Assembly (NCBI GenBank): GCA_913776045.1
Contig: CAJYOI010000036.1
Span: forward strand, 1-45,867
Direction of reading: 5' to 3'
Source of the DNA: an uncultured Sphingomonas sp.
GTDB lineage: Bacteria > Pseudomonadota > Alphaproteobacteria > Sphingomonadales > Sphingomonadaceae
DNA length: 45,867 nucleotides
Shown: one piece after another, positions 1-45,867 of the stretch
How positions within the stretch are numbered: the first letter of the stretch is position 1
How the letters are laid out: each line of letters opens with the position of its first letter
The notes under the pieces: model-generated
The model's input: only the letters and a program-made list of their open reading frames with translations
Database searches by the model: none
Told to the model about the DNA's origin: nothing
Translations under genes and position numbers: made by a program

Positions 1-4
1 TGAG

Positions 5-658
5 TCAGTTGCGGGTATCGCGGCTTAGGTCATCTACCTCGTCCATGATCGCATCGAGTGCGCTCTTTTCGCCATCATCATGTTCGCGACGAGACGGCAG
101 ACGGCCTTCGTTAAGAATGCCTTCCAGCGCTACACGGCCGCGTGCGACGCGACTCTTGATCGTGCCTACGGCGACGCCGCAAATATCGGCCGCCTCTTCG
201 TAAGCGAACCCGCCTGCCCCGACCAGGATCAGCGCTTCGCGCTGCGGCTGCGGCAGGTGGAGCAGCGCACGCTGCATATCGGTCAGCTCGACGTGGCGAT
301 CCTGGCTGGCGGGCGCGGCGAGCAGCCGGTCGGCGACCAGGTCGTCCCACTCACCCTTGAAGCGCGCGCGCCGCATTTGCGACAGATACAGGTTGCGCAG
401 GATGATGAACGTCCAGGCGCGCATATTGGTACCCGCCTGGAACCGCTGGCGCGCGGCCCAAGCCTTCAGCAGCGTCTCCTGCACCAGATCATCGGCCAGG
501 TCGCGGCTACCCGACAACGATCGCCCGAAGGCGCGCAAGTGCGGGATGACCAGCGCGAGCTGCGCCTTGAATTCGGGATCGCTGAGCGCGACGTGCGGCA
601 CGGGTTCGGCCACGACGGCCGAACCGGTCTCTTTGTCGTCATGCGCAGTCTGTATCAT
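5..658 (-). CDS. ecfG: EcfG-type general stress response sigma factor
   Basis: This 217-residue ECF sigma factor directs RNA polymerase to general stress response promoters of the GGAAC-N16-CGTT type. A sigma-2 region spans about residues 35-100 (LADDLVQETLLKAW, then MRAWTFIILRN). A sigma-4 helix-turn-helix lies at about 135-180 (LPQPQREALIL and VGTIKSRVARGR). NepR is known to hold this family inactive until phosphorylated PhyR sequesters NepR; both partners are encoded within 2 kb, which supports the EcfG assignment over other ECF groups. The ATG start follows an intergenic gap of 79 nt after a small membrane-peptide gene on the same strand. No GGAAC/GTT promoter was found directly upstream, so transcription may come from further up or from another sigma factor. 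The stop codon is at the very edge of the window. Confidence 0.93.
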   Translation of the reverse strand: MIQTAHDDKETGSAVVAEPVPHVALSDPEFKAQLALVIPHLRAFGRSLSGSRDLADDLVQETLLKAWAARQRFQAGTNMRAWTFIILRNLYLSQMRRARFKGEWDDLVADRLLAAPASQDRHVELTDMQRALLHLPQPQREALILVGAGGFAYEEAADICGVAVGTIKSRVARGRVALEGILNEGRLPSRREHDDGEKSALDAIMDEVDDLSRDTRN

Positions 659-737
659 GGATGTCCGATCGGGAACGGGTCTTCAACATAATGCGCCGCC
701 GCCCGATTGCGAGCAACGACGCAAATTATCCCGTTCG

Positions 738-887
738 TCAGGTCAGGAAATAGATGAGAGCGAAGATCACGATGACCAGCACGAGCGATATGCCCAAAAT
801 GTACCGCGTCATCCCCGGTGTCGCGCCCGCCCGGACGCGATCGGTATCGATGTGCTGACGACCTTCGGAATCGATCTTGTTCGACAT
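738..887 (-). CDS. 49-residue single-pass membrane peptide in the GSR locus
   Basis: This short gene encodes 49 residues. The polar N-terminus begins MSNKIDSEGRQHIDTDR, and residues about 30-48 form one strongly hydrophobic helix (YILGISLVLVIVIFALIYFL) ending in T and a TGA stop. The composition, with a clean transmembrane helix, argues that it is real, whereas the overlapping longer frame at 655-897 is arginine- and histidine-rich and featureless. It sits between phyR and ecfG on their strand, 79 nt before ecfG, so it may be co-transcribed with the sigma factor. No function is recognised. No strong Shine-Dalgarno sequence is visible. Confidence 0.6.
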   Translation of the reverse strand: MSNKIDSEGRQHIDTDRVRAGATPGMTRYILGISLVLVIVIFALIYFLT

Positions 888-901
888 ACGCAACCAAACC
901 C

Positions 902-918
902 CCCAGAACCGTTTTGGG
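902..918 (-). terminator. Possible weak terminator after phyR
   Basis: A short inverted repeat (CCCA...TGGG with A-T rich inner pairs) begins 28 nt past the phyR stop. The following U-tract is poor (GGGGTTTGG on the transcript), so termination is only suggested and read-through toward the small peptide and ecfG is possible. Confidence 0.3.
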
Positions 919-946
919 TCCGTAATTTTCTTGTGGTCAGCGACCC

Positions 947-1750
947 TCAGGCCGCCGGCACCGTCGCCTCATCGAAGAACAACGCCTGGCTGATCGCCGC
1001 CTTCACCGTCGACCGCTGGAACGGCTTGGTGATCAGGAATGTCGGCTCCGGTCGCTCGCCCGTCAACAGACGTTCGGGGAAGGCGGTGATGAAGATGACC
1101 GGCACGTTGAACTCGGCCAGAATGTCCTTCACCGCATCGATGCCCGAACTGTCGTCGGCGAGCTGGATATCAGCCAGCACCAGACCCGGCCGGTCTTCCA
1201 TCGCCAGCGCGACGGCTTCGTCGCGGGTGACGGCGACGCCGGTCACTTCGTGGCCCTGGTCGCGGACGATCGATTCGATATCCATGGCGATGATCGGCTC
1301 GTCCTCGATGATGAGGACGCGGGCGCGGGTCTGCTTGTCGATTTCCGACAGCGCGTCCGACACCAGATCGTCGACCTCTTCCGGGGTGGCGTCGATCAGA
1401 TAGGCGGTGTCCTCCGTCGAGAAACCCTCCATCGCGGTCAGCAGCAGCGCCTGACGCGAAAGCGGCGCGACGCGGGCGAGGCGGCGGCGGGCGATCGCTT
1501 CGTGCCCGCTCGACCCGTCGTCCTCGGGCAAAGCACGGTTATCGGCGTGGGTCGACGACCAGATCGCCTGAAAGGTGCGATACAGGCCCAACCGCGGGTC
1601 GACGTCGTTGGGGAATTCCTCCGGCGCCGCGACGATCGCCTCCAGCGTCGCGCGGACATACTGGTCGCCCTCGGACTGGCTGCCGGTCAGTGCACGGCCA
1701 TAGCGCCGCAGGAAAGGAAGGTGCGGCGAGAGCTGCTGTCCAAGCGACAT
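947..1750 (-). CDS. phyR: Response regulator/anti-anti-sigma factor PhyR
   Basis: PhyR is the phospho-activated partner switch of the alphaproteobacterial general stress response. Its N-terminal sigma-like domain binds NepR when its receiver is phosphorylated, freeing EcfG. The N-terminal part (residues 1-140) has the degenerate sigma-2/sigma-4 fold of the family, starting MSLGQQLSPHLPFLRRY. The C-terminal receiver starts at about residue 145 (VLIIEDEP) and has phospho-acceptor D194 (LADIQL), T222 (FITAFPE) and K242 (ITKPF), so it looks active. An in-frame GTG 27 nt upstream is possible, but the ATG at 1748-1750 gives the usual PhyR N-terminus. An AAGGAG lies 12 nt before it. The gene diverges from nepR, and the 255-nt gap contains the nepR promoter. 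Confidence 0.95.
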   Translation of the reverse strand: MSLGQQLSPHLPFLRRYGRALTGSQSEGDQYVRATLEAIVAAPEEFPNDVDPRLGLYRTFQAIWSSTHADNRALPEDDGSSGHEAIARRRLARVAPLSRQALLLTAMEGFSTEDTAYLIDATPEEVDDLVSDALSEIDKQTRARVLIIEDEPIIAMDIESIVRDQGHEVTGVAVTRDEAVALAMEDRPGLVLADIQLADDSSGIDAVKDILAEFNVPVIFITAFPERLLTGERPEPTFLITKPFQRSTVKAAISQALFFDEATVPAA

Positions 1751-1858
1751 GTTCGATCGAAACTCCTTGTTGGGCACCTAACGTGTGGCGGCGCCCGGTC
1801 CTTTGCAATCGTTCAGAAAGCCGCTTGCCGGCCCCCACCCCGATATTTCGCAAGCACT

Positions 1859-1883
1859 GGAACATTCGAGGCGCTCTTTGGTT
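1859..1883 (+). promoter_or_regulatory. Sigma-EcfG-type promoter for nepR
   Basis: GGAAC at 1859-1863 is followed after 16 nt by GGTT at 1880-1883. This fits the EcfG consensus GGAAC-N16/17-CGTT with one mismatch in the -10 element. It points toward nepR, whose start lies about 120 nt downstream, and implies positive autoregulation of nepR and the phyP-like gene by EcfG. The spacing is identical to the perfect promoter at 3802-3826. Confidence 0.65.
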
Positions 1884-2005
1884 TCATCGCCGTTCCAATC
1901 CGGATATGCGCACATACCGGAAAGGATGCCCGCATTTTGGTGTCGGGCTTATTTTTTGCGGTTTTGCGTATCCGTCCCGCCTGTCGGGACGCTCAGGGGG
2001 ACGAG

Positions 2006-2167
2006 GTGGTTTCCAATACGGACGACGAAAAGACGCCTCGGCGTAATGACGGCAAGACTGGTGGGCAGGAACGCGACGTCGGAGAGGCATTGCGCGCGGT
2101 CTATCATGATGCCGCGTCCGAAACCGTGCCTGACGAGATGCTGGAACTGCTGAAGAAGCTGGGATAG
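2006..2167 (+). CDS. nepR: Anti-sigma factor NepR
   Basis: This 53-residue protein is the anti-sigma factor that holds EcfG until PhyR-P captures it. The signature is its C-terminal half: DVGEALRAVYHDAASE, then VPDEMLELLKKLG, which matches the two NepR helices. The N-terminus is short, charged and probably disordered, as in the family. I chose the GTG at 2006-2008 because an AGGGGG sequence (1995-2000) precedes it with 5-nt spacing. The frame stays open for a long way upstream, so an automatic call could produce an overlong protein and hide NepR. The phyP-like gene begins 10 nt after the stop and is probably co-transcribed. The locus thus holds all three members of the PhyR-NepR-EcfG switch. 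Confidence 0.88.
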   Translation: MVSNTDDEKTPRRNDGKTGGQERDVGEALRAVYHDAASETVPDEMLELLKKLG

Positions 2168-2177
2168 TCCGTCGCGG

Positions 2178-3764
2178 ATGACGGACGCTTCCAACGCGCA
2201 ACCGGCACCGGTTACCAGCGGCGTGCCGAACGGCCGGTTCGCCAGGTTGCCGACCGGCGCCAAACTTTTTCTCATTTTGAGCGTGGCGCTGTTGCCGTTC
2301 GCGCTCATAATCACCTTCGCCGCCTATCAGACCACCCGCATCTCCGACAGCGAGAACCAGGCGCGGTTGCGCGTTGCCGCGACCGAAGGCGCGCGCACGC
2401 TGACGATCGAACTTGTCGGCGACATGACCGCGCTGCGTTCGGCACTCGATGCGATCGAACGCGATCCCGACGATGCCCTGAGTTGCGCACGCGTGAGCGG
2501 CGTGTTCGCCCCCGATCTCGGCGCGGGCGGCAGCTTCGGCATTCATGACGCGGCCGGCAGGTTGCGCTGTGGCCGCGATATGCCGCAGGCCGACGGCGCC
2601 AGCGGCGCGACGGTCGCTACGACGATCGCGCCCGACCGCGGGCTGACGCTGACGATCCGCGGCTCGAACGGCTTGGCGCGCGCCACAGCCTTCTTTCCGA
2701 CCAGCTTCCTGAGAAATGTCAGCCGGCCGAGCGGCTTTGTTCCAGAATATGGCTCGGAACTGCACGATGACCGGACGAAGCTGGAACTGCGTCGCCTCGA
2801 TGGGCCGTTGCTGGCGCGTCGCGACACGCTGACGGTGCCGGTCGGCCTGTCCGACCTCGAACTCGTCATGACGATGGCGAGCACGCCAATCACCTCGCCG
2901 GTGCTGATCGCGATGTTGCTGCCACTGCTGATGTGGGCGGTCGCCGCCAGCGTCGGCTGGTTCGTCGTCGATAGGATGCTGATCCGACCGTTGCGGCGGC
3001 TACGCACCAGCGTGGTGCAATATCGCCCCGGCAGTTCGTTCGACGTCATTTCGATCGGCGCGGTGCCGGCGCACGAGATTCGTGAGCTCGACCAGGCGTT
3101 TCTCGGTCTCGGTCGCACTGTCCAGGCGCACGAAAGCGACCTGGCGGAAGGGTTGGTCCGCCAGACCCGCCTGACGCGCGAGGTCCACCACCGCGTCAAG
3201 AACAATCTGCAGGTCATCGCCAGCCTGATCAACTTCCACGCCCGCGGCTCCGCATCTAAGGAGGCGAGCGCCGCCTATGCGTCGATCCAGCGGCGCGTCG
3301 ATGCCTTGGCGGTCGTCCACCGCCACCATTTCGCGGAGATGGAGATCAACCGCGGCCTCGGCCTGCGGTCGGTGCTGGGCGAGCTGTCTGCCAACCTGCG
3401 CGCCACCGCACCCGAAGGCGGCGGACGGCTGTCGCTCGTGCTCGACATCGATCCGTTCTACGTCAACCAAGACACGGCGGTCGCCGTGGCGTTCCTGACC
3501 ACCGAACTGGTTGAACTGGCGATGACGATTCAACCGGCGTCACAGGTTCGGATTTCGCTGAAGCCGGAGGCTGGATCGGAAGACCGTGCGGTGCTGCGGA
3601 TCAATTCACCCGCCCTGGTCGAAGGCGACACGCTGCGCGACCTGCTCGCCACCCGTTACGGCCGCGTGATCGAAGGCCTGTCGCGACAGTTGCGTACCAA
3701 GCTGCATCACGATCCGCTGGTCGGCGCCTTCGAAGTCGTCATCCTGGTCGTGGGTCGCGACTGA
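2178..3764 (+). CDS. phyP: PhyP-like HisKA_2 sensor protein of the GSR
   Basis: This 528-residue membrane sensor has two transmembrane helices (about 29-50 and 240-264) around a periplasmic domain of about 190 residues. A HAMP-like linker follows, then a HisKA_2 dimerisation domain with the H-box EVHHRVKNNLQVIASL (His 337/338). The C-terminal ATPase region looks degenerate. The N-box position reads TELVELAMTI instead of NELVTNALKH, and no DxGxG or GxGL glycine loops are present. From memory, PhyP of Sphingomonas sits in the same locus and acts as a negative regulator, probably dephosphorylating PhyR; the decayed ATPase fits a phosphatase-only role. The gene follows nepR by 10 nt. The alternative is an active HWE/HisKA_2 kinase, which the missing motifs make unlikely. 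Confidence 0.82.
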   Translation: MTDASNAQPAPVTSGVPNGRFARLPTGAKLFLILSVALLPFALIITFAAYQTTRISDSENQARLRVAATEGARTLTIELVGDMTALRSALDAIERDPDDALSCARVSGVFAPDLGAGGSFGIHDAAGRLRCGRDMPQADGASGATVATTIAPDRGLTLTIRGSNGLARATAFFPTSFLRNVSRPSGFVPEYGSELHDDRTKLELRRLDGPLLARRDTLTVPVGLSDLELVMTMASTPITSPVLIAMLLPLLMWAVAASVGWFVVDRMLIRPLRRLRTSVVQYRPGSSFDVISIGAVPAHEIRELDQAFLGLGRTVQAHESDLAEGLVRQTRLTREVHHRVKNNLQVIASLINFHARGSASKEASAAYASIQRRVDALAVVHRHHFAEMEINRGLGLRSVLGELSANLRATAPEGGGRLSLVLDIDPFYVNQDTAVAVAFLTTELVELAMTIQPASQVRISLKPEAGSEDRAVLRINSPALVEGDTLRDLLATRYGRVIEGLSRQLRTKLHHDPLVGAFEVVILVVGRD

Positions 3765-3801
3765 TCCGATTCACTTTTTTTGATGTTTGCGAAACCTGTG
3801 C

Positions 3802-3826
3802 GGAACCTCGAAGCCGGAGGGCCGTT
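3802..3826 (+). promoter_or_regulatory. Perfect sigma-EcfG promoter for a putative sRNA
   Basis: GGAAC at 3802-3806 and CGTT at 3823-3826 are separated by exactly 16 nt, an exact match to the EcfG consensus. It begins 38 nt after the phyP stop and faces the C-rich hairpin region. Transcription would be expected to start near 3833. Confidence 0.8.
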
Positions 3827-3832
3827 CTGCTA

Positions 3833-3928
3833 AACGGATAGCGACCTTTTGCCCCCCCGCTCTCGCTATCCAAGACATAGGCCCGGAAGCGTCCACCCCT
3901 CCCCCCCCCGGTGACGCTTCCGGGCCTA
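3833..3928 (+). ncRNA. gsrN: Putative GsrN-like stress sRNA with C-rich loops
   Basis: Downstream of the EcfG promoter are two hairpins. The first has a 9-bp stem (GGATAGCGA 3836-3844 with TCGCTATCC 3863-3871) and an 18-nt loop containing seven consecutive C residues. The second has a perfect 16-bp stem (3878-3893 with 3913-3928) and a 19-nt loop that is almost all C. GsrN of Caulobacter is an EcfG/SigT-dependent sRNA that acts through an exposed C-rich loop, and as I recall its homologues often lie beside ecfG-nepR-phyR. The position, promoter and loops agree with that family. There is no U-run after the second stem, so the 3' end is unknown and the RNA may extend into the lipoprotein gene at 4053. 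The open frame here (3787-4068) has no coding character. Confidence 0.62.
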
Positions 3929-4052
3929 AATTCGTCAAGAGCTTTCGACATCGCCGACCGCGTCTCGGCCAGGCACTTCGCCGCTCAGGCGCGGAACGAA
4001 CGCGGATGTCGATCATTGAGCCAGCGCAACCAATCTTCGGGAGTGACCGTCC

Positions 4053-4187
4053 ATGCGTAAGATCCTGACCGCGATGACCCTCGTCGGCGCCCTGGCCGTC
4101 AGCGCCTGCAACACCGTCGAAGGCGTGGGCCGCGACGTGGCGTCGGCCGGCAACACCGTCGCCAAGACCGCGGACAAGTCGAAGTAA
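4053..4187 (+). CDS. Entericidin-like small lipoprotein
   Basis: This 44-residue protein begins MRKILTAMTLVGALAVSACN, a lipoprotein signal with a lipobox (VSAC; lipidated Cys at 19). It continues TVEGVGRDVASAGNTVAKTA, the pattern of the entericidin EcnA/EcnB family of small envelope lipoproteins. A GGGAG-like ribosome site lies 9 nt before the ATG. It is downstream of the putative stress sRNA with no terminator between them, so it may be expressed from the same EcfG promoter with a leader of about 220 nt. In enterobacteria, entericidins are stationary-phase genes. The protein is followed at once by a strong terminator. Confidence 0.82.
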   Translation: MRKILTAMTLVGALAVSACNTVEGVGRDVASAGNTVAKTADKSK

Positions 4188-4212
4188 GGCATCCGCCTCA
4201 ACGGGCACGAAA

Positions 4213-4248
4213 AAGGCCGCGACCCACCCCGGATCGCGGCCCTTTTTT
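4213..4248. terminator. Bidirectional intrinsic terminator
   Basis: GGCCGCGA (4215-4222) pairs with TCGCGGCC (4234-4241). A T-run follows at 4243-4248, and an A-run precedes at 4210-4214. It can end both the plus-strand lipoprotein transcript and the convergent minus-strand tatC transcript. Confidence 0.88.
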
Positions 4249-4265
4249 ATGCCTGTACCGGCAGG

Positions 4266-5027
4266 TCAGGCGTCGATTTCGGCCGCGACCTTGGCGCGCT
4301 TGCGCTCGGTGAACCAGATGCCGATCAGAGCGATCTCGTAGAGCAGTACCAAGGGGATCGCGAGCATTAGCTGCGAGCCCACATCCGGCGGCGTCAACAC
4401 TGCCGCGATACCGAACGCGCCCACGATGGCATAACGCCGCGCCGCGACCAACTGCTTGCGCGTTACGATGCCGGCGCGCTCCAGCAGCATCAGCAGGATC
4501 GGCAGCAGGAACGAGATGCCGAACGCGAACAGGAACTGCATCACGAACGACAGATACGGGCCGACGGTCGGAATGGCCTCTTGCTGCACGCCGCCCAGAT
4601 TGCCCTGGTAGCTCAGCAGGAAATGCACCGCGATCGGTATGGCCATGTAATAGGCGAGCGCCGCCCCCATCAGGAACAGCACCGGCGTCGCGAGCAGGAA
4701 AGGCAGCAACGCCTTCTTCTCGTTCTTATAGAGCCCCGGCGCGACGAACTGCCATAGTTGCATCGCGATGATCGGAAACGCCAGCATCATCGCCGCGAAG
4801 AATGCGACCTTGATCTGGACGAAGAACGCCTCGAACAGCTGCGTGAAGAAGATCTTGTTCTGCCCTGCCTCGACCAGGGGATGGACCAGAAACGCGAAGA
4901 TCGGCCGTGCGAAATAGAAGCACACGGCAAAGCCTAGCACGATCGCGATCACGCAATACAGTAGCCGGCGGCGCAGCTCGATTAGATGGTCGAGCAGCGG
5001 GGCCTGGGTGTCGTCGATATCCTTCAT
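4266..5027 (-). CDS. tatC: Sec-independent translocase subunit TatC
   Basis: TatC is the polytopic receptor of the twin-arginine export system; it binds the RR signal peptide together with TatB. The 253-residue protein has the family N-terminus (PLLDHLIELRRRLLYCVIAI), six hydrophobic segments, the FFVQIKVAFFAAM region and the late LTPPDVGSQLMLAIPLVLLYE signature. Its ATG overlaps the tatB stop as ATGA, so translation is coupled. Likely clients in this window include the DUF1501 protein at 11402-12544. Length is typical. Confidence 0.98.
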   Translation of the reverse strand: MKDIDDTQAPLLDHLIELRRRLLYCVIAIVLGFAVCFYFARPIFAFLVHPLVEAGQNKIFFTQLFEAFFVQIKVAFFAAMMLAFPIIAMQLWQFVAPGLYKNEKKALLPFLLATPVLFLMGAALAYYMAIPIAVHFLLSYQGNLGGVQQEAIPTVGPYLSFVMQFLFAFGISFLLPILLMLLERAGIVTRKQLVAARRYAIVGAFGIAAVLTPPDVGSQLMLAIPLVLLYEIALIGIWFTERKRAKVAAEIDA

Positions 5028-5461
5028 GACGGCGCCTTATCGGCTGGCGGCGGCGGGGTGTCGGCCGGTGCCGGTTCGACGACAGGCTTTTCGACCATCA
5101 CCGGTGCGGGATCGACGTCATGAGCCGGCGGGTCGGCCGGCAAATGGTCGAAGATCGGCGCCTGCCCCGGCGTATGCGCGTCGACCGTATCCTCGGGCGC
5201 GGGGAGCGCAGCCGGCGTCGGCGTCATCGGATGTTCGCGCATGATCCGCGCGTTTTCCTCGGCCCATTTCTTTTCCATCTCGGCCAGTTCGGCCTCGCGC
5301 ACCATCGAATCGAAGCCCGAGCGAAACTGCCGCGCGACGCCGCGCGCCTTGCCGACCCAGTGGCCGACAAACCGCATCGCCTTGGGCAAATCTCTGGGTC
5401 CGATCACCAGCAGCGCGACGATCGCGACCAGCAGCAGTTCGGTAGGAGCTACGTCGAACAT
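5024..5461 (-). CDS. tatB: Sec-independent translocase subunit TatB
   Basis: TatB has one N-terminal membrane helix (MFDVAPTELLLVAIVALLVI) followed by the GPRDLPKAMR motif and an amphipathic helix. The charged middle is followed by a proline- and alanine-rich tail to residue 145. It forms the substrate-binding complex with TatC. The gene lies 56 nt after tatA and overlaps tatC by 4 nt. The longer tail and the GP-R-LP motif separate it from TatA. Confidence 0.96.
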   Translation of the reverse strand: MFDVAPTELLLVAIVALLVIGPRDLPKAMRFVGHWVGKARGVARQFRSGFDSMVREAELAEMEKKWAEENARIMREHPMTPTPAALPAPEDTVDAHTPGQAPIFDHLPADPPAHDVDPAPVMVEKPVVEPAPADTPPPPADKAPS

Positions 5462-5517
5462 TCACACGCCCGCCCGCACCGGACACGCGCCGGTGCGGTA
5501 CTTCAGGAGGAGTGGGA

Positions 5518-5757
5518 TCAGCGGTCCTCGCGGACGCGCTCGGCCTCGGACTTATAGGCGGGCTCGGCGGCCTTCTGCGCCTCAATCCGGGTCGGCTCCT
5601 TCGACGACGGAGTCTCGTCGTCCTCGGCCATGCCTTTCTTGAACTGCTTGATGCCCTTGGCGACGTCGCCCATCATGTTGGAGAAGCGGCTGCCGCCGAA
5701 CAACAGGATGACGATCACGGCGACGACCAGCCAGTGAACCAGACTCATGCTACCCAT
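5518..5757 (-). CDS. tatA: Sec-independent translocase subunit TatA
   Basis: TatA forms the protein-conducting pore of the Tat system. The 79-residue product has a short periplasmic start (MGSMSLVHW), one membrane helix (LVVAVIVILLF), the FGGSRFSNMMGDVAKGIKQF hinge and amphipathic helix, and a charged tail. The ATG at 5755-5757 is preferred because AAGGAG lies 6 nt upstream; a TTG two codons earlier would sit on that ribosome site. tatA, tatB and tatC follow scpB by 26 nt and look like the tail of the argS-scpB operon. Confidence 0.96.
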   Translation of the reverse strand: MGSMSLVHWLVVAVIVILLFGGSRFSNMMGDVAKGIKQFKKGMAEDDETPSSKEPTRIEAQKAAEPAYKSEAERVREDR

Positions 5758-5783
5758 GATCAACTCCTTAAGGTCGGTCTCAT

Positions 5784-6359
5784 CTAGTCGTCCTCGTCAC
5801 TCTTTTCCACGGCATTCTCGAACGCCAGGTCTACGGGATCGAGCAATCCCGCCGCGCGCAGGTCGTCCAGCCCCGGCAGGTCGCGACGACTCGCCAGGCC
5901 GAAATGGCTGAGGAAGCCCGCCGTCGTCGCATAGATCAGCGGCCGACCGGGCACTTCGCGACGGCCGGCGGGACGGATCCAACCCGCCTCCAGCAGCACG
6001 TCGAGGGTGCCCTTGGCGACCTGAACGCCGCGGATCGCCTCGATTTCCGCGCGGCTGACGGGCTCGTGATAGGCAATGATCGCCAGCGTCTCGATGCCGG
6101 CACGGCTCAGCTTGCGCGTCTCTTCACGATCGCGGCGCAGCAGGTGCGCAAGGTCGGCGGCGGTCTGGAAATGCCAGCGCCCGCCGCGTTCGACCAGTTC
6201 GACGCCCCGCCCGGCATAGCGCGCGACCAAGGTAGCCAGCGCCCCCTCCACGTCCGCCGCCGTACCGACGTGCAGGCGAATGTCTTGCGCGGTCAGCGGC
6301 GCCTCGGCGGCAAACAGGACAGCCTCCACCGCCCGTTCGATCGAATCGGCCGGCGTCAC
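5784..6359 (-). CDS. scpB: Segregation and condensation protein ScpB
   Basis: ScpB is the winged-helix partner of the ScpA kleisin in the SMC complex, which compacts and segregates the chromosome. The 191-residue protein has the family motifs ETLAIIAYHEPVSRAEIEAI (residues about 90-110) and GRPLIYATTAGFLSHFGL. The GTG start overlaps the scpA stop (GTGA). An acidic tail ends EKSDEDD. SMC itself is not in this window. Confidence 0.95.
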   Translation of the reverse strand: MTPADSIERAVEAVLFAAEAPLTAQDIRLHVGTAADVEGALATLVARYAGRGVELVERGGRWHFQTAADLAHLLRRDREETRKLSRAGIETLAIIAYHEPVSRAEIEAIRGVQVAKGTLDVLLEAGWIRPAGRREVPGRPLIYATTAGFLSHFGLASRRDLPGLDDLRAAGLLDPVDLAFENAVEKSDEDD

Positions 6360-7081
6360 GACACGGCCCGAAGGTAGAGAGGCGCGAAGGGCGAGGCCTG
6401 GCGCAGATCAATCTTCCCCTGCTTGGCGAGTTCGAGCGCGGCGACGAAGCTGGAGGCGAGCGCCGACTTGCGATAGCCGCCCGTCGCGTCGGCGGGCAGG
6501 AACTTCTCGATCATTGCCCAAGTGACAGTCGTTTCGAGCAGTGAAGATACGCGGGCCAGAGCCTCTTCGAGCGTCATGACGTCGCGGTGCGCGACGACGT
6601 GCATCACCGGTCGTGACCGGGCGCTGATCCGGCCATAAGCTGCTATAATATCATAGATTTCCGCTTCCCAGCGGGCATGGCGGACGGCCTTTAGCCCCTC
6701 AGGTGCGCCGCGCGGGAAGACGTCGCGCCCCAGCCGGTCGCGCGCCACCAGCCGGGCGCCCGCCTCCCGCATCGCGTTCAGCCGTTCGAGGCGGAGTTGC
6801 AGGCGAAGCGCCAGATCCTCGGGGCTCGGCGTCTCCTCCGGATTGCGCGGCAGCAACAGCGCGGATTTGAGATAGGCGAGCCACGCCGCCATCACCAGAT
6901 AGTCGGCCGCGACCTCCAGCTTCAGCGAGCGCGCCTGGTCGAGGAACGCCAGATATTGCTCAACCAGCGCCAGGATAGAAATCGCCTTCAGATCGACCTT
7001 CTGGTTGCGCGCGAGCGCCAGCAGCAGGTCGAGCGGCCCTTCCCACCCGTCCAGATCGAGGGTCAGGGTATCGGCATCCAT
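6356..7081 (-). CDS. scpA: Segregation and condensation protein ScpA
   Basis: ScpA is the kleisin that bridges SMC heads and binds ScpB. The N-terminal motif WEGPLDLLLALARNQKVDL (residues 13-31), the EYLVMAAWLAYLKS-like helix (here DYLVMAAWLAYLKSALLLP) and the C-terminal winged helix (TGGYRKSALASSFVAALEL) are all clear. At 241 residues it is of usual length. It starts 4 nt after nagZ ends and overlaps scpB, so the three genes are coupled. Confidence 0.95.
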   Translation of the reverse strand: MDADTLTLDLDGWEGPLDLLLALARNQKVDLKAISILALVEQYLAFLDQARSLKLEVAADYLVMAAWLAYLKSALLLPRNPEETPSPEDLALRLQLRLERLNAMREAGARLVARDRLGRDVFPRGAPEGLKAVRHARWEAEIYDIIAAYGRISARSRPVMHVVAHRDVMTLEEALARVSSLLETTVTWAMIEKFLPADATGGYRKSALASSFVAALELAKQGKIDLRQASPFAPLYLRAVS

Positions 7082-7085
7082 CGCC

Positions 7086-8090
7086 TCAGACGAGCGCCAG
7101 GAACGAGTCCCGCCGCGCGATCGCCTCGGCGAAATCGACGCCGCCCGGCGCCGCCACGCTCGCCATCGCCCGGTCGAGCCGCGCGCGTGCCGCGTCGGAG
7201 ATATCGCCGATCCGCCCGGCGATCTCGACCATCTCGTCCATTCGCGCCCAGCAGTCGAGCACGACGTCGCACCCCGCGGCCAGCGCTTGCGCGGCCTTCT
7301 CGCCCGGCGTGCCCGACAGAGCCTTCATGTCGATATCGTCGGTCATCAGCAGCCCATCGAAGCCGATCCGGCCGCGGATGACGTCGGCGACGACGGTGGG
7401 CGACAGCGTAGCCGGGCGGTCGGCGTCCCATGCCTTGAACACGACGTGGCAGGTCATGCCCATCGGCGCATGTGCCAGCGTGCGGAAGGGGCGAATGTCC
7501 TCTTCCAATTCGGCGTCCGACGCATCGACGACGGGCAGTTCGTAATGGCTGTCGACGCCTGCGCGGCCGTGGCCGGGCATGTGCTTGACGACGCCGACGA
7601 CGCCGGCCTTCGCCAGCCCGTCGAGCATCGCGCGGCCGAGCGCGGCGACCTGCATCGCATCGCCGCCGTACGCGCGGTCGGCGATGGCGCCCACGGTGTC
7701 GGGGAAGCGGCGGTCGAGCATCGGCGCGCAGTCGACCGTGATCCCGACCTCCGTCAGCATCGCGCCCAGCGCCTCGCCGTTCGCGCGGGCCGCCGCGATC
7801 GCGGAGGCGGGTGCCGTGTCGTAGAGCGCATCAAACGCCGGGCCGTCGGGGAATGCGGGCCACTCGGGCGGCTTCATTCGAGCGACGCGGCCGCCCTCCT
7901 GATCGATCAGGATCGGCAGGCGGTCGTTACCCGACAGCGCCCGCAATTCGGCCGTCAATGCAGACAGTTGCGTGCGGTCCTGCACATTGCGTCCGAACAG
8001 GATGTAGCCGAGCGGATCGGCTTCGCGAAAGAAGGCGCGCTCGTCGGCGGTTAGCGTCAGGCCGGATAGACCATAGATGACTGGCTTCAT
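7086..8090 (-). CDS. nagZ: Beta-N-acetylhexosaminidase NagZ
   Basis: NagZ is a cytosolic glycoside hydrolase of family 3 that removes GlcNAc from anhydro-muropeptides during cell-wall recycling. The 334-residue protein shows the loop signature KHMPGHGRAGVDSH (residues 169-182, with the Asp-His dyad) and the nucleophile region LLMTDDIDMKAL (Asp about 251). LIDQEGGRVARM (61-72) binds the sugar. It has no signal peptide, as expected. The gene follows the SPOR protein after a 186-nt gap holding a repeat, and precedes scpA by 4 nt. Confidence 0.95.
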   Translation of the reverse strand: MKPVIYGLSGLTLTADERAFFREADPLGYILFGRNVQDRTQLSALTAELRALSGNDRLPILIDQEGGRVARMKPPEWPAFPDGPAFDALYDTAPASAIAAARANGEALGAMLTEVGITVDCAPMLDRRFPDTVGAIADRAYGGDAMQVAALGRAMLDGLAKAGVVGVVKHMPGHGRAGVDSHYELPVVDASDAELEEDIRPFRTLAHAPMGMTCHVVFKAWDADRPATLSPTVVADVIRGRIGFDGLLMTDDIDMKALSGTPGEKAAQALAAGCDVVLDCWARMDEMVEIAGRIGDISDAARARLDRAMASVAAPGGVDFAEAIARRDSFLALV

Positions 8091-8167
8091 GGCCGTGGCT
8101 TTAGCGGGGAAGTGCGCAGGCAGGCAAATGGCGTGAAGTGCCCTCCGCCAATCCTCCCTTACCCACC

Positions 8168-8257
8168 ATCCTCGCGGAGGCGAGAATCAATAGTCGCTGA
8201 TCGTCGTGTGACCCATAAACGTAAGCCAGAATCTGTCCCCGCCTCCGCGGGGATGAC
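8168..8257. repeat. Imperfect palindromic intergenic repeat
   Basis: Two arms, ATCCTCGCGGAGGCGAGAAT (from 8168) and a GAATC-type arm with CCCCGCCTCCGCGGGGAT (to 8254), are roughly inverted copies around a 40-nt centre. Each arm is itself a small palindrome (CCTCGCGGAGG-like, CCCCGCCTCCGCGGGG). It fills the gap between the SPOR gene and nagZ. It resembles the REP-type repeats scattered between genes in sphingomonads. It could fold in the transcript. Confidence 0.6.
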
Positions 8258-8276
8258 AGTCAAAATGTTCGCCCCG

Positions 8277-9017
8277 TCAATTCGGAACGAAGCACGCCTC
8301 GCCGGCGACCTTCAATCGCCCGCAGATCGTCGTCGCATTGCCGTTGCTGCCGGCGTTCACCCGCAGGCGGTACACGGTCGCGCCCTTCACATCGGCCTTC
8401 TCGATCGACTTGCCGAGGTTCGCGACATAGGCGAACCGCTTCGACAACGCTTCCCACGCGGTGTTCGCTGCGGCCTCGCTCGGGAAGGAGCCGAGCTGGA
8501 CGAGCGCTCCGCCCCCGCCGCCGGCGGTCGCCTTCGGCAGAGCCATACCCGGCGCCTGCGCCGTCAGGCGGCCGCTGGGGGCCGGCGGGACAGCGGCGAC
8601 GACACGCGCCGACCCTTCGGTCGGCTTTGCCGCTGGGGTCGCGGTCTTGCCGTTTACCGGCGCCTCGGGCACCGCGCGGGTGTCGATCGCGCCGGTCGCG
8701 GTCGCGCCTTCGGACGTGCGGAACACGCTGTCGCCCTGACCGTCGACCTTCATGCCGCCGGGCGTATCGGGCTTCACCTTGTAATCGCCGTCCTGCGCCG
8801 TGATCAGTTCGCCGGAGCCGATGGTGCCTGAGCTGCCGCCAAAGCGCTTGTAGGCCCACACCGCCGTCGCGATGAGCGCCAGGACGATGATGGCGATCGC
8901 CAGGATGCGGAACAGCGACGGGCCTTCACGGTAATCGTCATCGGCGGACTCCAGCCAGGGCAGTCGATCGTCCTCGCCGAGGACCGGGCGGCCGCCGCTT
9001 TCGCTACCGATGCTCAC
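8277..9017 (-). CDS. SPOR-domain membrane protein
   Basis: This 246-residue single-pass protein has a cytosolic N-terminus, a transmembrane helix at about 36-54 (ILAIAIIVLALIATAVWAY), a long alanine/proline-rich periplasmic linker and a C-terminal SPOR domain (ALVQLGSFPSEAAANTAWEAL to the end). SPOR domains bind denuded septal peptidoglycan, so a role at the division site, like FtsN or DedD, is likely. The GTG start overlaps the argS stop (GTGA). The C-terminus contains two cysteines (ICGRLK, EACFVPN) that could form a disulfide. Confidence 0.85.
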   Translation of the reverse strand: MSIGSESGGRPVLGEDDRLPWLESADDDYREGPSLFRILAIAIIVLALIATAVWAYKRFGGSSGTIGSGELITAQDGDYKVKPDTPGGMKVDGQGDSVFRTSEGATATGAIDTRAVPEAPVNGKTATPAAKPTEGSARVVAAVPPAPSGRLTAQAPGMALPKATAGGGGGALVQLGSFPSEAAANTAWEALSKRFAYVANLGKSIEKADVKGATVYRLRVNAGSNGNATTICGRLKVAGEACFVPN

Positions 9018-10747
9018 CCACCCATCTCCTCGACTGCCTCGACCCCCATGATCGCAAGCCCGCCCCGGATAACCTGCCCGACCGCGTCGGCCAAGAACAG
9101 TCGCGCCGCCGTCGTTTCGACGTCGTCCACCAGCAGGAATCGGCGGGACGGATCATCATTACCCTGATTCCACAGGGCATGAAACTCCGCCGCCAAGTCA
9201 TAGAGATAAAATGCGATTCTGTGCGGCTCGCGCGCCGCCGCGGCACCTTCGGCGACGCGCGGAAATTGCGCCATCCGCTTCACGAGTGCCAGTTCGGCCG
9301 TATCAAGCCGGGACAGGTCAGCCTGTGCCGGCAGCGTGATCCCCGCCTCCTTCGCGCGGCGGTGCAGCGAATGGATGCGGGCATGGGCGTAGTTCACGTA
9401 GAAAACCGGATTGTCCTTCGACGCTTCCACCACCTTGGCGAAGTCGAAATCCATCTGCGCATCGGCCTTGCGGGTCAGCATGGTGAAGCGCACCACGTCC
9501 TTGCCGACTTCGCGCACGACGTCGGCCAGCGTCACGAAATTGCCCGCGCGCTTCGACATCTTCACCGGTTCGCCCGCGCGCAGCAGGCGGACCATCTGGA
9601 CCAGCTTCACGTCGAAGCGCGTCTTGCCTTCGGTCAGCGCGGCGACGGCGGCCTGGATGCGTTTGACGGTGCCGGCGTGGTCGGCACCCCAGATGTCGAT
9701 CAGCTGGTCGGCGCTCTGCGCCTTCTGGAAATGATAGGCGAGGTCGGCGCCGAAATAGGTCCAGGTGCCGTCCGATTTCCTGATCGGGCGGTCCTGATCG
9801 TCGCCGAACTTGGTCGAACGGAACAGCGGCAGTTCGACCGGCTCCCAATCCTCCGGCGTCTCGCCCTTCGGAGCTTCGAGCACGCCGTCATAGACCAGGT
9901 CCCGCTCGCGCAGCCACGCCTCGGCGGCCTCCGGCTTGCCTGCCGCCTGCAGCTCGGCCTCCGACGCGAAGACGTCGTGGTGGATGCCCAAAAGCGCTAG
10001 GTCGGCCTTGATGAGGTCCATCATGGCATCCACCGTCTTTACGCGAAACGTCGCGAGCCACTCGCTCTCGGGCGCGTCGACATAGCGGTCGCCGAATTCG
10101 GTCGCCAGCTTCTGCCCGATCGGAATCAGATAGTCGCCCGGATACAGCCCCTCCGGCACCGCGCCGATGTCTTCGCCCAACGCCTCGCGGTAGCGCAGGT
10201 GCGCCGAGCGGGCGAGCGTCTGCACCTGGCCGCCCGCGTCATTAATGACATATTCGCGGATGACCTTGTGCCCGACGAAGGCGAGCAGGTTGGCGAGCGC
10301 GTCGCCCACCACCGCCCCGCGGCAATGGCCCATGTGCATCGGCCCTGTGGGGTTGGCCGAGACATATTCGACGTTGACGGTGATGCCCGCGCCGACGCTC
10401 GACTTGCCGTAATCGTCGCCGGCCGTGACGATACCGGCGAGCTCGTCGCGCCACGTCGCATCGTCGAGCGTCAGGTTGATGAAGCCCGGCCCTGCCACCG
10501 CGACGCCCGACACGCCGGGGATCGCGCGCAGTTCGCCGGCCAGCGCCTCGGCCAGCGCGCGCGGATTGGTGCCGGCGGGCTTGGCCAGCACCATCGCGGC
10601 GTTGGTCGCGAGATCGCCGTGGGTTGCGTCGCGCGGCGGCTCGACGGTGACCGCGCCTCGTTCCAGCCCCGCCGGCAGCTGTCCCGATGCGACGAGCGCG
10701 TCGAGAGCGGAATCGATATGGGCGGAGAAGCGCGGATAGAGTGTCAT
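9014..10747 (-). CDS. argS: Arginyl-tRNA synthetase
   Basis: ArgS charges tRNA-Arg with arginine using ATP. The 577-residue class I enzyme has the N-terminal tRNA-binding domain (residues 1-110), the HIGH-type motif HMGH at 138-141 within VSANPTGPMHMGHCRG, the KMSKR motif within VKMSKRAGNFVTL, and a C-terminal DALR anticodon-binding helix bundle. It is the first gene of a minus-strand run that ends at tatC. Its promoter must lie in 10748-10928, shared with the divergent small secreted gene. Confidence 0.97.
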   Translation of the reverse strand: MTLYPRFSAHIDSALDALVASGQLPAGLERGAVTVEPPRDATHGDLATNAAMVLAKPAGTNPRALAEALAGELRAIPGVSGVAVAGPGFINLTLDDATWRDELAGIVTAGDDYGKSSVGAGITVNVEYVSANPTGPMHMGHCRGAVVGDALANLLAFVGHKVIREYVINDAGGQVQTLARSAHLRYREALGEDIGAVPEGLYPGDYLIPIGQKLATEFGDRYVDAPESEWLATFRVKTVDAMMDLIKADLALLGIHHDVFASEAELQAAGKPEAAEAWLRERDLVYDGVLEAPKGETPEDWEPVELPLFRSTKFGDDQDRPIRKSDGTWTYFGADLAYHFQKAQSADQLIDIWGADHAGTVKRIQAAVAALTEGKTRFDVKLVQMVRLLRAGEPVKMSKRAGNFVTLADVVREVGKDVVRFTMLTRKADAQMDFDFAKVVEASKDNPVFYVNYAHARIHSLHRRAKEAGITLPAQADLSRLDTAELALVKRMAQFPRVAEGAAAAREPHRIAFYLYDLAAEFHALWNQGNDDPSRRFLLVDDVETTAARLFLADAVGQVIRGGLAIMGVEAVEEMGG

Positions 10748-10801
10748 AGCGACCGTGCGCTTACGGGCGGCCGCGCGTCATCGCAAGCATTGCCCGGCGT
10801 G

Positions 10802-10862
10802 CGATTGCAGGAATTGCAATCGTGATGGCAATGCGTGCGATTGCCGCAATGTTGCAGTGCAA
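10802..10862. promoter_or_regulatory. Cluster of GCAAT/ATTGC inverted repeats, possible operator
   Basis: Within the divergent argS/10929 promoter gap lie CGATTGC (10802-10808) facing GCAATCG (10816-10822), a further TGCGATTGC (10836-10844), and the near-perfect palindrome TTGCA-G-TGCAA (10852-10862). A dimeric repressor is one explanation. No regulator is identified. Confidence 0.35.
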
Positions 10863-10928
10863 TAAGATCCTAGGTGTCAGACGGGCGAAGCGATCGGACG
10901 CCGCCGCGACATCATCTGGAGACCTGCA

Positions 10929-11237
10929 ATGTTCAAGCTGCTCGGCATCATCGCCACCCCTGCGCTCGCTCTGGTTGCCACCGCTGGCATGGCCGGCGAA
11001 CCGGCCAAGAGCTTTACGCATGACGGCGTCACCTATCGCTACGAGAGCACGAAGGCCGCCGACGGTGCGACGATCCTGACCGGCACCGCCCTGCCGACCG
11101 GCGAAGACTTCCGTCTGGTCATCCGCAACGGCGTGGTTACCGGCAACGCCGGCACCCGCCCGGTGCGCTTCACCGTCGCATCGGCAAAGGGTGCGCTGGT
11201 CCGCGGCACCGCCGATCGTACCGCCAGCGCGGACTAA
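10929..11237 (+). CDS. Small exported protein of unknown function
   Basis: The 102-residue product has a Sec signal (MFKLLGIIATPALALVATAG, likely cleavage after AGMA) and a mature part of about 80 residues rich in Thr, Gly and Ala (HDGVTYRYESTKAADGATIL, LRNG-like turn VIRNGVVTGNAG). The pattern suggests a small beta-rich periplasmic domain. GGAG lies about 6 nt before the ATG. It diverges from argS and is followed by intergenic repeats with no clear terminator. I do not recognise a named family. Confidence 0.78.
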   Translation: MFKLLGIIATPALALVATAGMAGEPAKSFTHDGVTYRYESTKAADGATILTGTALPTGEDFRLVIRNGVVTGNAGTRPVRFTVASAKGALVRGTADRTASAD

Positions 11238-11246
11238 ACGATAGAC

Positions 11247-11380
11247 GGCTGTCCTGAGCCTGTCATGTAGCCATCGGAGTAAGACTTCGATGGGACATGG
11301 CCGAAGGGCCGTGATACGATAGGCCCGCGATACCCAAGCGGCGCGAAGTACGGTGCTTCGACAAGCTCAGCACGAACGGG
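11247..11380. repeat. Intergenic repeat with CTTCGACAAGCTCAGCACGAAC arms
   Basis: The right part carries GTGCTTCGACAAGCTCAGCA followed by CGAACGGG, a repeat sequence common between genes in sphingomonad chromosomes. The left part begins GGCTGTCCTGAGCCTGTC and includes GAAGGGCCG, which look like diverged fragments of the same element in inverse orientation. The stretch separates the small exported gene from the convergent DUF1501 gene and shows no coding signal. Confidence 0.55.
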
Positions 11381-11401
11381 ATTGGGATGGCTGGCGTAAA
11401 C

Positions 11402-12544
11402 CTACGCCAGCCCCTCGACCGGCCGCACCGCTCCCGCCTTCGGGAACAACGCCGCGACCGCGCGCGCCGGATCTATCCCGAAATGCACCGCCACCGCACC
11501 GGCGATGAAGCCATCCAGGCTCGTCGTCGGCTTCAGGTCGCGGCCTTCATACAGGTTGGCGGGCGCCAGTCCCGGCCAGTCGGCCAGTACCCGGCCGCCC
11601 TTGACGCCGCCGCCGAACAGCATCGCCGCCGATGCCGTCCCGTGATCGGTCCCGCCCGTGCCGTTGACCGCGACCGTGCGGCCGAATTCTGTGGCGACCA
11701 GCACCATCGTGTCCTTCCACGCCGGGCCCATGCCCGCCTTGATCGCGGCGATCATCGCGTCGAGCCCGCGCAGCTGCGCCGCGAGCCGTCCCTGCTGCCC
11801 GCTGTGCGTGTCCCAGCCGCCGGTTTCGATCATCGCGATCCGCGCGCCATCGGCCGGCGCGAGCAATTTCGCCGCCAGCGCGCCGGTGGCCGCGGCGTTG
11901 CGGCCGTCGTCGGCGGCTAGGTCGCCGGTCAGGTTCCGCGTCGCCATCGCCTGTTCCCACAGGCCGTGCAGCTGCGCATCGCCTGCGTAGAGCTGCGTCA
12001 CCCGCGCCAGCAGGTCGTCGGTCGCATCAGGCAACGCGGAGGGGGCATAGGACGCGACCTCGACCGGGCCCCGCAGCGCCATCGGCACCGTCGCGGCGAT
12101 GGCGATCGCGCGTTTGTCGCTTTGCGGCAGGACGGTCAGCAGCCGGTTGAGCCAACCGTCCTTCACCGCATAGGCCTGCGCTCCGCCCGTTTCGAGAACG
12201 TTCTGTCCGTCGAAATGCGATCGGTCGCGGTAGGGCGAGGCGACGGCATGCGCGAACAATGCCTCCCCCGACCCGTACATCGCCGCCGATTGCGCCAGCA
12301 TCGGGTGCAGCCCGAACATGCCGTCCAGCTTCTGATGCTGTCCATCGGCTAGTGCGCCGCGCACCGCGGCATAGGCCGGATCGGCATAGGGCACGAGTGT
12401 GCCGAGGCCATCGGCAGCGCCGCGCTGGATGATGAACACGAAACGCTTGTCGGTGGGCGCCGCGGCGAAAGCGATGCGCGGGGCGAAGGTCGCGCCGAGC
12501 ATCGCGAGGCAGGCGGACGATACGAAATGGCGACGCGTGACCAT
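11402..12544 (-). CDS. Tat-exported DUF1501 family protein
   Basis: This 380-residue protein starts MVTRRHFVSSACLAMLGATF, a twin-arginine signal ending near AFAAA. The mature part has the DUF1501 features: FVFIIQRGAADGLGTLVPY, RSHFDGQNVLETG, IAMIETGGWDTHSGQQGRL and VLVATEFGRTVAVNGTGGTDHG, the last resembling the alkaline phosphatase/sulfatase fold. The biochemical role is unknown. It starts 4 nt after a DUF1800 gene, and these two families are usually found as neighbours. The frame is open for 76 codons upstream, but the Tat signal fixes the start. Export would use the TatABC system encoded at 4266-5757. Confidence 0.88.
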   Translation of the reverse strand: MVTRRHFVSSACLAMLGATFAPRIAFAAAPTDKRFVFIIQRGAADGLGTLVPYADPAYAAVRGALADGQHQKLDGMFGLHPMLAQSAAMYGSGEALFAHAVASPYRDRSHFDGQNVLETGGAQAYAVKDGWLNRLLTVLPQSDKRAIAIAATVPMALRGPVEVASYAPSALPDATDDLLARVTQLYAGDAQLHGLWEQAMATRNLTGDLAADDGRNAAATGALAAKLLAPADGARIAMIETGGWDTHSGQQGRLAAQLRGLDAMIAAIKAGMGPAWKDTMVLVATEFGRTVAVNGTGGTDHGTASAAMLFGGGVKGGRVLADWPGLAPANLYEGRDLKPTTSLDGFIAGAVAVHFGIDPARAVAALFPKAGAVRPVEGLA

Positions 12545-12548
12545 GGGC

Positions 12549-14051
12549 TTATCTCCGCAGGAAATCGGGGGATACGAGCAGCAGCGCGAGACCCTGGGGT
12601 GGGCTTTCCGCCCGCGCGATCGCTTGCGTCGTCGCGGCACTGGCGCCGCCGGGGAACAGCTCAGCCGCCCGTGCGCGCGGGTCGATGATCTGGCCGGCGC
12701 GGTTGGCGAACCGCTCCGCCGCCTCGACCCGCCGCAGTACCGCGTCCGGCCCGGCCCAGCTGGCCGCGACATCGTCCCACCCGGCGGGCGAGCCCGGTCG
12801 CCAGACCGGCTGCCCGAGTTGCTGGAGCAGGCCCACCGTCTGCGGCGTGCCGAACTCGCTCAGACCCAGCGCCCGCAGCGTCGACACCGACCAGTCCCAT
12901 GGCGTCTTGAACTTGCGCGCGGGCTGGACCCAAGCCTCGGGCGCCGCGATCAGCGCGCGATAGACGGTCGGCAGGTCGCCGCCCGATTGCAGGAACGCCG
13001 CCTCGACCCGCGCGACCGCGGCCGGCGGCGGATCGTCGGCGATGAAGTGGCGGACGAGCTTGGTCGCGATGTGCTTTGCGGTCGCCGGATGCGCAGCGAG
13101 CATGTCGAGCACGGCGGATGCCTGCGCGACGCCGACCTGCGCATACGTCTTGCCGAGAATCGTACGCGCGCCCGGCTCGTGCAGCCGCTCGGCAAACAGG
13201 AAGCTGCCCGGCGCCCCGCCCTGGTTGCGCCCTACCCCGCGCCCGAGCCCCGCCACCGTCCAGCCGGTCATCGCGCGGGCGAATTCGGTCACATCGGCCT
13301 GGGTATAGCCGGTGCGCACGCCCAGCGTGTGGAGCTCCATGATCTCGCGCGCGAGATTCTCGTTCAGCCCGAACTTGCGCTGCGCAGCCGCCGGGCGCCG
13401 CGCGGCATTCTGCGCGAACATCGAATTCGGCCCGACCGATTGCGCCTGGTCGAGGAACAGCAGCATCGCCGGGTGCCGCTCGACCGCGAACAGCATGTCG
13501 CGAAAGCTGCCCAGCACATGCGGGCGGATCGCCTCGAACTCGAACGGGCCGGCAAACGGCGTGACGCGCATGCCGTCGGCGGACACGGCGAAATGGTTCG
13601 ACCAGAAATGCACGAGTCGTTCGACGAACGGCGCCGGCGTGGTCAGCGCGGCATTCATGCGGAGCCCGATCGAGCGGGTGTAGAGGCTTTGCCCCTGCCG
13701 CCTGAGCGCGACCCGCATCCGCTCGGCCTCGCTCGGCGGTGTGTCGTCGGCCTGCGCGACCTGTCGCGGGCCGGCGGGGCGGCGGTTGGTCGGCGCCATC
13801 GCGCCATCGGCCATCGCCTCCGCTGCCGGCGCCTGTGCGCGGCGCTCCTGACGGACGTCCTGACGGATCGCCTGATAGTCCTGAAGCTGCTGCGCGGCCT
13901 GCTCGGCGGTCGGTGCGTCGGCCAGCACCGCGGGGCGCGGCTGGTAACGGTCGAACTGCGCCGTCAGCCATGTGCGCGGGTCGGCGGGCGGCGCTTCGCC
14001 GGGCCTTGCGCCCAGTCCGAAGCGGTTCAATGCAACGACGGTATCGGACAT
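12549..14051 (-). CDS. DUF1800 family protein
   Basis: The 500-residue product belongs to DUF1800: it begins VALNRFGLGARPGEAPPADP, then has RMNAALTTPAPFVERLVHFW with SNHFAVSADG, LARGIMELHTLGV-like text (here LAREIMELHTLGVRTGYTQ) and VTEFARAMTGWTVAG. The family co-occurs with DUF1501 proteins, and the genes here are 4 nt apart. No signal peptide is evident on this protein, so it may act with, or ride along with, its Tat-exported partner. Function is unknown. The 99 nt upstream, between it and dgt, show nothing notable. Confidence 0.87.
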   Translation of the reverse strand: MSDTVVALNRFGLGARPGEAPPADPRTWLTAQFDRYQPRPAVLADAPTAEQAAQQLQDYQAIRQDVRQERRAQAPAAEAMADGAMAPTNRRPAGPRQVAQADDTPPSEAERMRVALRRQGQSLYTRSIGLRMNAALTTPAPFVERLVHFWSNHFAVSADGMRVTPFAGPFEFEAIRPHVLGSFRDMLFAVERHPAMLLFLDQAQSVGPNSMFAQNAARRPAAAQRKFGLNENLAREIMELHTLGVRTGYTQADVTEFARAMTGWTVAGLGRGVGRNQGGAPGSFLFAERLHEPGARTILGKTYAQVGVAQASAVLDMLAAHPATAKHIATKLVRHFIADDPPPAAVARVEAAFLQSGGDLPTVYRALIAAPEAWVQPARKFKTPWDWSVSTLRALGLSEFGTPQTVGLLQQLGQPVWRPGSPAGWDDVAASWAGPDAVLRRVEAAERFANRAGQIIDPRARAAELFPGGASAATTQAIARAESPPQGLALLLVSPDFLRR

Positions 14052-14150
14052 CGCCCTCGATCTCCTGCTCTCTCCCCAGCCTGCCTACGCCTGCCCTGTC
14101 GCAGAACTATGTCAGGCGCGCGGTTCGTCGCAGCAGAGGCTCGGCTGGCG

Positions 14151-15317
14151 TCAGAAGCCTTCGGGCAGCGCGACCGGGCCGTGGATGTCCTGAAAGCGGC
14201 GAATGGCGTAGCGATCGGTCATGCCGGCGATGAAGTCGGCGATGTGCCGGCTGCGCAGCGGCTCGTCCGCCGGCATCCGGTCGCGCCATTCGGACGGCAT
14301 CGCAGACGCGTCCGCACGATAGGCCTCGAACAATCCGCTCACCACCGTCCGCGCCGCATCGGCCGCGGCCAACTGGCTCGGGTGATGGTAGAGGTTGGCG
14401 TACATGAACCGTTTGAGCGCGCGTTCGTCCTCGCGCATCGCGTCGGAAAAGCGGCCGAGCGTGCGGCCGGCGGCGCGGACGTCGTCGACCGTCTCCACTC
14501 CCGCCTCCGCCACCGCCACGCGGGTCGTCTCGATCAGGTCGTTGACCATCGCCCCGATCTGGGATCGGATCAGTTCGCCGATCAGCCGCTCGGCCGGAAC
14601 GCCGGGAAAGCGGGCGCACACCGCGTCCCAGCCGCGCGCGACCAGCGGCACGGCAAGCAACTGGTCGAGCGTCAGCAACCCGGCGCGCAGGCCATCGTCG
14701 ATGTCGTGATTATCGTAGGCGATGTCGTCGGCGAGTGCGGCGACCTGCGCCTCGAGCGACGCGTGACTGGTCAGGTCCAACGGCATCTCGGCATCGACCG
14801 CGGCCAGCGCCCAGCCGGCCTCGTGCACCGGGCCGTTATGCTTGGCGAGCCCCTCCAGCGTATCCCACGTCAGGTTGAGGCCGGGCCACAGCGGATAGGG
14901 CGAATCGAGCCGGGTCAGCGCGCGCAGCGTGTGGCCGTTGTGGTCGAACCCGCCGTGACCGACCATCGCCGCCTCCAGCGCATCTTCGCCCGCATGGCCG
15001 AACGGCGGGTGGCCGATGTCGTGCGCCAGGCAGAGCGCTTCGGTCAGATCCTCGTTCAGCCCCAGCGCCCGCGCGATGGTGCGGCCGATCTGGGCAACCT
15101 CGATACTGTGGGTCAGTCGGACGCGGAAATGGTCGCCGTCGGGCGCCAGGAACACCTGTGTCTTGTGCCGCAGCCGGCGGAAGCTGATCGAATGGATGAT
15201 GCGGTCGCGATCGCGCTGGAACGCGTCGCGAGGACCGCGAGCCGATCCGCCCGGTTCTGCGTGGAGCCGCCCCCGGGTCGTATCCGGATCGGCGGCCCAG
15301 CCGGCCCGCGCGATCAC
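14151..15317 (-). CDS. dgt: dGTPase-like HD-domain triphosphohydrolase
   Basis: This 388-residue protein belongs to the deoxyguanosinetriphosphate triphosphohydrolase-like family, which cleaves dNTPs to nucleoside and triphosphate. Metal ligands are visible as H70 (RLTHSIEV) and the HD pair H99/D100 ([17 protein letters not shown]), with a later D in [25 protein letters not shown] is the usual N-terminal signature. The GTG start overlaps the stop of the upstream TPR/SPOR gene (GTGA). Substrate preference cannot be read from sequence. Confidence 0.92.
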
Positions 15318-17125
15318 TTGGCCGGCAGCCTGCTGACCTTCTGTCCTGCCGGGCTCTGCCAGGCGAATGCGGACGTGCCGTCCTTCTTGAGGGTGTTGAC
15401 GAGGGCCATGGCCTCTTCTTGCGATTTGAACGGCCCCGTCAACAGCCGGTTCGTCGCGCGCAGCGGTGTGGTGTAGGCGCCCTTGCCCTTCAGCGCGGCG
15501 GACTTGCCCGTCACGCGCTTCCAGTCCTTGCCCAAATCGTCCTCATTCGCGCCGCCGGCGACCTGCACCCACCAGCGCTGCGGTTCGGCCTTGGCGGGAT
15601 CGGGCTTCTTTGCGTCGGCGATCTTCCTCGCCTTCGCATCGGCGTCCGCCTTGGCCTTGGCATCCGCGAGTTTACCGGTCTTGGCGTCGGCCAGCGCCTT
15701 TGCCTCGGCCTTTTTGTCGGCGACGGTCTTCTTCGCGTCGGCAGGCTTCGTCGGCTTGATATCCGGCTCGACTGCGGCCGTTTTGACGCTTCGGCTCGGC
15801 CTGGCGGTCGGTCGCGGCGCCGCCACTTCCATCTCGGCCGCCGGCACGTCGATCTTCTCGATGATCGAGGCGAGCAGTTGCGTGTTGCGCCGTGCGACCT
15901 CGGGCGTGCGGATCGCGGGCGCCGGGCGGATGACGGCGGGGCGCGCCGTCGGAGTCGGCGTCGGAGCGACGCGGTTCGTTGGCAAGGTCACGACTTCGAC
16001 GGGTACCGACTGCACCAGCGCAGGCGTCGGTGTCGGCGTGGCGATCGGGACGGCAGCCGCGGCGACCGGTCCCGGCGTGGGCGTGGGCGTGGGCGTGGGC
16101 GTGGGCGTCGGCATCGGCGTCGGCGTCGGCGTCGGCATGGCAACAAAAGTCGACGACGCGCGGACAACGGTCGACGGCTGTGCCGGGGTCAGCGCCGACG
16201 GCTGTGCCGGGGTCAGCGTCGACGGCACCGGGATCGGTACGGCGGATACGACGCGCACGGGCGCAGGCGTCGCAGCGGGCGCCGGACGCAGCACCTGCGG
16301 GATAGGCGGCCGGACGTCCCGGCTCGCAACCTGCGTCGCCGCCTGCGTGCCCGGCACCGGCGCCATCCGCGCATCGGCCATTCGTGTCGGGCTGGGCGAC
16401 AATTGCCCGAAATGCACCGCGAAGGCGCGGTCGGTCACCGGCAGCGTCGCCAGCCGGGCGAGGAACGGCGCCAGCGCGGAGCCCCCCGCCATCATGTTCG
16501 TGGCGATCTGCCGCGCCTGCGGCTGATCGCCGGTCATCGCCAGCACGAACGACCACGCACGCCACGCCGCGCGGTCGTTGCGGCGGAGCAGGGGGTCGAG
16601 CAGCGCCAGCGCCTCGTCACGCTTGCCCGCTATGCCCAGCGACAGGCCCAACCGGCGCACCGTCTCGTCATCGGGCGAAAGCGTCAGGGCGCGGCGATAA
16701 TCGGCCTGCGCCAGCGCGCCCTGTCCGGTCAGATCATGCGCCAGCCCGCGCTGCCCCAGATAGCCCTCCATTGCGACACCGGCGCGCTCGGCTTGGGTGT
16801 AAAGCCGCAACGCCTCGACCGGCCGCTCCATCGCCACCAAGATCGATGCGCGCGCCGCCAGCAGCCGCGGGTTGTTGGCATCGACCGCCTGCGCCCGCGC
16901 CAGGAAGCCGAGCGCGGCCGGCGTATCGGCCAGCCGAACGCTCAGCTCGCTCGCCTGGAGTAGCGCCGACACATCGCGCGGGTTCTGCCCCAACACGCGC
17001 ATCTGCGCCGCCAACGCGTCCGCAGTCGGCGTCGGCACGGGCATCAACTGCTGGGCGAATCCGGCCGCCGGACTCACGACGAGCGCGATCGCCGCGACGC
17101 CGGAACGAAGAGATCGAAGTGTCAT
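15314..17125 (-). CDS. Exported TPR and SPOR domain envelope protein
   Basis: The 603-residue product has a signal peptide ([20 protein letters not shown], cleavage near GFAQ), TPR-like helical repeats at about 35-200, a long low-complexity linker of PT/PTP repeats and duplicated ALTPAQPS units, a lysine/alanine-rich helix (residues about 470-530, [18 protein letters not shown]) and a C-terminal SPOR domain ([20 protein letters not shown] to the end). SPOR binding to septal glycan plus TPR scaffolding suggests a divisome or wall-remodelling role. The frame is open upstream to 17485, but the signal peptide fixes the ATG at 17123-17125. It is coupled to dgt by a 4-nt overlap. Confidence 0.82.
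16074..16219 (-). repeat. Coding tandem repeats in the TPR/SPOR linker
   Basis: At 16074-16139 a hexamer of the GGCGTG/GGCGTC type repeats about ten times and encodes Pro-Thr pairs. At 16172-16219 a 24-nt unit occurs twice in tandem and encodes the octapeptide ALTPAQPS twice. Both lie in the linker of the TPR/SPOR gene and should vary in copy number between strains by slippage. Confidence 0.8.
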
Positions 17126-17346
17126 CGGTAACCGTACCTGAGCGCTCACGCGTCTGAACCTGCGCTGTCGGAGCCGCGATTTCGCGCCGAACCGTTTGAG
17201 AATACGGATGAAATCGACGGATGGAACGTGAGACTGCCGCGCATTGCAGGCTCTGCCTAGCAGGTCGACGCGGAAATGGGGAGTCGGCAGGGGGGCGGCT
17301 TCGTCGCCGATTTGTTTCGGGATGGCGCGGTTGGGGCGTTGTCGAT

Positions 17347-17470
17347 CCTCCCCGGCAGGGAGAGAGACACGACCGCCACGAAGCGGTGGAGGAGGGAGGC
17401 CGCAAAGGGCTCGCTCGCGGCCCGCCCCCTCCACCATGCTGCGCATGGTCCCCCTCCCCGTGCCGGGAGG
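17347..17470. repeat. Palindromic element, intergenic copy (family A)
   Basis: The element runs from CCTCCCCGGCAGGGAG to GTGCCGGGAGG. Each arm carries an inner palindrome (ACCGCCACGAAGCGGTGG-like and CACCATGCTGCGCATGGTC), so the whole folds as a long stem with side hairpins. It is the same family as the copies inside murB and murD. It lies in the 406-nt gap between ftsZ and the TPR/SPOR gene. The remainder of that gap (17126-17346) holds the promoter side of the TPR/SPOR gene, with no motif I can name. Confidence 0.82.
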
Positions 17471-17484
17471 ACTTTGCCAAAACA

Positions 17485-17514
17485 AAACGGGCGCCGGTTG
17501 CCCGGCGCCCGTTT
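17485..17514 (-). terminator. Terminator of the dcw cluster after ftsZ
   Basis: A perfect 13-bp stem (AAACGGGCGCCGG with CCGGCGCCCGTTT) with a 4-nt loop begins 17 nt past the ftsZ stop. On the ftsZ transcript it is followed by TTTTGTTTTGG-type sequence. It is strong enough to end the dcw transcript. Confidence 0.9.
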
Positions 17515-17531
17515 CACCTCTTCAACCAGAC

Positions 17532-19040
17532 TTACTGGTTGTTCTGGCGATGCAGGAAGCGTGGGATGTCGACGGGCGCCTTGCCCTCGCCGTCGTCTTC
17601 CGCCTTCGGGCCGCGGCCCGACATGCGTTCGAACAGCGTTCCGCCCATCTTTACCCGCGGGGCCGGTTCGACCGCAGCGGCGGGCTCGTCGGTCGCGCCG
17701 GTCAGCCAGCGGCGACGGATCGACGGTTCTGCCGGAAGATCGCCATAAGCCTGCGGCTGGGCGGGCGCCTGTGACGGCGGCACGTCCATCATCGCATCCG
17801 AACCGAGCACCAGTTCGTCGTCCTCGCCACGCGCGGCGACCGCGGCGGGCGACGACACATGGGTCGGCTCGTCGTAGCCGCCGGCGTCGACCTGCGAAGG
17901 AATCGGCGCGGTGGTGCCGTAGGTTTCCTCCGGAGCGGGCGCCGGGGCCGGCTGCGGCGCGATCGGCGCTGCGGCGACCGGAGCGGCCGCGGCCGGCTCG
18001 GGACGGCGCGGTGCGTTGAACGAGAAGACGCGCGGCGCCTCGGCGACCGGTGCCGGTGCAGCTTCGCCTTCGGCCATCGCCTCTATGCCGGTCGCGACGA
18101 CCGACACGCGGATCTTGCCCTCCAGATCCGGGTTGAACGCTGAACCCCAGATGATGTTCGCATCCGGGTCGACCAGTTCGCGGATGTGGTTCGCAGCTTC
18201 GTCGACTTCGAGCAGACGCATGTCGTCGCCGCCGGTGATCGACACGATGACGCCCTTCGCGCCGCGCATCGACACGCCGTCGAGCAGCGGGTTGGCGATC
18301 GCCTTCTGCGCCGCTTCGATCGCGCGGGCGTCGCCCGAGCTTTCGCCGGTGCCCATCATCGCCTTGCCCATTTCCTGCATCACCGACCGCACGTCGGCGA
18401 AGTCAAGGTTGATGAGGCCCGGCATGACCATCAGGTCGGTGATGCCGCGCACACCCTGCTGCAGCACTTCGTCGGCCAGCTCGAACGCTTCCTTGAAGGT
18501 CGTGTTGGCGTTTGCGATCAGAAACAGGTTCTGGTTCGGGATGACGATCAGCGTATCGACGAACTTCTGCAGCTCCTCGATCCCCGTCTCGGCCGACTGC
18601 GCGCGGCGCTTGCCCTCGAACGCGAACGGCTTGGTCACGACGCCGACCGTCAGGATGCCCATGTCGCGCGCCGCCTTGGCGATAACCGGGGCCGCACCCG
18701 TGCCGGTGCCGCCGCCCATGCCGGCGGCGATGAAGCACATGTGTGCGCCCTCGAGGCTCTTCTGGATCTGCTCGATCGTCTCCTCGGCCGCGGCGCGACC
18801 GATTTCGGGACGGCTGCCGGCGCCCAGCCCTTGCGTGATCTTGGTGCCCAGCTGGATGCGCGTCGGCGCCTCCGACTGCTTCAACGCCTGCGCGTCGGTG
18901 TTGGCAACAAGGAACTCGACCCCCTGCACATCGGCGCGGATCATGTTCGCGATCGCGTTGCCGCCCGCGCCACCGACACCGATCACGCTGATGCGCGGCG
19001 TCAGCTCATCGACGTCGGGGGGAAGGAATTCGATGCTCAT
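17532..19040 (-). CDS. ftsZ: Cell division GTPase FtsZ
   Basis: FtsZ is the tubulin-like GTPase that polymerises into the Z-ring. The 502-residue protein has the nucleotide-binding VGGAGGNA start, the tubulin signature GGGTGTG (109-115) and the T7 loop [10 protein letters not shown]. An unusually long alanine/proline-rich linker (about residues 320-490) ends in the conserved C-terminal peptide DIPRFLHRQ, which binds FtsA and other partners. The ATG at 19038-19040 gives the typical [13 protein letters not shown] start; upstream in-frame ATGs lie in the leader. The ribosome site sits inside a small hairpin. It follows ftsA after 111 nt, a gap that probably holds its own promoter. Confidence 0.97.
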
Positions 19041-19041
19041 G

Positions 19042-19057
19042 CCTTGGTCTCCCAAGG
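19042..19057 (-). promoter_or_regulatory. Hairpin enclosing the ftsZ ribosome binding site
   Basis: On the transcript, CCUUGG-GAGA-CCAAGG forms a 6-bp stem with a GNRA tetraloop, ending one base before the ftsZ AUG. The Shine-Dalgarno sequence GGGAG is split between the stem and the loop, so its pairing could limit ftsZ translation. Confidence 0.5.
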
Positions 19058-19089
19058 ACCCCATTACGCCGGGGTCCACCTGTTACTGT

Positions 19090-19133
19090 CCCGTTTTGCA
19101 CCAACACTGAAGGTTCGACTAGGCCAAAACGGG
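19090..19133. promoter_or_regulatory. 9-bp inverted repeat in the ftsA-ftsZ gap
   Basis: CCCGTTTTG (19090-19098) faces CAAAACGGG (19125-19133) across 26 nt. The longer form CCAAAACGGG also occurs upstream of mraZ at 36334-36343, at the other end of the cluster. This suggests an operator or promoter element for ftsZ; a leader hairpin is the alternative. Confidence 0.45.
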
Positions 19134-19151
19134 GAAAGCCGTCGCGAAACG

Positions 19152-20414
19152 TTAATAATTCGCCCGAAATGCCGACATCAGCCGCTGGAGCAGCGCCCCG
19201 CCCTTCGGCCGCGCCACCAACTGGCCGCCATCGCCCTCGATCGCGCGCAGGTCGATCGGGTTGGACGCGGCAAAGGCGGCAAGCCCCGCCAGCGTCGCGA
19301 ACGCCGGTCCCGAATGCGCGTCGGGCAGCGCCGACAGACCGCGTGGACGCCCGACACGCACGGCCCGGCCCAGCGCCTGTTGCGCATAGTCGGCAATGCC
19401 ACGCAATTCCGATCCGCCGCCCGTCAACACGATCTGCCGCCCGACCGGATCGTCGAAGTTCAGGCGCTTCAGCTCCTTCGTGACCTCCGCCATCAAGCGT
19501 TCGAGCCGCTGGCGGATGACGGTGTTGAGCTGCGCGCGGGTGATCCGCGTCACTTCCGTATCGCCGTCATGGCTGATCGGCGCGACGTCGATCATCTCGT
19601 GGTGATCGCGCGGGCTCATGTTGGCCGATCCGTGGAAGCATTTCATTCGCTCCGCCTGCGCGCGGCGCGTCCCGAAGGCCGACGCGATGTCGTCGGTGAT
19701 GTCCGCCGCACCCATGCCGATCGAGGCGAGGCTCGCGAGCACGCCTTCGCGGAAGACGCTGACGTTGGTCACGCCCGCGCCGATTTCGACCAGCGCGACA
19801 CCCAGCTCGCGCTCCTCTTCGGACAGGCACGACAGGCCGGTCGCGACGGGGGCGGCGATGATCGACTTGACCTCCAGATGCGCCGATCGGACGCACAAGT
19901 CGAGGTTGCGCACCGGCGAGCCGTCGGTCGCCACGACGTGGATATCGACGCCCAGCTTGTCGGCGTGGAGGCCCAGCGGATTGCGCACGCCGTTGCGGCC
20001 GTCGAGCGTATAGCGCATCGGCTGGGCGTGAAGCACCATCCGTCCGCCCGGATCGATCGCGTTGCGCCCGGCGCGCAGCAGATCGTCGATGTCGGCCTGT
20101 TCGACACGGTGGCCGCCCAAATCGACTTCCAGCTTCACGACGTCGCTGACGAGGCCACCCGCGGAAAAGCTGACCCACACATCCTCGATGTTGAGGCCTG
20201 CGATCCGCTCGGCCTGTTCGACCGCCTCGCGAACCGCGGCCTCGGTCGCGTGCATGTCGCTGATGTAGCCACGCTGGACGCCGCGGCTCTCGCGCTGGCC
20301 GGTGCCGAGCACGACCAGTTCGCCGCCATCGCCCTTCTGCGCGATCAGCGCCGACACCTTCGACGACCCGATGTCGAGCGCGGTGATGAGTTCTTCAGGC
20401 CCTGCCTTCGCCAT
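19152..20414 (-). CDS. ftsA: Cell division protein FtsA
   Basis: FtsA is the actin-like protein that anchors FtsZ to the membrane. The 420-residue sequence shows the phosphate-1 region LITALDIGSSKVSALIAQK, the SHS2-type 1C domain, the phosphate-2 segment VALVEIGAGVTNVSVF and the adenosine motif IVLTGGGSELRGI. The C-terminus (LLQRLMSAFRANY) can form the amphipathic membrane-targeting helix. It follows ftsQ after 24 nt. Length matches the family. Confidence 0.97.
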   Translation of the reverse strand: MAKAGPEELITALDIGSSKVSALIAQKGDGGELVVLGTGQRESRGVQRGYISDMHATEAAVREAVEQAERIAGLNIEDVWVSFSAGGLVSDVVKLEVDLGGHRVEQADIDDLLRAGRNAIDPGGRMVLHAQPMRYTLDGRNGVRNPLGLHADKLGVDIHVVATDGSPVRNLDLCVRSAHLEVKSIIAAPVATGLSCLSEEERELGVALVEIGAGVTNVSVFREGVLASLASIGMGAADITDDIASAFGTRRAQAERMKCFHGSANMSPRDHHEMIDVAPISHDGDTEVTRITRAQLNTVIRQRLERLMAEVTKELKRLNFDDPVGRQIVLTGGGSELRGIADYAQQALGRAVRVGRPRGLSALPDAHSGPAFATLAGLAAFAASNPIDLRAIEGDGGQLVARPKGGALLQRLMSAFRANY

Positions 20415-20438
20415 TGCCGTGCCCCCGTGTAACGCCCC

Positions 20439-21332
20439 TCAGGCGCCGTCCCCCGTAATCGCCTTCGCGTTGGTCGCGCCGCCGGGCAATCTCAAGACCA
20501 TACGCGTCGGATCGCGCAAGTCGAAACTGAGGTAACCGCGCCCGAGCAGCCGGTCGCGCGCATCGAGCTGCGAGAATTTCGCCAGCGCCTTGGCCGCGGC
20601 ATCCTCGCCCTCGGGCAGCGACAGTTTCTCGCCGCTTGCGAACAGCAGGTCCCAGCGACGGTCGCCGACCCAGGTCGCCGCCTTCACGATCCGCTTGAAC
20701 TGCGGGGCGGCATTCATCAGCGTCTGATACTGCGGCTCGCGTTCGTTGGCGCCGTCGCCGATGACGAGGGGCAGCGGCGGCATCGCGTCGGGCGAGACGG
20801 GCTCCAGCGGCTTGCCGGTCACGTCGATCAGCATCAGCTGGCCGTGGTTCTGCCAGATCGCGACCGGCTTGCGCTCGACGATGTCGATGACCAGCATGTC
20901 GGGCAGCCGCCGCGACACGCGCGCATCCGCAATCCACGGATAATCGAGCAGCTTGCTGCGCACGCCCTCGAGATCGATCAGCGGCATCGCGCGGCTGCGC
21001 TGGTCGAGCGCGACGGCATAGATCGTCATCCGGTCCATGCGGTTGGTGCCGGTGACTTCGATCCGATCGACCTTCAGCCCCGCTCGACCGACCGTTTCGG
21101 CGAGTGCCGTGCCGATCGTGCCCGGAATGCCGAGCCATGCCGCCATGACGATCAACACAGCCAGCGACGCGGCGAACATCGACCAGCCGGTCGCCTTCCT
21201 GAGCGTCTGTTCGCTGACCGGGATCGCGGCGACCGCGCGGTCGAGCAGGCCGACCTTCTTCGCCGGCTTGCGACCGCCCCGCCCGGCCTGCGGACGGCGC
21301 TTCAGCGTGCGTTTGGCGGGCGCGCGGCTCAT
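20439..21332 (-). CDS. ftsQ: Cell division protein FtsQ
   Basis: FtsQ is a bitopic divisome scaffold. The 297-residue protein has a basic cytosolic N-terminus (MSRAPAKRTLKRRPQAGR), a transmembrane helix at about 50-70 (MFAASLAVLIVMAAWLGI), a POTRA domain starting LKVDRIEVTGTNRMDR, and the beta domain with WIADARVSRRLPDMLVIDIV and ERKPVAIW. The ATG overlaps the ddl stop (ATGA), which fixes the start although the frame is open upstream. Confidence 0.95.
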   Translation of the reverse strand: MSRAPAKRTLKRRPQAGRGGRKPAKKVGLLDRAVAAIPVSEQTLRKATGWSMFAASLAVLIVMAAWLGIPGTIGTALAETVGRAGLKVDRIEVTGTNRMDRMTIYAVALDQRSRAMPLIDLEGVRSKLLDYPWIADARVSRRLPDMLVIDIVERKPVAIWQNHGQLMLIDVTGKPLEPVSPDAMPPLPLVIGDGANEREPQYQTLMNAAPQFKRIVKAATWVGDRRWDLLFASGEKLSLPEGEDAAAKALAKFSQLDARDRLLGRGYLSFDLRDPTRMVLRLPGGATNAKAITGDGA

Positions 21333-22258
21333 TTCCGCCCGAGCGCCTCGTCGACGATCCACTGGACCAGCTCGGGGTAGCTGATGCCGCAATGCGCGGC
21401 CTGTTCGGGGACGAGGCTGAGCGGCGTCATGCCCGGCTGGGTATTCACCTCCAGCAGGAACAGCCCATCCACCCCGCGCTCGTCGTCCCAGCGGAAGTCG
21501 GAACGCGACGCGCCCTTGCAGCCGAGCAGGCGGTGCGCGTCGGCGGCTAGCGCCTTGCACGCGTCGGTAATCTCGTCCGGGATCTGCGCGGGGAAGACAT
21601 GCTCGGTCATCCCGTCGGTGTATTTGGCGTCGAAGTCGTACCAGCCCGACTTGGGCCGCAGTTCGGTGACGCCGAGCGCACGGTCGCCCAGCACCGCGGT
21701 CGTCAGCTCGCGGCCACGGATATAGGGCTCAGCCAATAGCTCTGCGAAGTCCTGCCACGGTCCCGCCACATCACGGCCGATCGGCGTTCCGTAATTGCCG
21801 TCTTGCGTGACGATCGCGACCCCCAGCGACGATCCCTCGTTGACCGGCTTCACCACATAGGGCCGCGGCAACGGATCGCCCTCGAACAACTCGGCCGACT
21901 TCACCATCCGCCCCCCGGGCATCGGGATGCCGTGGGGAACGAGCTGGTTCTTGGTCAGCACCTTGTCGACCGCGATCACCGAGGTCGCGAGGCCACTGTG
22001 GGTGTAAGGGATGCCCATCAGGTCGAGCATGCCCTGAACCGTCCCGTCCTCCCCCGGCGCGCCGTGCAGCGCGTTGAAGACGAGGTCGGGCTTTGCCTCG
22101 GCCAGACGCGTGGCGACGTTGCGATCCATGTCGATCCGCGTGACGCGGTGGCCGAGCGACTCCAGCGCGTCAGCGACGCCCGCGCCCGACATCAGCGACA
22201 CCGGGCGCTCGCCCGACCAGCCGCCCATCAGGACGACGATGTGGAGGGGGGCGGTCAC
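21329..22258 (-). CDS. ddl: D-alanine--D-alanine ligase
   Basis: Ddl makes the D-Ala-D-Ala dipeptide for peptidoglycan using ATP. The 309-residue ATP-grasp protein has the N-terminal VLMGGWSGERPVSL motif, FNALHGAPGEDGTVQGML, GIPYTHSGLATSVIAVDK, the ATP-binding VVKPVNEGSSLGV and the C-terminal LEVNTQPGMTPLSLVPEQA. The GTG at 22256-22258 is chosen because it forms a GTGA overlap with murB and places the first beta strand directly after it. Enzyme length is normal. Confidence 0.95.
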   Translation of the reverse strand: MTAPLHIVVLMGGWSGERPVSLMSGAGVADALESLGHRVTRIDMDRNVATRLAEAKPDLVFNALHGAPGEDGTVQGMLDLMGIPYTHSGLATSVIAVDKVLTKNQLVPHGIPMPGGRMVKSAELFEGDPLPRPYVVKPVNEGSSLGVAIVTQDGNYGTPIGRDVAGPWQDFAELLAEPYIRGRELTTAVLGDRALGVTELRPKSGWYDFDAKYTDGMTEHVFPAQIPDEITDACKALAADAHRLLGCKGASRSDFRWDDERGVDGLFLLEVNTQPGMTPLSLVPEQAAHCGISYPELVQWIVDEALGRK

Positions 22259-23271
22259 TTCGCCACTCCCACCCGCTGGATTTCCCATTCGAGCTCGACC
22301 CCGCTGGTCGCCTTCACCCGTGCCCGCACGTCTTCGCCCAGTCCTTCGATATCCGCGCTCGTCGCGGTCCCTGTGTTCAACAGGAAATTCGTATGCTTCT
22401 CGCTGACCTGCGCCCCGCCCCGCGTCAATCCGCGGCAGCCGGCGGCGTCGACCAGCGCCCAGGCCTTGTGCCCGTCCGGGTTCTTGAAGGTCGAGCCCCC
22501 GGTCTTGCTGCGCAGCGGCTGCGAGGCTTCGCGCGCGGCGGCGATGCGGTCCATCTCCGCCTGGATAGCGACCGGCTCGCCCGGCTGTCCGCGGAAGGTC
22601 GCGCCAACGACGATCGCACCTTCCGGCAAGGTCGAATGGCGATAGGTATAGCCGAGCTCGTCGACCGACAGCGTCCGTCGCTCGCCCGATCGCAGGACGA
22701 CATCGGCGGACACCAGCACGTCGGCCGTCTCCTTGCCGTAGGCGCCGCCATTCATGCGGACGAATCCGCCGACGGTGCCTGGGATCGAGCGTAGAAATTC
22801 GACGCCTGCGATGCCGGCATCCCGCGCGGTCGAAGACACGAGGATACCGCTCGCGCCACCGCCACAAGTAAGTGTCAAACCGTCAGCCGAGACCTTTGCG
22901 AAAGGCTTGCCAAGGCGGACGACGACGCCGGGCACGCCGCCATCGCGGACGATCAGGTTGGAGCCGAGGCCAAGCGCCATCACCGGCACATCGGGCGCGA
23001 GTGCACGAAGACAGACGCAGAGGTCGTCGATGTCGGCGGGCTCGAACAGCCACTGTGCCCCACCGCCCGACTTGAACCAGACGAGCGGGGCCAGCGGGGC
23101 GTTGGGCGTGAGACGACCGCGAACGCTAAGCGCCTCCCCGGCACGGGAAGGGGGACCAGCCGCAGGCTGGTGGAGGGGGCTCTCCACAGAGGACAACGCT
23201 TGTGGCGCCCCGCCTCCACCACCGGCTTCGCCGGCGGTCCCCCTCCCCGTGCCGGGGAGGATTTCGATCAC
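22255..23271 (-). CDS. murB: UDP-N-acetylenolpyruvoylglucosamine reductase with inserted repeat peptide
   Basis: MurB reduces UDP-GlcNAc-enolpyruvate to UDP-MurNAc with FAD and NADPH. The FAD-binding region (VMALGLGSNLIVRDGG), the SIPGTVGGFVRMNGGAYG loop and the GGSTFKNPDGHKAW and QVSEKHTNFLLNTG motifs are intact. The odd part is the N-terminus. The normal MurB start (VRGRLTPNAPLAPLVWFKSG) is preceded by 43 residues encoded by a palindromic repeat (ILPGTGRG to PSRAGE, residues 4-46), with no start codon between the repeat and the MurB core. The GTG at 23269-23271 overlaps the stop of the upstream small gene as GTGA, like the other junctions here, and gives 338 residues. GTG 23185-23187 or TTG 23194-23196 inside the repeat are alternatives. 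Confidence 0.88.
   Translation of the reverse strand: MIEILPGTGRGTAGEAGGGGGAPQALSSVESPLHQPAAGPPSRAGEALSVRGRLTPNAPLAPLVWFKSGGGAQWLFEPADIDDLCVCLRALAPDVPVMALGLGSNLIVRDGGVPGVVVRLGKPFAKVSADGLTLTCGGGASGILVSSTARDAGIAGVEFLRSIPGTVGGFVRMNGGAYGKETADVLVSADVVLRSGERRTLSVDELGYTYRHSTLPEGAIVVGATFRGQPGEPVAIQAEMDRIAAAREASQPLRSKTGGSTFKNPDGHKAWALVDAAGCRGLTRGGAQVSEKHTNFLLNTGTATSADIEGLGEDVRARVKATSGVELEWEIQRVGVAK
23133..23260. repeat. Palindromic element inside the murB N-terminus (family A)
   Basis: The 128-bp element runs from CCTCCCCGGCACGGG to CCGTGCCGGGGAGG. Inner hairpins are AGCCGCAGGCTGG-like on one side and ACCGGCTTCGCCGG on the other. It is open in the murB frame and encodes ILPGTGRG...[15 protein letters not shown]. 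It is the same family and the same reading frame as the copy in murD. Confidence 0.85.
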
Positions 23272-23462
23272 TTCCAACCCCACAGCTTCGCCCAGGCCTG
23301 GAAAGCCTTCACATTCGCCTCGGCCGCTTTCTGCGTCACGTCCTGCGCTGCGGCGACCTGCTTGCCGGCGTCGAGCATCTTCTGTGCGGCATCGAGTTGC
23401 GCCTTCTGCGCCAGCAGGATCTCGCGTTGCATGTCGATTGCGATCGAGAAGAAGTCGCTCAT
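23268..23462 (-). CDS. 64-residue helical protein between murC and murB
   Basis: This small gene encodes [20 protein letters not shown] followed by alanine/glutamine-rich helix ([20 protein letters not shown]) and the end [11 protein letters not shown]. It looks like one or two amphipathic helices, with a tryptophan-rich C-terminus that could touch a membrane or partner; the composition recalls phasins, but I do not claim that. The ATG overlaps the murC stop (ATGA) and its stop overlaps the proposed murB start (GTGA), so it is translated within the dcw operon. It is not one of the standard dcw genes. Function is unknown. Confidence 0.78.
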
Positions 23463-24865
23463 GCCCGTTTTCCTTCGATCCGCTCAGCCAGGCCCGCCGC
23501 CCATTTGGTGATGTCGCCGGCACCCAGGCAGATCACCTGATCCCCGGGACCGATCTCGCCCGCCAGCACGTCGGCCAGATCGTTTGCGTCGACAACCGTC
23601 GCGGCCTGACGATGCCCGCGGCGCTTCAGCCCCTCGACCAGCGCATCGGCATCGACGCCCTCGATGGGCGCCTCACCCGCGGCATAGACCGGCGTCACAT
23701 AGACGGCGTCGGCATCGTTGAACGCGCCCTGGAAGTCGTCCATCAGATTGCCGAGCCGCGAGAAACGATGCGGCTGAACGACCGCGATCACCTTGCCCTG
23801 AGCACTCTCGCGCGCGGCCGACAGCACCGCGCGGATTTCGACCGGGTGATGACCGTAATCGTCGACGATCGTCGCGCCGGCGACCTCGCCGACCTTGGTG
23901 AAGCGCCGCTTGACGCCCGAGAAGCGTTCGAACCCCTTCTGGATCGTCGCGTCGTCGATACCGAGTTCGAGCGCCACGCCGATCGCGGCCAACGCGTTCT
24001 GGACGTTGTGGCGGCCGGGCATCGGCAGATCGATGCCCTCGATCGAGCGGACCGAACCGTCGCGGTGGCGGATCAGCGCCTCGAAGCGGTTGCCGCCGGG
24101 ATAAGGCTGGACGTTGACGCCGCGCACGTCGGCGCTGGCCGCGAAGCCATAGGTCACGATGCGACGATCGCGAACGCGCGGGATCAGCGCCTGGACTTCG
24201 GGATGGTCGAGGCACAGCAAAGCCGCGCCGTAGAAGGGCACATTCTCGACGAACTCGACATAGGCGTCCTTCGCGCGTTCGAAGCTGCCGTAATGGTCGA
24301 GGTGTTCGGGATCGATGTTGGTCACGACCGCGATCGTGCCGTCCAGCCGCAGGAAGCTGCCGTCGCTCTCGTCGGCCTCGACCACCATCCAGTCGCTGGC
24401 GCCCAGACGCGCGTTGGAGCCATAGCTGTTGATGATCCCGCCGTTGATGACGGTCGGATCGACCCCGCCCGCATCCAGCAACGCGGCGACCATGCTGGTC
24501 GTCGTAGTCTTGCCATGGGTGCCGGCGACCGCGACGGTCGATTTCAGCCGCATCAGTTCGGCGAGCATCTCCGCACGGCGGACGACCGGGATGCGGTTGC
24601 TGAGGGCGGCTTCGACTTCGGGGTTGCCGCGTTTGACCGCGGTCGACGTTACGACGACGGCGGCGTCCGCGACATTCTCAGCGGCATGGCCGATCGTGAC
24701 CGCGATGCCGCGTTTGCGCAGCCCTTCGATCACATAGCCTTCGGCGACATCGCTGCCCTGCACCTGATAGCCCAGGTTGTGCATCACCTCGGCGATGCCC
24801 GACATGCCGATGCCGCCGATGCCGACGAAGTGAATGGTACCGATGTCGGTCGCGACGCCTTTCAC
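23459..24865 (-). CDS. murC: UDP-N-acetylmuramate--L-alanine ligase
   Basis: MurC adds L-Ala to UDP-MurNAc, the first peptide step of wall synthesis. The 468-residue protein has the N-terminal Rossmann motif [17 protein letters not shown], the P-loop [47 protein letters not shown] and [14 protein letters not shown]. The GTG at 24863-24865 has an AAGGAGG sequence upstream and overlaps the murG stop (GTGA). The frame continues upstream but has no MurC sequence there. Confidence 0.97.
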
Positions 24866-26007
24866 GCGAACGCCTCCTTGCGCTGGGTACTCACGACCGG
24901 TGGCCGCGCGGGTTTCGCGTCGATGCTCTCGACCAGATCGGCCAGATCGCGCGCGGCATGCGGTCGGCCGCCGCTGCGCGCTCGAGCAGCGGCGTTGGCG
25001 AGGCCGTCGGTGTCGAGGCCTAGCCGCTGCATCTGTTTGGCAAGCTCCGCCGCCGTGAACGCGCCTTGCGTAATCGTCCGCGCGCCGCCCGCCTTGGTGA
25101 TCTCGCGCGCGTTGGCGGTCTGGTGATTGTCGGTCGCGATCGGCAGCGGGACCAGGATCGCGGGACGGCCGGCGGCGGTCAGCTCGGCGATGGTCGAGGC
25201 GCCGGCGCGGGCGATGACCAGATGCGTCCAAGCGAGATGTTCGGGCAGGTCGGGCAGATAGGTCGCGGTTTCGGCCGGAATGCCGTGTTCCGCATATTTC
25301 GCGCGGACCGCATCGATATCCTCGATCCTCGCCTGGTGCGTCACCTGCAGGCGGCGGCGAAAATGGAGAGGCAGCAGGGCGAGACCGTCAGGCACGACCT
25401 GGCTCAGGATCGTCGCCCCCTGGCTGCCGCCGGTCACGAGAACACGGAACACGCCGTCTTCGTCCAACATCGGATAGGGCCGCTCGCGGATATCGAGAAT
25501 CGCGTCGCGCACCGGATTGCCGACGAGGTGGGTCTTGGCCTTATACGCAGGCTTCAGCCGCGCGACGTCGGCGTAGGACGTAGCGATGCCGGCGACCTTG
25601 GCCGCCACCAGCCGATTGACGCGGCCGAGCACTGCGTTCTGTTCGTGGACGATCGTCGGAATGTTTTCCGCAAATGCCGCCAGCAACGCGGGCAGCGCGG
25701 GATAGCCGCCGAAACCGATCACCGCCGACGGCTTGAAATTGCGGTACAACTCGCGCGCCATCGTCCGACCGGCGAGCATCTTGCGTCCGGCCTTCAGCCA
25801 GTTCATCGGCCCGCCCGAGAAGCGCCCGGCGGGCAGGACATGCGTCTGGATGCCCTCGAACAGGTCGGGGAAACGCACGCCGCGATCGTCGCTGACGAGG
25901 GCAACGCGATGGCCGCGGCGGGTTAGCTCGGCCGCAAGCGCTGCGGCTGGCACCATGTGCCCCCCGGTCCCTCCGGCGGCCAGGACATAATGACGCGATT
26001 TAGGCAT
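24862..26007 (-). CDS. murG: UDP-GlcNAc:lipid I GlcNAc transferase MurG
   Basis: MurG converts lipid I to lipid II at the inner face of the membrane. The 381-residue GT-B enzyme has the glycine loop [16 protein letters not shown] (residues 10-25), the [16 protein letters not shown] and [11 protein letters not shown] motifs, the second loop VTGGSQGA, and the donor-binding [20 protein letters not shown] with [14 protein letters not shown]. The ATG lies 6 nt after the ftsW stop. murC overlaps its end. Confidence 0.97.
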
Positions 26008-26013
26008 GCAGGC

Positions 26014-27228
26014 TTACCGTACGATATAAGGTGAGCGGTGCAGATACGGGTTCCGGCGGGTAAAGGCGAGCAGCAACCCCATCCCGATCGACAGCGCGAT
26101 CATCGACGATCCGCCATAGCTGATGAACGGCAGCGTCATGCCCTTCGATGGCGCCAGCCCCGTGTTCACCGCCATGTTGATCGTCGCCTGTACGCCGAAC
26201 TGCGAAGCAAGTCCCGCGGCGGCGAGCAGACGAAAGGCGTCCTCCTCGTCCAGCAGCTTGACGAACACCCGCGCGACGATCGCGAAGAACAGGATTGCGA
26301 TGACCGCACAGGCGAGCAGGCCGAATTCCTCGCCCACGACCGAATAGACGTAATCGGTATGCGCTTCGGGTAGGCGGAACTTCACCACCCCGCCCCCCGG
26401 CCCCGTGCCGGTCAGGCCGCCCGCGGTGATCGTCGCGTGCGCCATGTCGGTCTGATAGTGATCGGCCCCCGGCCCACCGTGGTCGGGGAACAGGAAATTG
26501 TCGATGCGGATGCGCGCGGTGTCGTAGAACACGTACGCCGCTACGATTCCGACCACGCCGGCACCGATCATGCCGCCGATGATCTTGGGGTTCACGCCGG
26601 CGACCATCAGCAGGATCAGCCACACGCTGCCGAAGATGATCGTCTGACCGAAATCGGGCTGGAGCATCAGCGCGCCCCCGACGACCGCGGTCAGCGCGAA
26701 GGTGACGGGCACCATCGGCAAGCTGGGATCGCGCGCGCGCAAGGACAGCATCCAGGCGATCGTGACGATGAAGACGGGTTTCAAGAATTCGGACGGCTGG
26801 AACTGCGCGATACCACCGCCGATCCACCGCCGCGCGCCGTTCACCTCGACCCCGACGAACGGCGTGACGAGCAGCAGCAGCCCGAAGAACACGCACGCAC
26901 CCAGGGCGAACCGCTTGGCGAACGTCGGCGGCAACATCGAGAAGACCAGCAGCACCGGGACCGACACCGCCACCCACATCACCTGGCGCCAGAAATAATA
27001 CATCGGCGCGAGCTGGTGATTGAGGCCGGAATAGCGCTGCGCCGTCGCCGGGCTGCCCGCCGCGACCGCAATCAGTCCGATCGCGATCAACAGAAAGGCG
27101 AGCAGCAGCAGGACGCGATCGAGTTCCCAGAACCACATCGCGATCGGCCCGCGATTGCCACGGCCAAGCCGTTCGTCGACGCGGCTCCGAAAGCCCTTGG
27201 GAGAGGTGTCGCGCGCCATGTCGGTCAT
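26014..27228 (-). CDS. ftsW: Septal peptidoglycan polymerase FtsW
   Basis: FtsW is the SEDS-family glycosyltransferase that polymerises septal glycan with FtsI. The 404-residue protein has about ten membrane helices, with RYSGLNHQLAPMYYFWRQVM, GARRWIGGGIAQFQPSEFLK, LMLQPDFGQTII, YSVVGEEFGLLACA and the C-terminal MTLPFISYGGSSMIALSIGM. The ATG overlaps the murD stop (ATGA). A second in-frame ATG lies three codons later. The frame from 26000 to 27484 on the same strand is only a shadow. Confidence 0.97.
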   Translation of the reverse strand: MTDMARDTSPKGFRSRVDERLGRGNRGPIAMWFWELDRVLLLLAFLLIAIGLIAVAAGSPATAQRYSGLNHQLAPMYYFWRQVMWVAVSVPVLLVFSMLPPTFAKRFALGACVFFGLLLLVTPFVGVEVNGARRWIGGGIAQFQPSEFLKPVFIVTIAWMLSLRARDPSLPMVPVTFALTAVVGGALMLQPDFGQTIIFGSVWLILLMVAGVNPKIIGGMIGAGVVGIVAAYVFYDTARIRIDNFLFPDHGGPGADHYQTDMAHATITAGGLTGTGPGGGVVKFRLPEAHTDYVYSVVGEEFGLLACAVIAILFFAIVARVFVKLLDEEDAFRLLAAAGLASQFGVQATINMAVNTGLAPSKGMTLPFISYGGSSMIALSIGMGLLLAFTRRNPYLHRSPYIVR

Positions 27229-28625
27229 GGTAGCGCCTCAACGGCAGAACGGAAGCGGGCGCCCCGATCTTCGTAATCGCGGAACTGATCGAACGACGCG
27301 CAGGCCGGCGACAACAGCACCGTCTCCCCTGCCCGCGCGTTCGCCGCGGCGTCGCGGACGGCCTGCTCCAGCGTCCCGCTTTGGGACACCGGCATGTCGT
27401 CCTCGAGCAATCGCGCGAACAATGGCGCGGCTTCTCCAATGACATAGGCGTGGGCGACATGGCCGAAGCCTGCGCGGCACGCATCTAGGTCGTCAGTCTT
27501 GGCCTGACCTCCGACGATCCAGTGAATCCGATCGAACGCGGCGAGCGCCGGCGCAGTCGAGGTCGGATTGGTCGCCTTGCTGTCGTTGACGTACAGCACA
27601 CCGTTCACGGTCGCGACGCGTTCCATGCGGTGCGGCAGGCCGGGGAAGCTCTCTAGCCCGCGGTCGATCGCCGCAGCGTCGATGCCCAGCGCATCGCACG
27701 CGGCTATGGCGGCGAGCGCGTTCTGCGCGTTGTGCGGGCCCTGCAACGCGGGCCAACGCGATTGATCCATGCACACGCCGGGTGCGATTTTGGTCAGATC
27801 CTCGGCGCGGCCGGCGCGCGCGACCTGCTTGGCGACCGCGGCCGAAGCTTCGTCGCCGATGCCGACGATCGCGGCATGCCCCTGCGACTGCATCGCGAAC
27901 AGCCGCGCCTTGGAGGCGGCATAGCCCGCGAACCCGTCGTAGCGATCGAGGTGGTCCGGCGTGATGTTCAGCAGCACCGCCACGTCGCAGTCTAGGCTCT
28001 GCGTCAGGTCGATCTGGTAGCTCGACAGCTCCAACACATAGACGCCGCCCTCGGGCAGCGGGTCCTGCCCCAGGATCGGCAAGCCGATGTTACCGCCCAG
28101 CCGCGTCGGCAGCCCGGCGATTTCGCAGATGTGCGCGATCAGTGCGGTGGTGGTCGACTTGCCGTTGGTGCCGGTGATGCCGACGACCTTGTGCGGTGGC
28201 AATTCAGCGCGGGCCTGGGCGAAGAGCTCGATGTCGCCGATGATCGGCACATCACCGGCGTGCTGCGCGATCGGGTGGCGGTTGAGCGGCACGCCCGGTG
28301 ACACGACGATTCCGGCGAACCCGGTGAGGTCGATCGACAGCGGATCGGCGAGCACAAGATCCTCCCCGGCACGGGGATGGGGACCAGCCGCAGGCTGGTG
28401 GAGTGGGCCATCCGCGAGCGGTGCACCATGAGGCGCCCCCCCTACACCGGCTCCGCCGGGCCCCCTCCCCGTGCCGGGCAGGATGTGGATGCGGCGACCT
28501 TCGTCGCTGTCCCACGCAACAACATCTGCCCCACTCGCCACCAGCGCGCGCACGGTCGCGGCGCCCGATCGGGCCAGGCCCAGAACGGCGTATGTCTGGT
28601 CGGCCCAGGCAGCGCTCGTAATCAC
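27225..28625 (-). CDS. murD: UDP-MurNAc-L-Ala--D-Glu ligase with inserted repeat peptide
   Basis: MurD adds D-Glu to UDP-MurNAc-L-Ala. The first Rossmann motif [20 protein letters not shown], the [15 protein letters not shown] stretch, the P-loop [18 protein letters not shown] and [13 protein letters not shown] are intact. At 466 residues it is longer than usual. The excess is residues 48-88, which a palindromic repeat encodes (ILPGTGRG to PHPRAGE), inserted between the first Rossmann strand-helix-strand ([11 protein letters not shown]) and [16 protein letters not shown]. That is a surface loop region in MurD structures, so the enzyme may tolerate it. The GTG start overlaps the mraY stop (GTGA). 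No frameshift is present. Confidence 0.93.
28361..28482. repeat. Palindromic element inside murD (family A)
   Basis: The 122-bp element runs from CCTCCCCGGCACGGGGATGG to CCCCGTGCCGGGCAGG, with inner hairpins ACCAGCCGCAGGCTGGT and CCGGCTCCGCCGG. It is open in the murD frame and encodes ILPGTGRG...[15 protein letters not shown], nearly the same flanking peptides as the murB copy. The centre differs from the other copies, while the arms are conserved. Confidence 0.87.
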
Positions 28626-29692
28626 CGCAGCTTCAGCGTCGACAGGCCGGCAAGCGCCAGCACGAGGCTGATGATCCAGAAACGGATGACGACGGTCGGT
28701 TCCGACCAGCCGAGCTGTTCGAAATGATGGTGGATCGGCGCCATGCGGAACACGCGCTTGCCGGTGCGTTTGTAGAAGAACACCTGGATGATGACGCTCA
28801 TCGCCTCGACGACGAACAGGCCGCCGACGATGCCCAGCACGATCTCGTGATGCGCGGTCACCGCGATGGTGCCCAGCGCCCCGCCCAACGCCAGGCTGCC
28901 GGTATCGCCCATGAATACCGCCGCCGGGGGCGCGTTATACCACAGGAACGCGAGGCCCCCGCCGATCACCGCCCCGCAGAAGATCGTCAGGTCGCCGGCG
29001 CCCAGAACGTGGGGAATACCCAGATACCCCGCATACTTCGCGTTACCAGCCAGATAGACGATAATCATGAAGGTGACGCTGGCGATGATGACCGGCATGG
29101 TGGCGAGGCCATCCAACCCGTCGGTCAGGTTCACCGCATTGCCGAACGCGACGATCGTGAAGGCCGCGAACACGATGTAGAGCGGCCCCAGGTCGACCGA
29201 GAAATAGCTGAAGAACGGCACGTACAAATTGGTGCCGTTATAACGGGTGATGACCCAGGCCGCGGCGGCCGCAATCACAAATTCGCCGAGCAACCGCACG
29301 CGACCCGACACGCCGGCCGTACTCGCCTTGCGCACCTTGTCGTAATCATCGAGGAACCCGATCATCCCGAAGCCGAGCGTCACGAACATGCACGCCCAGA
29401 CGTACGGGTTGCGCAGATCCATCCACAGCAACACGCTGAGCGACAGCGAGGTCAGGATCAGCAGACCGCCCATCGTCGGCGTACCGACCTTGGCGAGATG
29501 GGTCTGCGGGCCGTCCAGGCGGATCGGCTGCCCCTTGCCCTGGCGGACGCGCAGCCAGCCGATGAACTTCGGCCCGATCAGCAAGCCGATCAGCAACGCC
29601 GTCGCCACCGCTCCCCCTGAGCGGAAGCTCAGGTAGCGGACGAGGTTCAAGACCCCGGGAAAGCCGAGCTGTTCGGCGATCCAGTAGAGCAT
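28622..29692 (-). CDS. mraY: Phospho-MurNAc-pentapeptide transferase MraY
   Basis: MraY transfers phospho-MurNAc-pentapeptide to undecaprenyl phosphate, making lipid I. The 356-residue membrane enzyme has about ten helices, the [10 protein letters not shown] motif, the catalytic [16 protein letters not shown] stretch with its Asp pair, [14 protein letters not shown], and the cytosolic [15 protein letters not shown] loop. Its ATG overlaps the murF stop by one base (TGATG). Length and motifs are standard. Confidence 0.98.
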
Positions 29693-31077
29693 CAGTCCCC
29701 CGTCCCTGCAATTGCCGGGGTCTTGAGCGCAGCGACCACCGCCGACAACCCGATCCCGTTCGAGCCCTTGATGAGCACCGCATCCCCCGGCGCGAGCACG
29801 TCGATCAGACGCACCTTCGCCGCTGCGGCATCGGGCACATGGACGAAATCGACCCGCCCCTCAAGCGCTCGCGCCAGCGGCACCATCTCCGCACCCACCA
29901 ATATGGCGTGGGAAATGCCCGCTTCGTCGATTGGTTCGACAAGTGCGGCATGATAGGCGGCGCTGTCGTCACCGAGCTCGCGCATCCCGCCCAAGACCGC
30001 GATGCGCCGGCGGTCCTCCTGCGCGATGACCGCCAGGGTCGCCCGCATCGAACTGGGGTTGGCGTTGTAGCTTTCGTCGATCACCAGCGCCTCGCCGCCG
30101 GGCACGCGTGCCAGGAAGCGCTGCCCCCGCCCCGGCAGCCCCGCCATATCGGCAAGCGCCAGACCGGCGAGACCCAGGTCGCCACCCGCGGCATCCACCG
30201 CGGCGAGCACCGCCAGCGCATTCGACACCCAATGGGCGCCGGGATGGGCGATGGTGAAGCTCAACTCGCGGTCATGCACGCGCGCGGTGACGAAGGTGCC
30301 GCCGCTCTCGACGCGCATCGTCTCCACCGCGCGCACGTCGGCGCCCGCCCCGCTGCCGAACGTGACGATCCGCCCGGCATAGGGTCGCGCCGCCGCCAGC
30401 AACCGATCGCGGTGCGGACTGTCGAACGGCACGATCGCGGTGCCGCCGGGCTCGAGCCCCTGAAAGATTTCACCCTTCGCGTCGGCGATCGCCTCCTCGC
30501 CGGAGAAGAAGGCGGTGTGGGCGGGCGCGATCGCGGTGACGATGGCGATGTGCGGGCGGACCATGCCGGTCAGCACCGACAGTTCGCCCGCGTGATTCAT
30601 GCCCATTTCGAATACGCCGAAGCGGGTTTCGCGCGGCATGCGGGCGAGTGACAGCGGCACGCCGGTATGATTGTTGTAACTCTTGACCGACCAGTGGACG
30701 CGGCCGGGATGCGCGCGGTCAAGCGCGGCGGCGAGCGCTTCCTTGGTGCCGGTCTTGCCGACCGATCCGGTGACGCCGATGATCGTCGCGTCGACCCGGG
30801 CGCGGGCGGCGCACCCCAAGTCCTCCAGCGCGATCATGGTGTTGTCGACCTGAACCGACGGATAGGTCACACTCTGACTGGTTACCGCCCCTGCCGCGCC
30901 ATTGGCGAAGGCGCCGCCCAGAAAGCGGTGGCCGTCGGTTTCCTCGCCGGTCAGTGCGAGGAAGAGGTCACCGGGGCCGACTTCGCGCGAGTCGAAAGTG
31001 ACGCCGGTGACGGCGAAGTCCTGGTTCGCCTGCCCGTTCGTAGCGGCGGCGATTTCAGCGGAGGTCCAGAGGGTCAC
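29692..31077 (-). CDS. murF: UDP-MurNAc-tripeptide--D-Ala-D-Ala ligase
   Basis: MurF attaches the D-Ala-D-Ala made by Ddl to the UDP-MurNAc-tripeptide. The 461-residue protein has an N-terminal substrate domain ([20 protein letters not shown]), the P-loop [56 protein letters not shown] and [17 protein letters not shown]. The GTG start overlaps the murE stop (GTGA). Confidence 0.97.
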
Positions 31078-32489
31078 GCCGCCACCTCGCGCGCGACCTG
31101 GACGTCGTCGAACGGCAGGACGAGGTCGCCGACGATCTGGCCCTGCTCGTGCCCCTTGCCTGCGACCAGCACGATGTCCTGCGCTCCCGCCATCCGCAGC
31201 GCTTCGGCGATGGCCGCGCGGCGGTCGCCGATCTCTTGTCCGCCCGGCGCCCCCTTCATCACCTCGGCGCGGATCGCGGCCGGATCTTCGGAACGCGGGT
31301 TGTCGTCGGTCACGATTACGACGTCGGCGCCGCGCGCGGCCGCTTCGCCCATCGGCTCGCGCTTGCCGGTGTCGCGGTCACCACCGGCGCCGAACACGAC
31401 GATCAGACGCCCTGCGACGTGCGGCTTCAATGCGGCGATGGCGGCATCGAGCGCGTCGGGCGTATGTGCGTAGTCGACATAGACCGGCGCGCCGCTGGCG
31501 GTGATGACCGCGCGCTCCAGCCGCCCGCGCACCGGTTGCAGCCGGGCGAGCGCCTGGATCGTCGCCGCCACATCGCCGCCGGTCGCGATCACCAGCCCTG
31601 CCGCGGTCAGTGCATTCGCCGCCTGGTACGCGCCGATCAGCGGCAGCATGACCTTGTGGCTCTTGCCCTCCGCCTCGATCGTCAGCCCCTGCCCCAGCAA
31701 GGTCGGCGCGCGCCCGACCATGCGCAGCATGTCGCCATGTTCGCCGACCGTCAGCAGCTTCAGGCCGCGCGCGCGCGCCAGGTCGATCACCCTGTCTGAA
31801 TTGGGATCGTCCGCCCAGACCACCACTGCACCGTCGTCCGCAACGACTTCGGCAAACAACCGCAGCTTCGCGGTGAAATAGGCCGCCATGTCGCCGTGAT
31901 AGTCGAGATGATCGCGGCTGAGATTGGTGAAGGCCGCGGCCCGGACCGGCAGGCCTTCGGTGCGATACTGGGTCAGCCCATGACTCGACGCCTCGAACGC
32001 GACGTGAGTCACGCCTTCGCGCGCCAGACCGGCGACGTTGGACAGGAACGTCACGACGTCGGGTGTGGTCAGCCCGGTCGTTACGCGATCGTCGGCCGTC
32101 GTCACGCCCAGCGTTCCGATCGACGCGGCGTGATGGCCGGCGAAGCGCCACAACTGGCGCGTCAGTTCGACCGTGGAGGTCTTGCCGTTGGTCCCGGTGA
32201 CCGCGACCGTCGTCTGCGGGAACGGCGCAAAGAAGCGCGCGGCGAGTTGCGCGAAACACTCGCGCGGATTGTCCGCGACAATGTGAACGGCACCCTCGAC
32301 CGCCACGCCGGGCCGGGCGACGATGCCGATCGCGCCGGCGGCGACGGCGGCGGGAATGAAGTCCTCACCATTCACCCGCGCGCCCTCAAACGCACCGAAG
32401 ATGGTGCCGCGCGCGACCTTGCGGTGATCGATCGCGAAGCCGGTGACCGTCGCGTCTTCAGCGCCGCCGGTGAGTGCGCCCAGTTTCAC
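31074..32489 (-). CDS. murE: UDP-MurNAc-L-Ala-D-Glu--meso-DAP ligase
   Basis: MurE adds the third residue of the stem peptide. The DNPR motif (VTDDNPRSEDPAAI) marks meso-diaminopimelate as substrate, as expected for a Gram-negative wall. The 471-residue protein has FAIDHRKVARGTIFGAFEGA, the P-loop VTGTNGKTSTVELTRQLW, FEASSHGLTQYRTEGL, FTNLSRDHLDYHGDM and VYVDYAHTPDALDAAI. The GTG start overlaps the ftsI stop (GTGA). No insertion is present here. Confidence 0.97.
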   Translation of the reverse strand: MKLGALTGGAEDATVTGFAIDHRKVARGTIFGAFEGARVNGEDFIPAAVAAGAIGIVARPGVAVEGAVHIVADNPRECFAQLAARFFAPFPQTTVAVTGTNGKTSTVELTRQLWRFAGHHAASIGTLGVTTADDRVTTGLTTPDVVTFLSNVAGLAREGVTHVAFEASSHGLTQYRTEGLPVRAAAFTNLSRDHLDYHGDMAAYFTAKLRLFAEVVADDGAVVVWADDPNSDRVIDLARARGLKLLTVGEHGDMLRMVGRAPTLLGQGLTIEAEGKSHKVMLPLIGAYQAANALTAAGLVIATGGDVAATIQALARLQPVRGRLERAVITASGAPVYVDYAHTPDALDAAIAALKPHVAGRLIVVFGAGGDRDTGKREPMGEAAARGADVVIVTDDNPRSEDPAAIRAEVMKGAPGGQEIGDRRAAIAEALRMAGAQDIVLVAGKGHEQGQIVGDLVLPFDDVQVAREVAA

Positions 32490-34192
32490 TCCGCATCGCC
32501 ATGCTTGTCGCCGGGCGCACGCCAGATCAGCGGCTTCATATCCGACAGGTCGACGTCTCGGGTCAGGCTCGGCGCCACGCCCAGCAACGAGCCGGTGCGG
32601 CTGATGACACGGCTGACGACCGGCGCGGCGGTGTAGGCCGCGGTCGTCTGGAACGAGTTCGCTTCAACGCGCTGGGACGAATCGAGCATCACGATCACCA
32701 CATAGCGCGGTGCGTCCATCGGGAAAGCCGCTGCGAAGGTCGAAACGTTGACGTGCTTCGAATAGCCGCCGACGCCGGGCTTTTCCGCCGTGCCGGTCTT
32801 GCCGCCGACGCGATAGCCTGGAGCCTCGCCTTTCTTCCCCGTGCCATCGGTGACGATCAGGCGCAGCAGCTGACGCATCCGCGCGCTGGTCGATTCGCTG
32901 ATGACGCGGCGACCGGCCGGGGCCTGGCCCGCGCCGATCTTCATCATCGTCGCCGGGCGCCAAACGCCACCGTTTACAAGCGCCGCGTAGGCGCTGGCGA
33001 GGTGCAGCGGGGTGACCGCGATGCCGTGGCCATAAGCCGTCGTCATCGTCGTGGCGCGGCCCCAGTTGACCGGCCACAGCGGCTTTGCCTTCTCGATCTC
33101 GATGTCTGGCGCGGTGTCGAAACCGACCTTGCGGAACATCGCTTCCAGCCGCTCACGACCGATTTCGTCGGCGATGCGCGCGGTCGCGATGTTCGAGGAA
33201 TAGATCAGCGTCTCGGGGATGTTCAGCCAGCGCTTCTGCGCGTGGTCGTCCTTGATGTGGAAGCGGCCGATCGGCAGCGGCTGGGTCGCGTCGAAACGGC
33301 GCGACATGTCGGTGACGACGCCCGAATCGATCGCCGCCGCCATCGCGATCGGCTTGAAGGCGGAGCCGAGTTCGTAGCGGCTCTGCGTCATGTTGTTCAT
33401 GCCGCCGTCGCCCGACATCACCTTGTTCGGATTGAACGTCGGCAGCGACGACATCGCCATCACTTCGCCGGAGTGGACGTCCAGGATGACGCCTGCCGCA
33501 CCGACCGCCTTGTAGGCGACCATCGCGCGGGTGAGTTCGCTGTCGAGCGCACCCTGCACGCGCGCATCGATCGACAGCGCGACCGGCTGGCCTCGGCTGG
33601 CGTCGGCGGTCAGCCGCTCGTTCAGCACGCGCTCCATGCCGCGCACGCCCTGGCGGTCGGCGTTGACGTAGCCGATCGCCTGCGCGGCCAGGCTCGACTG
33701 CGGGTAGAGCCGCTCGGGTTCGCGCGCGAAGATGATGCCGGGGTTGCCCAGCGCGTTCACCGCGCTGACCAGTTCCGGCATCGCGCGCTTCTTGAGGTAC
33801 ACGAAGCGCGATTCGGACGTGAGCATCCGGTAATAGGCGTCGGCACCCTGCTCCGGCATCACGCCGGCCAGCTTCTGCGCCAGCTCCATCTTGTCGCCGA
33901 TGACGTTTTGCGGCTGGATACCGATCGACCAGGCATCGATCGTGCGCGCCAGCGGCGCCCCGTTGCGATCGACGATGTCGCCACGCAAGGGCACCAGCGC
34001 CGCCGCCGCATCGCGCGTCGTCGCGGGTTCTGCCGAAATGGCGAGGTAGCCGAGCTTGCCGATGATCGCGAGGTTCGCAAACGCGAACAGCAGCATCAGG
34101 ATCATCAGCCGGACGTGCGCCACCGCGACCAGCGAATGCCGACCGGCTTCGCGGCGCCGGTCGTTCGACTGCGGCGCGACCAGGACGATCAA
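32486..34192 (-). CDS. ftsI: Septal transpeptidase FtsI (PBP3)
   Basis: FtsI cross-links septal peptidoglycan with FtsW. The 568-residue protein has one N-terminal membrane helix (about 30-50, MILMLLFAFANLAIIGKLGY), the pedestal domain (RGDIVDRNGAPLA) and a transpeptidase domain with catalytic SAFK (277-280), YSSN (331-334) and KTGTAE (465-470). The start is probably the TTG at 34190-34192, which forms a TTGA overlap with the ftsL stop; the ribosome site is poor, so coupling with ftsL is implied. A start at a later GTG would remove cytosolic residues only. Confidence 0.96.
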   Translation of the reverse strand: MIVLVAPQSNDRRREAGRHSLVAVAHVRLMILMLLFAFANLAIIGKLGYLAISAEPATTRDAAAALVPLRGDIVDRNGAPLARTIDAWSIGIQPQNVIGDKMELAQKLAGVMPEQGADAYYRMLTSESRFVYLKKRAMPELVSAVNALGNPGIIFAREPERLYPQSSLAAQAIGYVNADRQGVRGMERVLNERLTADASRGQPVALSIDARVQGALDSELTRAMVAYKAVGAAGVILDVHSGEVMAMSSLPTFNPNKVMSGDGGMNNMTQSRYELGSAFKPIAMAAAIDSGVVTDMSRRFDATQPLPIGRFHIKDDHAQKRWLNIPETLIYSSNIATARIADEIGRERLEAMFRKVGFDTAPDIEIEKAKPLWPVNWGRATTMTTAYGHGIAVTPLHLASAYAALVNGGVWRPATMMKIGAGQAPAGRRVISESTSARMRQLLRLIVTDGTGKKGEAPGYRVGGKTGTAEKPGVGGYSKHVNVSTFAAAFPMDAPRYVVIVMLDSSQRVEANSFQTTAAYTAAPVVSRVISRTGSLLGVAPSLTRDVDLSDMKPLIWRAPGDKHGDAE

Positions 34193-34797
34193 CGGAGGGT
34201 CCCCCGTTCGCGGCGGGCGCTGGAGACTAGGTCGCCGAAGGTGGCGTCACTCAGCAGGCCGCTGTCGACCATCGCGACCTTCTGGACGCGGGGCTTGGCG
34301 GTGACGGTGGTCGCCACCGCCTTCTGCAGGACCGGTCGCGAAATCGCGGGGGCGGGCGCAGGCGTGGGCGCCGCCTGGGCGACCTGGACCGGGTTGGTCT
34401 TGGGCAGGGTGATCTTCACGGCGGGCTGCTCGACGGGCTTCACTTCGGCGAGCGCGAGGTCTGTCGCAGCGGGGACCACCAGCGAGGCATACTGGTGACC
34501 ACCCTCCATCGGGCGCAGCGAAGCGAGCTGGGCGTCACTCGACACATATTGCTCCGGGCGCGGTGCACTGAGCGACAGGATGTCGCCGTTCCATCGCTCC
34601 AGCTGAGCCAGGTTCGCGCGGGTGTCGAATTCGGTTTCCAGCGCGCGGATGTCCTTTTTCGCGTCGAGGATGGCCATTTCGACCGCCTCCACGCGTCCGC
34701 GCTCCGCCGCGACCTGCGACGACACCATGTAGCAGGCTGGCGACACCACTGCGATGCCGAGCAACCAGCCGAACCCCTTGAAGCCGCTTACCGCCAT
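34189..34797 (-). CDS. ftsL: FtsL-like cell division protein
   Basis: FtsL is a small bitopic protein that, with FtsB and FtsQ, activates FtsWI. The 202-residue product has one membrane segment (FGWLLGIAVVSPACYMVSS, about residues 8-27), then a coiled-coil stretch (AERGRVEAVEMAILDAKKDI) with the ALETEFDTRANLAQLERWN signature seen in alphaproteobacterial FtsL. A long alanine/proline-rich tail (about residues 95-200) is unusual compared with short enterobacterial FtsL, but this is common in sphingomonads. The ATG at 34795-34797 has GAGGAG upstream. Position between rsmH and ftsI supports the call. Confidence 0.86.
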   Translation of the reverse strand: MAVSGFKGFGWLLGIAVVSPACYMVSSQVAAERGRVEAVEMAILDAKKDIRALETEFDTRANLAQLERWNGDILSLSAPRPEQYVSSDAQLASLRPMEGGHQYASLVVPAATDLALAEVKPVEQPAVKITLPKTNPVQVAQAAPTPAPAPAISRPVLQKAVATTVTAKPRVQKVAMVDSGLLSDATFGDLVSSARRERGTLR

Positions 34798-34831
34798 TGC
34801 CCTGTACTCCTCACACGCCCCACGCCCACAC

Positions 34832-35770
34832 TCACTCGCCCCACGCCGCGGCACTCGTCCGCCGCGCCACCCGTAATGTCGCCGACCGCGCGCGCGGGTT
34901 GCGCGCCAGTTCGGCCTCGTCCGCCCGGATCGCCTTCGACAGCGATTCGAACGTCGGATCCTTTGCCGCCTGCACCGCCGGCAGATGCCGCGAGCCCGCC
35001 GGCGTCCCGCCCGACCGTTCGCGCAGGAACCGCTTCACGATGCGGTCCTCCAGGCTGTGGAAACTCACCACCGCGAGCCGCCCGCCGGGACGCAGCAGCG
35101 TTTCCGCCGCGCGCAGTCCGTCGGCCAGTTCGTCCAGCTCGCGGTTCAGATGGATGCGAATCGCCTGGAAGGTCCGGGTCGCCGGGTCCTTCTTGTCGTG
35201 CGGCTTGTGGCCCAGCGCCTTGCGCACGACGTTGGCGAGCTCGCCCGTCCGCGTGATCGGGCGCGCGGCGACGATCGCGCGGGCGACGCGGCGCGACTTG
35301 GGCTCCTCGCCATAGAGGTACAGCACGTCGGCGATCGCGGCTTCGTCGGCGGTGTTGACGAAATCGGCGGCGCTTTCACCCGACTGGCTCATCCGCATGT
35401 CGAGCGGGCCGTCGGCCTGGAACGAGAAGCCGCGGTCGGCGCGGTCGAGCTGCATCGACGACACGCCGATGTCCATCGTCACGCCATCGACGCCCGCGGT
35501 GTCGCGCGCGGCGAGTTCGGCGACCATCGCGGAGAACGGCGCCTCGATCAGCGTCAGCGCGCCACCGGCGTCGGCGACGACGCCCTGCCCTTCGCGCACC
35601 GCGTCGGGATCGCGATCGAACGCGACGACCCTTGCACCCGTCGCCAGAATCGCCCGAGTGTAGCCGCCCGCACCGAACGTCGCGTCGACATGCACCTCGC
35701 CCGGGGCGGGGCTTAGGCCGTCGATCACTGCGTCGAGCAGGACGGGGATGTGCGGCGCGGCGCCGGTCAT
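34832..35770 (-). CDS. rsmH: 16S rRNA (cytosine-1402-N4) methyltransferase RsmH
   Basis: RsmH (MraW) methylates C1402 of 16S rRNA using S-adenosylmethionine. The 312-residue protein starts [20 protein letters not shown] and has the SAM loop [60 protein letters not shown] and [19 protein letters not shown]. The ATG overlaps the mraZ stop (ATGA). ftsL follows after 34 nt. Confidence 0.97.
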
Positions 35771-36258
35771 GCGCGCACCTTGCGGTTGGCCATCAGGTGG
35801 GCACAACGGCGGCGGGTGACCGCGCTGACGCCGCTGTCCTGCGCCATCAGGACGTCGGGATTCCAGATGTTGAAGGTCTGCGCGTCGCCGGAGAAGAACG
35901 CCCAGCCGGGCGCCTCGATCTTTGCCTCCTGGCGGAAGAACTCATCGAGCACGAACCGCCCAGACGGGTCGAACGGGGCACGATCGACGTCGGAGAAATC
36001 GGCATTCCGCTGCTCGGCCAGGGCACGCACGTCGGCGTCGGGGCTGCGCATCGCCGCGCGAATTTCCTCGAAATTGATGCGCGACCAGGTCAGGTCATAG
36101 GCGCGCAGGCACGGCAGCGTCGGGTGGATGCCGATGACGATGGTGCGCGCGTCGCTGTTCTTCTCGAACACCGCGCGAAAGTCGGCCGGGATGGCGACGC
36201 GACCCTTCGCATCGACACCCTGCAGTGCACTGCCTTCGTAAAGTTCGAAGTCCGTCAC
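35767..36258 (-). CDS. mraZ: Transcriptional regulator MraZ
   Basis: MraZ is the dcw-cluster regulator with two AbrB-like half domains: [18 protein letters not shown] (residues 14-31) and [17 protein letters not shown]. In enterobacteria it binds repeats in its own promoter and represses dcw transcription. The 163-residue length is typical. The start is a GTG at 36256-36258 with a weak ribosome site. The upstream 280 nt contain repeated AAACGGG-type motifs that are candidate MraZ sites. It diverges from the SET-domain gene. Confidence 0.95.
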
Positions 36259-36333
36259 GCCCGTTCAGCCCCACGAGCGGCAAAACACTCCCGCCTTCGC
36301 AAACAGCCCGACGCTGCTGGCGAATCCGACCAT

Positions 36334-36438
36334 CCAAAACGGGAGAGTGCCCCTCTGCGATTTGGGTAATCGAAACGGGTAAAGCTCGCAAGGGGATTGG
36401 ATGCCTGAAACGGGGATTTTGCGCCCAAATCGGGGAAA
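36334..36438. promoter_or_regulatory. Repeated AAACGGG-type motifs upstream of mraZ
   Basis: On the plus strand: CCAAAACGGGA (from 36334), CGAAACGGGTAA (from 36371), TGAAACGGGGATT (from 36406) and CAAATCGGGGAAATT (from 36426), with further GGG runs at 36364 and 36392. The last three GGGG runs start at 36392, 36412 and 36432, an exact 20-nt period, close to two helical turns. The first 10-mer recurs in the ftsA-ftsZ gap. MraZ is the natural candidate binder, but its known enterobacterial box (TGGGN) differs. Confidence 0.5.
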
Positions 36439-36538
36439 TTACAGCATGTTTCCCTATCCGTTCTGCAATCGATCGCAAACGTTCTCGAGCGGCTGCGTGG
36501 ACGATGGTTTTCAGGGATGGTAAACGGATCGCCAGGGG

Positions 36539-37696
36539 GTGCCGCGCGCGGTGACGGGTTTCGAGCCTTGGATATGGTTTGCGATCGCCTGCAATTTTGC
36601 GGGCTACGCGACCTATCTGGCTGGGCTGCGCCGTGATCTGGTCGAGCCTAACCGGGCGTCCTGGCTGATCTGGAGCGCCTCGACCGGCCTGGAAGCGGCG
36701 ACCTATTGGGCGGTCAATCCGGGCGCGGTGCAGACCGTAGTGTTCGTCGTGTCGGCGGTCGCCTGCATCGCGGTAACCATCGGCATCTGGCGCCGGTCGA
36801 CCTGGGCGATGCCGAGCGTGACCGAAGCGCTCTGCGTCGTCACCTGCCTCGCCGCCCTCGCCCTCTGGCTGATCTTCAGCGAAGCCTTCTGGGCGCACAT
36901 GCTAGTCGTCGCCGCCGTGCCGGTCAGCTTCCTGCCGACGTGGGCGAGCGTCGTCGCCGACCGCGACCGCGAACGCTCTCCCGCATGGGGGCTATGGACG
37001 GTCGGCGACTTGGCCACGCTGATCGTCGCCGCGCGTCACGGCGGCGAAGGGGCGGGCGAATATGCCTATCTGGTTGTCGAACTCCTCTGTCACGCCAGCG
37101 TCTGGGCGATGGTCGGCGTGGCGACGATCAACCCCTTACGCTCGCTCGCGCGCCGGGGCGGCGTCTATGCTCTCGGCGGCTACCGGCAAACCGCGGCTAT
37201 GTTCACGGTCGGCGAGACGCATCTGGGCAAGTCCGTCTTCGTCGCGCGCGCGTTTGCGGAAGGCGAACCGATGCTCGAATTTACCGGCCGGCGACTGGCC
37301 ACGGGCAAGGTGCCCAGCCTGATGCGCGGCGGCGCTGACCGCTACGTCCAGGTGACGCCCGACCATTACATGGGCCCGTCGGGGAGGCTCGACGATCTGG
37401 TCAACCACAGCTGCGATCCCAACGCCGGCCTGCGCTTCACCGACGACGGCGTGTTCCTGGTCGCGATCCGCGACATCGCCGCGGGCGAGGAAGTGACGTG
37501 GGACTATTCGACCACGCTGACCGGATCGAACTGGCACATGATCTGCGGCTGTCGGTCGGCGACCTGCCGAAGGGTGATCGGGAATTTCGAGACGATCGAC
37601 CCCGAGCGGCAGCAATTCTACCGCGCGCGCAACCTGGTGGCGCCATATCTTCGGCGACGGGATGCGGTGGAGGTCGGCAGGCGGATTCGCGGCTAA
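36539..37696 (+). CDS. Membrane protein fused to a SET-domain methyltransferase
   Basis: This 385-residue protein joins two parts. Residues about 10-200 form six or seven membrane helices; WIWFAIACNFAGYATYL and the motif EPNRASWLIWS recall PQ-loop-like permeases. Residues about 212-350 form a SET domain: GKSVFVARAFAEGEPMLEF, the SAM/active-site knot DDLVNHSCDPNAGL (N289-N295), EEVTWDYS (catalytic-type Tyr 323) and a post-SET-like cluster CGCRSATC (C337, C339, C343). SET enzymes methylate protein lysines, and a membrane-tethered bacterial form is unusual. GTG 36539 is the longest start; GTG 36551 is also possible, with CAGGGGG upstream. It diverges from mraZ, and its stop overlaps the convergent kinase stop by 4 nt. 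Confidence 0.82.
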   Translation: MPRAVTGFEPWIWFAIACNFAGYATYLAGLRRDLVEPNRASWLIWSASTGLEAATYWAVNPGAVQTVVFVVSAVACIAVTIGIWRRSTWAMPSVTEALCVVTCLAALALWLIFSEAFWAHMLVVAAVPVSFLPTWASVVADRDRERSPAWGLWTVGDLATLIVAARHGGEGAGEYAYLVVELLCHASVWAMVGVATINPLRSLARRGGVYALGGYRQTAAMFTVGETHLGKSVFVARAFAEGEPMLEFTGRRLATGKVPSLMRGGADRYVQVTPDHYMGPSGRLDDLVNHSCDPNAGLRFTDDGVFLVAIRDIAAGEEVTWDYSTTLTGSNWHMICGCRSATCRRVIGNFETIDPERQQFYRARNLVAPYLRRRDAVEVGRRIRG

Positions 37697-39570
37697 GCCG
37701 CCTCCCCCACCGGGATCACAGCGGCATCCGGCGCCGGCAACGTCAGGATCGCGCTCGCGCCGGTGCCCTTGCCGCGACTCTCCAGCCGCAGCGATCCGCC
37801 CATCGCCAGCATCGCATTGGCGCACCAGTGCAGCCCTAGCCCGCCCGATTTGTGCGCCCGCGTCGAATAGCCGCGCTGGAAGAACTTCGGCTCGTTTTCG
37901 GGATCGAACCCCTCGCCATTGTCGCGGATATGGAGTTCGACGCGGTCGCCGACCTCGACGATGGAGGCCGTGATCTGGCCCCCTCCCCCGCCGGACGCGA
38001 CGATCGCCTCACCGGCATTCGCCAGCAGGTTGCCAATCACCTGGCTCAGGATCACGCGGTTCGCCATCGCCCAATGCGGCGTCGATGGAAACACGAACCC
38101 GATCGATGCTCCGCCCGAATAGCGCGCGATCGTCGCATTCTGCGCGACGACATCGCTCAGGTCGATCAGAGATAGCGGTGGCTTCTCATGCGCCTGTTCC
38201 TGCTGCTGCCCGATAATCTCCAGCACATTGTGCAGCGCCTTGCGCCCGACCTCCAGCCCGTCGCGCCGGGCCTCGCGGTCCTGGCGATCGGCCTCCAGCG
38301 TCGCGGCGACGAACGCCACCAGCTTCTGCCGGCGCACCAGCGGCACGGCCTCGTCAGCCAGCTCCGCCATCGCCCGGTCGAGCAGCGCACGATCGGTGGG
38401 CGGTGCGGCGGCCAGCCCCTGCGACAGAATCGTCGCGATCGGCCCCAGCGCGTTGCGGACGTTGTGCATGACCGCCACCGCGCTCTCGCTCTGCCCGAGC
38501 TTGAACGACTGTACCTCGACCTGTTCGCGCAGGTCCTTCAGCTGGCTGAGCATCGAATTGAAGCTGGTAATCAAACTCCCGATCTCGTCGGCGCGCGCAT
38601 CGTCGGTTAAGAGGCCTAGCGTGCCCGAGGCGCGCACGACGCCCATGTGGCGCTCGACGCGGTTCAGCGGTTTGAGCACCAGCCGCCCGATCATTCGCCT
38701 GAGCACCAGCAGCACGATCGCAAGCAGCACCACCGCCCCGCCGACCGCCAGCAACAGCATCCGTCGCCCGAGTAGCGACAGGTCGCGTGGGACGCCGAAC
38801 CGCGCGCTGGCTACGGCCGCCCCGTCCGCGCCCGAGATCGGCACGGCGATGTGCAGCCGGTCGCGTGCCGAAGTGATCGAAACACTCGCCTCACGGGTCT
38901 TCAGATCGATCTTCGCCGGAAGCTGAAGCAACCGCCCCAACTGCGCAGAGGTCAGCTCACGCGCCATCAGCACATAGCCGCGAGGCGTTCCGCTGCCATC
39001 GCTCCGCCGGACCTGCGCGACGCCGACCGCGGCCAGCGTGGTGCCGAACCGCATGTAAAACGACCGCGAGCTCTGCCGAGACAGCAGGGTCGGCAGCTTC
39101 ATCCCCGGAATCTGCGCGACCAATCGCGCGCGCATGTCGGTGCGATCGCCGCCCGCGCGCGGGTCGAGCCAACGCGCGATGAGGATCCGCCCATCCGGCG
39201 CGACATACGCCATGCCGCTGACATCGAGATTCTGCATGGCGAGCGGCGAGAAGCTCTCGCGCTCGAACTCGGTCGACGGCGCCGCCATGTAATCGTAGCT
39301 GGCGTTCCAGTCGCCATAGTCGCGCACCGCGGTTTCGACTTTCGCGGCGAACTCGCGCAGCGCGGCCTGGGTACGCTCGACATTCGCCTCGACCGCCGCT
39401 CCCTCCAGCCGATTGAAGCTTGGCGTAATGACGCCGGCGAGCAGCAGCGTGATTGCGATCGATCCGACGAGGCCGACCCCGGTCAGGATCAGCACGAGCT
39501 TCGCGCCGAGCGAACGCGGGACGCGCGACAGTCCGATACGGTCTAGCAAGCGTAACGTCCGGCCCTGCAT
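37693..39570 (-). CDS. CHASE4-domain membrane histidine kinase
   Basis: The 625-residue sensor has a first membrane helix (about 24-48), a periplasmic CHASE4 domain with the signature DYGDWNASYDYM (84-95), a second helix (about 271-290), a HAMP linker, and a kinase core. The H-box is atypical (MHNVRNALGPIATIL, His 369). The ATPase has N-box NLLANAGEAI (514-523), G1 DNGEGFD (550-556) and G2 GGLGLHW (577-583), so it appears catalytically complete. Its ATG overlaps the stop of the REC-GGDEF-EAL gene by one base (TGATG), making that protein its likely partner. It overlaps the convergent SET gene at the stop codons. Confidence 0.9.
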   Translation of the reverse strand: MQGRTLRLLDRIGLSRVPRSLGAKLVLILTGVGLVGSIAITLLLAGVITPSFNRLEGAAVEANVERTQAALREFAAKVETAVRDYGDWNASYDYMAAPSTEFERESFSPLAMQNLDVSGMAYVAPDGRILIARWLDPRAGGDRTDMRARLVAQIPGMKLPTLLSRQSSRSFYMRFGTTLAAVGVAQVRRSDGSGTPRGYVLMARELTSAQLGRLLQLPAKIDLKTREASVSITSARDRLHIAVPISGADGAAVASARFGVPRDLSLLGRRMLLLAVGGAVVLLAIVLLVLRRMIGRLVLKPLNRVERHMGVVRASGTLGLLTDDARADEIGSLITSFNSMLSQLKDLREQVEVQSFKLGQSESAVAVMHNVRNALGPIATILSQGLAAAPPTDRALLDRAMAELADEAVPLVRRQKLVAFVAATLEADRQDREARRDGLEVGRKALHNVLEIIGQQQEQAHEKPPLSLIDLSDVVAQNATIARYSGGASIGFVFPSTPHWAMANRVILSQVIGNLLANAGEAIVASGGGGGQITASIVEVGDRVELHIRDNGEGFDPENEPKFFQRGYSTRAHKSGGLGLHWCANAMLAMGGSLRLESRGKGTGASAILTLPAPDAAVIPVGEAA

Positions 39571-41468
39571 CAGCCGTTGGTCCCGGTCGCCGCTCCCTCA
39601 ACCGCGTCTGCAGCGCCGCCGAACAGGAATTGTTTGCCAGCCAGCATCCGCGCATCCTCTTCCGCCATCGGACGGGCAAGGAAGTAGCCCTGCAGATGAC
39701 TGCAGCCGGCAACGCGCAGCGCCTGGAGCTGCGTTTCGGTTTCGACGCCTTCCGCCACCACTTCCATCGCTAGTGCGCGGCCGAGATGGATCACCGACTG
39801 GACGATCGCCGGGCTTTCGCGTTCGCGGCCAAGGCCGTCGATGAAGCTGCGGTCGATCTTCAGGCAATCCAGCGCGAACTTGCGGATATTGTACAGCGAC
39901 GAATAGCCGGTGCCGAAATCGTCGAGCGCGATGCGAAAGCCCATCTGGCGCAGGCGGTACAGCGTCTCCGCCGCACGTTCCGCGTCGTCGAAGATCGCGG
40001 TTTCGGTGATTTCGATCTGCACCCGCGTCGGGCTGACGCCCGATCGCTGGACGCGTTCGATCACGCGCCCGACGAAATTCTGCCGGCGGAACTGGCGGGG
40101 TGAGAAATTGACCGAAACATACTGATCCGGCCAGTGTTTCACCGCCTCCAGCGCGGTTTCGAGCACCCAGTCGCCCAGTTCATGGATCAGGTTCGATTCT
40201 TCGGCGATCGGGATGAACATCGCCGGGGAGATCATGCCATATTCCGGGCTGGGCCAGCGCAGCAGCGCCTCGAAGCCCGTCACCTTCATCGCCCCGCTGG
40301 CGACGATCGGCTGATAGACGAGCTTCAACTCGCCGGCCGCAATCGCCTTCGACAGGCCGCTCTCGATCCGGCGACGGAAGCGGATCGATTCGTCCATGCT
40401 TTCATCGAACACACGGACCAGCGCGCGCCCGCCGCGTTTGGCTTCGTTGAGAGCGAGATCCGCGCGACGCATCACGTCGATCGGATCGTTGGTCGAACCC
40501 GGCTCGACGACGACGACGCCCAGCGACGCCCCGCCCTGCACCGAATGGCCGAACACCGTGAAGGTTTCCGAACAGGCCTTCAGCAGCCGCTCGCACACCA
40601 TCAGCGCTTCGTCCTCGCCGGTCGCGGGGAACAGCGCAGCGAATTCGTCGCCGCCCAGACGCGCGATGAATGACCCGCGCGGGGCGGCGGCGTGCAGCTT
40701 GCCGCAGACGACGCGGATCAGTTCGTCGCCCGCCAGATGGCCGAAGCTGTCGTTGACCAGCTTGAAGCGATCGAGGTCGATCATCGTCATTGCGAAGCGC
40801 TCGTCGCTGCGCACCGAACCGTGCAGCGCGCGCAGGAACGCCAGGCGATTGGGCGCATCGGTCAGCGAATCATGGTTCGCCATATGCACCGCGCGGCTTT
40901 CGTTGGCGCTGAGTTCGAGCGCCTGTTCCTCGAGCTGCTTGACCTGTCCCGCCAGCACTTCGCGCGCGACGGCCAGTTCGCGGTCGGCGGCCCAGCGGTG
41001 GCAGAGCGCCGTCGCGGTCTGGACGATCTCCTCCACCTCGAACGGCTTGGCGATGTAGAAGATCTTGTCAGCCGGGCCTGCTGCACGGCTGATTTCGAGC
41101 GGCGAGAAATCGGAATAGCCGGTGACGATGACCAGATTGATGTCGGGATCGAGCGCGCGGATGCGGCGTGCGGTTTCCTTGCCGTCGATCCCCGGCGGCA
41201 TGCGCACGTCGATGAACGCGACCGAATAGGGCTCACCGATCTTGAGCGCCGCCTCGACCGCGACGACGCCGTCCAGGCCCTGCATGCGGTGGGTCAGCGC
41301 GAACTGCGGCGTGTCGCACGGCACGGCCGGTAAGTCGGCGGCGTCGCTCCCGAACAACTCGCTCGCCATCGCCGACAGCGCATCGCCCGCCGCGGTATCG
41401 CGCGGGGCAAAGCTGCGGGCGTAGCTGTCATGCATCGCCTGTTCGTCGTCGATAATCAGAATGCGCAC
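39570..41468 (-). CDS. Response regulator with GGDEF and EAL domains
   Basis: This 632-residue protein combines a receiver (phospho-acceptor D87 in AFIDVRM, T116, K141), a diguanylate cyclase domain with an intact RLGGDEFAALF site (GGDEF 272-276), and a phosphodiesterase domain with GFEALLRW (E400) and DDFGTGYSS. Both c-di-GMP synthesis and breakdown motifs are present, so either activity is possible. No RxxD inhibitory site precedes GGDEF. The GTG start at 41466-41468 leads into VRILIIDDE. The receiver is unusually long between the acidic pocket and D87 (about 50 residues more than normal), a feature of CheY-like domains in this architecture. It is coupled with the CHASE4 kinase gene. Confidence 0.92.
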   Translation of the reverse strand: MRILIIDDEQAMHDSYARSFAPRDTAAGDALSAMASELFGSDAADLPAVPCDTPQFALTHRMQGLDGVVAVEAALKIGEPYSVAFIDVRMPPGIDGKETARRIRALDPDINLVIVTGYSDFSPLEISRAAGPADKIFYIAKPFEVEEIVQTATALCHRWAADRELAVAREVLAGQVKQLEEQALELSANESRAVHMANHDSLTDAPNRLAFLRALHGSVRSDERFAMTMIDLDRFKLVNDSFGHLAGDELIRVVCGKLHAAAPRGSFIARLGGDEFAALFPATGEDEALMVCERLLKACSETFTVFGHSVQGGASLGVVVVEPGSTNDPIDVMRRADLALNEAKRGGRALVRVFDESMDESIRFRRRIESGLSKAIAAGELKLVYQPIVASGAMKVTGFEALLRWPSPEYGMISPAMFIPIAEESNLIHELGDWVLETALEAVKHWPDQYVSVNFSPRQFRRQNFVGRVIERVQRSGVSPTRVQIEITETAIFDDAERAAETLYRLRQMGFRIALDDFGTGYSSLYNIRKFALDCLKIDRSFIDGLGRERESPAIVQSVIHLGRALAMEVVAEGVETETQLQALRVAGCSHLQGYFLARPMAEEDARMLAGKQFLFGGAADAVEGAATGTNG

Positions 41469-41550
41469 GTCGCCTGACCCCTCACTACACCGTTTCGACG
41501 GCGTAACCGGGGAGGGTTAAGAACGCGTTGACGATTGGCTTCGCGGCGTA

Positions 41551-42264
41551 TCAGCGCGACCGCAGCCAACCGGCGACTGAATAGCGGCGATCGGACGCGG
41601 CACGGGTGACCTCACTCACGCTATGGCGTTGCGGCACGCTGAACAGGTTCAGCGTGTTGAACGACGGAACGAAGCCTTGCGAGACGACGTGATCGTCGTG
41701 GAACAGCAACAGCCCGCCCCATTCCGTCCGCCATTGCGGCGTCAACCCCAGGACATACGCCGCATGTCGCCGCTTGCCCGCGACGGCATCATCGTGCGCG
41801 GTCAGAAAGTCCCCGGCGCCGAACGCGGTTGCCTGCGCATCGGCGAAGTCGATCGCCTCGACACCCGTCACCGTCCGAAGCAGATCGCGGGCCGGCCCTT
41901 CCGACAGGAAGGTCGCAAGTGCTGCCAATGGGTCGGCGCTGCCCCGGCGTTCGTCCCGCCCGTCCGGCACGCGGATCGCTTCGTAGCGAAACTGGAAACC
42001 GCGGCGTGCTCCGGCATAGACGGCGGCGTCGAGCGCATCGCGCTGCTGATCGGTCATCGTGGCACGGCTGGACCGGCTCGCTTCGAAGACCCGATCGCCC
42101 GAATTGATGACCTGCACCCAATCTTCGCGGTCGGACAGCAGCGCATGAAGCTGCGTCGCCGATGGCATGTCGAGGAAGTTCGGGATCTGAAGCCGCCCAT
42201 GACGCACGAACTGGGCCGCCAGAGCGTTCGCATCGAGCTCGGGATTGAGACGGAAAGGGGTCAT
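41551..42264 (-). CDS. 2OG-Fe(II) oxygenase
   Basis: The 237-residue protein belongs to the prolyl-4-hydroxylase-like 2-oxoglutarate/Fe(II) oxygenases. The iron triad reads as H157 and D159 (FLTAHDDAV) with H214 (VPQRHSVSEV), and an Arg in DRRYSVAGW for 2OG. WGGLLLFHDDH is typical of the proline hydroxylase-like group. It lies 113 nt after the TonB-dependent receptor on the same strand, past a terminator; this pairing is frequent in sphingomonads. Substrate is unknown. Confidence 0.88.
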   Translation of the reverse strand: MTPFRLNPELDANALAAQFVRHGRLQIPNFLDMPSATQLHALLSDREDWVQVINSGDRVFEASRSSRATMTDQQRDALDAAVYAGARRGFQFRYEAIRVPDGRDERRGSADPLAALATFLSEGPARDLLRTVTGVEAIDFADAQATAFGAGDFLTAHDDAVAGKRRHAAYVLGLTPQWRTEWGGLLLFHDDHVVSQGFVPSFNTLNLFSVPQRHSVSEVTRAASDRRYSVAGWLRSR

Positions 42265-42328
42265 TTCGACCCACTCTAACCGACCGGGCGGTGGTGAAAA
42301 ACGAAAAGGCAGGCGGCGGACACGAAAA

Positions 42329-42357
42329 AGGGGGCGGCGCCAGCGGCACCGCCCCCT
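42329..42357 (-). terminator. Intrinsic terminator of the TonB-dependent receptor gene
   Basis: AGGGGGCGG pairs with CCGCCCCCT across an 11-nt loop, starting 20 nt past the receptor stop; on the minus strand the stem is followed by TTTTTCG. It separates the receptor from the oxygenase gene, which then needs its own promoter or read-through. Confidence 0.88.
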
Positions 42358-42377
42358 CTTCTATTGTCCGACGAAGA

Positions 42378-45356
42378 TCAGAACTTCAGGCGGGTGCTGA
42401 CGAAGAACGACCGGCCCAGAACGTCATAGACGGTCGGGAAGGTGTTCGACTGCTCGCCCGAACCGCCCGACTGCGCGCTCGCCAGGATCGGCGGCTGCTT
42501 GTCGAACAGGTTCGACACGCCGACGTTGAAGTCGACGGTATCACCCACGTTGAAGCTGGCGGTCAGGTCGACGTAGCTGGCCGAGGGCAGACGCTCCACG
42601 GCGAAGGTCGCCGCGTCGTTGTCGTCGCGCACCGCCGAGACATAACGCCACTGCGCCGAGAAGCGCGTGCCGTCGTCACCCAGCGTCACGCGCGCCGAGT
42701 GCTTCCACTTCGGCGTCGGGGCGCCGCAGTTGCGGCCGAAGCGGCCGGCGCACTGGTTGACGATCGACAGGCCGACGACCGGGGTGAAGTCGTACTTCTC
42801 CAGCCAGGTGCCGTTGAAGCTCAGGCCGATCCGGCTGTTCTCGAACAGCGAGTCGGTGCGGATGCTGTAGTTTGCACCCACGTCGATGCCCGAGGTCTTC
42901 AGACCGCCCGAGTTGGCGTTCCGGTCGTCGATACGCTCGATCTGGCCGGCTGCGTTACGCGTGATCAGGTTACAGAAAGCCTGGATCTGGTTGGTGAAGC
43001 AGGCCGTCCCGATGTTGGCGGTGCCGACACGCGAGATGTAGTTCTTGATCCGGATGTTCCAGTAATCGACCGTCACCGAGAAGCCCGGCAGGAAGCTGGG
43101 CGACAGCACGCCGCCGACCGTCCAGGTCGTCGCCGCTTCTTCGCGCAGGTTCGCGTTGCCGCCCAGGAACGTCGGCGGGTTCACGATCGTCGCGTTGGCC
43201 AGGTTCGCGCGATCGGTCGCGCTCGCCAGGACCGCAGCCGGAATGCCCTGCTGCAGACAGAAGTTGTACAGCGAGCCGCCCGGTGCCGCAGTAGCGCCAC
43301 CGCAGCCTTCGATGTTACCCGAGAAGCTGACGGTGTTGCCCAGGAACAGTTCGTTCACGCTCGGGCCGCGGATCGCCCGCGAATACTGACCGCGGAAGCT
43401 GATGTCCTTGATCGGGGCCACACGACCACCGAATGCATAGGTACCGACGGTGCCCGGCGCGTTCGAATAATCCGAGATACGGCCTGCCGCGTTGAATTCG
43501 AGCAGGTGAATGAAACCGTCGCGGACGACCGGCACGTTCAATTCGCCGAAGACTTCACGAACGCTGTAGCCACCCGCGGTCGGACGACCCGGGTTGAAGC
43601 CCGCGACATTGCCCGACGACAGGAACTGGTCCGGCTGCACCGCGCCGTTTTCACGACGCCATTCGGCACCGACTGCGATACCGACGCCGCCGCCGCCCAG
43701 GTCGAACAGATTGGAGTTGGTCAGCGCGAAGCTGGCCACTTCCGTCTCATATTCTTCCAGGTTGGTCGCACCGATCGCCAGATAGTTGATCGCGGCCGAC
43801 GAAATGTTGCCCTCGCCGAAAATGTTCGACGGAACGCAGCCTGCTGCTCGTGCCGAGGCATCGGCGCAGACCAGCGTGCCGCCGTTGGCCACACCGGCGA
43901 TCGGGAACGGCGAGAAGGTCGTGCCGCTTTGGAAGACGGTGTTGATCGACGCCAGGAAGTTCGAGATCGAGATATTGCCGTTCTGGCGCTGCGCGTTCCG
44001 CGTGCGCGCATACATGTAATAGCCGTCGTAATCCCAGCCGCTGCCGATGTCGCCGCGGGCACCCGCCACGACGCGATAGGCGTTACGGTCGTCGTTGTTC
44101 TGGCGCGGCCCCAGCGGAACCGTACGGTAGCCGAAGCTGGTCAGACGGACGTAACCGTCACCGCGGACGTCCAGACCCGAGGTCGTCTCGGCCTGATCGA
44201 TCGCGTTCAGGCCTGCACGGACGTTCGCTGCCAGGAACGGCGAGTTGGTCTGCACGCGCAGGGCGCCCAGCGACGAGTTGCCGAACGGCGTCGAGTTGCC
44301 GATCGGCGTCGCCGCCAGTTCGGTGGTGACGCGGTTATTGACGAACTGACCTTCGATGTACGGCACGAACGCCGGCGACACTTCATAGTTCGCGGACATC
44401 GACATCAGCCAACGCTCCTGCGGAACCTGCAGGTAGTTGACCGGCGCGAAGTTGTACGAGTCGGTGGTGTCGATGTACGCGCCGAGCGAGCCGTCGCGGT
44501 TGAAGTCGAGGTTGGTGGTCGAGCCGGTGCCGAAGAAGCCACCGGCGACAGCGGCCTGTGCCGACGACAGCAGGACACGGGTCTGCGGGCCGCTCGGCGA
44601 ACCGGCGACGATCAGCTGGCGGCCACCCGCCGGGTTCGCGGCGTCGGTGTAGGCAACGCGGCTGAAGTCACGCGCAGCGGCGAAGGTGCCGCGACGCTTC
44701 AGATAGCCGACGTGCGCGACGACGTTACCGCGGCCGCCGTCGACGTTCGCGCCGATCGTGCCGTTGATGTCCCAGATCGCGCTGTCACCACGTTCGGTGA
44801 TCGTATACGAGCTGTTCAGCTGCGCGCCCTGGAAGTCCTTCTTCGTGATGAAGTTCAGAACGCCCGAGATGGCGTCCGAACCGTAGACGGCCGAACGGCC
44901 GCCGGTCACCACGTCGACACGCTCGATCAGCGCGCTCGGGATCGTGTTCAGATCGACCAGCTGCGAAACCGAATAGGACATGTACCGGCGACCATCGACC
45001 AGCACCAGGTTACGCGCAGCGCCCAGCGCACGCAGGTTGGCGGTCGCAACGCCGCCGCCCGGGTTGTTCGACACGGCGGTGGTGGTCGGGGTGAACTGCG
45101 GCAGGTCGTTCAGCACGTTCTCGATGTTCGCCGAACCGGCCTGCTGCGCGATTTCCAGCGGCCCGACCGACGTGATCGGTGCGGCGGTTTCGACGTCGGG
45201 ACGCGCGATGCGCGAGCCGGTGACGACGACCGTATCGGATTCCTGGGCAACCGATTCGACCGGACCGGCATCCTGCGCCATCGCCGGCATCGCCAGCAGC
45301 GCGCCGCTGACCAGCAGCGTCGTCGTGCACAGACGTGTACGAAGCAAGGACTTCAT
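42378..45356 (-). CDS. TonB-dependent outer-membrane receptor
   Basis: This 992-residue receptor has a signal peptide (MKSLLRTRLCTTTLLVSGAL, cleavage near AMAQ), a TonB-box-like start (DTVVVTGSRI), a plug domain (NVLNDLPQFTPTTTAVSNN, LVLVDGRRYM, VDLNTIPSALIERVDVVTGG, YGSDAISGVLNFITKK) and a 22-strand type barrel ending in the outer-membrane signal FFVSTRLKF. There is no N-terminal STN domain, so no FecR-type signalling is implied. The RYMSY and LDLNTIP-style plug is that of the large sphingomonad receptor class of unknown substrate. A strong terminator follows. The 228 nt upstream hold an A/T-rich stretch near 45451-45464 that may be its promoter. Confidence 0.95.
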   Translation of the reverse strand: MKSLLRTRLCTTTLLVSGALLAMPAMAQDAGPVESVAQESDTVVVTGSRIARPDVETAAPITSVGPLEIAQQAGSANIENVLNDLPQFTPTTTAVSNNPGGGVATANLRALGAARNLVLVDGRRYMSYSVSQLVDLNTIPSALIERVDVVTGGRSAVYGSDAISGVLNFITKKDFQGAQLNSSYTITERGDSAIWDINGTIGANVDGGRGNVVAHVGYLKRRGTFAAARDFSRVAYTDAANPAGGRQLIVAGSPSGPQTRVLLSSAQAAVAGGFFGTGSTTNLDFNRDGSLGAYIDTTDSYNFAPVNYLQVPQERWLMSMSANYEVSPAFVPYIEGQFVNNRVTTELAATPIGNSTPFGNSSLGALRVQTNSPFLAANVRAGLNAIDQAETTSGLDVRGDGYVRLTSFGYRTVPLGPRQNNDDRNAYRVVAGARGDIGSGWDYDGYYMYARTRNAQRQNGNISISNFLASINTVFQSGTTFSPFPIAGVANGGTLVCADASARAAGCVPSNIFGEGNISSAAINYLAIGATNLEEYETEVASFALTNSNLFDLGGGGVGIAVGAEWRRENGAVQPDQFLSSGNVAGFNPGRPTAGGYSVREVFGELNVPVVRDGFIHLLEFNAAGRISDYSNAPGTVGTYAFGGRVAPIKDISFRGQYSRAIRGPSVNELFLGNTVSFSGNIEGCGGATAAPGGSLYNFCLQQGIPAAVLASATDRANLANATIVNPPTFLGGNANLREEAATTWTVGGVLSPSFLPGFSVTVDYWNIRIKNYISRVGTANIGTACFTNQIQAFCNLITRNAAGQIERIDDRNANSGGLKTSGIDVGANYSIRTDSLFENSRIGLSFNGTWLEKYDFTPVVGLSIVNQCAGRFGRNCGAPTPKWKHSARVTLGDDGTRFSAQWRYVSAVRDDNDAATFAVERLPSASYVDLTASFNVGDTVDFNVGVSNLFDKQPPILASAQSGGSGEQSNTFPTVYDVLGRSFFVSTRLKF

Positions 45357-45584
45357 TCTCTCAGACCCCTTTTTGCGTCGCGCCCGCCATCCGGGTCGTC
45401 GACATCTCGGCGCACGCAGCGCCAGATGGATCCGTTGTTACGGCGACGTCTTAAAATATAACAATGCCCAACTGTAAGCTTGCCCGCCGTTTCCGGGCAA
45501 AATGTGACAAATCTGCAACGACCCTCAGACCTTGCGGAGGCTAACCGACGAGCTATCGTCCTGTCCGACTTACAGGAGAGCCGA

Positions 45585-45867
45585 ATGCCCGTGCCCGTCA
45601 TCGCCCTTGCCGGAACGCTGTTAATGGTCGCCTCGCAGACGGGCGGCGGTGGCGGCAGCGCCGTGATCGACCAGATCGCAAGGTGCCGCGCGGTCGCCGA
45701 TGGGACCAAGCGGCTCGCCTGCTACGACGCGGCGGCAGATACGCTGGAGACGGCACGCAAGAACAAGGATCTGGTGGTCCTCGACCGTACCGAAGTGCAG
45801 GCGACCCGCCGATCGCTGTTCGGATTCCCACTGCCGAAGATCCGGTTGTTCGGCGGGGGCGATGGCG
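45585..45867 (+). CDS. Small exported protein, truncated by window end
   Basis: The start MPVPVIALAGTLLMVASQTG is a short signal-like segment after an AGGAG ribosome site 6 nt upstream. The visible mature part has the pattern CRAVADGTKRLACYDAAADT, with two cysteines set as in a family of small sphingomonad exported proteins of unknown function. The last codon is cut at the window edge with the frame open, so the C-terminus is missing. It diverges from the receptor. Confidence 0.72.
   Translation, partial: MPVPVIALAGTLLMVASQTGGGGGSAVIDQIARCRAVADGTKRLACYDAAADTLETARKNKDLVVLDRTEVQATRRSLFGFPLPKIRLFGGGDG

Follow-up and report, generated by a model that had tools for sequence, protein, structure and literature searches.

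What is understood of post-transcriptional control in the GSR comes so far from a single RNA of a single genus. GsrN of Caulobacter crescentus depends on EcfG for its transcription, is stabilized by Hfq and is cleaved to leave a stable 5' half; pairing of its C-loop with G-tracts has been established (PMC5869019). GsrN-like RNAs of the Rhizobiaceae likewise have an EcfG box, a position near the GSR locus and an exposed 5' loop (PMC5869019); they are likened here by description, and their loop is cytosine-rich in the available text of that paper and G-rich in its Fig. 9C legend. For the sphingomonad outgroup Erythrobacter litoralis, the same paper reports, in the part available, no apparent gsrN-like gene (PMC5869019). 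The literature searched, subscription journals and supplements aside, yielded in its accessible portions no earlier report of the small RNA described below (PMC6599016, PMC7083833, PMC8103513, PMC6970203 and PMC7064620 included), and small RNAs are not mentioned in the accessible portion of PMC6599016.

The window analyzed here (the whole stretch of DNA, 45,867 nucleotides) contains ecfG, phyR, nepR and phyP, and the Pfam domains of the neighboring genes are as expected (EcfG, PhyR, NepR, PhyP kinase, entericidin, TatC). An earlier note on this DNA had proposed a GsrN-like small RNA gene behind phyP. Comparison among relatives shows that the promoter box, both stems, both C-loops and the position of this element are conserved; the element very probably specifies an EcfG-controlled small RNA working like GsrN. 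The features concerned are:

5-658, minus strand: ecfG (sigma-70 regions 2 and 4)
947-1777, minus strand: phyR (Pfam domain)
1859-1883, plus strand: EcfG-like box GGAAC-N16-GGTT ahead of nepR-phyP (from sequence only)
1996-2000, plus strand: G5 tract at the nepR ribosome-binding position, before the GTG at 2006 (read from the sequence)
2006-2167, plus strand: nepR, GTG start, candidate target (PF18557)
2178-3764, plus strand: phyP (phyT), HWE-type kinase/phosphotransferase, upstream of the RNA (Pfam HWE/HisKA_2)
3802-3826, plus strand: EcfG-type promoter GGAAC-N16-CGTT (sequence match; same offset kept in relatives)
3833-3933, plus strand: predicted small RNA of about 100 nt, both ends putative (conserved block, fold, covariation)
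3836-3871, plus strand: hairpin 1, 9-bp stem 3836-3844/3863-3871 (9 of 9 pairs changed on both sides, 99.2% of cells paired)
3845-3862, plus strand: loop 1, CCUUUUGCCCCCCCGCUC, candidate seed (C7 at 3852-3858)
3878-3928, plus strand: hairpin 2, perfect 16-bp stem 3878-3893/3913-3928, probable terminator stem (16 of 16 pairs changed on both sides)
3894-3912, plus strand: loop 2, second candidate seed (C9 at 3901-3909)
3993-4017, plus strand: EcfG-like box GGAAC-N16-CATT ahead of the entericidin gene (sequence match)
4053-4187, plus strand: entericidin-type small lipoprotein gene (PF08085, 23.7 bits, barely above the cut-off of 23.3)

A 51-aa small protein encoded between ecfG and phyR (738-893, minus strand) recurs in related loci (query HP80).

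The exact GGAAC-N16-CGTT box that the earlier note placed after phyP is indeed present, and is the sole strict match in the window when both strands are searched. Chance alone would yield a mean of 0.42 strict boxes in a window of such composition (at least one in 34 of 100 shuffles); the box by itself is not significant and could be due to chance, and it is the comparison among relatives that settles the matter. For this we used 84 loci (set A3), excluding L051 (a likely false match) and the near duplicates L033, L037 and L049. A strict EcfG box stands at the set offset in 67 of these 84 loci vs 0 of 16,251 random positions, and a relaxed box starts 32-35 nt 5' of the hairpin in 80 of 84 vs 52 of 16,251 random positions in the same loci. 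Three of the four loci scored without a box (L024, L053, L057, and L066) are near misses, and adding L051 back would change the count to 80/85. Within the genus, GGAAC-N16-[CTG]GTT occurs 7-8 nt ahead of the hairpins in all 20 fetched loci, the window's own among them; the box also lies 5' of the RNA in 118/118 listed loci that were picked solely by the loop-1 20-mer and extend far enough upstream. These findings suggest that the RNA is transcribed, and that its transcription is under EcfG control. The position after phyP, and a stem 2 that resembles a terminator in many loci (T-run of at least 4 in the tail of 43/84), would also fit a mere terminator region of phyP transcription beside a chance promoter box, but the constant offset of the box, the invariant loop 1 and the copies elsewhere in the genome render this extremely improbable.

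The two hairpins, with a 9-bp stem, a perfect 16-bp stem and a first C-run of seven, are as the earlier note described them, except that the second C-run, given there as ten, is nine nucleotides long. Folding of 3833-3933 gives -50.9 kcal/mol (z -9.15), which none of 200 shuffles equalled, and the best conserved stretch among relatives corresponds to window positions 3835-3929 (identity up to 97%). Across the 84 loci, all 25 pairs show changes on both sides and 95.4% of cells pair, with a covariation score of 0.445 vs 0.172 for shuffled and at most 0.083 for slid controls, in an alignment that leans toward the structure of the covariance model to which the sequences were aligned. Among the 20 genus sequences alone, 8/25 pairs are changed on both sides. 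The 3' end of the window RNA is uncertain because the window contains no T-run 3' of stem 2. The total length varies between 96 and 106 nt over the 20 genus loci, and both C-run and total lengths shift by single bases, which argues against coding; this agrees with the absence of coding signal noted earlier, and a coding reading of the region was ruled out on these grounds.

A C-run of at least 5 is kept in both loops in 82/84 loci, and mean column identity over the 84 loci is 0.90 in loop 1, 0.89 in stem 1 and 0.75 in stem 2. The uniformity of loop 1 exceeds the need of a single mRNA target, as might be expected if a protein, or another RNA to be titrated, were the partner of the C-loops instead of mRNA leaders. 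We know of no C-run binding regulator in this group, and against such a role stands the precedent of GsrN, which is mRNA pairing; we regard it as very unlikely.

No Rfam 15 family matched anywhere in the window at the gathering threshold. The weak matches that fall on the element (snoR9, 18.5 bits vs a threshold of 90; STnc400; HOXB13-AS1_2) were taken as chance. C-rich loops also characterize the alphaproteobacterial small RNA suhB/alpha-r14; families of this kind have such loops in common with the window RNA, and none is among the weak Rfam matches in 3700-4300.

A DNA search of 41 genomes gave a match in 24 of the 25 that belong to the genus, counting the window's own; outside the genus it matched only a 27-base piece of the entericidin part. 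For wider comparison we used two covariance models, R1 (built from the 20 genus loci, window's own among them) and R2 (built from the 84 loci of A3). Among 298 family genomes sampled across 96 genera, R1 matches 102 (36 genera) and R2 matches 119 (41 genera); the latter count is an upper figure at the threshold used because several weak matches look spurious or unproven (L051, L107, L111, L112, L113, and L114). A box was present at 11 of 21 inspected matches (19 from the family, two from outside). True copies may in turn escape strict filtering: the one in G064, which is diverged, surfaced only in an unfiltered local search. In class-wide scans, R1 matched 2/385 genomes, both of the own genus, and R2 (E <= 0.05) matched 9/289, comprising two of the own genus and seven weak matches (26.6-38.3 bits) at which no EcfG box was seen; these scans gave no convincing homologues beyond the family. 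One locus outside the family (L116, genome G461) has two hairpins with C7 and C5 loops, without an EcfG box. A scan of named genomes with the loop-1 20-mer retrieved at least 119 contigs, and the 80 among the matches listed are Sphingomonadales or metagenome-assembled alphaproteobacteria. Loss of the stems and C-loops amid conserved neighbors, which the earlier note named as evidence against its reading, is not the pattern found, given the 119/298 genomes matched by R2 and the 25/25 covarying pairs.

Two further observations concern copies of divergent sequence or position. A diverged double C-loop RNA lies at 3568-3670 of L293, before entericidin and tatC, with the box GGAAC-N16-AGTT, in a genome of 2.1 Mb with low G+C (0.47 in the locus). 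In the genomes of L086 and L110 the double C-loop RNA is present a second time, at another place and again with an EcfG box.

The position inside the GSR locus, beside ecfG-nepR-phyR, holds for the window as the earlier note stated, and in 110/119 loci among the matches listed no tested gene lies closer upstream than phyP. The gene order phyP - RNA - entericidin - tatCBA - scpBA recurs across many genera. The nearest tested downstream gene is entericidin in 74/119 and tatC in 34/119 among the matches listed, a count in which the 44-aa protein can be overlooked. In genus g16 (L098-L101, L057) the RNA and its box are kept with 0/11 tested neighbor genes within about 3 kb, and the genome G069 carries phyP-entericidin-tat but lacks the RNA. 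The frequent presence of entericidin downstream on the same strand, together with a stem 2 that has no T-run in the window, could be explained if the hairpins belonged to the entericidin mRNA as its 5' leader and worked in cis, as a stress-controlled leader or attenuator. However, entericidin has its own EcfG-like box (3993-4017), like gene #1442 of S. melonis Fr1, an EcfG-dependent gene for a small secreted protein whose box resembles the one in the window (PMC6599016, available text); the two appear to be the same gene. A cis-acting leader would also not account for the loci in which opposite-strand tatC is the nearest tested downstream gene, for the g16 copies apart from these genes, or for the second boxed copies, and we consider it quite unlikely.

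To compare the window RNA with GsrN itself, we searched 191 class genomes for PhyR (32 matched) and scanned 20 phyR regions for a box plus C-run. At L245, the loop GACGCCCCCCCGAC adjoining phyR fits the G-rich targets tabulated in the accessible part of PMC5869019. In the family of L245 (f70), L245-type RNA matches occur in 28/60 genomes, and box plus C-run in 24 of the 29 loci listed. Based on loop, locus and box, we infer that f70 is Caulobacteraceae and that the L245-type RNA is GsrN. These probable gsrN loci (L262-L287) place the C-run beneath an inner hairpin, within a one-sided internal loop, and their terminator lacks a C-loop. The window RNA folds with plain terminal loops, a GsrN-type internal-loop architecture not being found in it; its loop 1 C7 does provide an exposed 5' C-run, a GsrN feature. 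When R2 was run against 45 loci of gsrN and type B (see below), the best score was 17.8 bits (E = 0.072), on the probable gsrN of L264; the class-wide R2 scan, genome G398 included, did not report probable gsrN.

A gsrN loop pattern taken from the target table in the accessible part of PMC5869019 matched 5/289 genomes (one mismatch allowed), none judged to be an sRNA gene; the pattern was one C short and could not find G398. GsrN uses a G-tract in the leader of katG; a G-run of at least 5 within 90 nt upstream of katG was found in only 1/30 genus loci, with katG starts taken as the first in-frame ATG, which is wrong in some loci. With 29/30 leaders lacking a G-tract, katG is unsupported as a target of the window RNA.

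It is conceivable that the window RNA is a true but strongly diverged gsrN orthologue, with its stems and second loop rebuilt. It has the EcfG box, the C-run in a 5' loop and the place in the GSR locus; by eye, the motif GGCGAC(n)GCCCCCCCG can be recognized in both the probable gsrN loop and loop 1, and the weak R2 match in L264 falls on its gsrN. Against orthology, neither direction tested gave a significant match, the C-run is structurally elsewhere, a third RNA, unlike either, is found in other genera of the family, and the katG leader G-tract is missing; we hold orthology to be unlikely, if still worth entertaining. Thus, of the GsrN likeness proposed in the earlier note, the structured non-coding RNA, the EcfG box, the exposed C-loops, the GSR locus and the family-wide occurrence stand, and membership in the GsrN family is unsupported, on the evidence of architecture, significant matches and katG.

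The third RNA, here called type B, came from family genomes without an R2 match. Thirty such genomes have tatC in 30/30, entericidin beside tatC in three and phyP in one. PhyR was found in 25/30 of another such set (28 genomes common to both), and in 17/25 a box lies within 1.5 kb of phyR, ahead of a single C-loop hairpin and a strong terminator; G081 (L249) has the same arrangement. The type B box is mostly GGAAC-N16-CATT. A model built from 16 type B loci (R3) also matches L332, omitted from set A5, and L339, missed by the pattern. R3 matches 19/58 genomes, divided into 0/23 with the window's RNA type and 19/35 without an R2 match. All 12 R3 loci that were fetched (nine from genomes new to the analysis) have the box and lie about 1 kb or less from phyR, so the type B position is not merely an effect of the search region. 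The type B loci are L326-L343, L249, and L347-L358. In the R3 structure, both partners have changed in 8/25 pairs, every one of which belongs to the terminator; the stem of the C-loop is nearly invariant, and covariation is therefore uninformative on that stem. Run over the window, R3 left the element unmatched even with hits up to E = 10 admitted.

Several observations single out nepR as a candidate target of the loops, which is the most speculative part of the explanation we prefer. A G-tract occupies the nepR ribosome-binding position in 45/64 loci vs 20/602 other gene starts, and a G-run of at least 5 precedes nepR in 48/65 loci vs 9.6% of random stretches; any in-frame start was allowed, and these counts are not independent because the loci are related, all sharing the exact loop-1 20-mer. 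When eleven neighbor genes are ranked by the predicted strength of their duplex with the C-loops, nepR comes first (mean z -1.26, compared with -0.69 for phyR and 0 for random stretches), with z < -1 in 63% vs 14% of random stretches. The G-tract was present before nepR in six of 13 other loci with the RNA, and in 0/1, 1/3 and 1/3 of the few readable nepR leaders without the RNA (small samples). A strong Shine-Dalgarno could explain the G-tract as well. In Caulobacter, nepR mRNA was enriched in the GsrN pull-down, and no effect on SigT/NepR was seen (PMC5869019).

The reading we consider probable is that of a GSR small RNA, made by EcfG, whose two C-loop hairpins pair in trans with G-tract leaders, nepR perhaps included. 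PhyR would release EcfG from NepR, allowing EcfG to transcribe from the box at 3802-3826 an RNA of about 100 nt starting at about position 3833. Its two hairpins would each expose a C-run, hairpin 2 serving in addition as terminator, and the C-loops would pair in trans with G-tracts in mRNA leaders to alter translation or stability. That the loops pair with mRNAs at all is suggested by the precedent of GsrN. Pairing with nepR would mask its ribosome-binding site, resulting in less anti-sigma factor and a longer response.

With considerably more hesitation, as a possibility that we would not favor, the tandem C-loop RNA may be the sphingomonads' own, with feedback as its main job. Each of the two loops could accept a G-tract, and since the ribosome-binding site of nepR is one, the RNA would silence the anti-sigma factor of its own sigma factor and lock the stress response on. 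Sister genera would use an unrelated single-loop RNA beside phyR, which would mean that the GSR circuit recruited C-loop RNAs independently at least two times.

For the small RNA reading that we consider probable, the data predict that many sphingomonads carry, at a constant position, a C-loop RNA that is controlled by EcfG and belongs to one of two types. They supply S. melonis Fr1 and comparable laboratory strains with a ready model, and with a testable NepR feedback. They also offer a case of unalignable RNAs with a common promoter, locus and C-loop design. Type B and the window RNA share the EcfG-type box, a C-run loop and the vicinity of phyR; type B has a single C-loop hairpin, followed by a strong T-tract terminator, and there is no significant cross-match between the two. 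Like GsrN, as described in the accessible text of PMC5869019, the window RNA has an EcfG-type box, a predicted length of about 100 nt, an exposed 5' C-run, a 3' stem and, usually, a location near ecfG-nepR-phyR. Unlike GsrN, which has one C-run in an internal loop, it has two terminal C-loops, the second C-run sitting within the probable terminator stem; the difference between tandem C-loops and the single-loop form, suspected in the earlier note, is real. The system is of a kind already known; the sequence comparisons point to a real, conserved, EcfG-boxed sRNA gene of the same kind as GsrN, in which the tandem double C-loop design is a separate variant.
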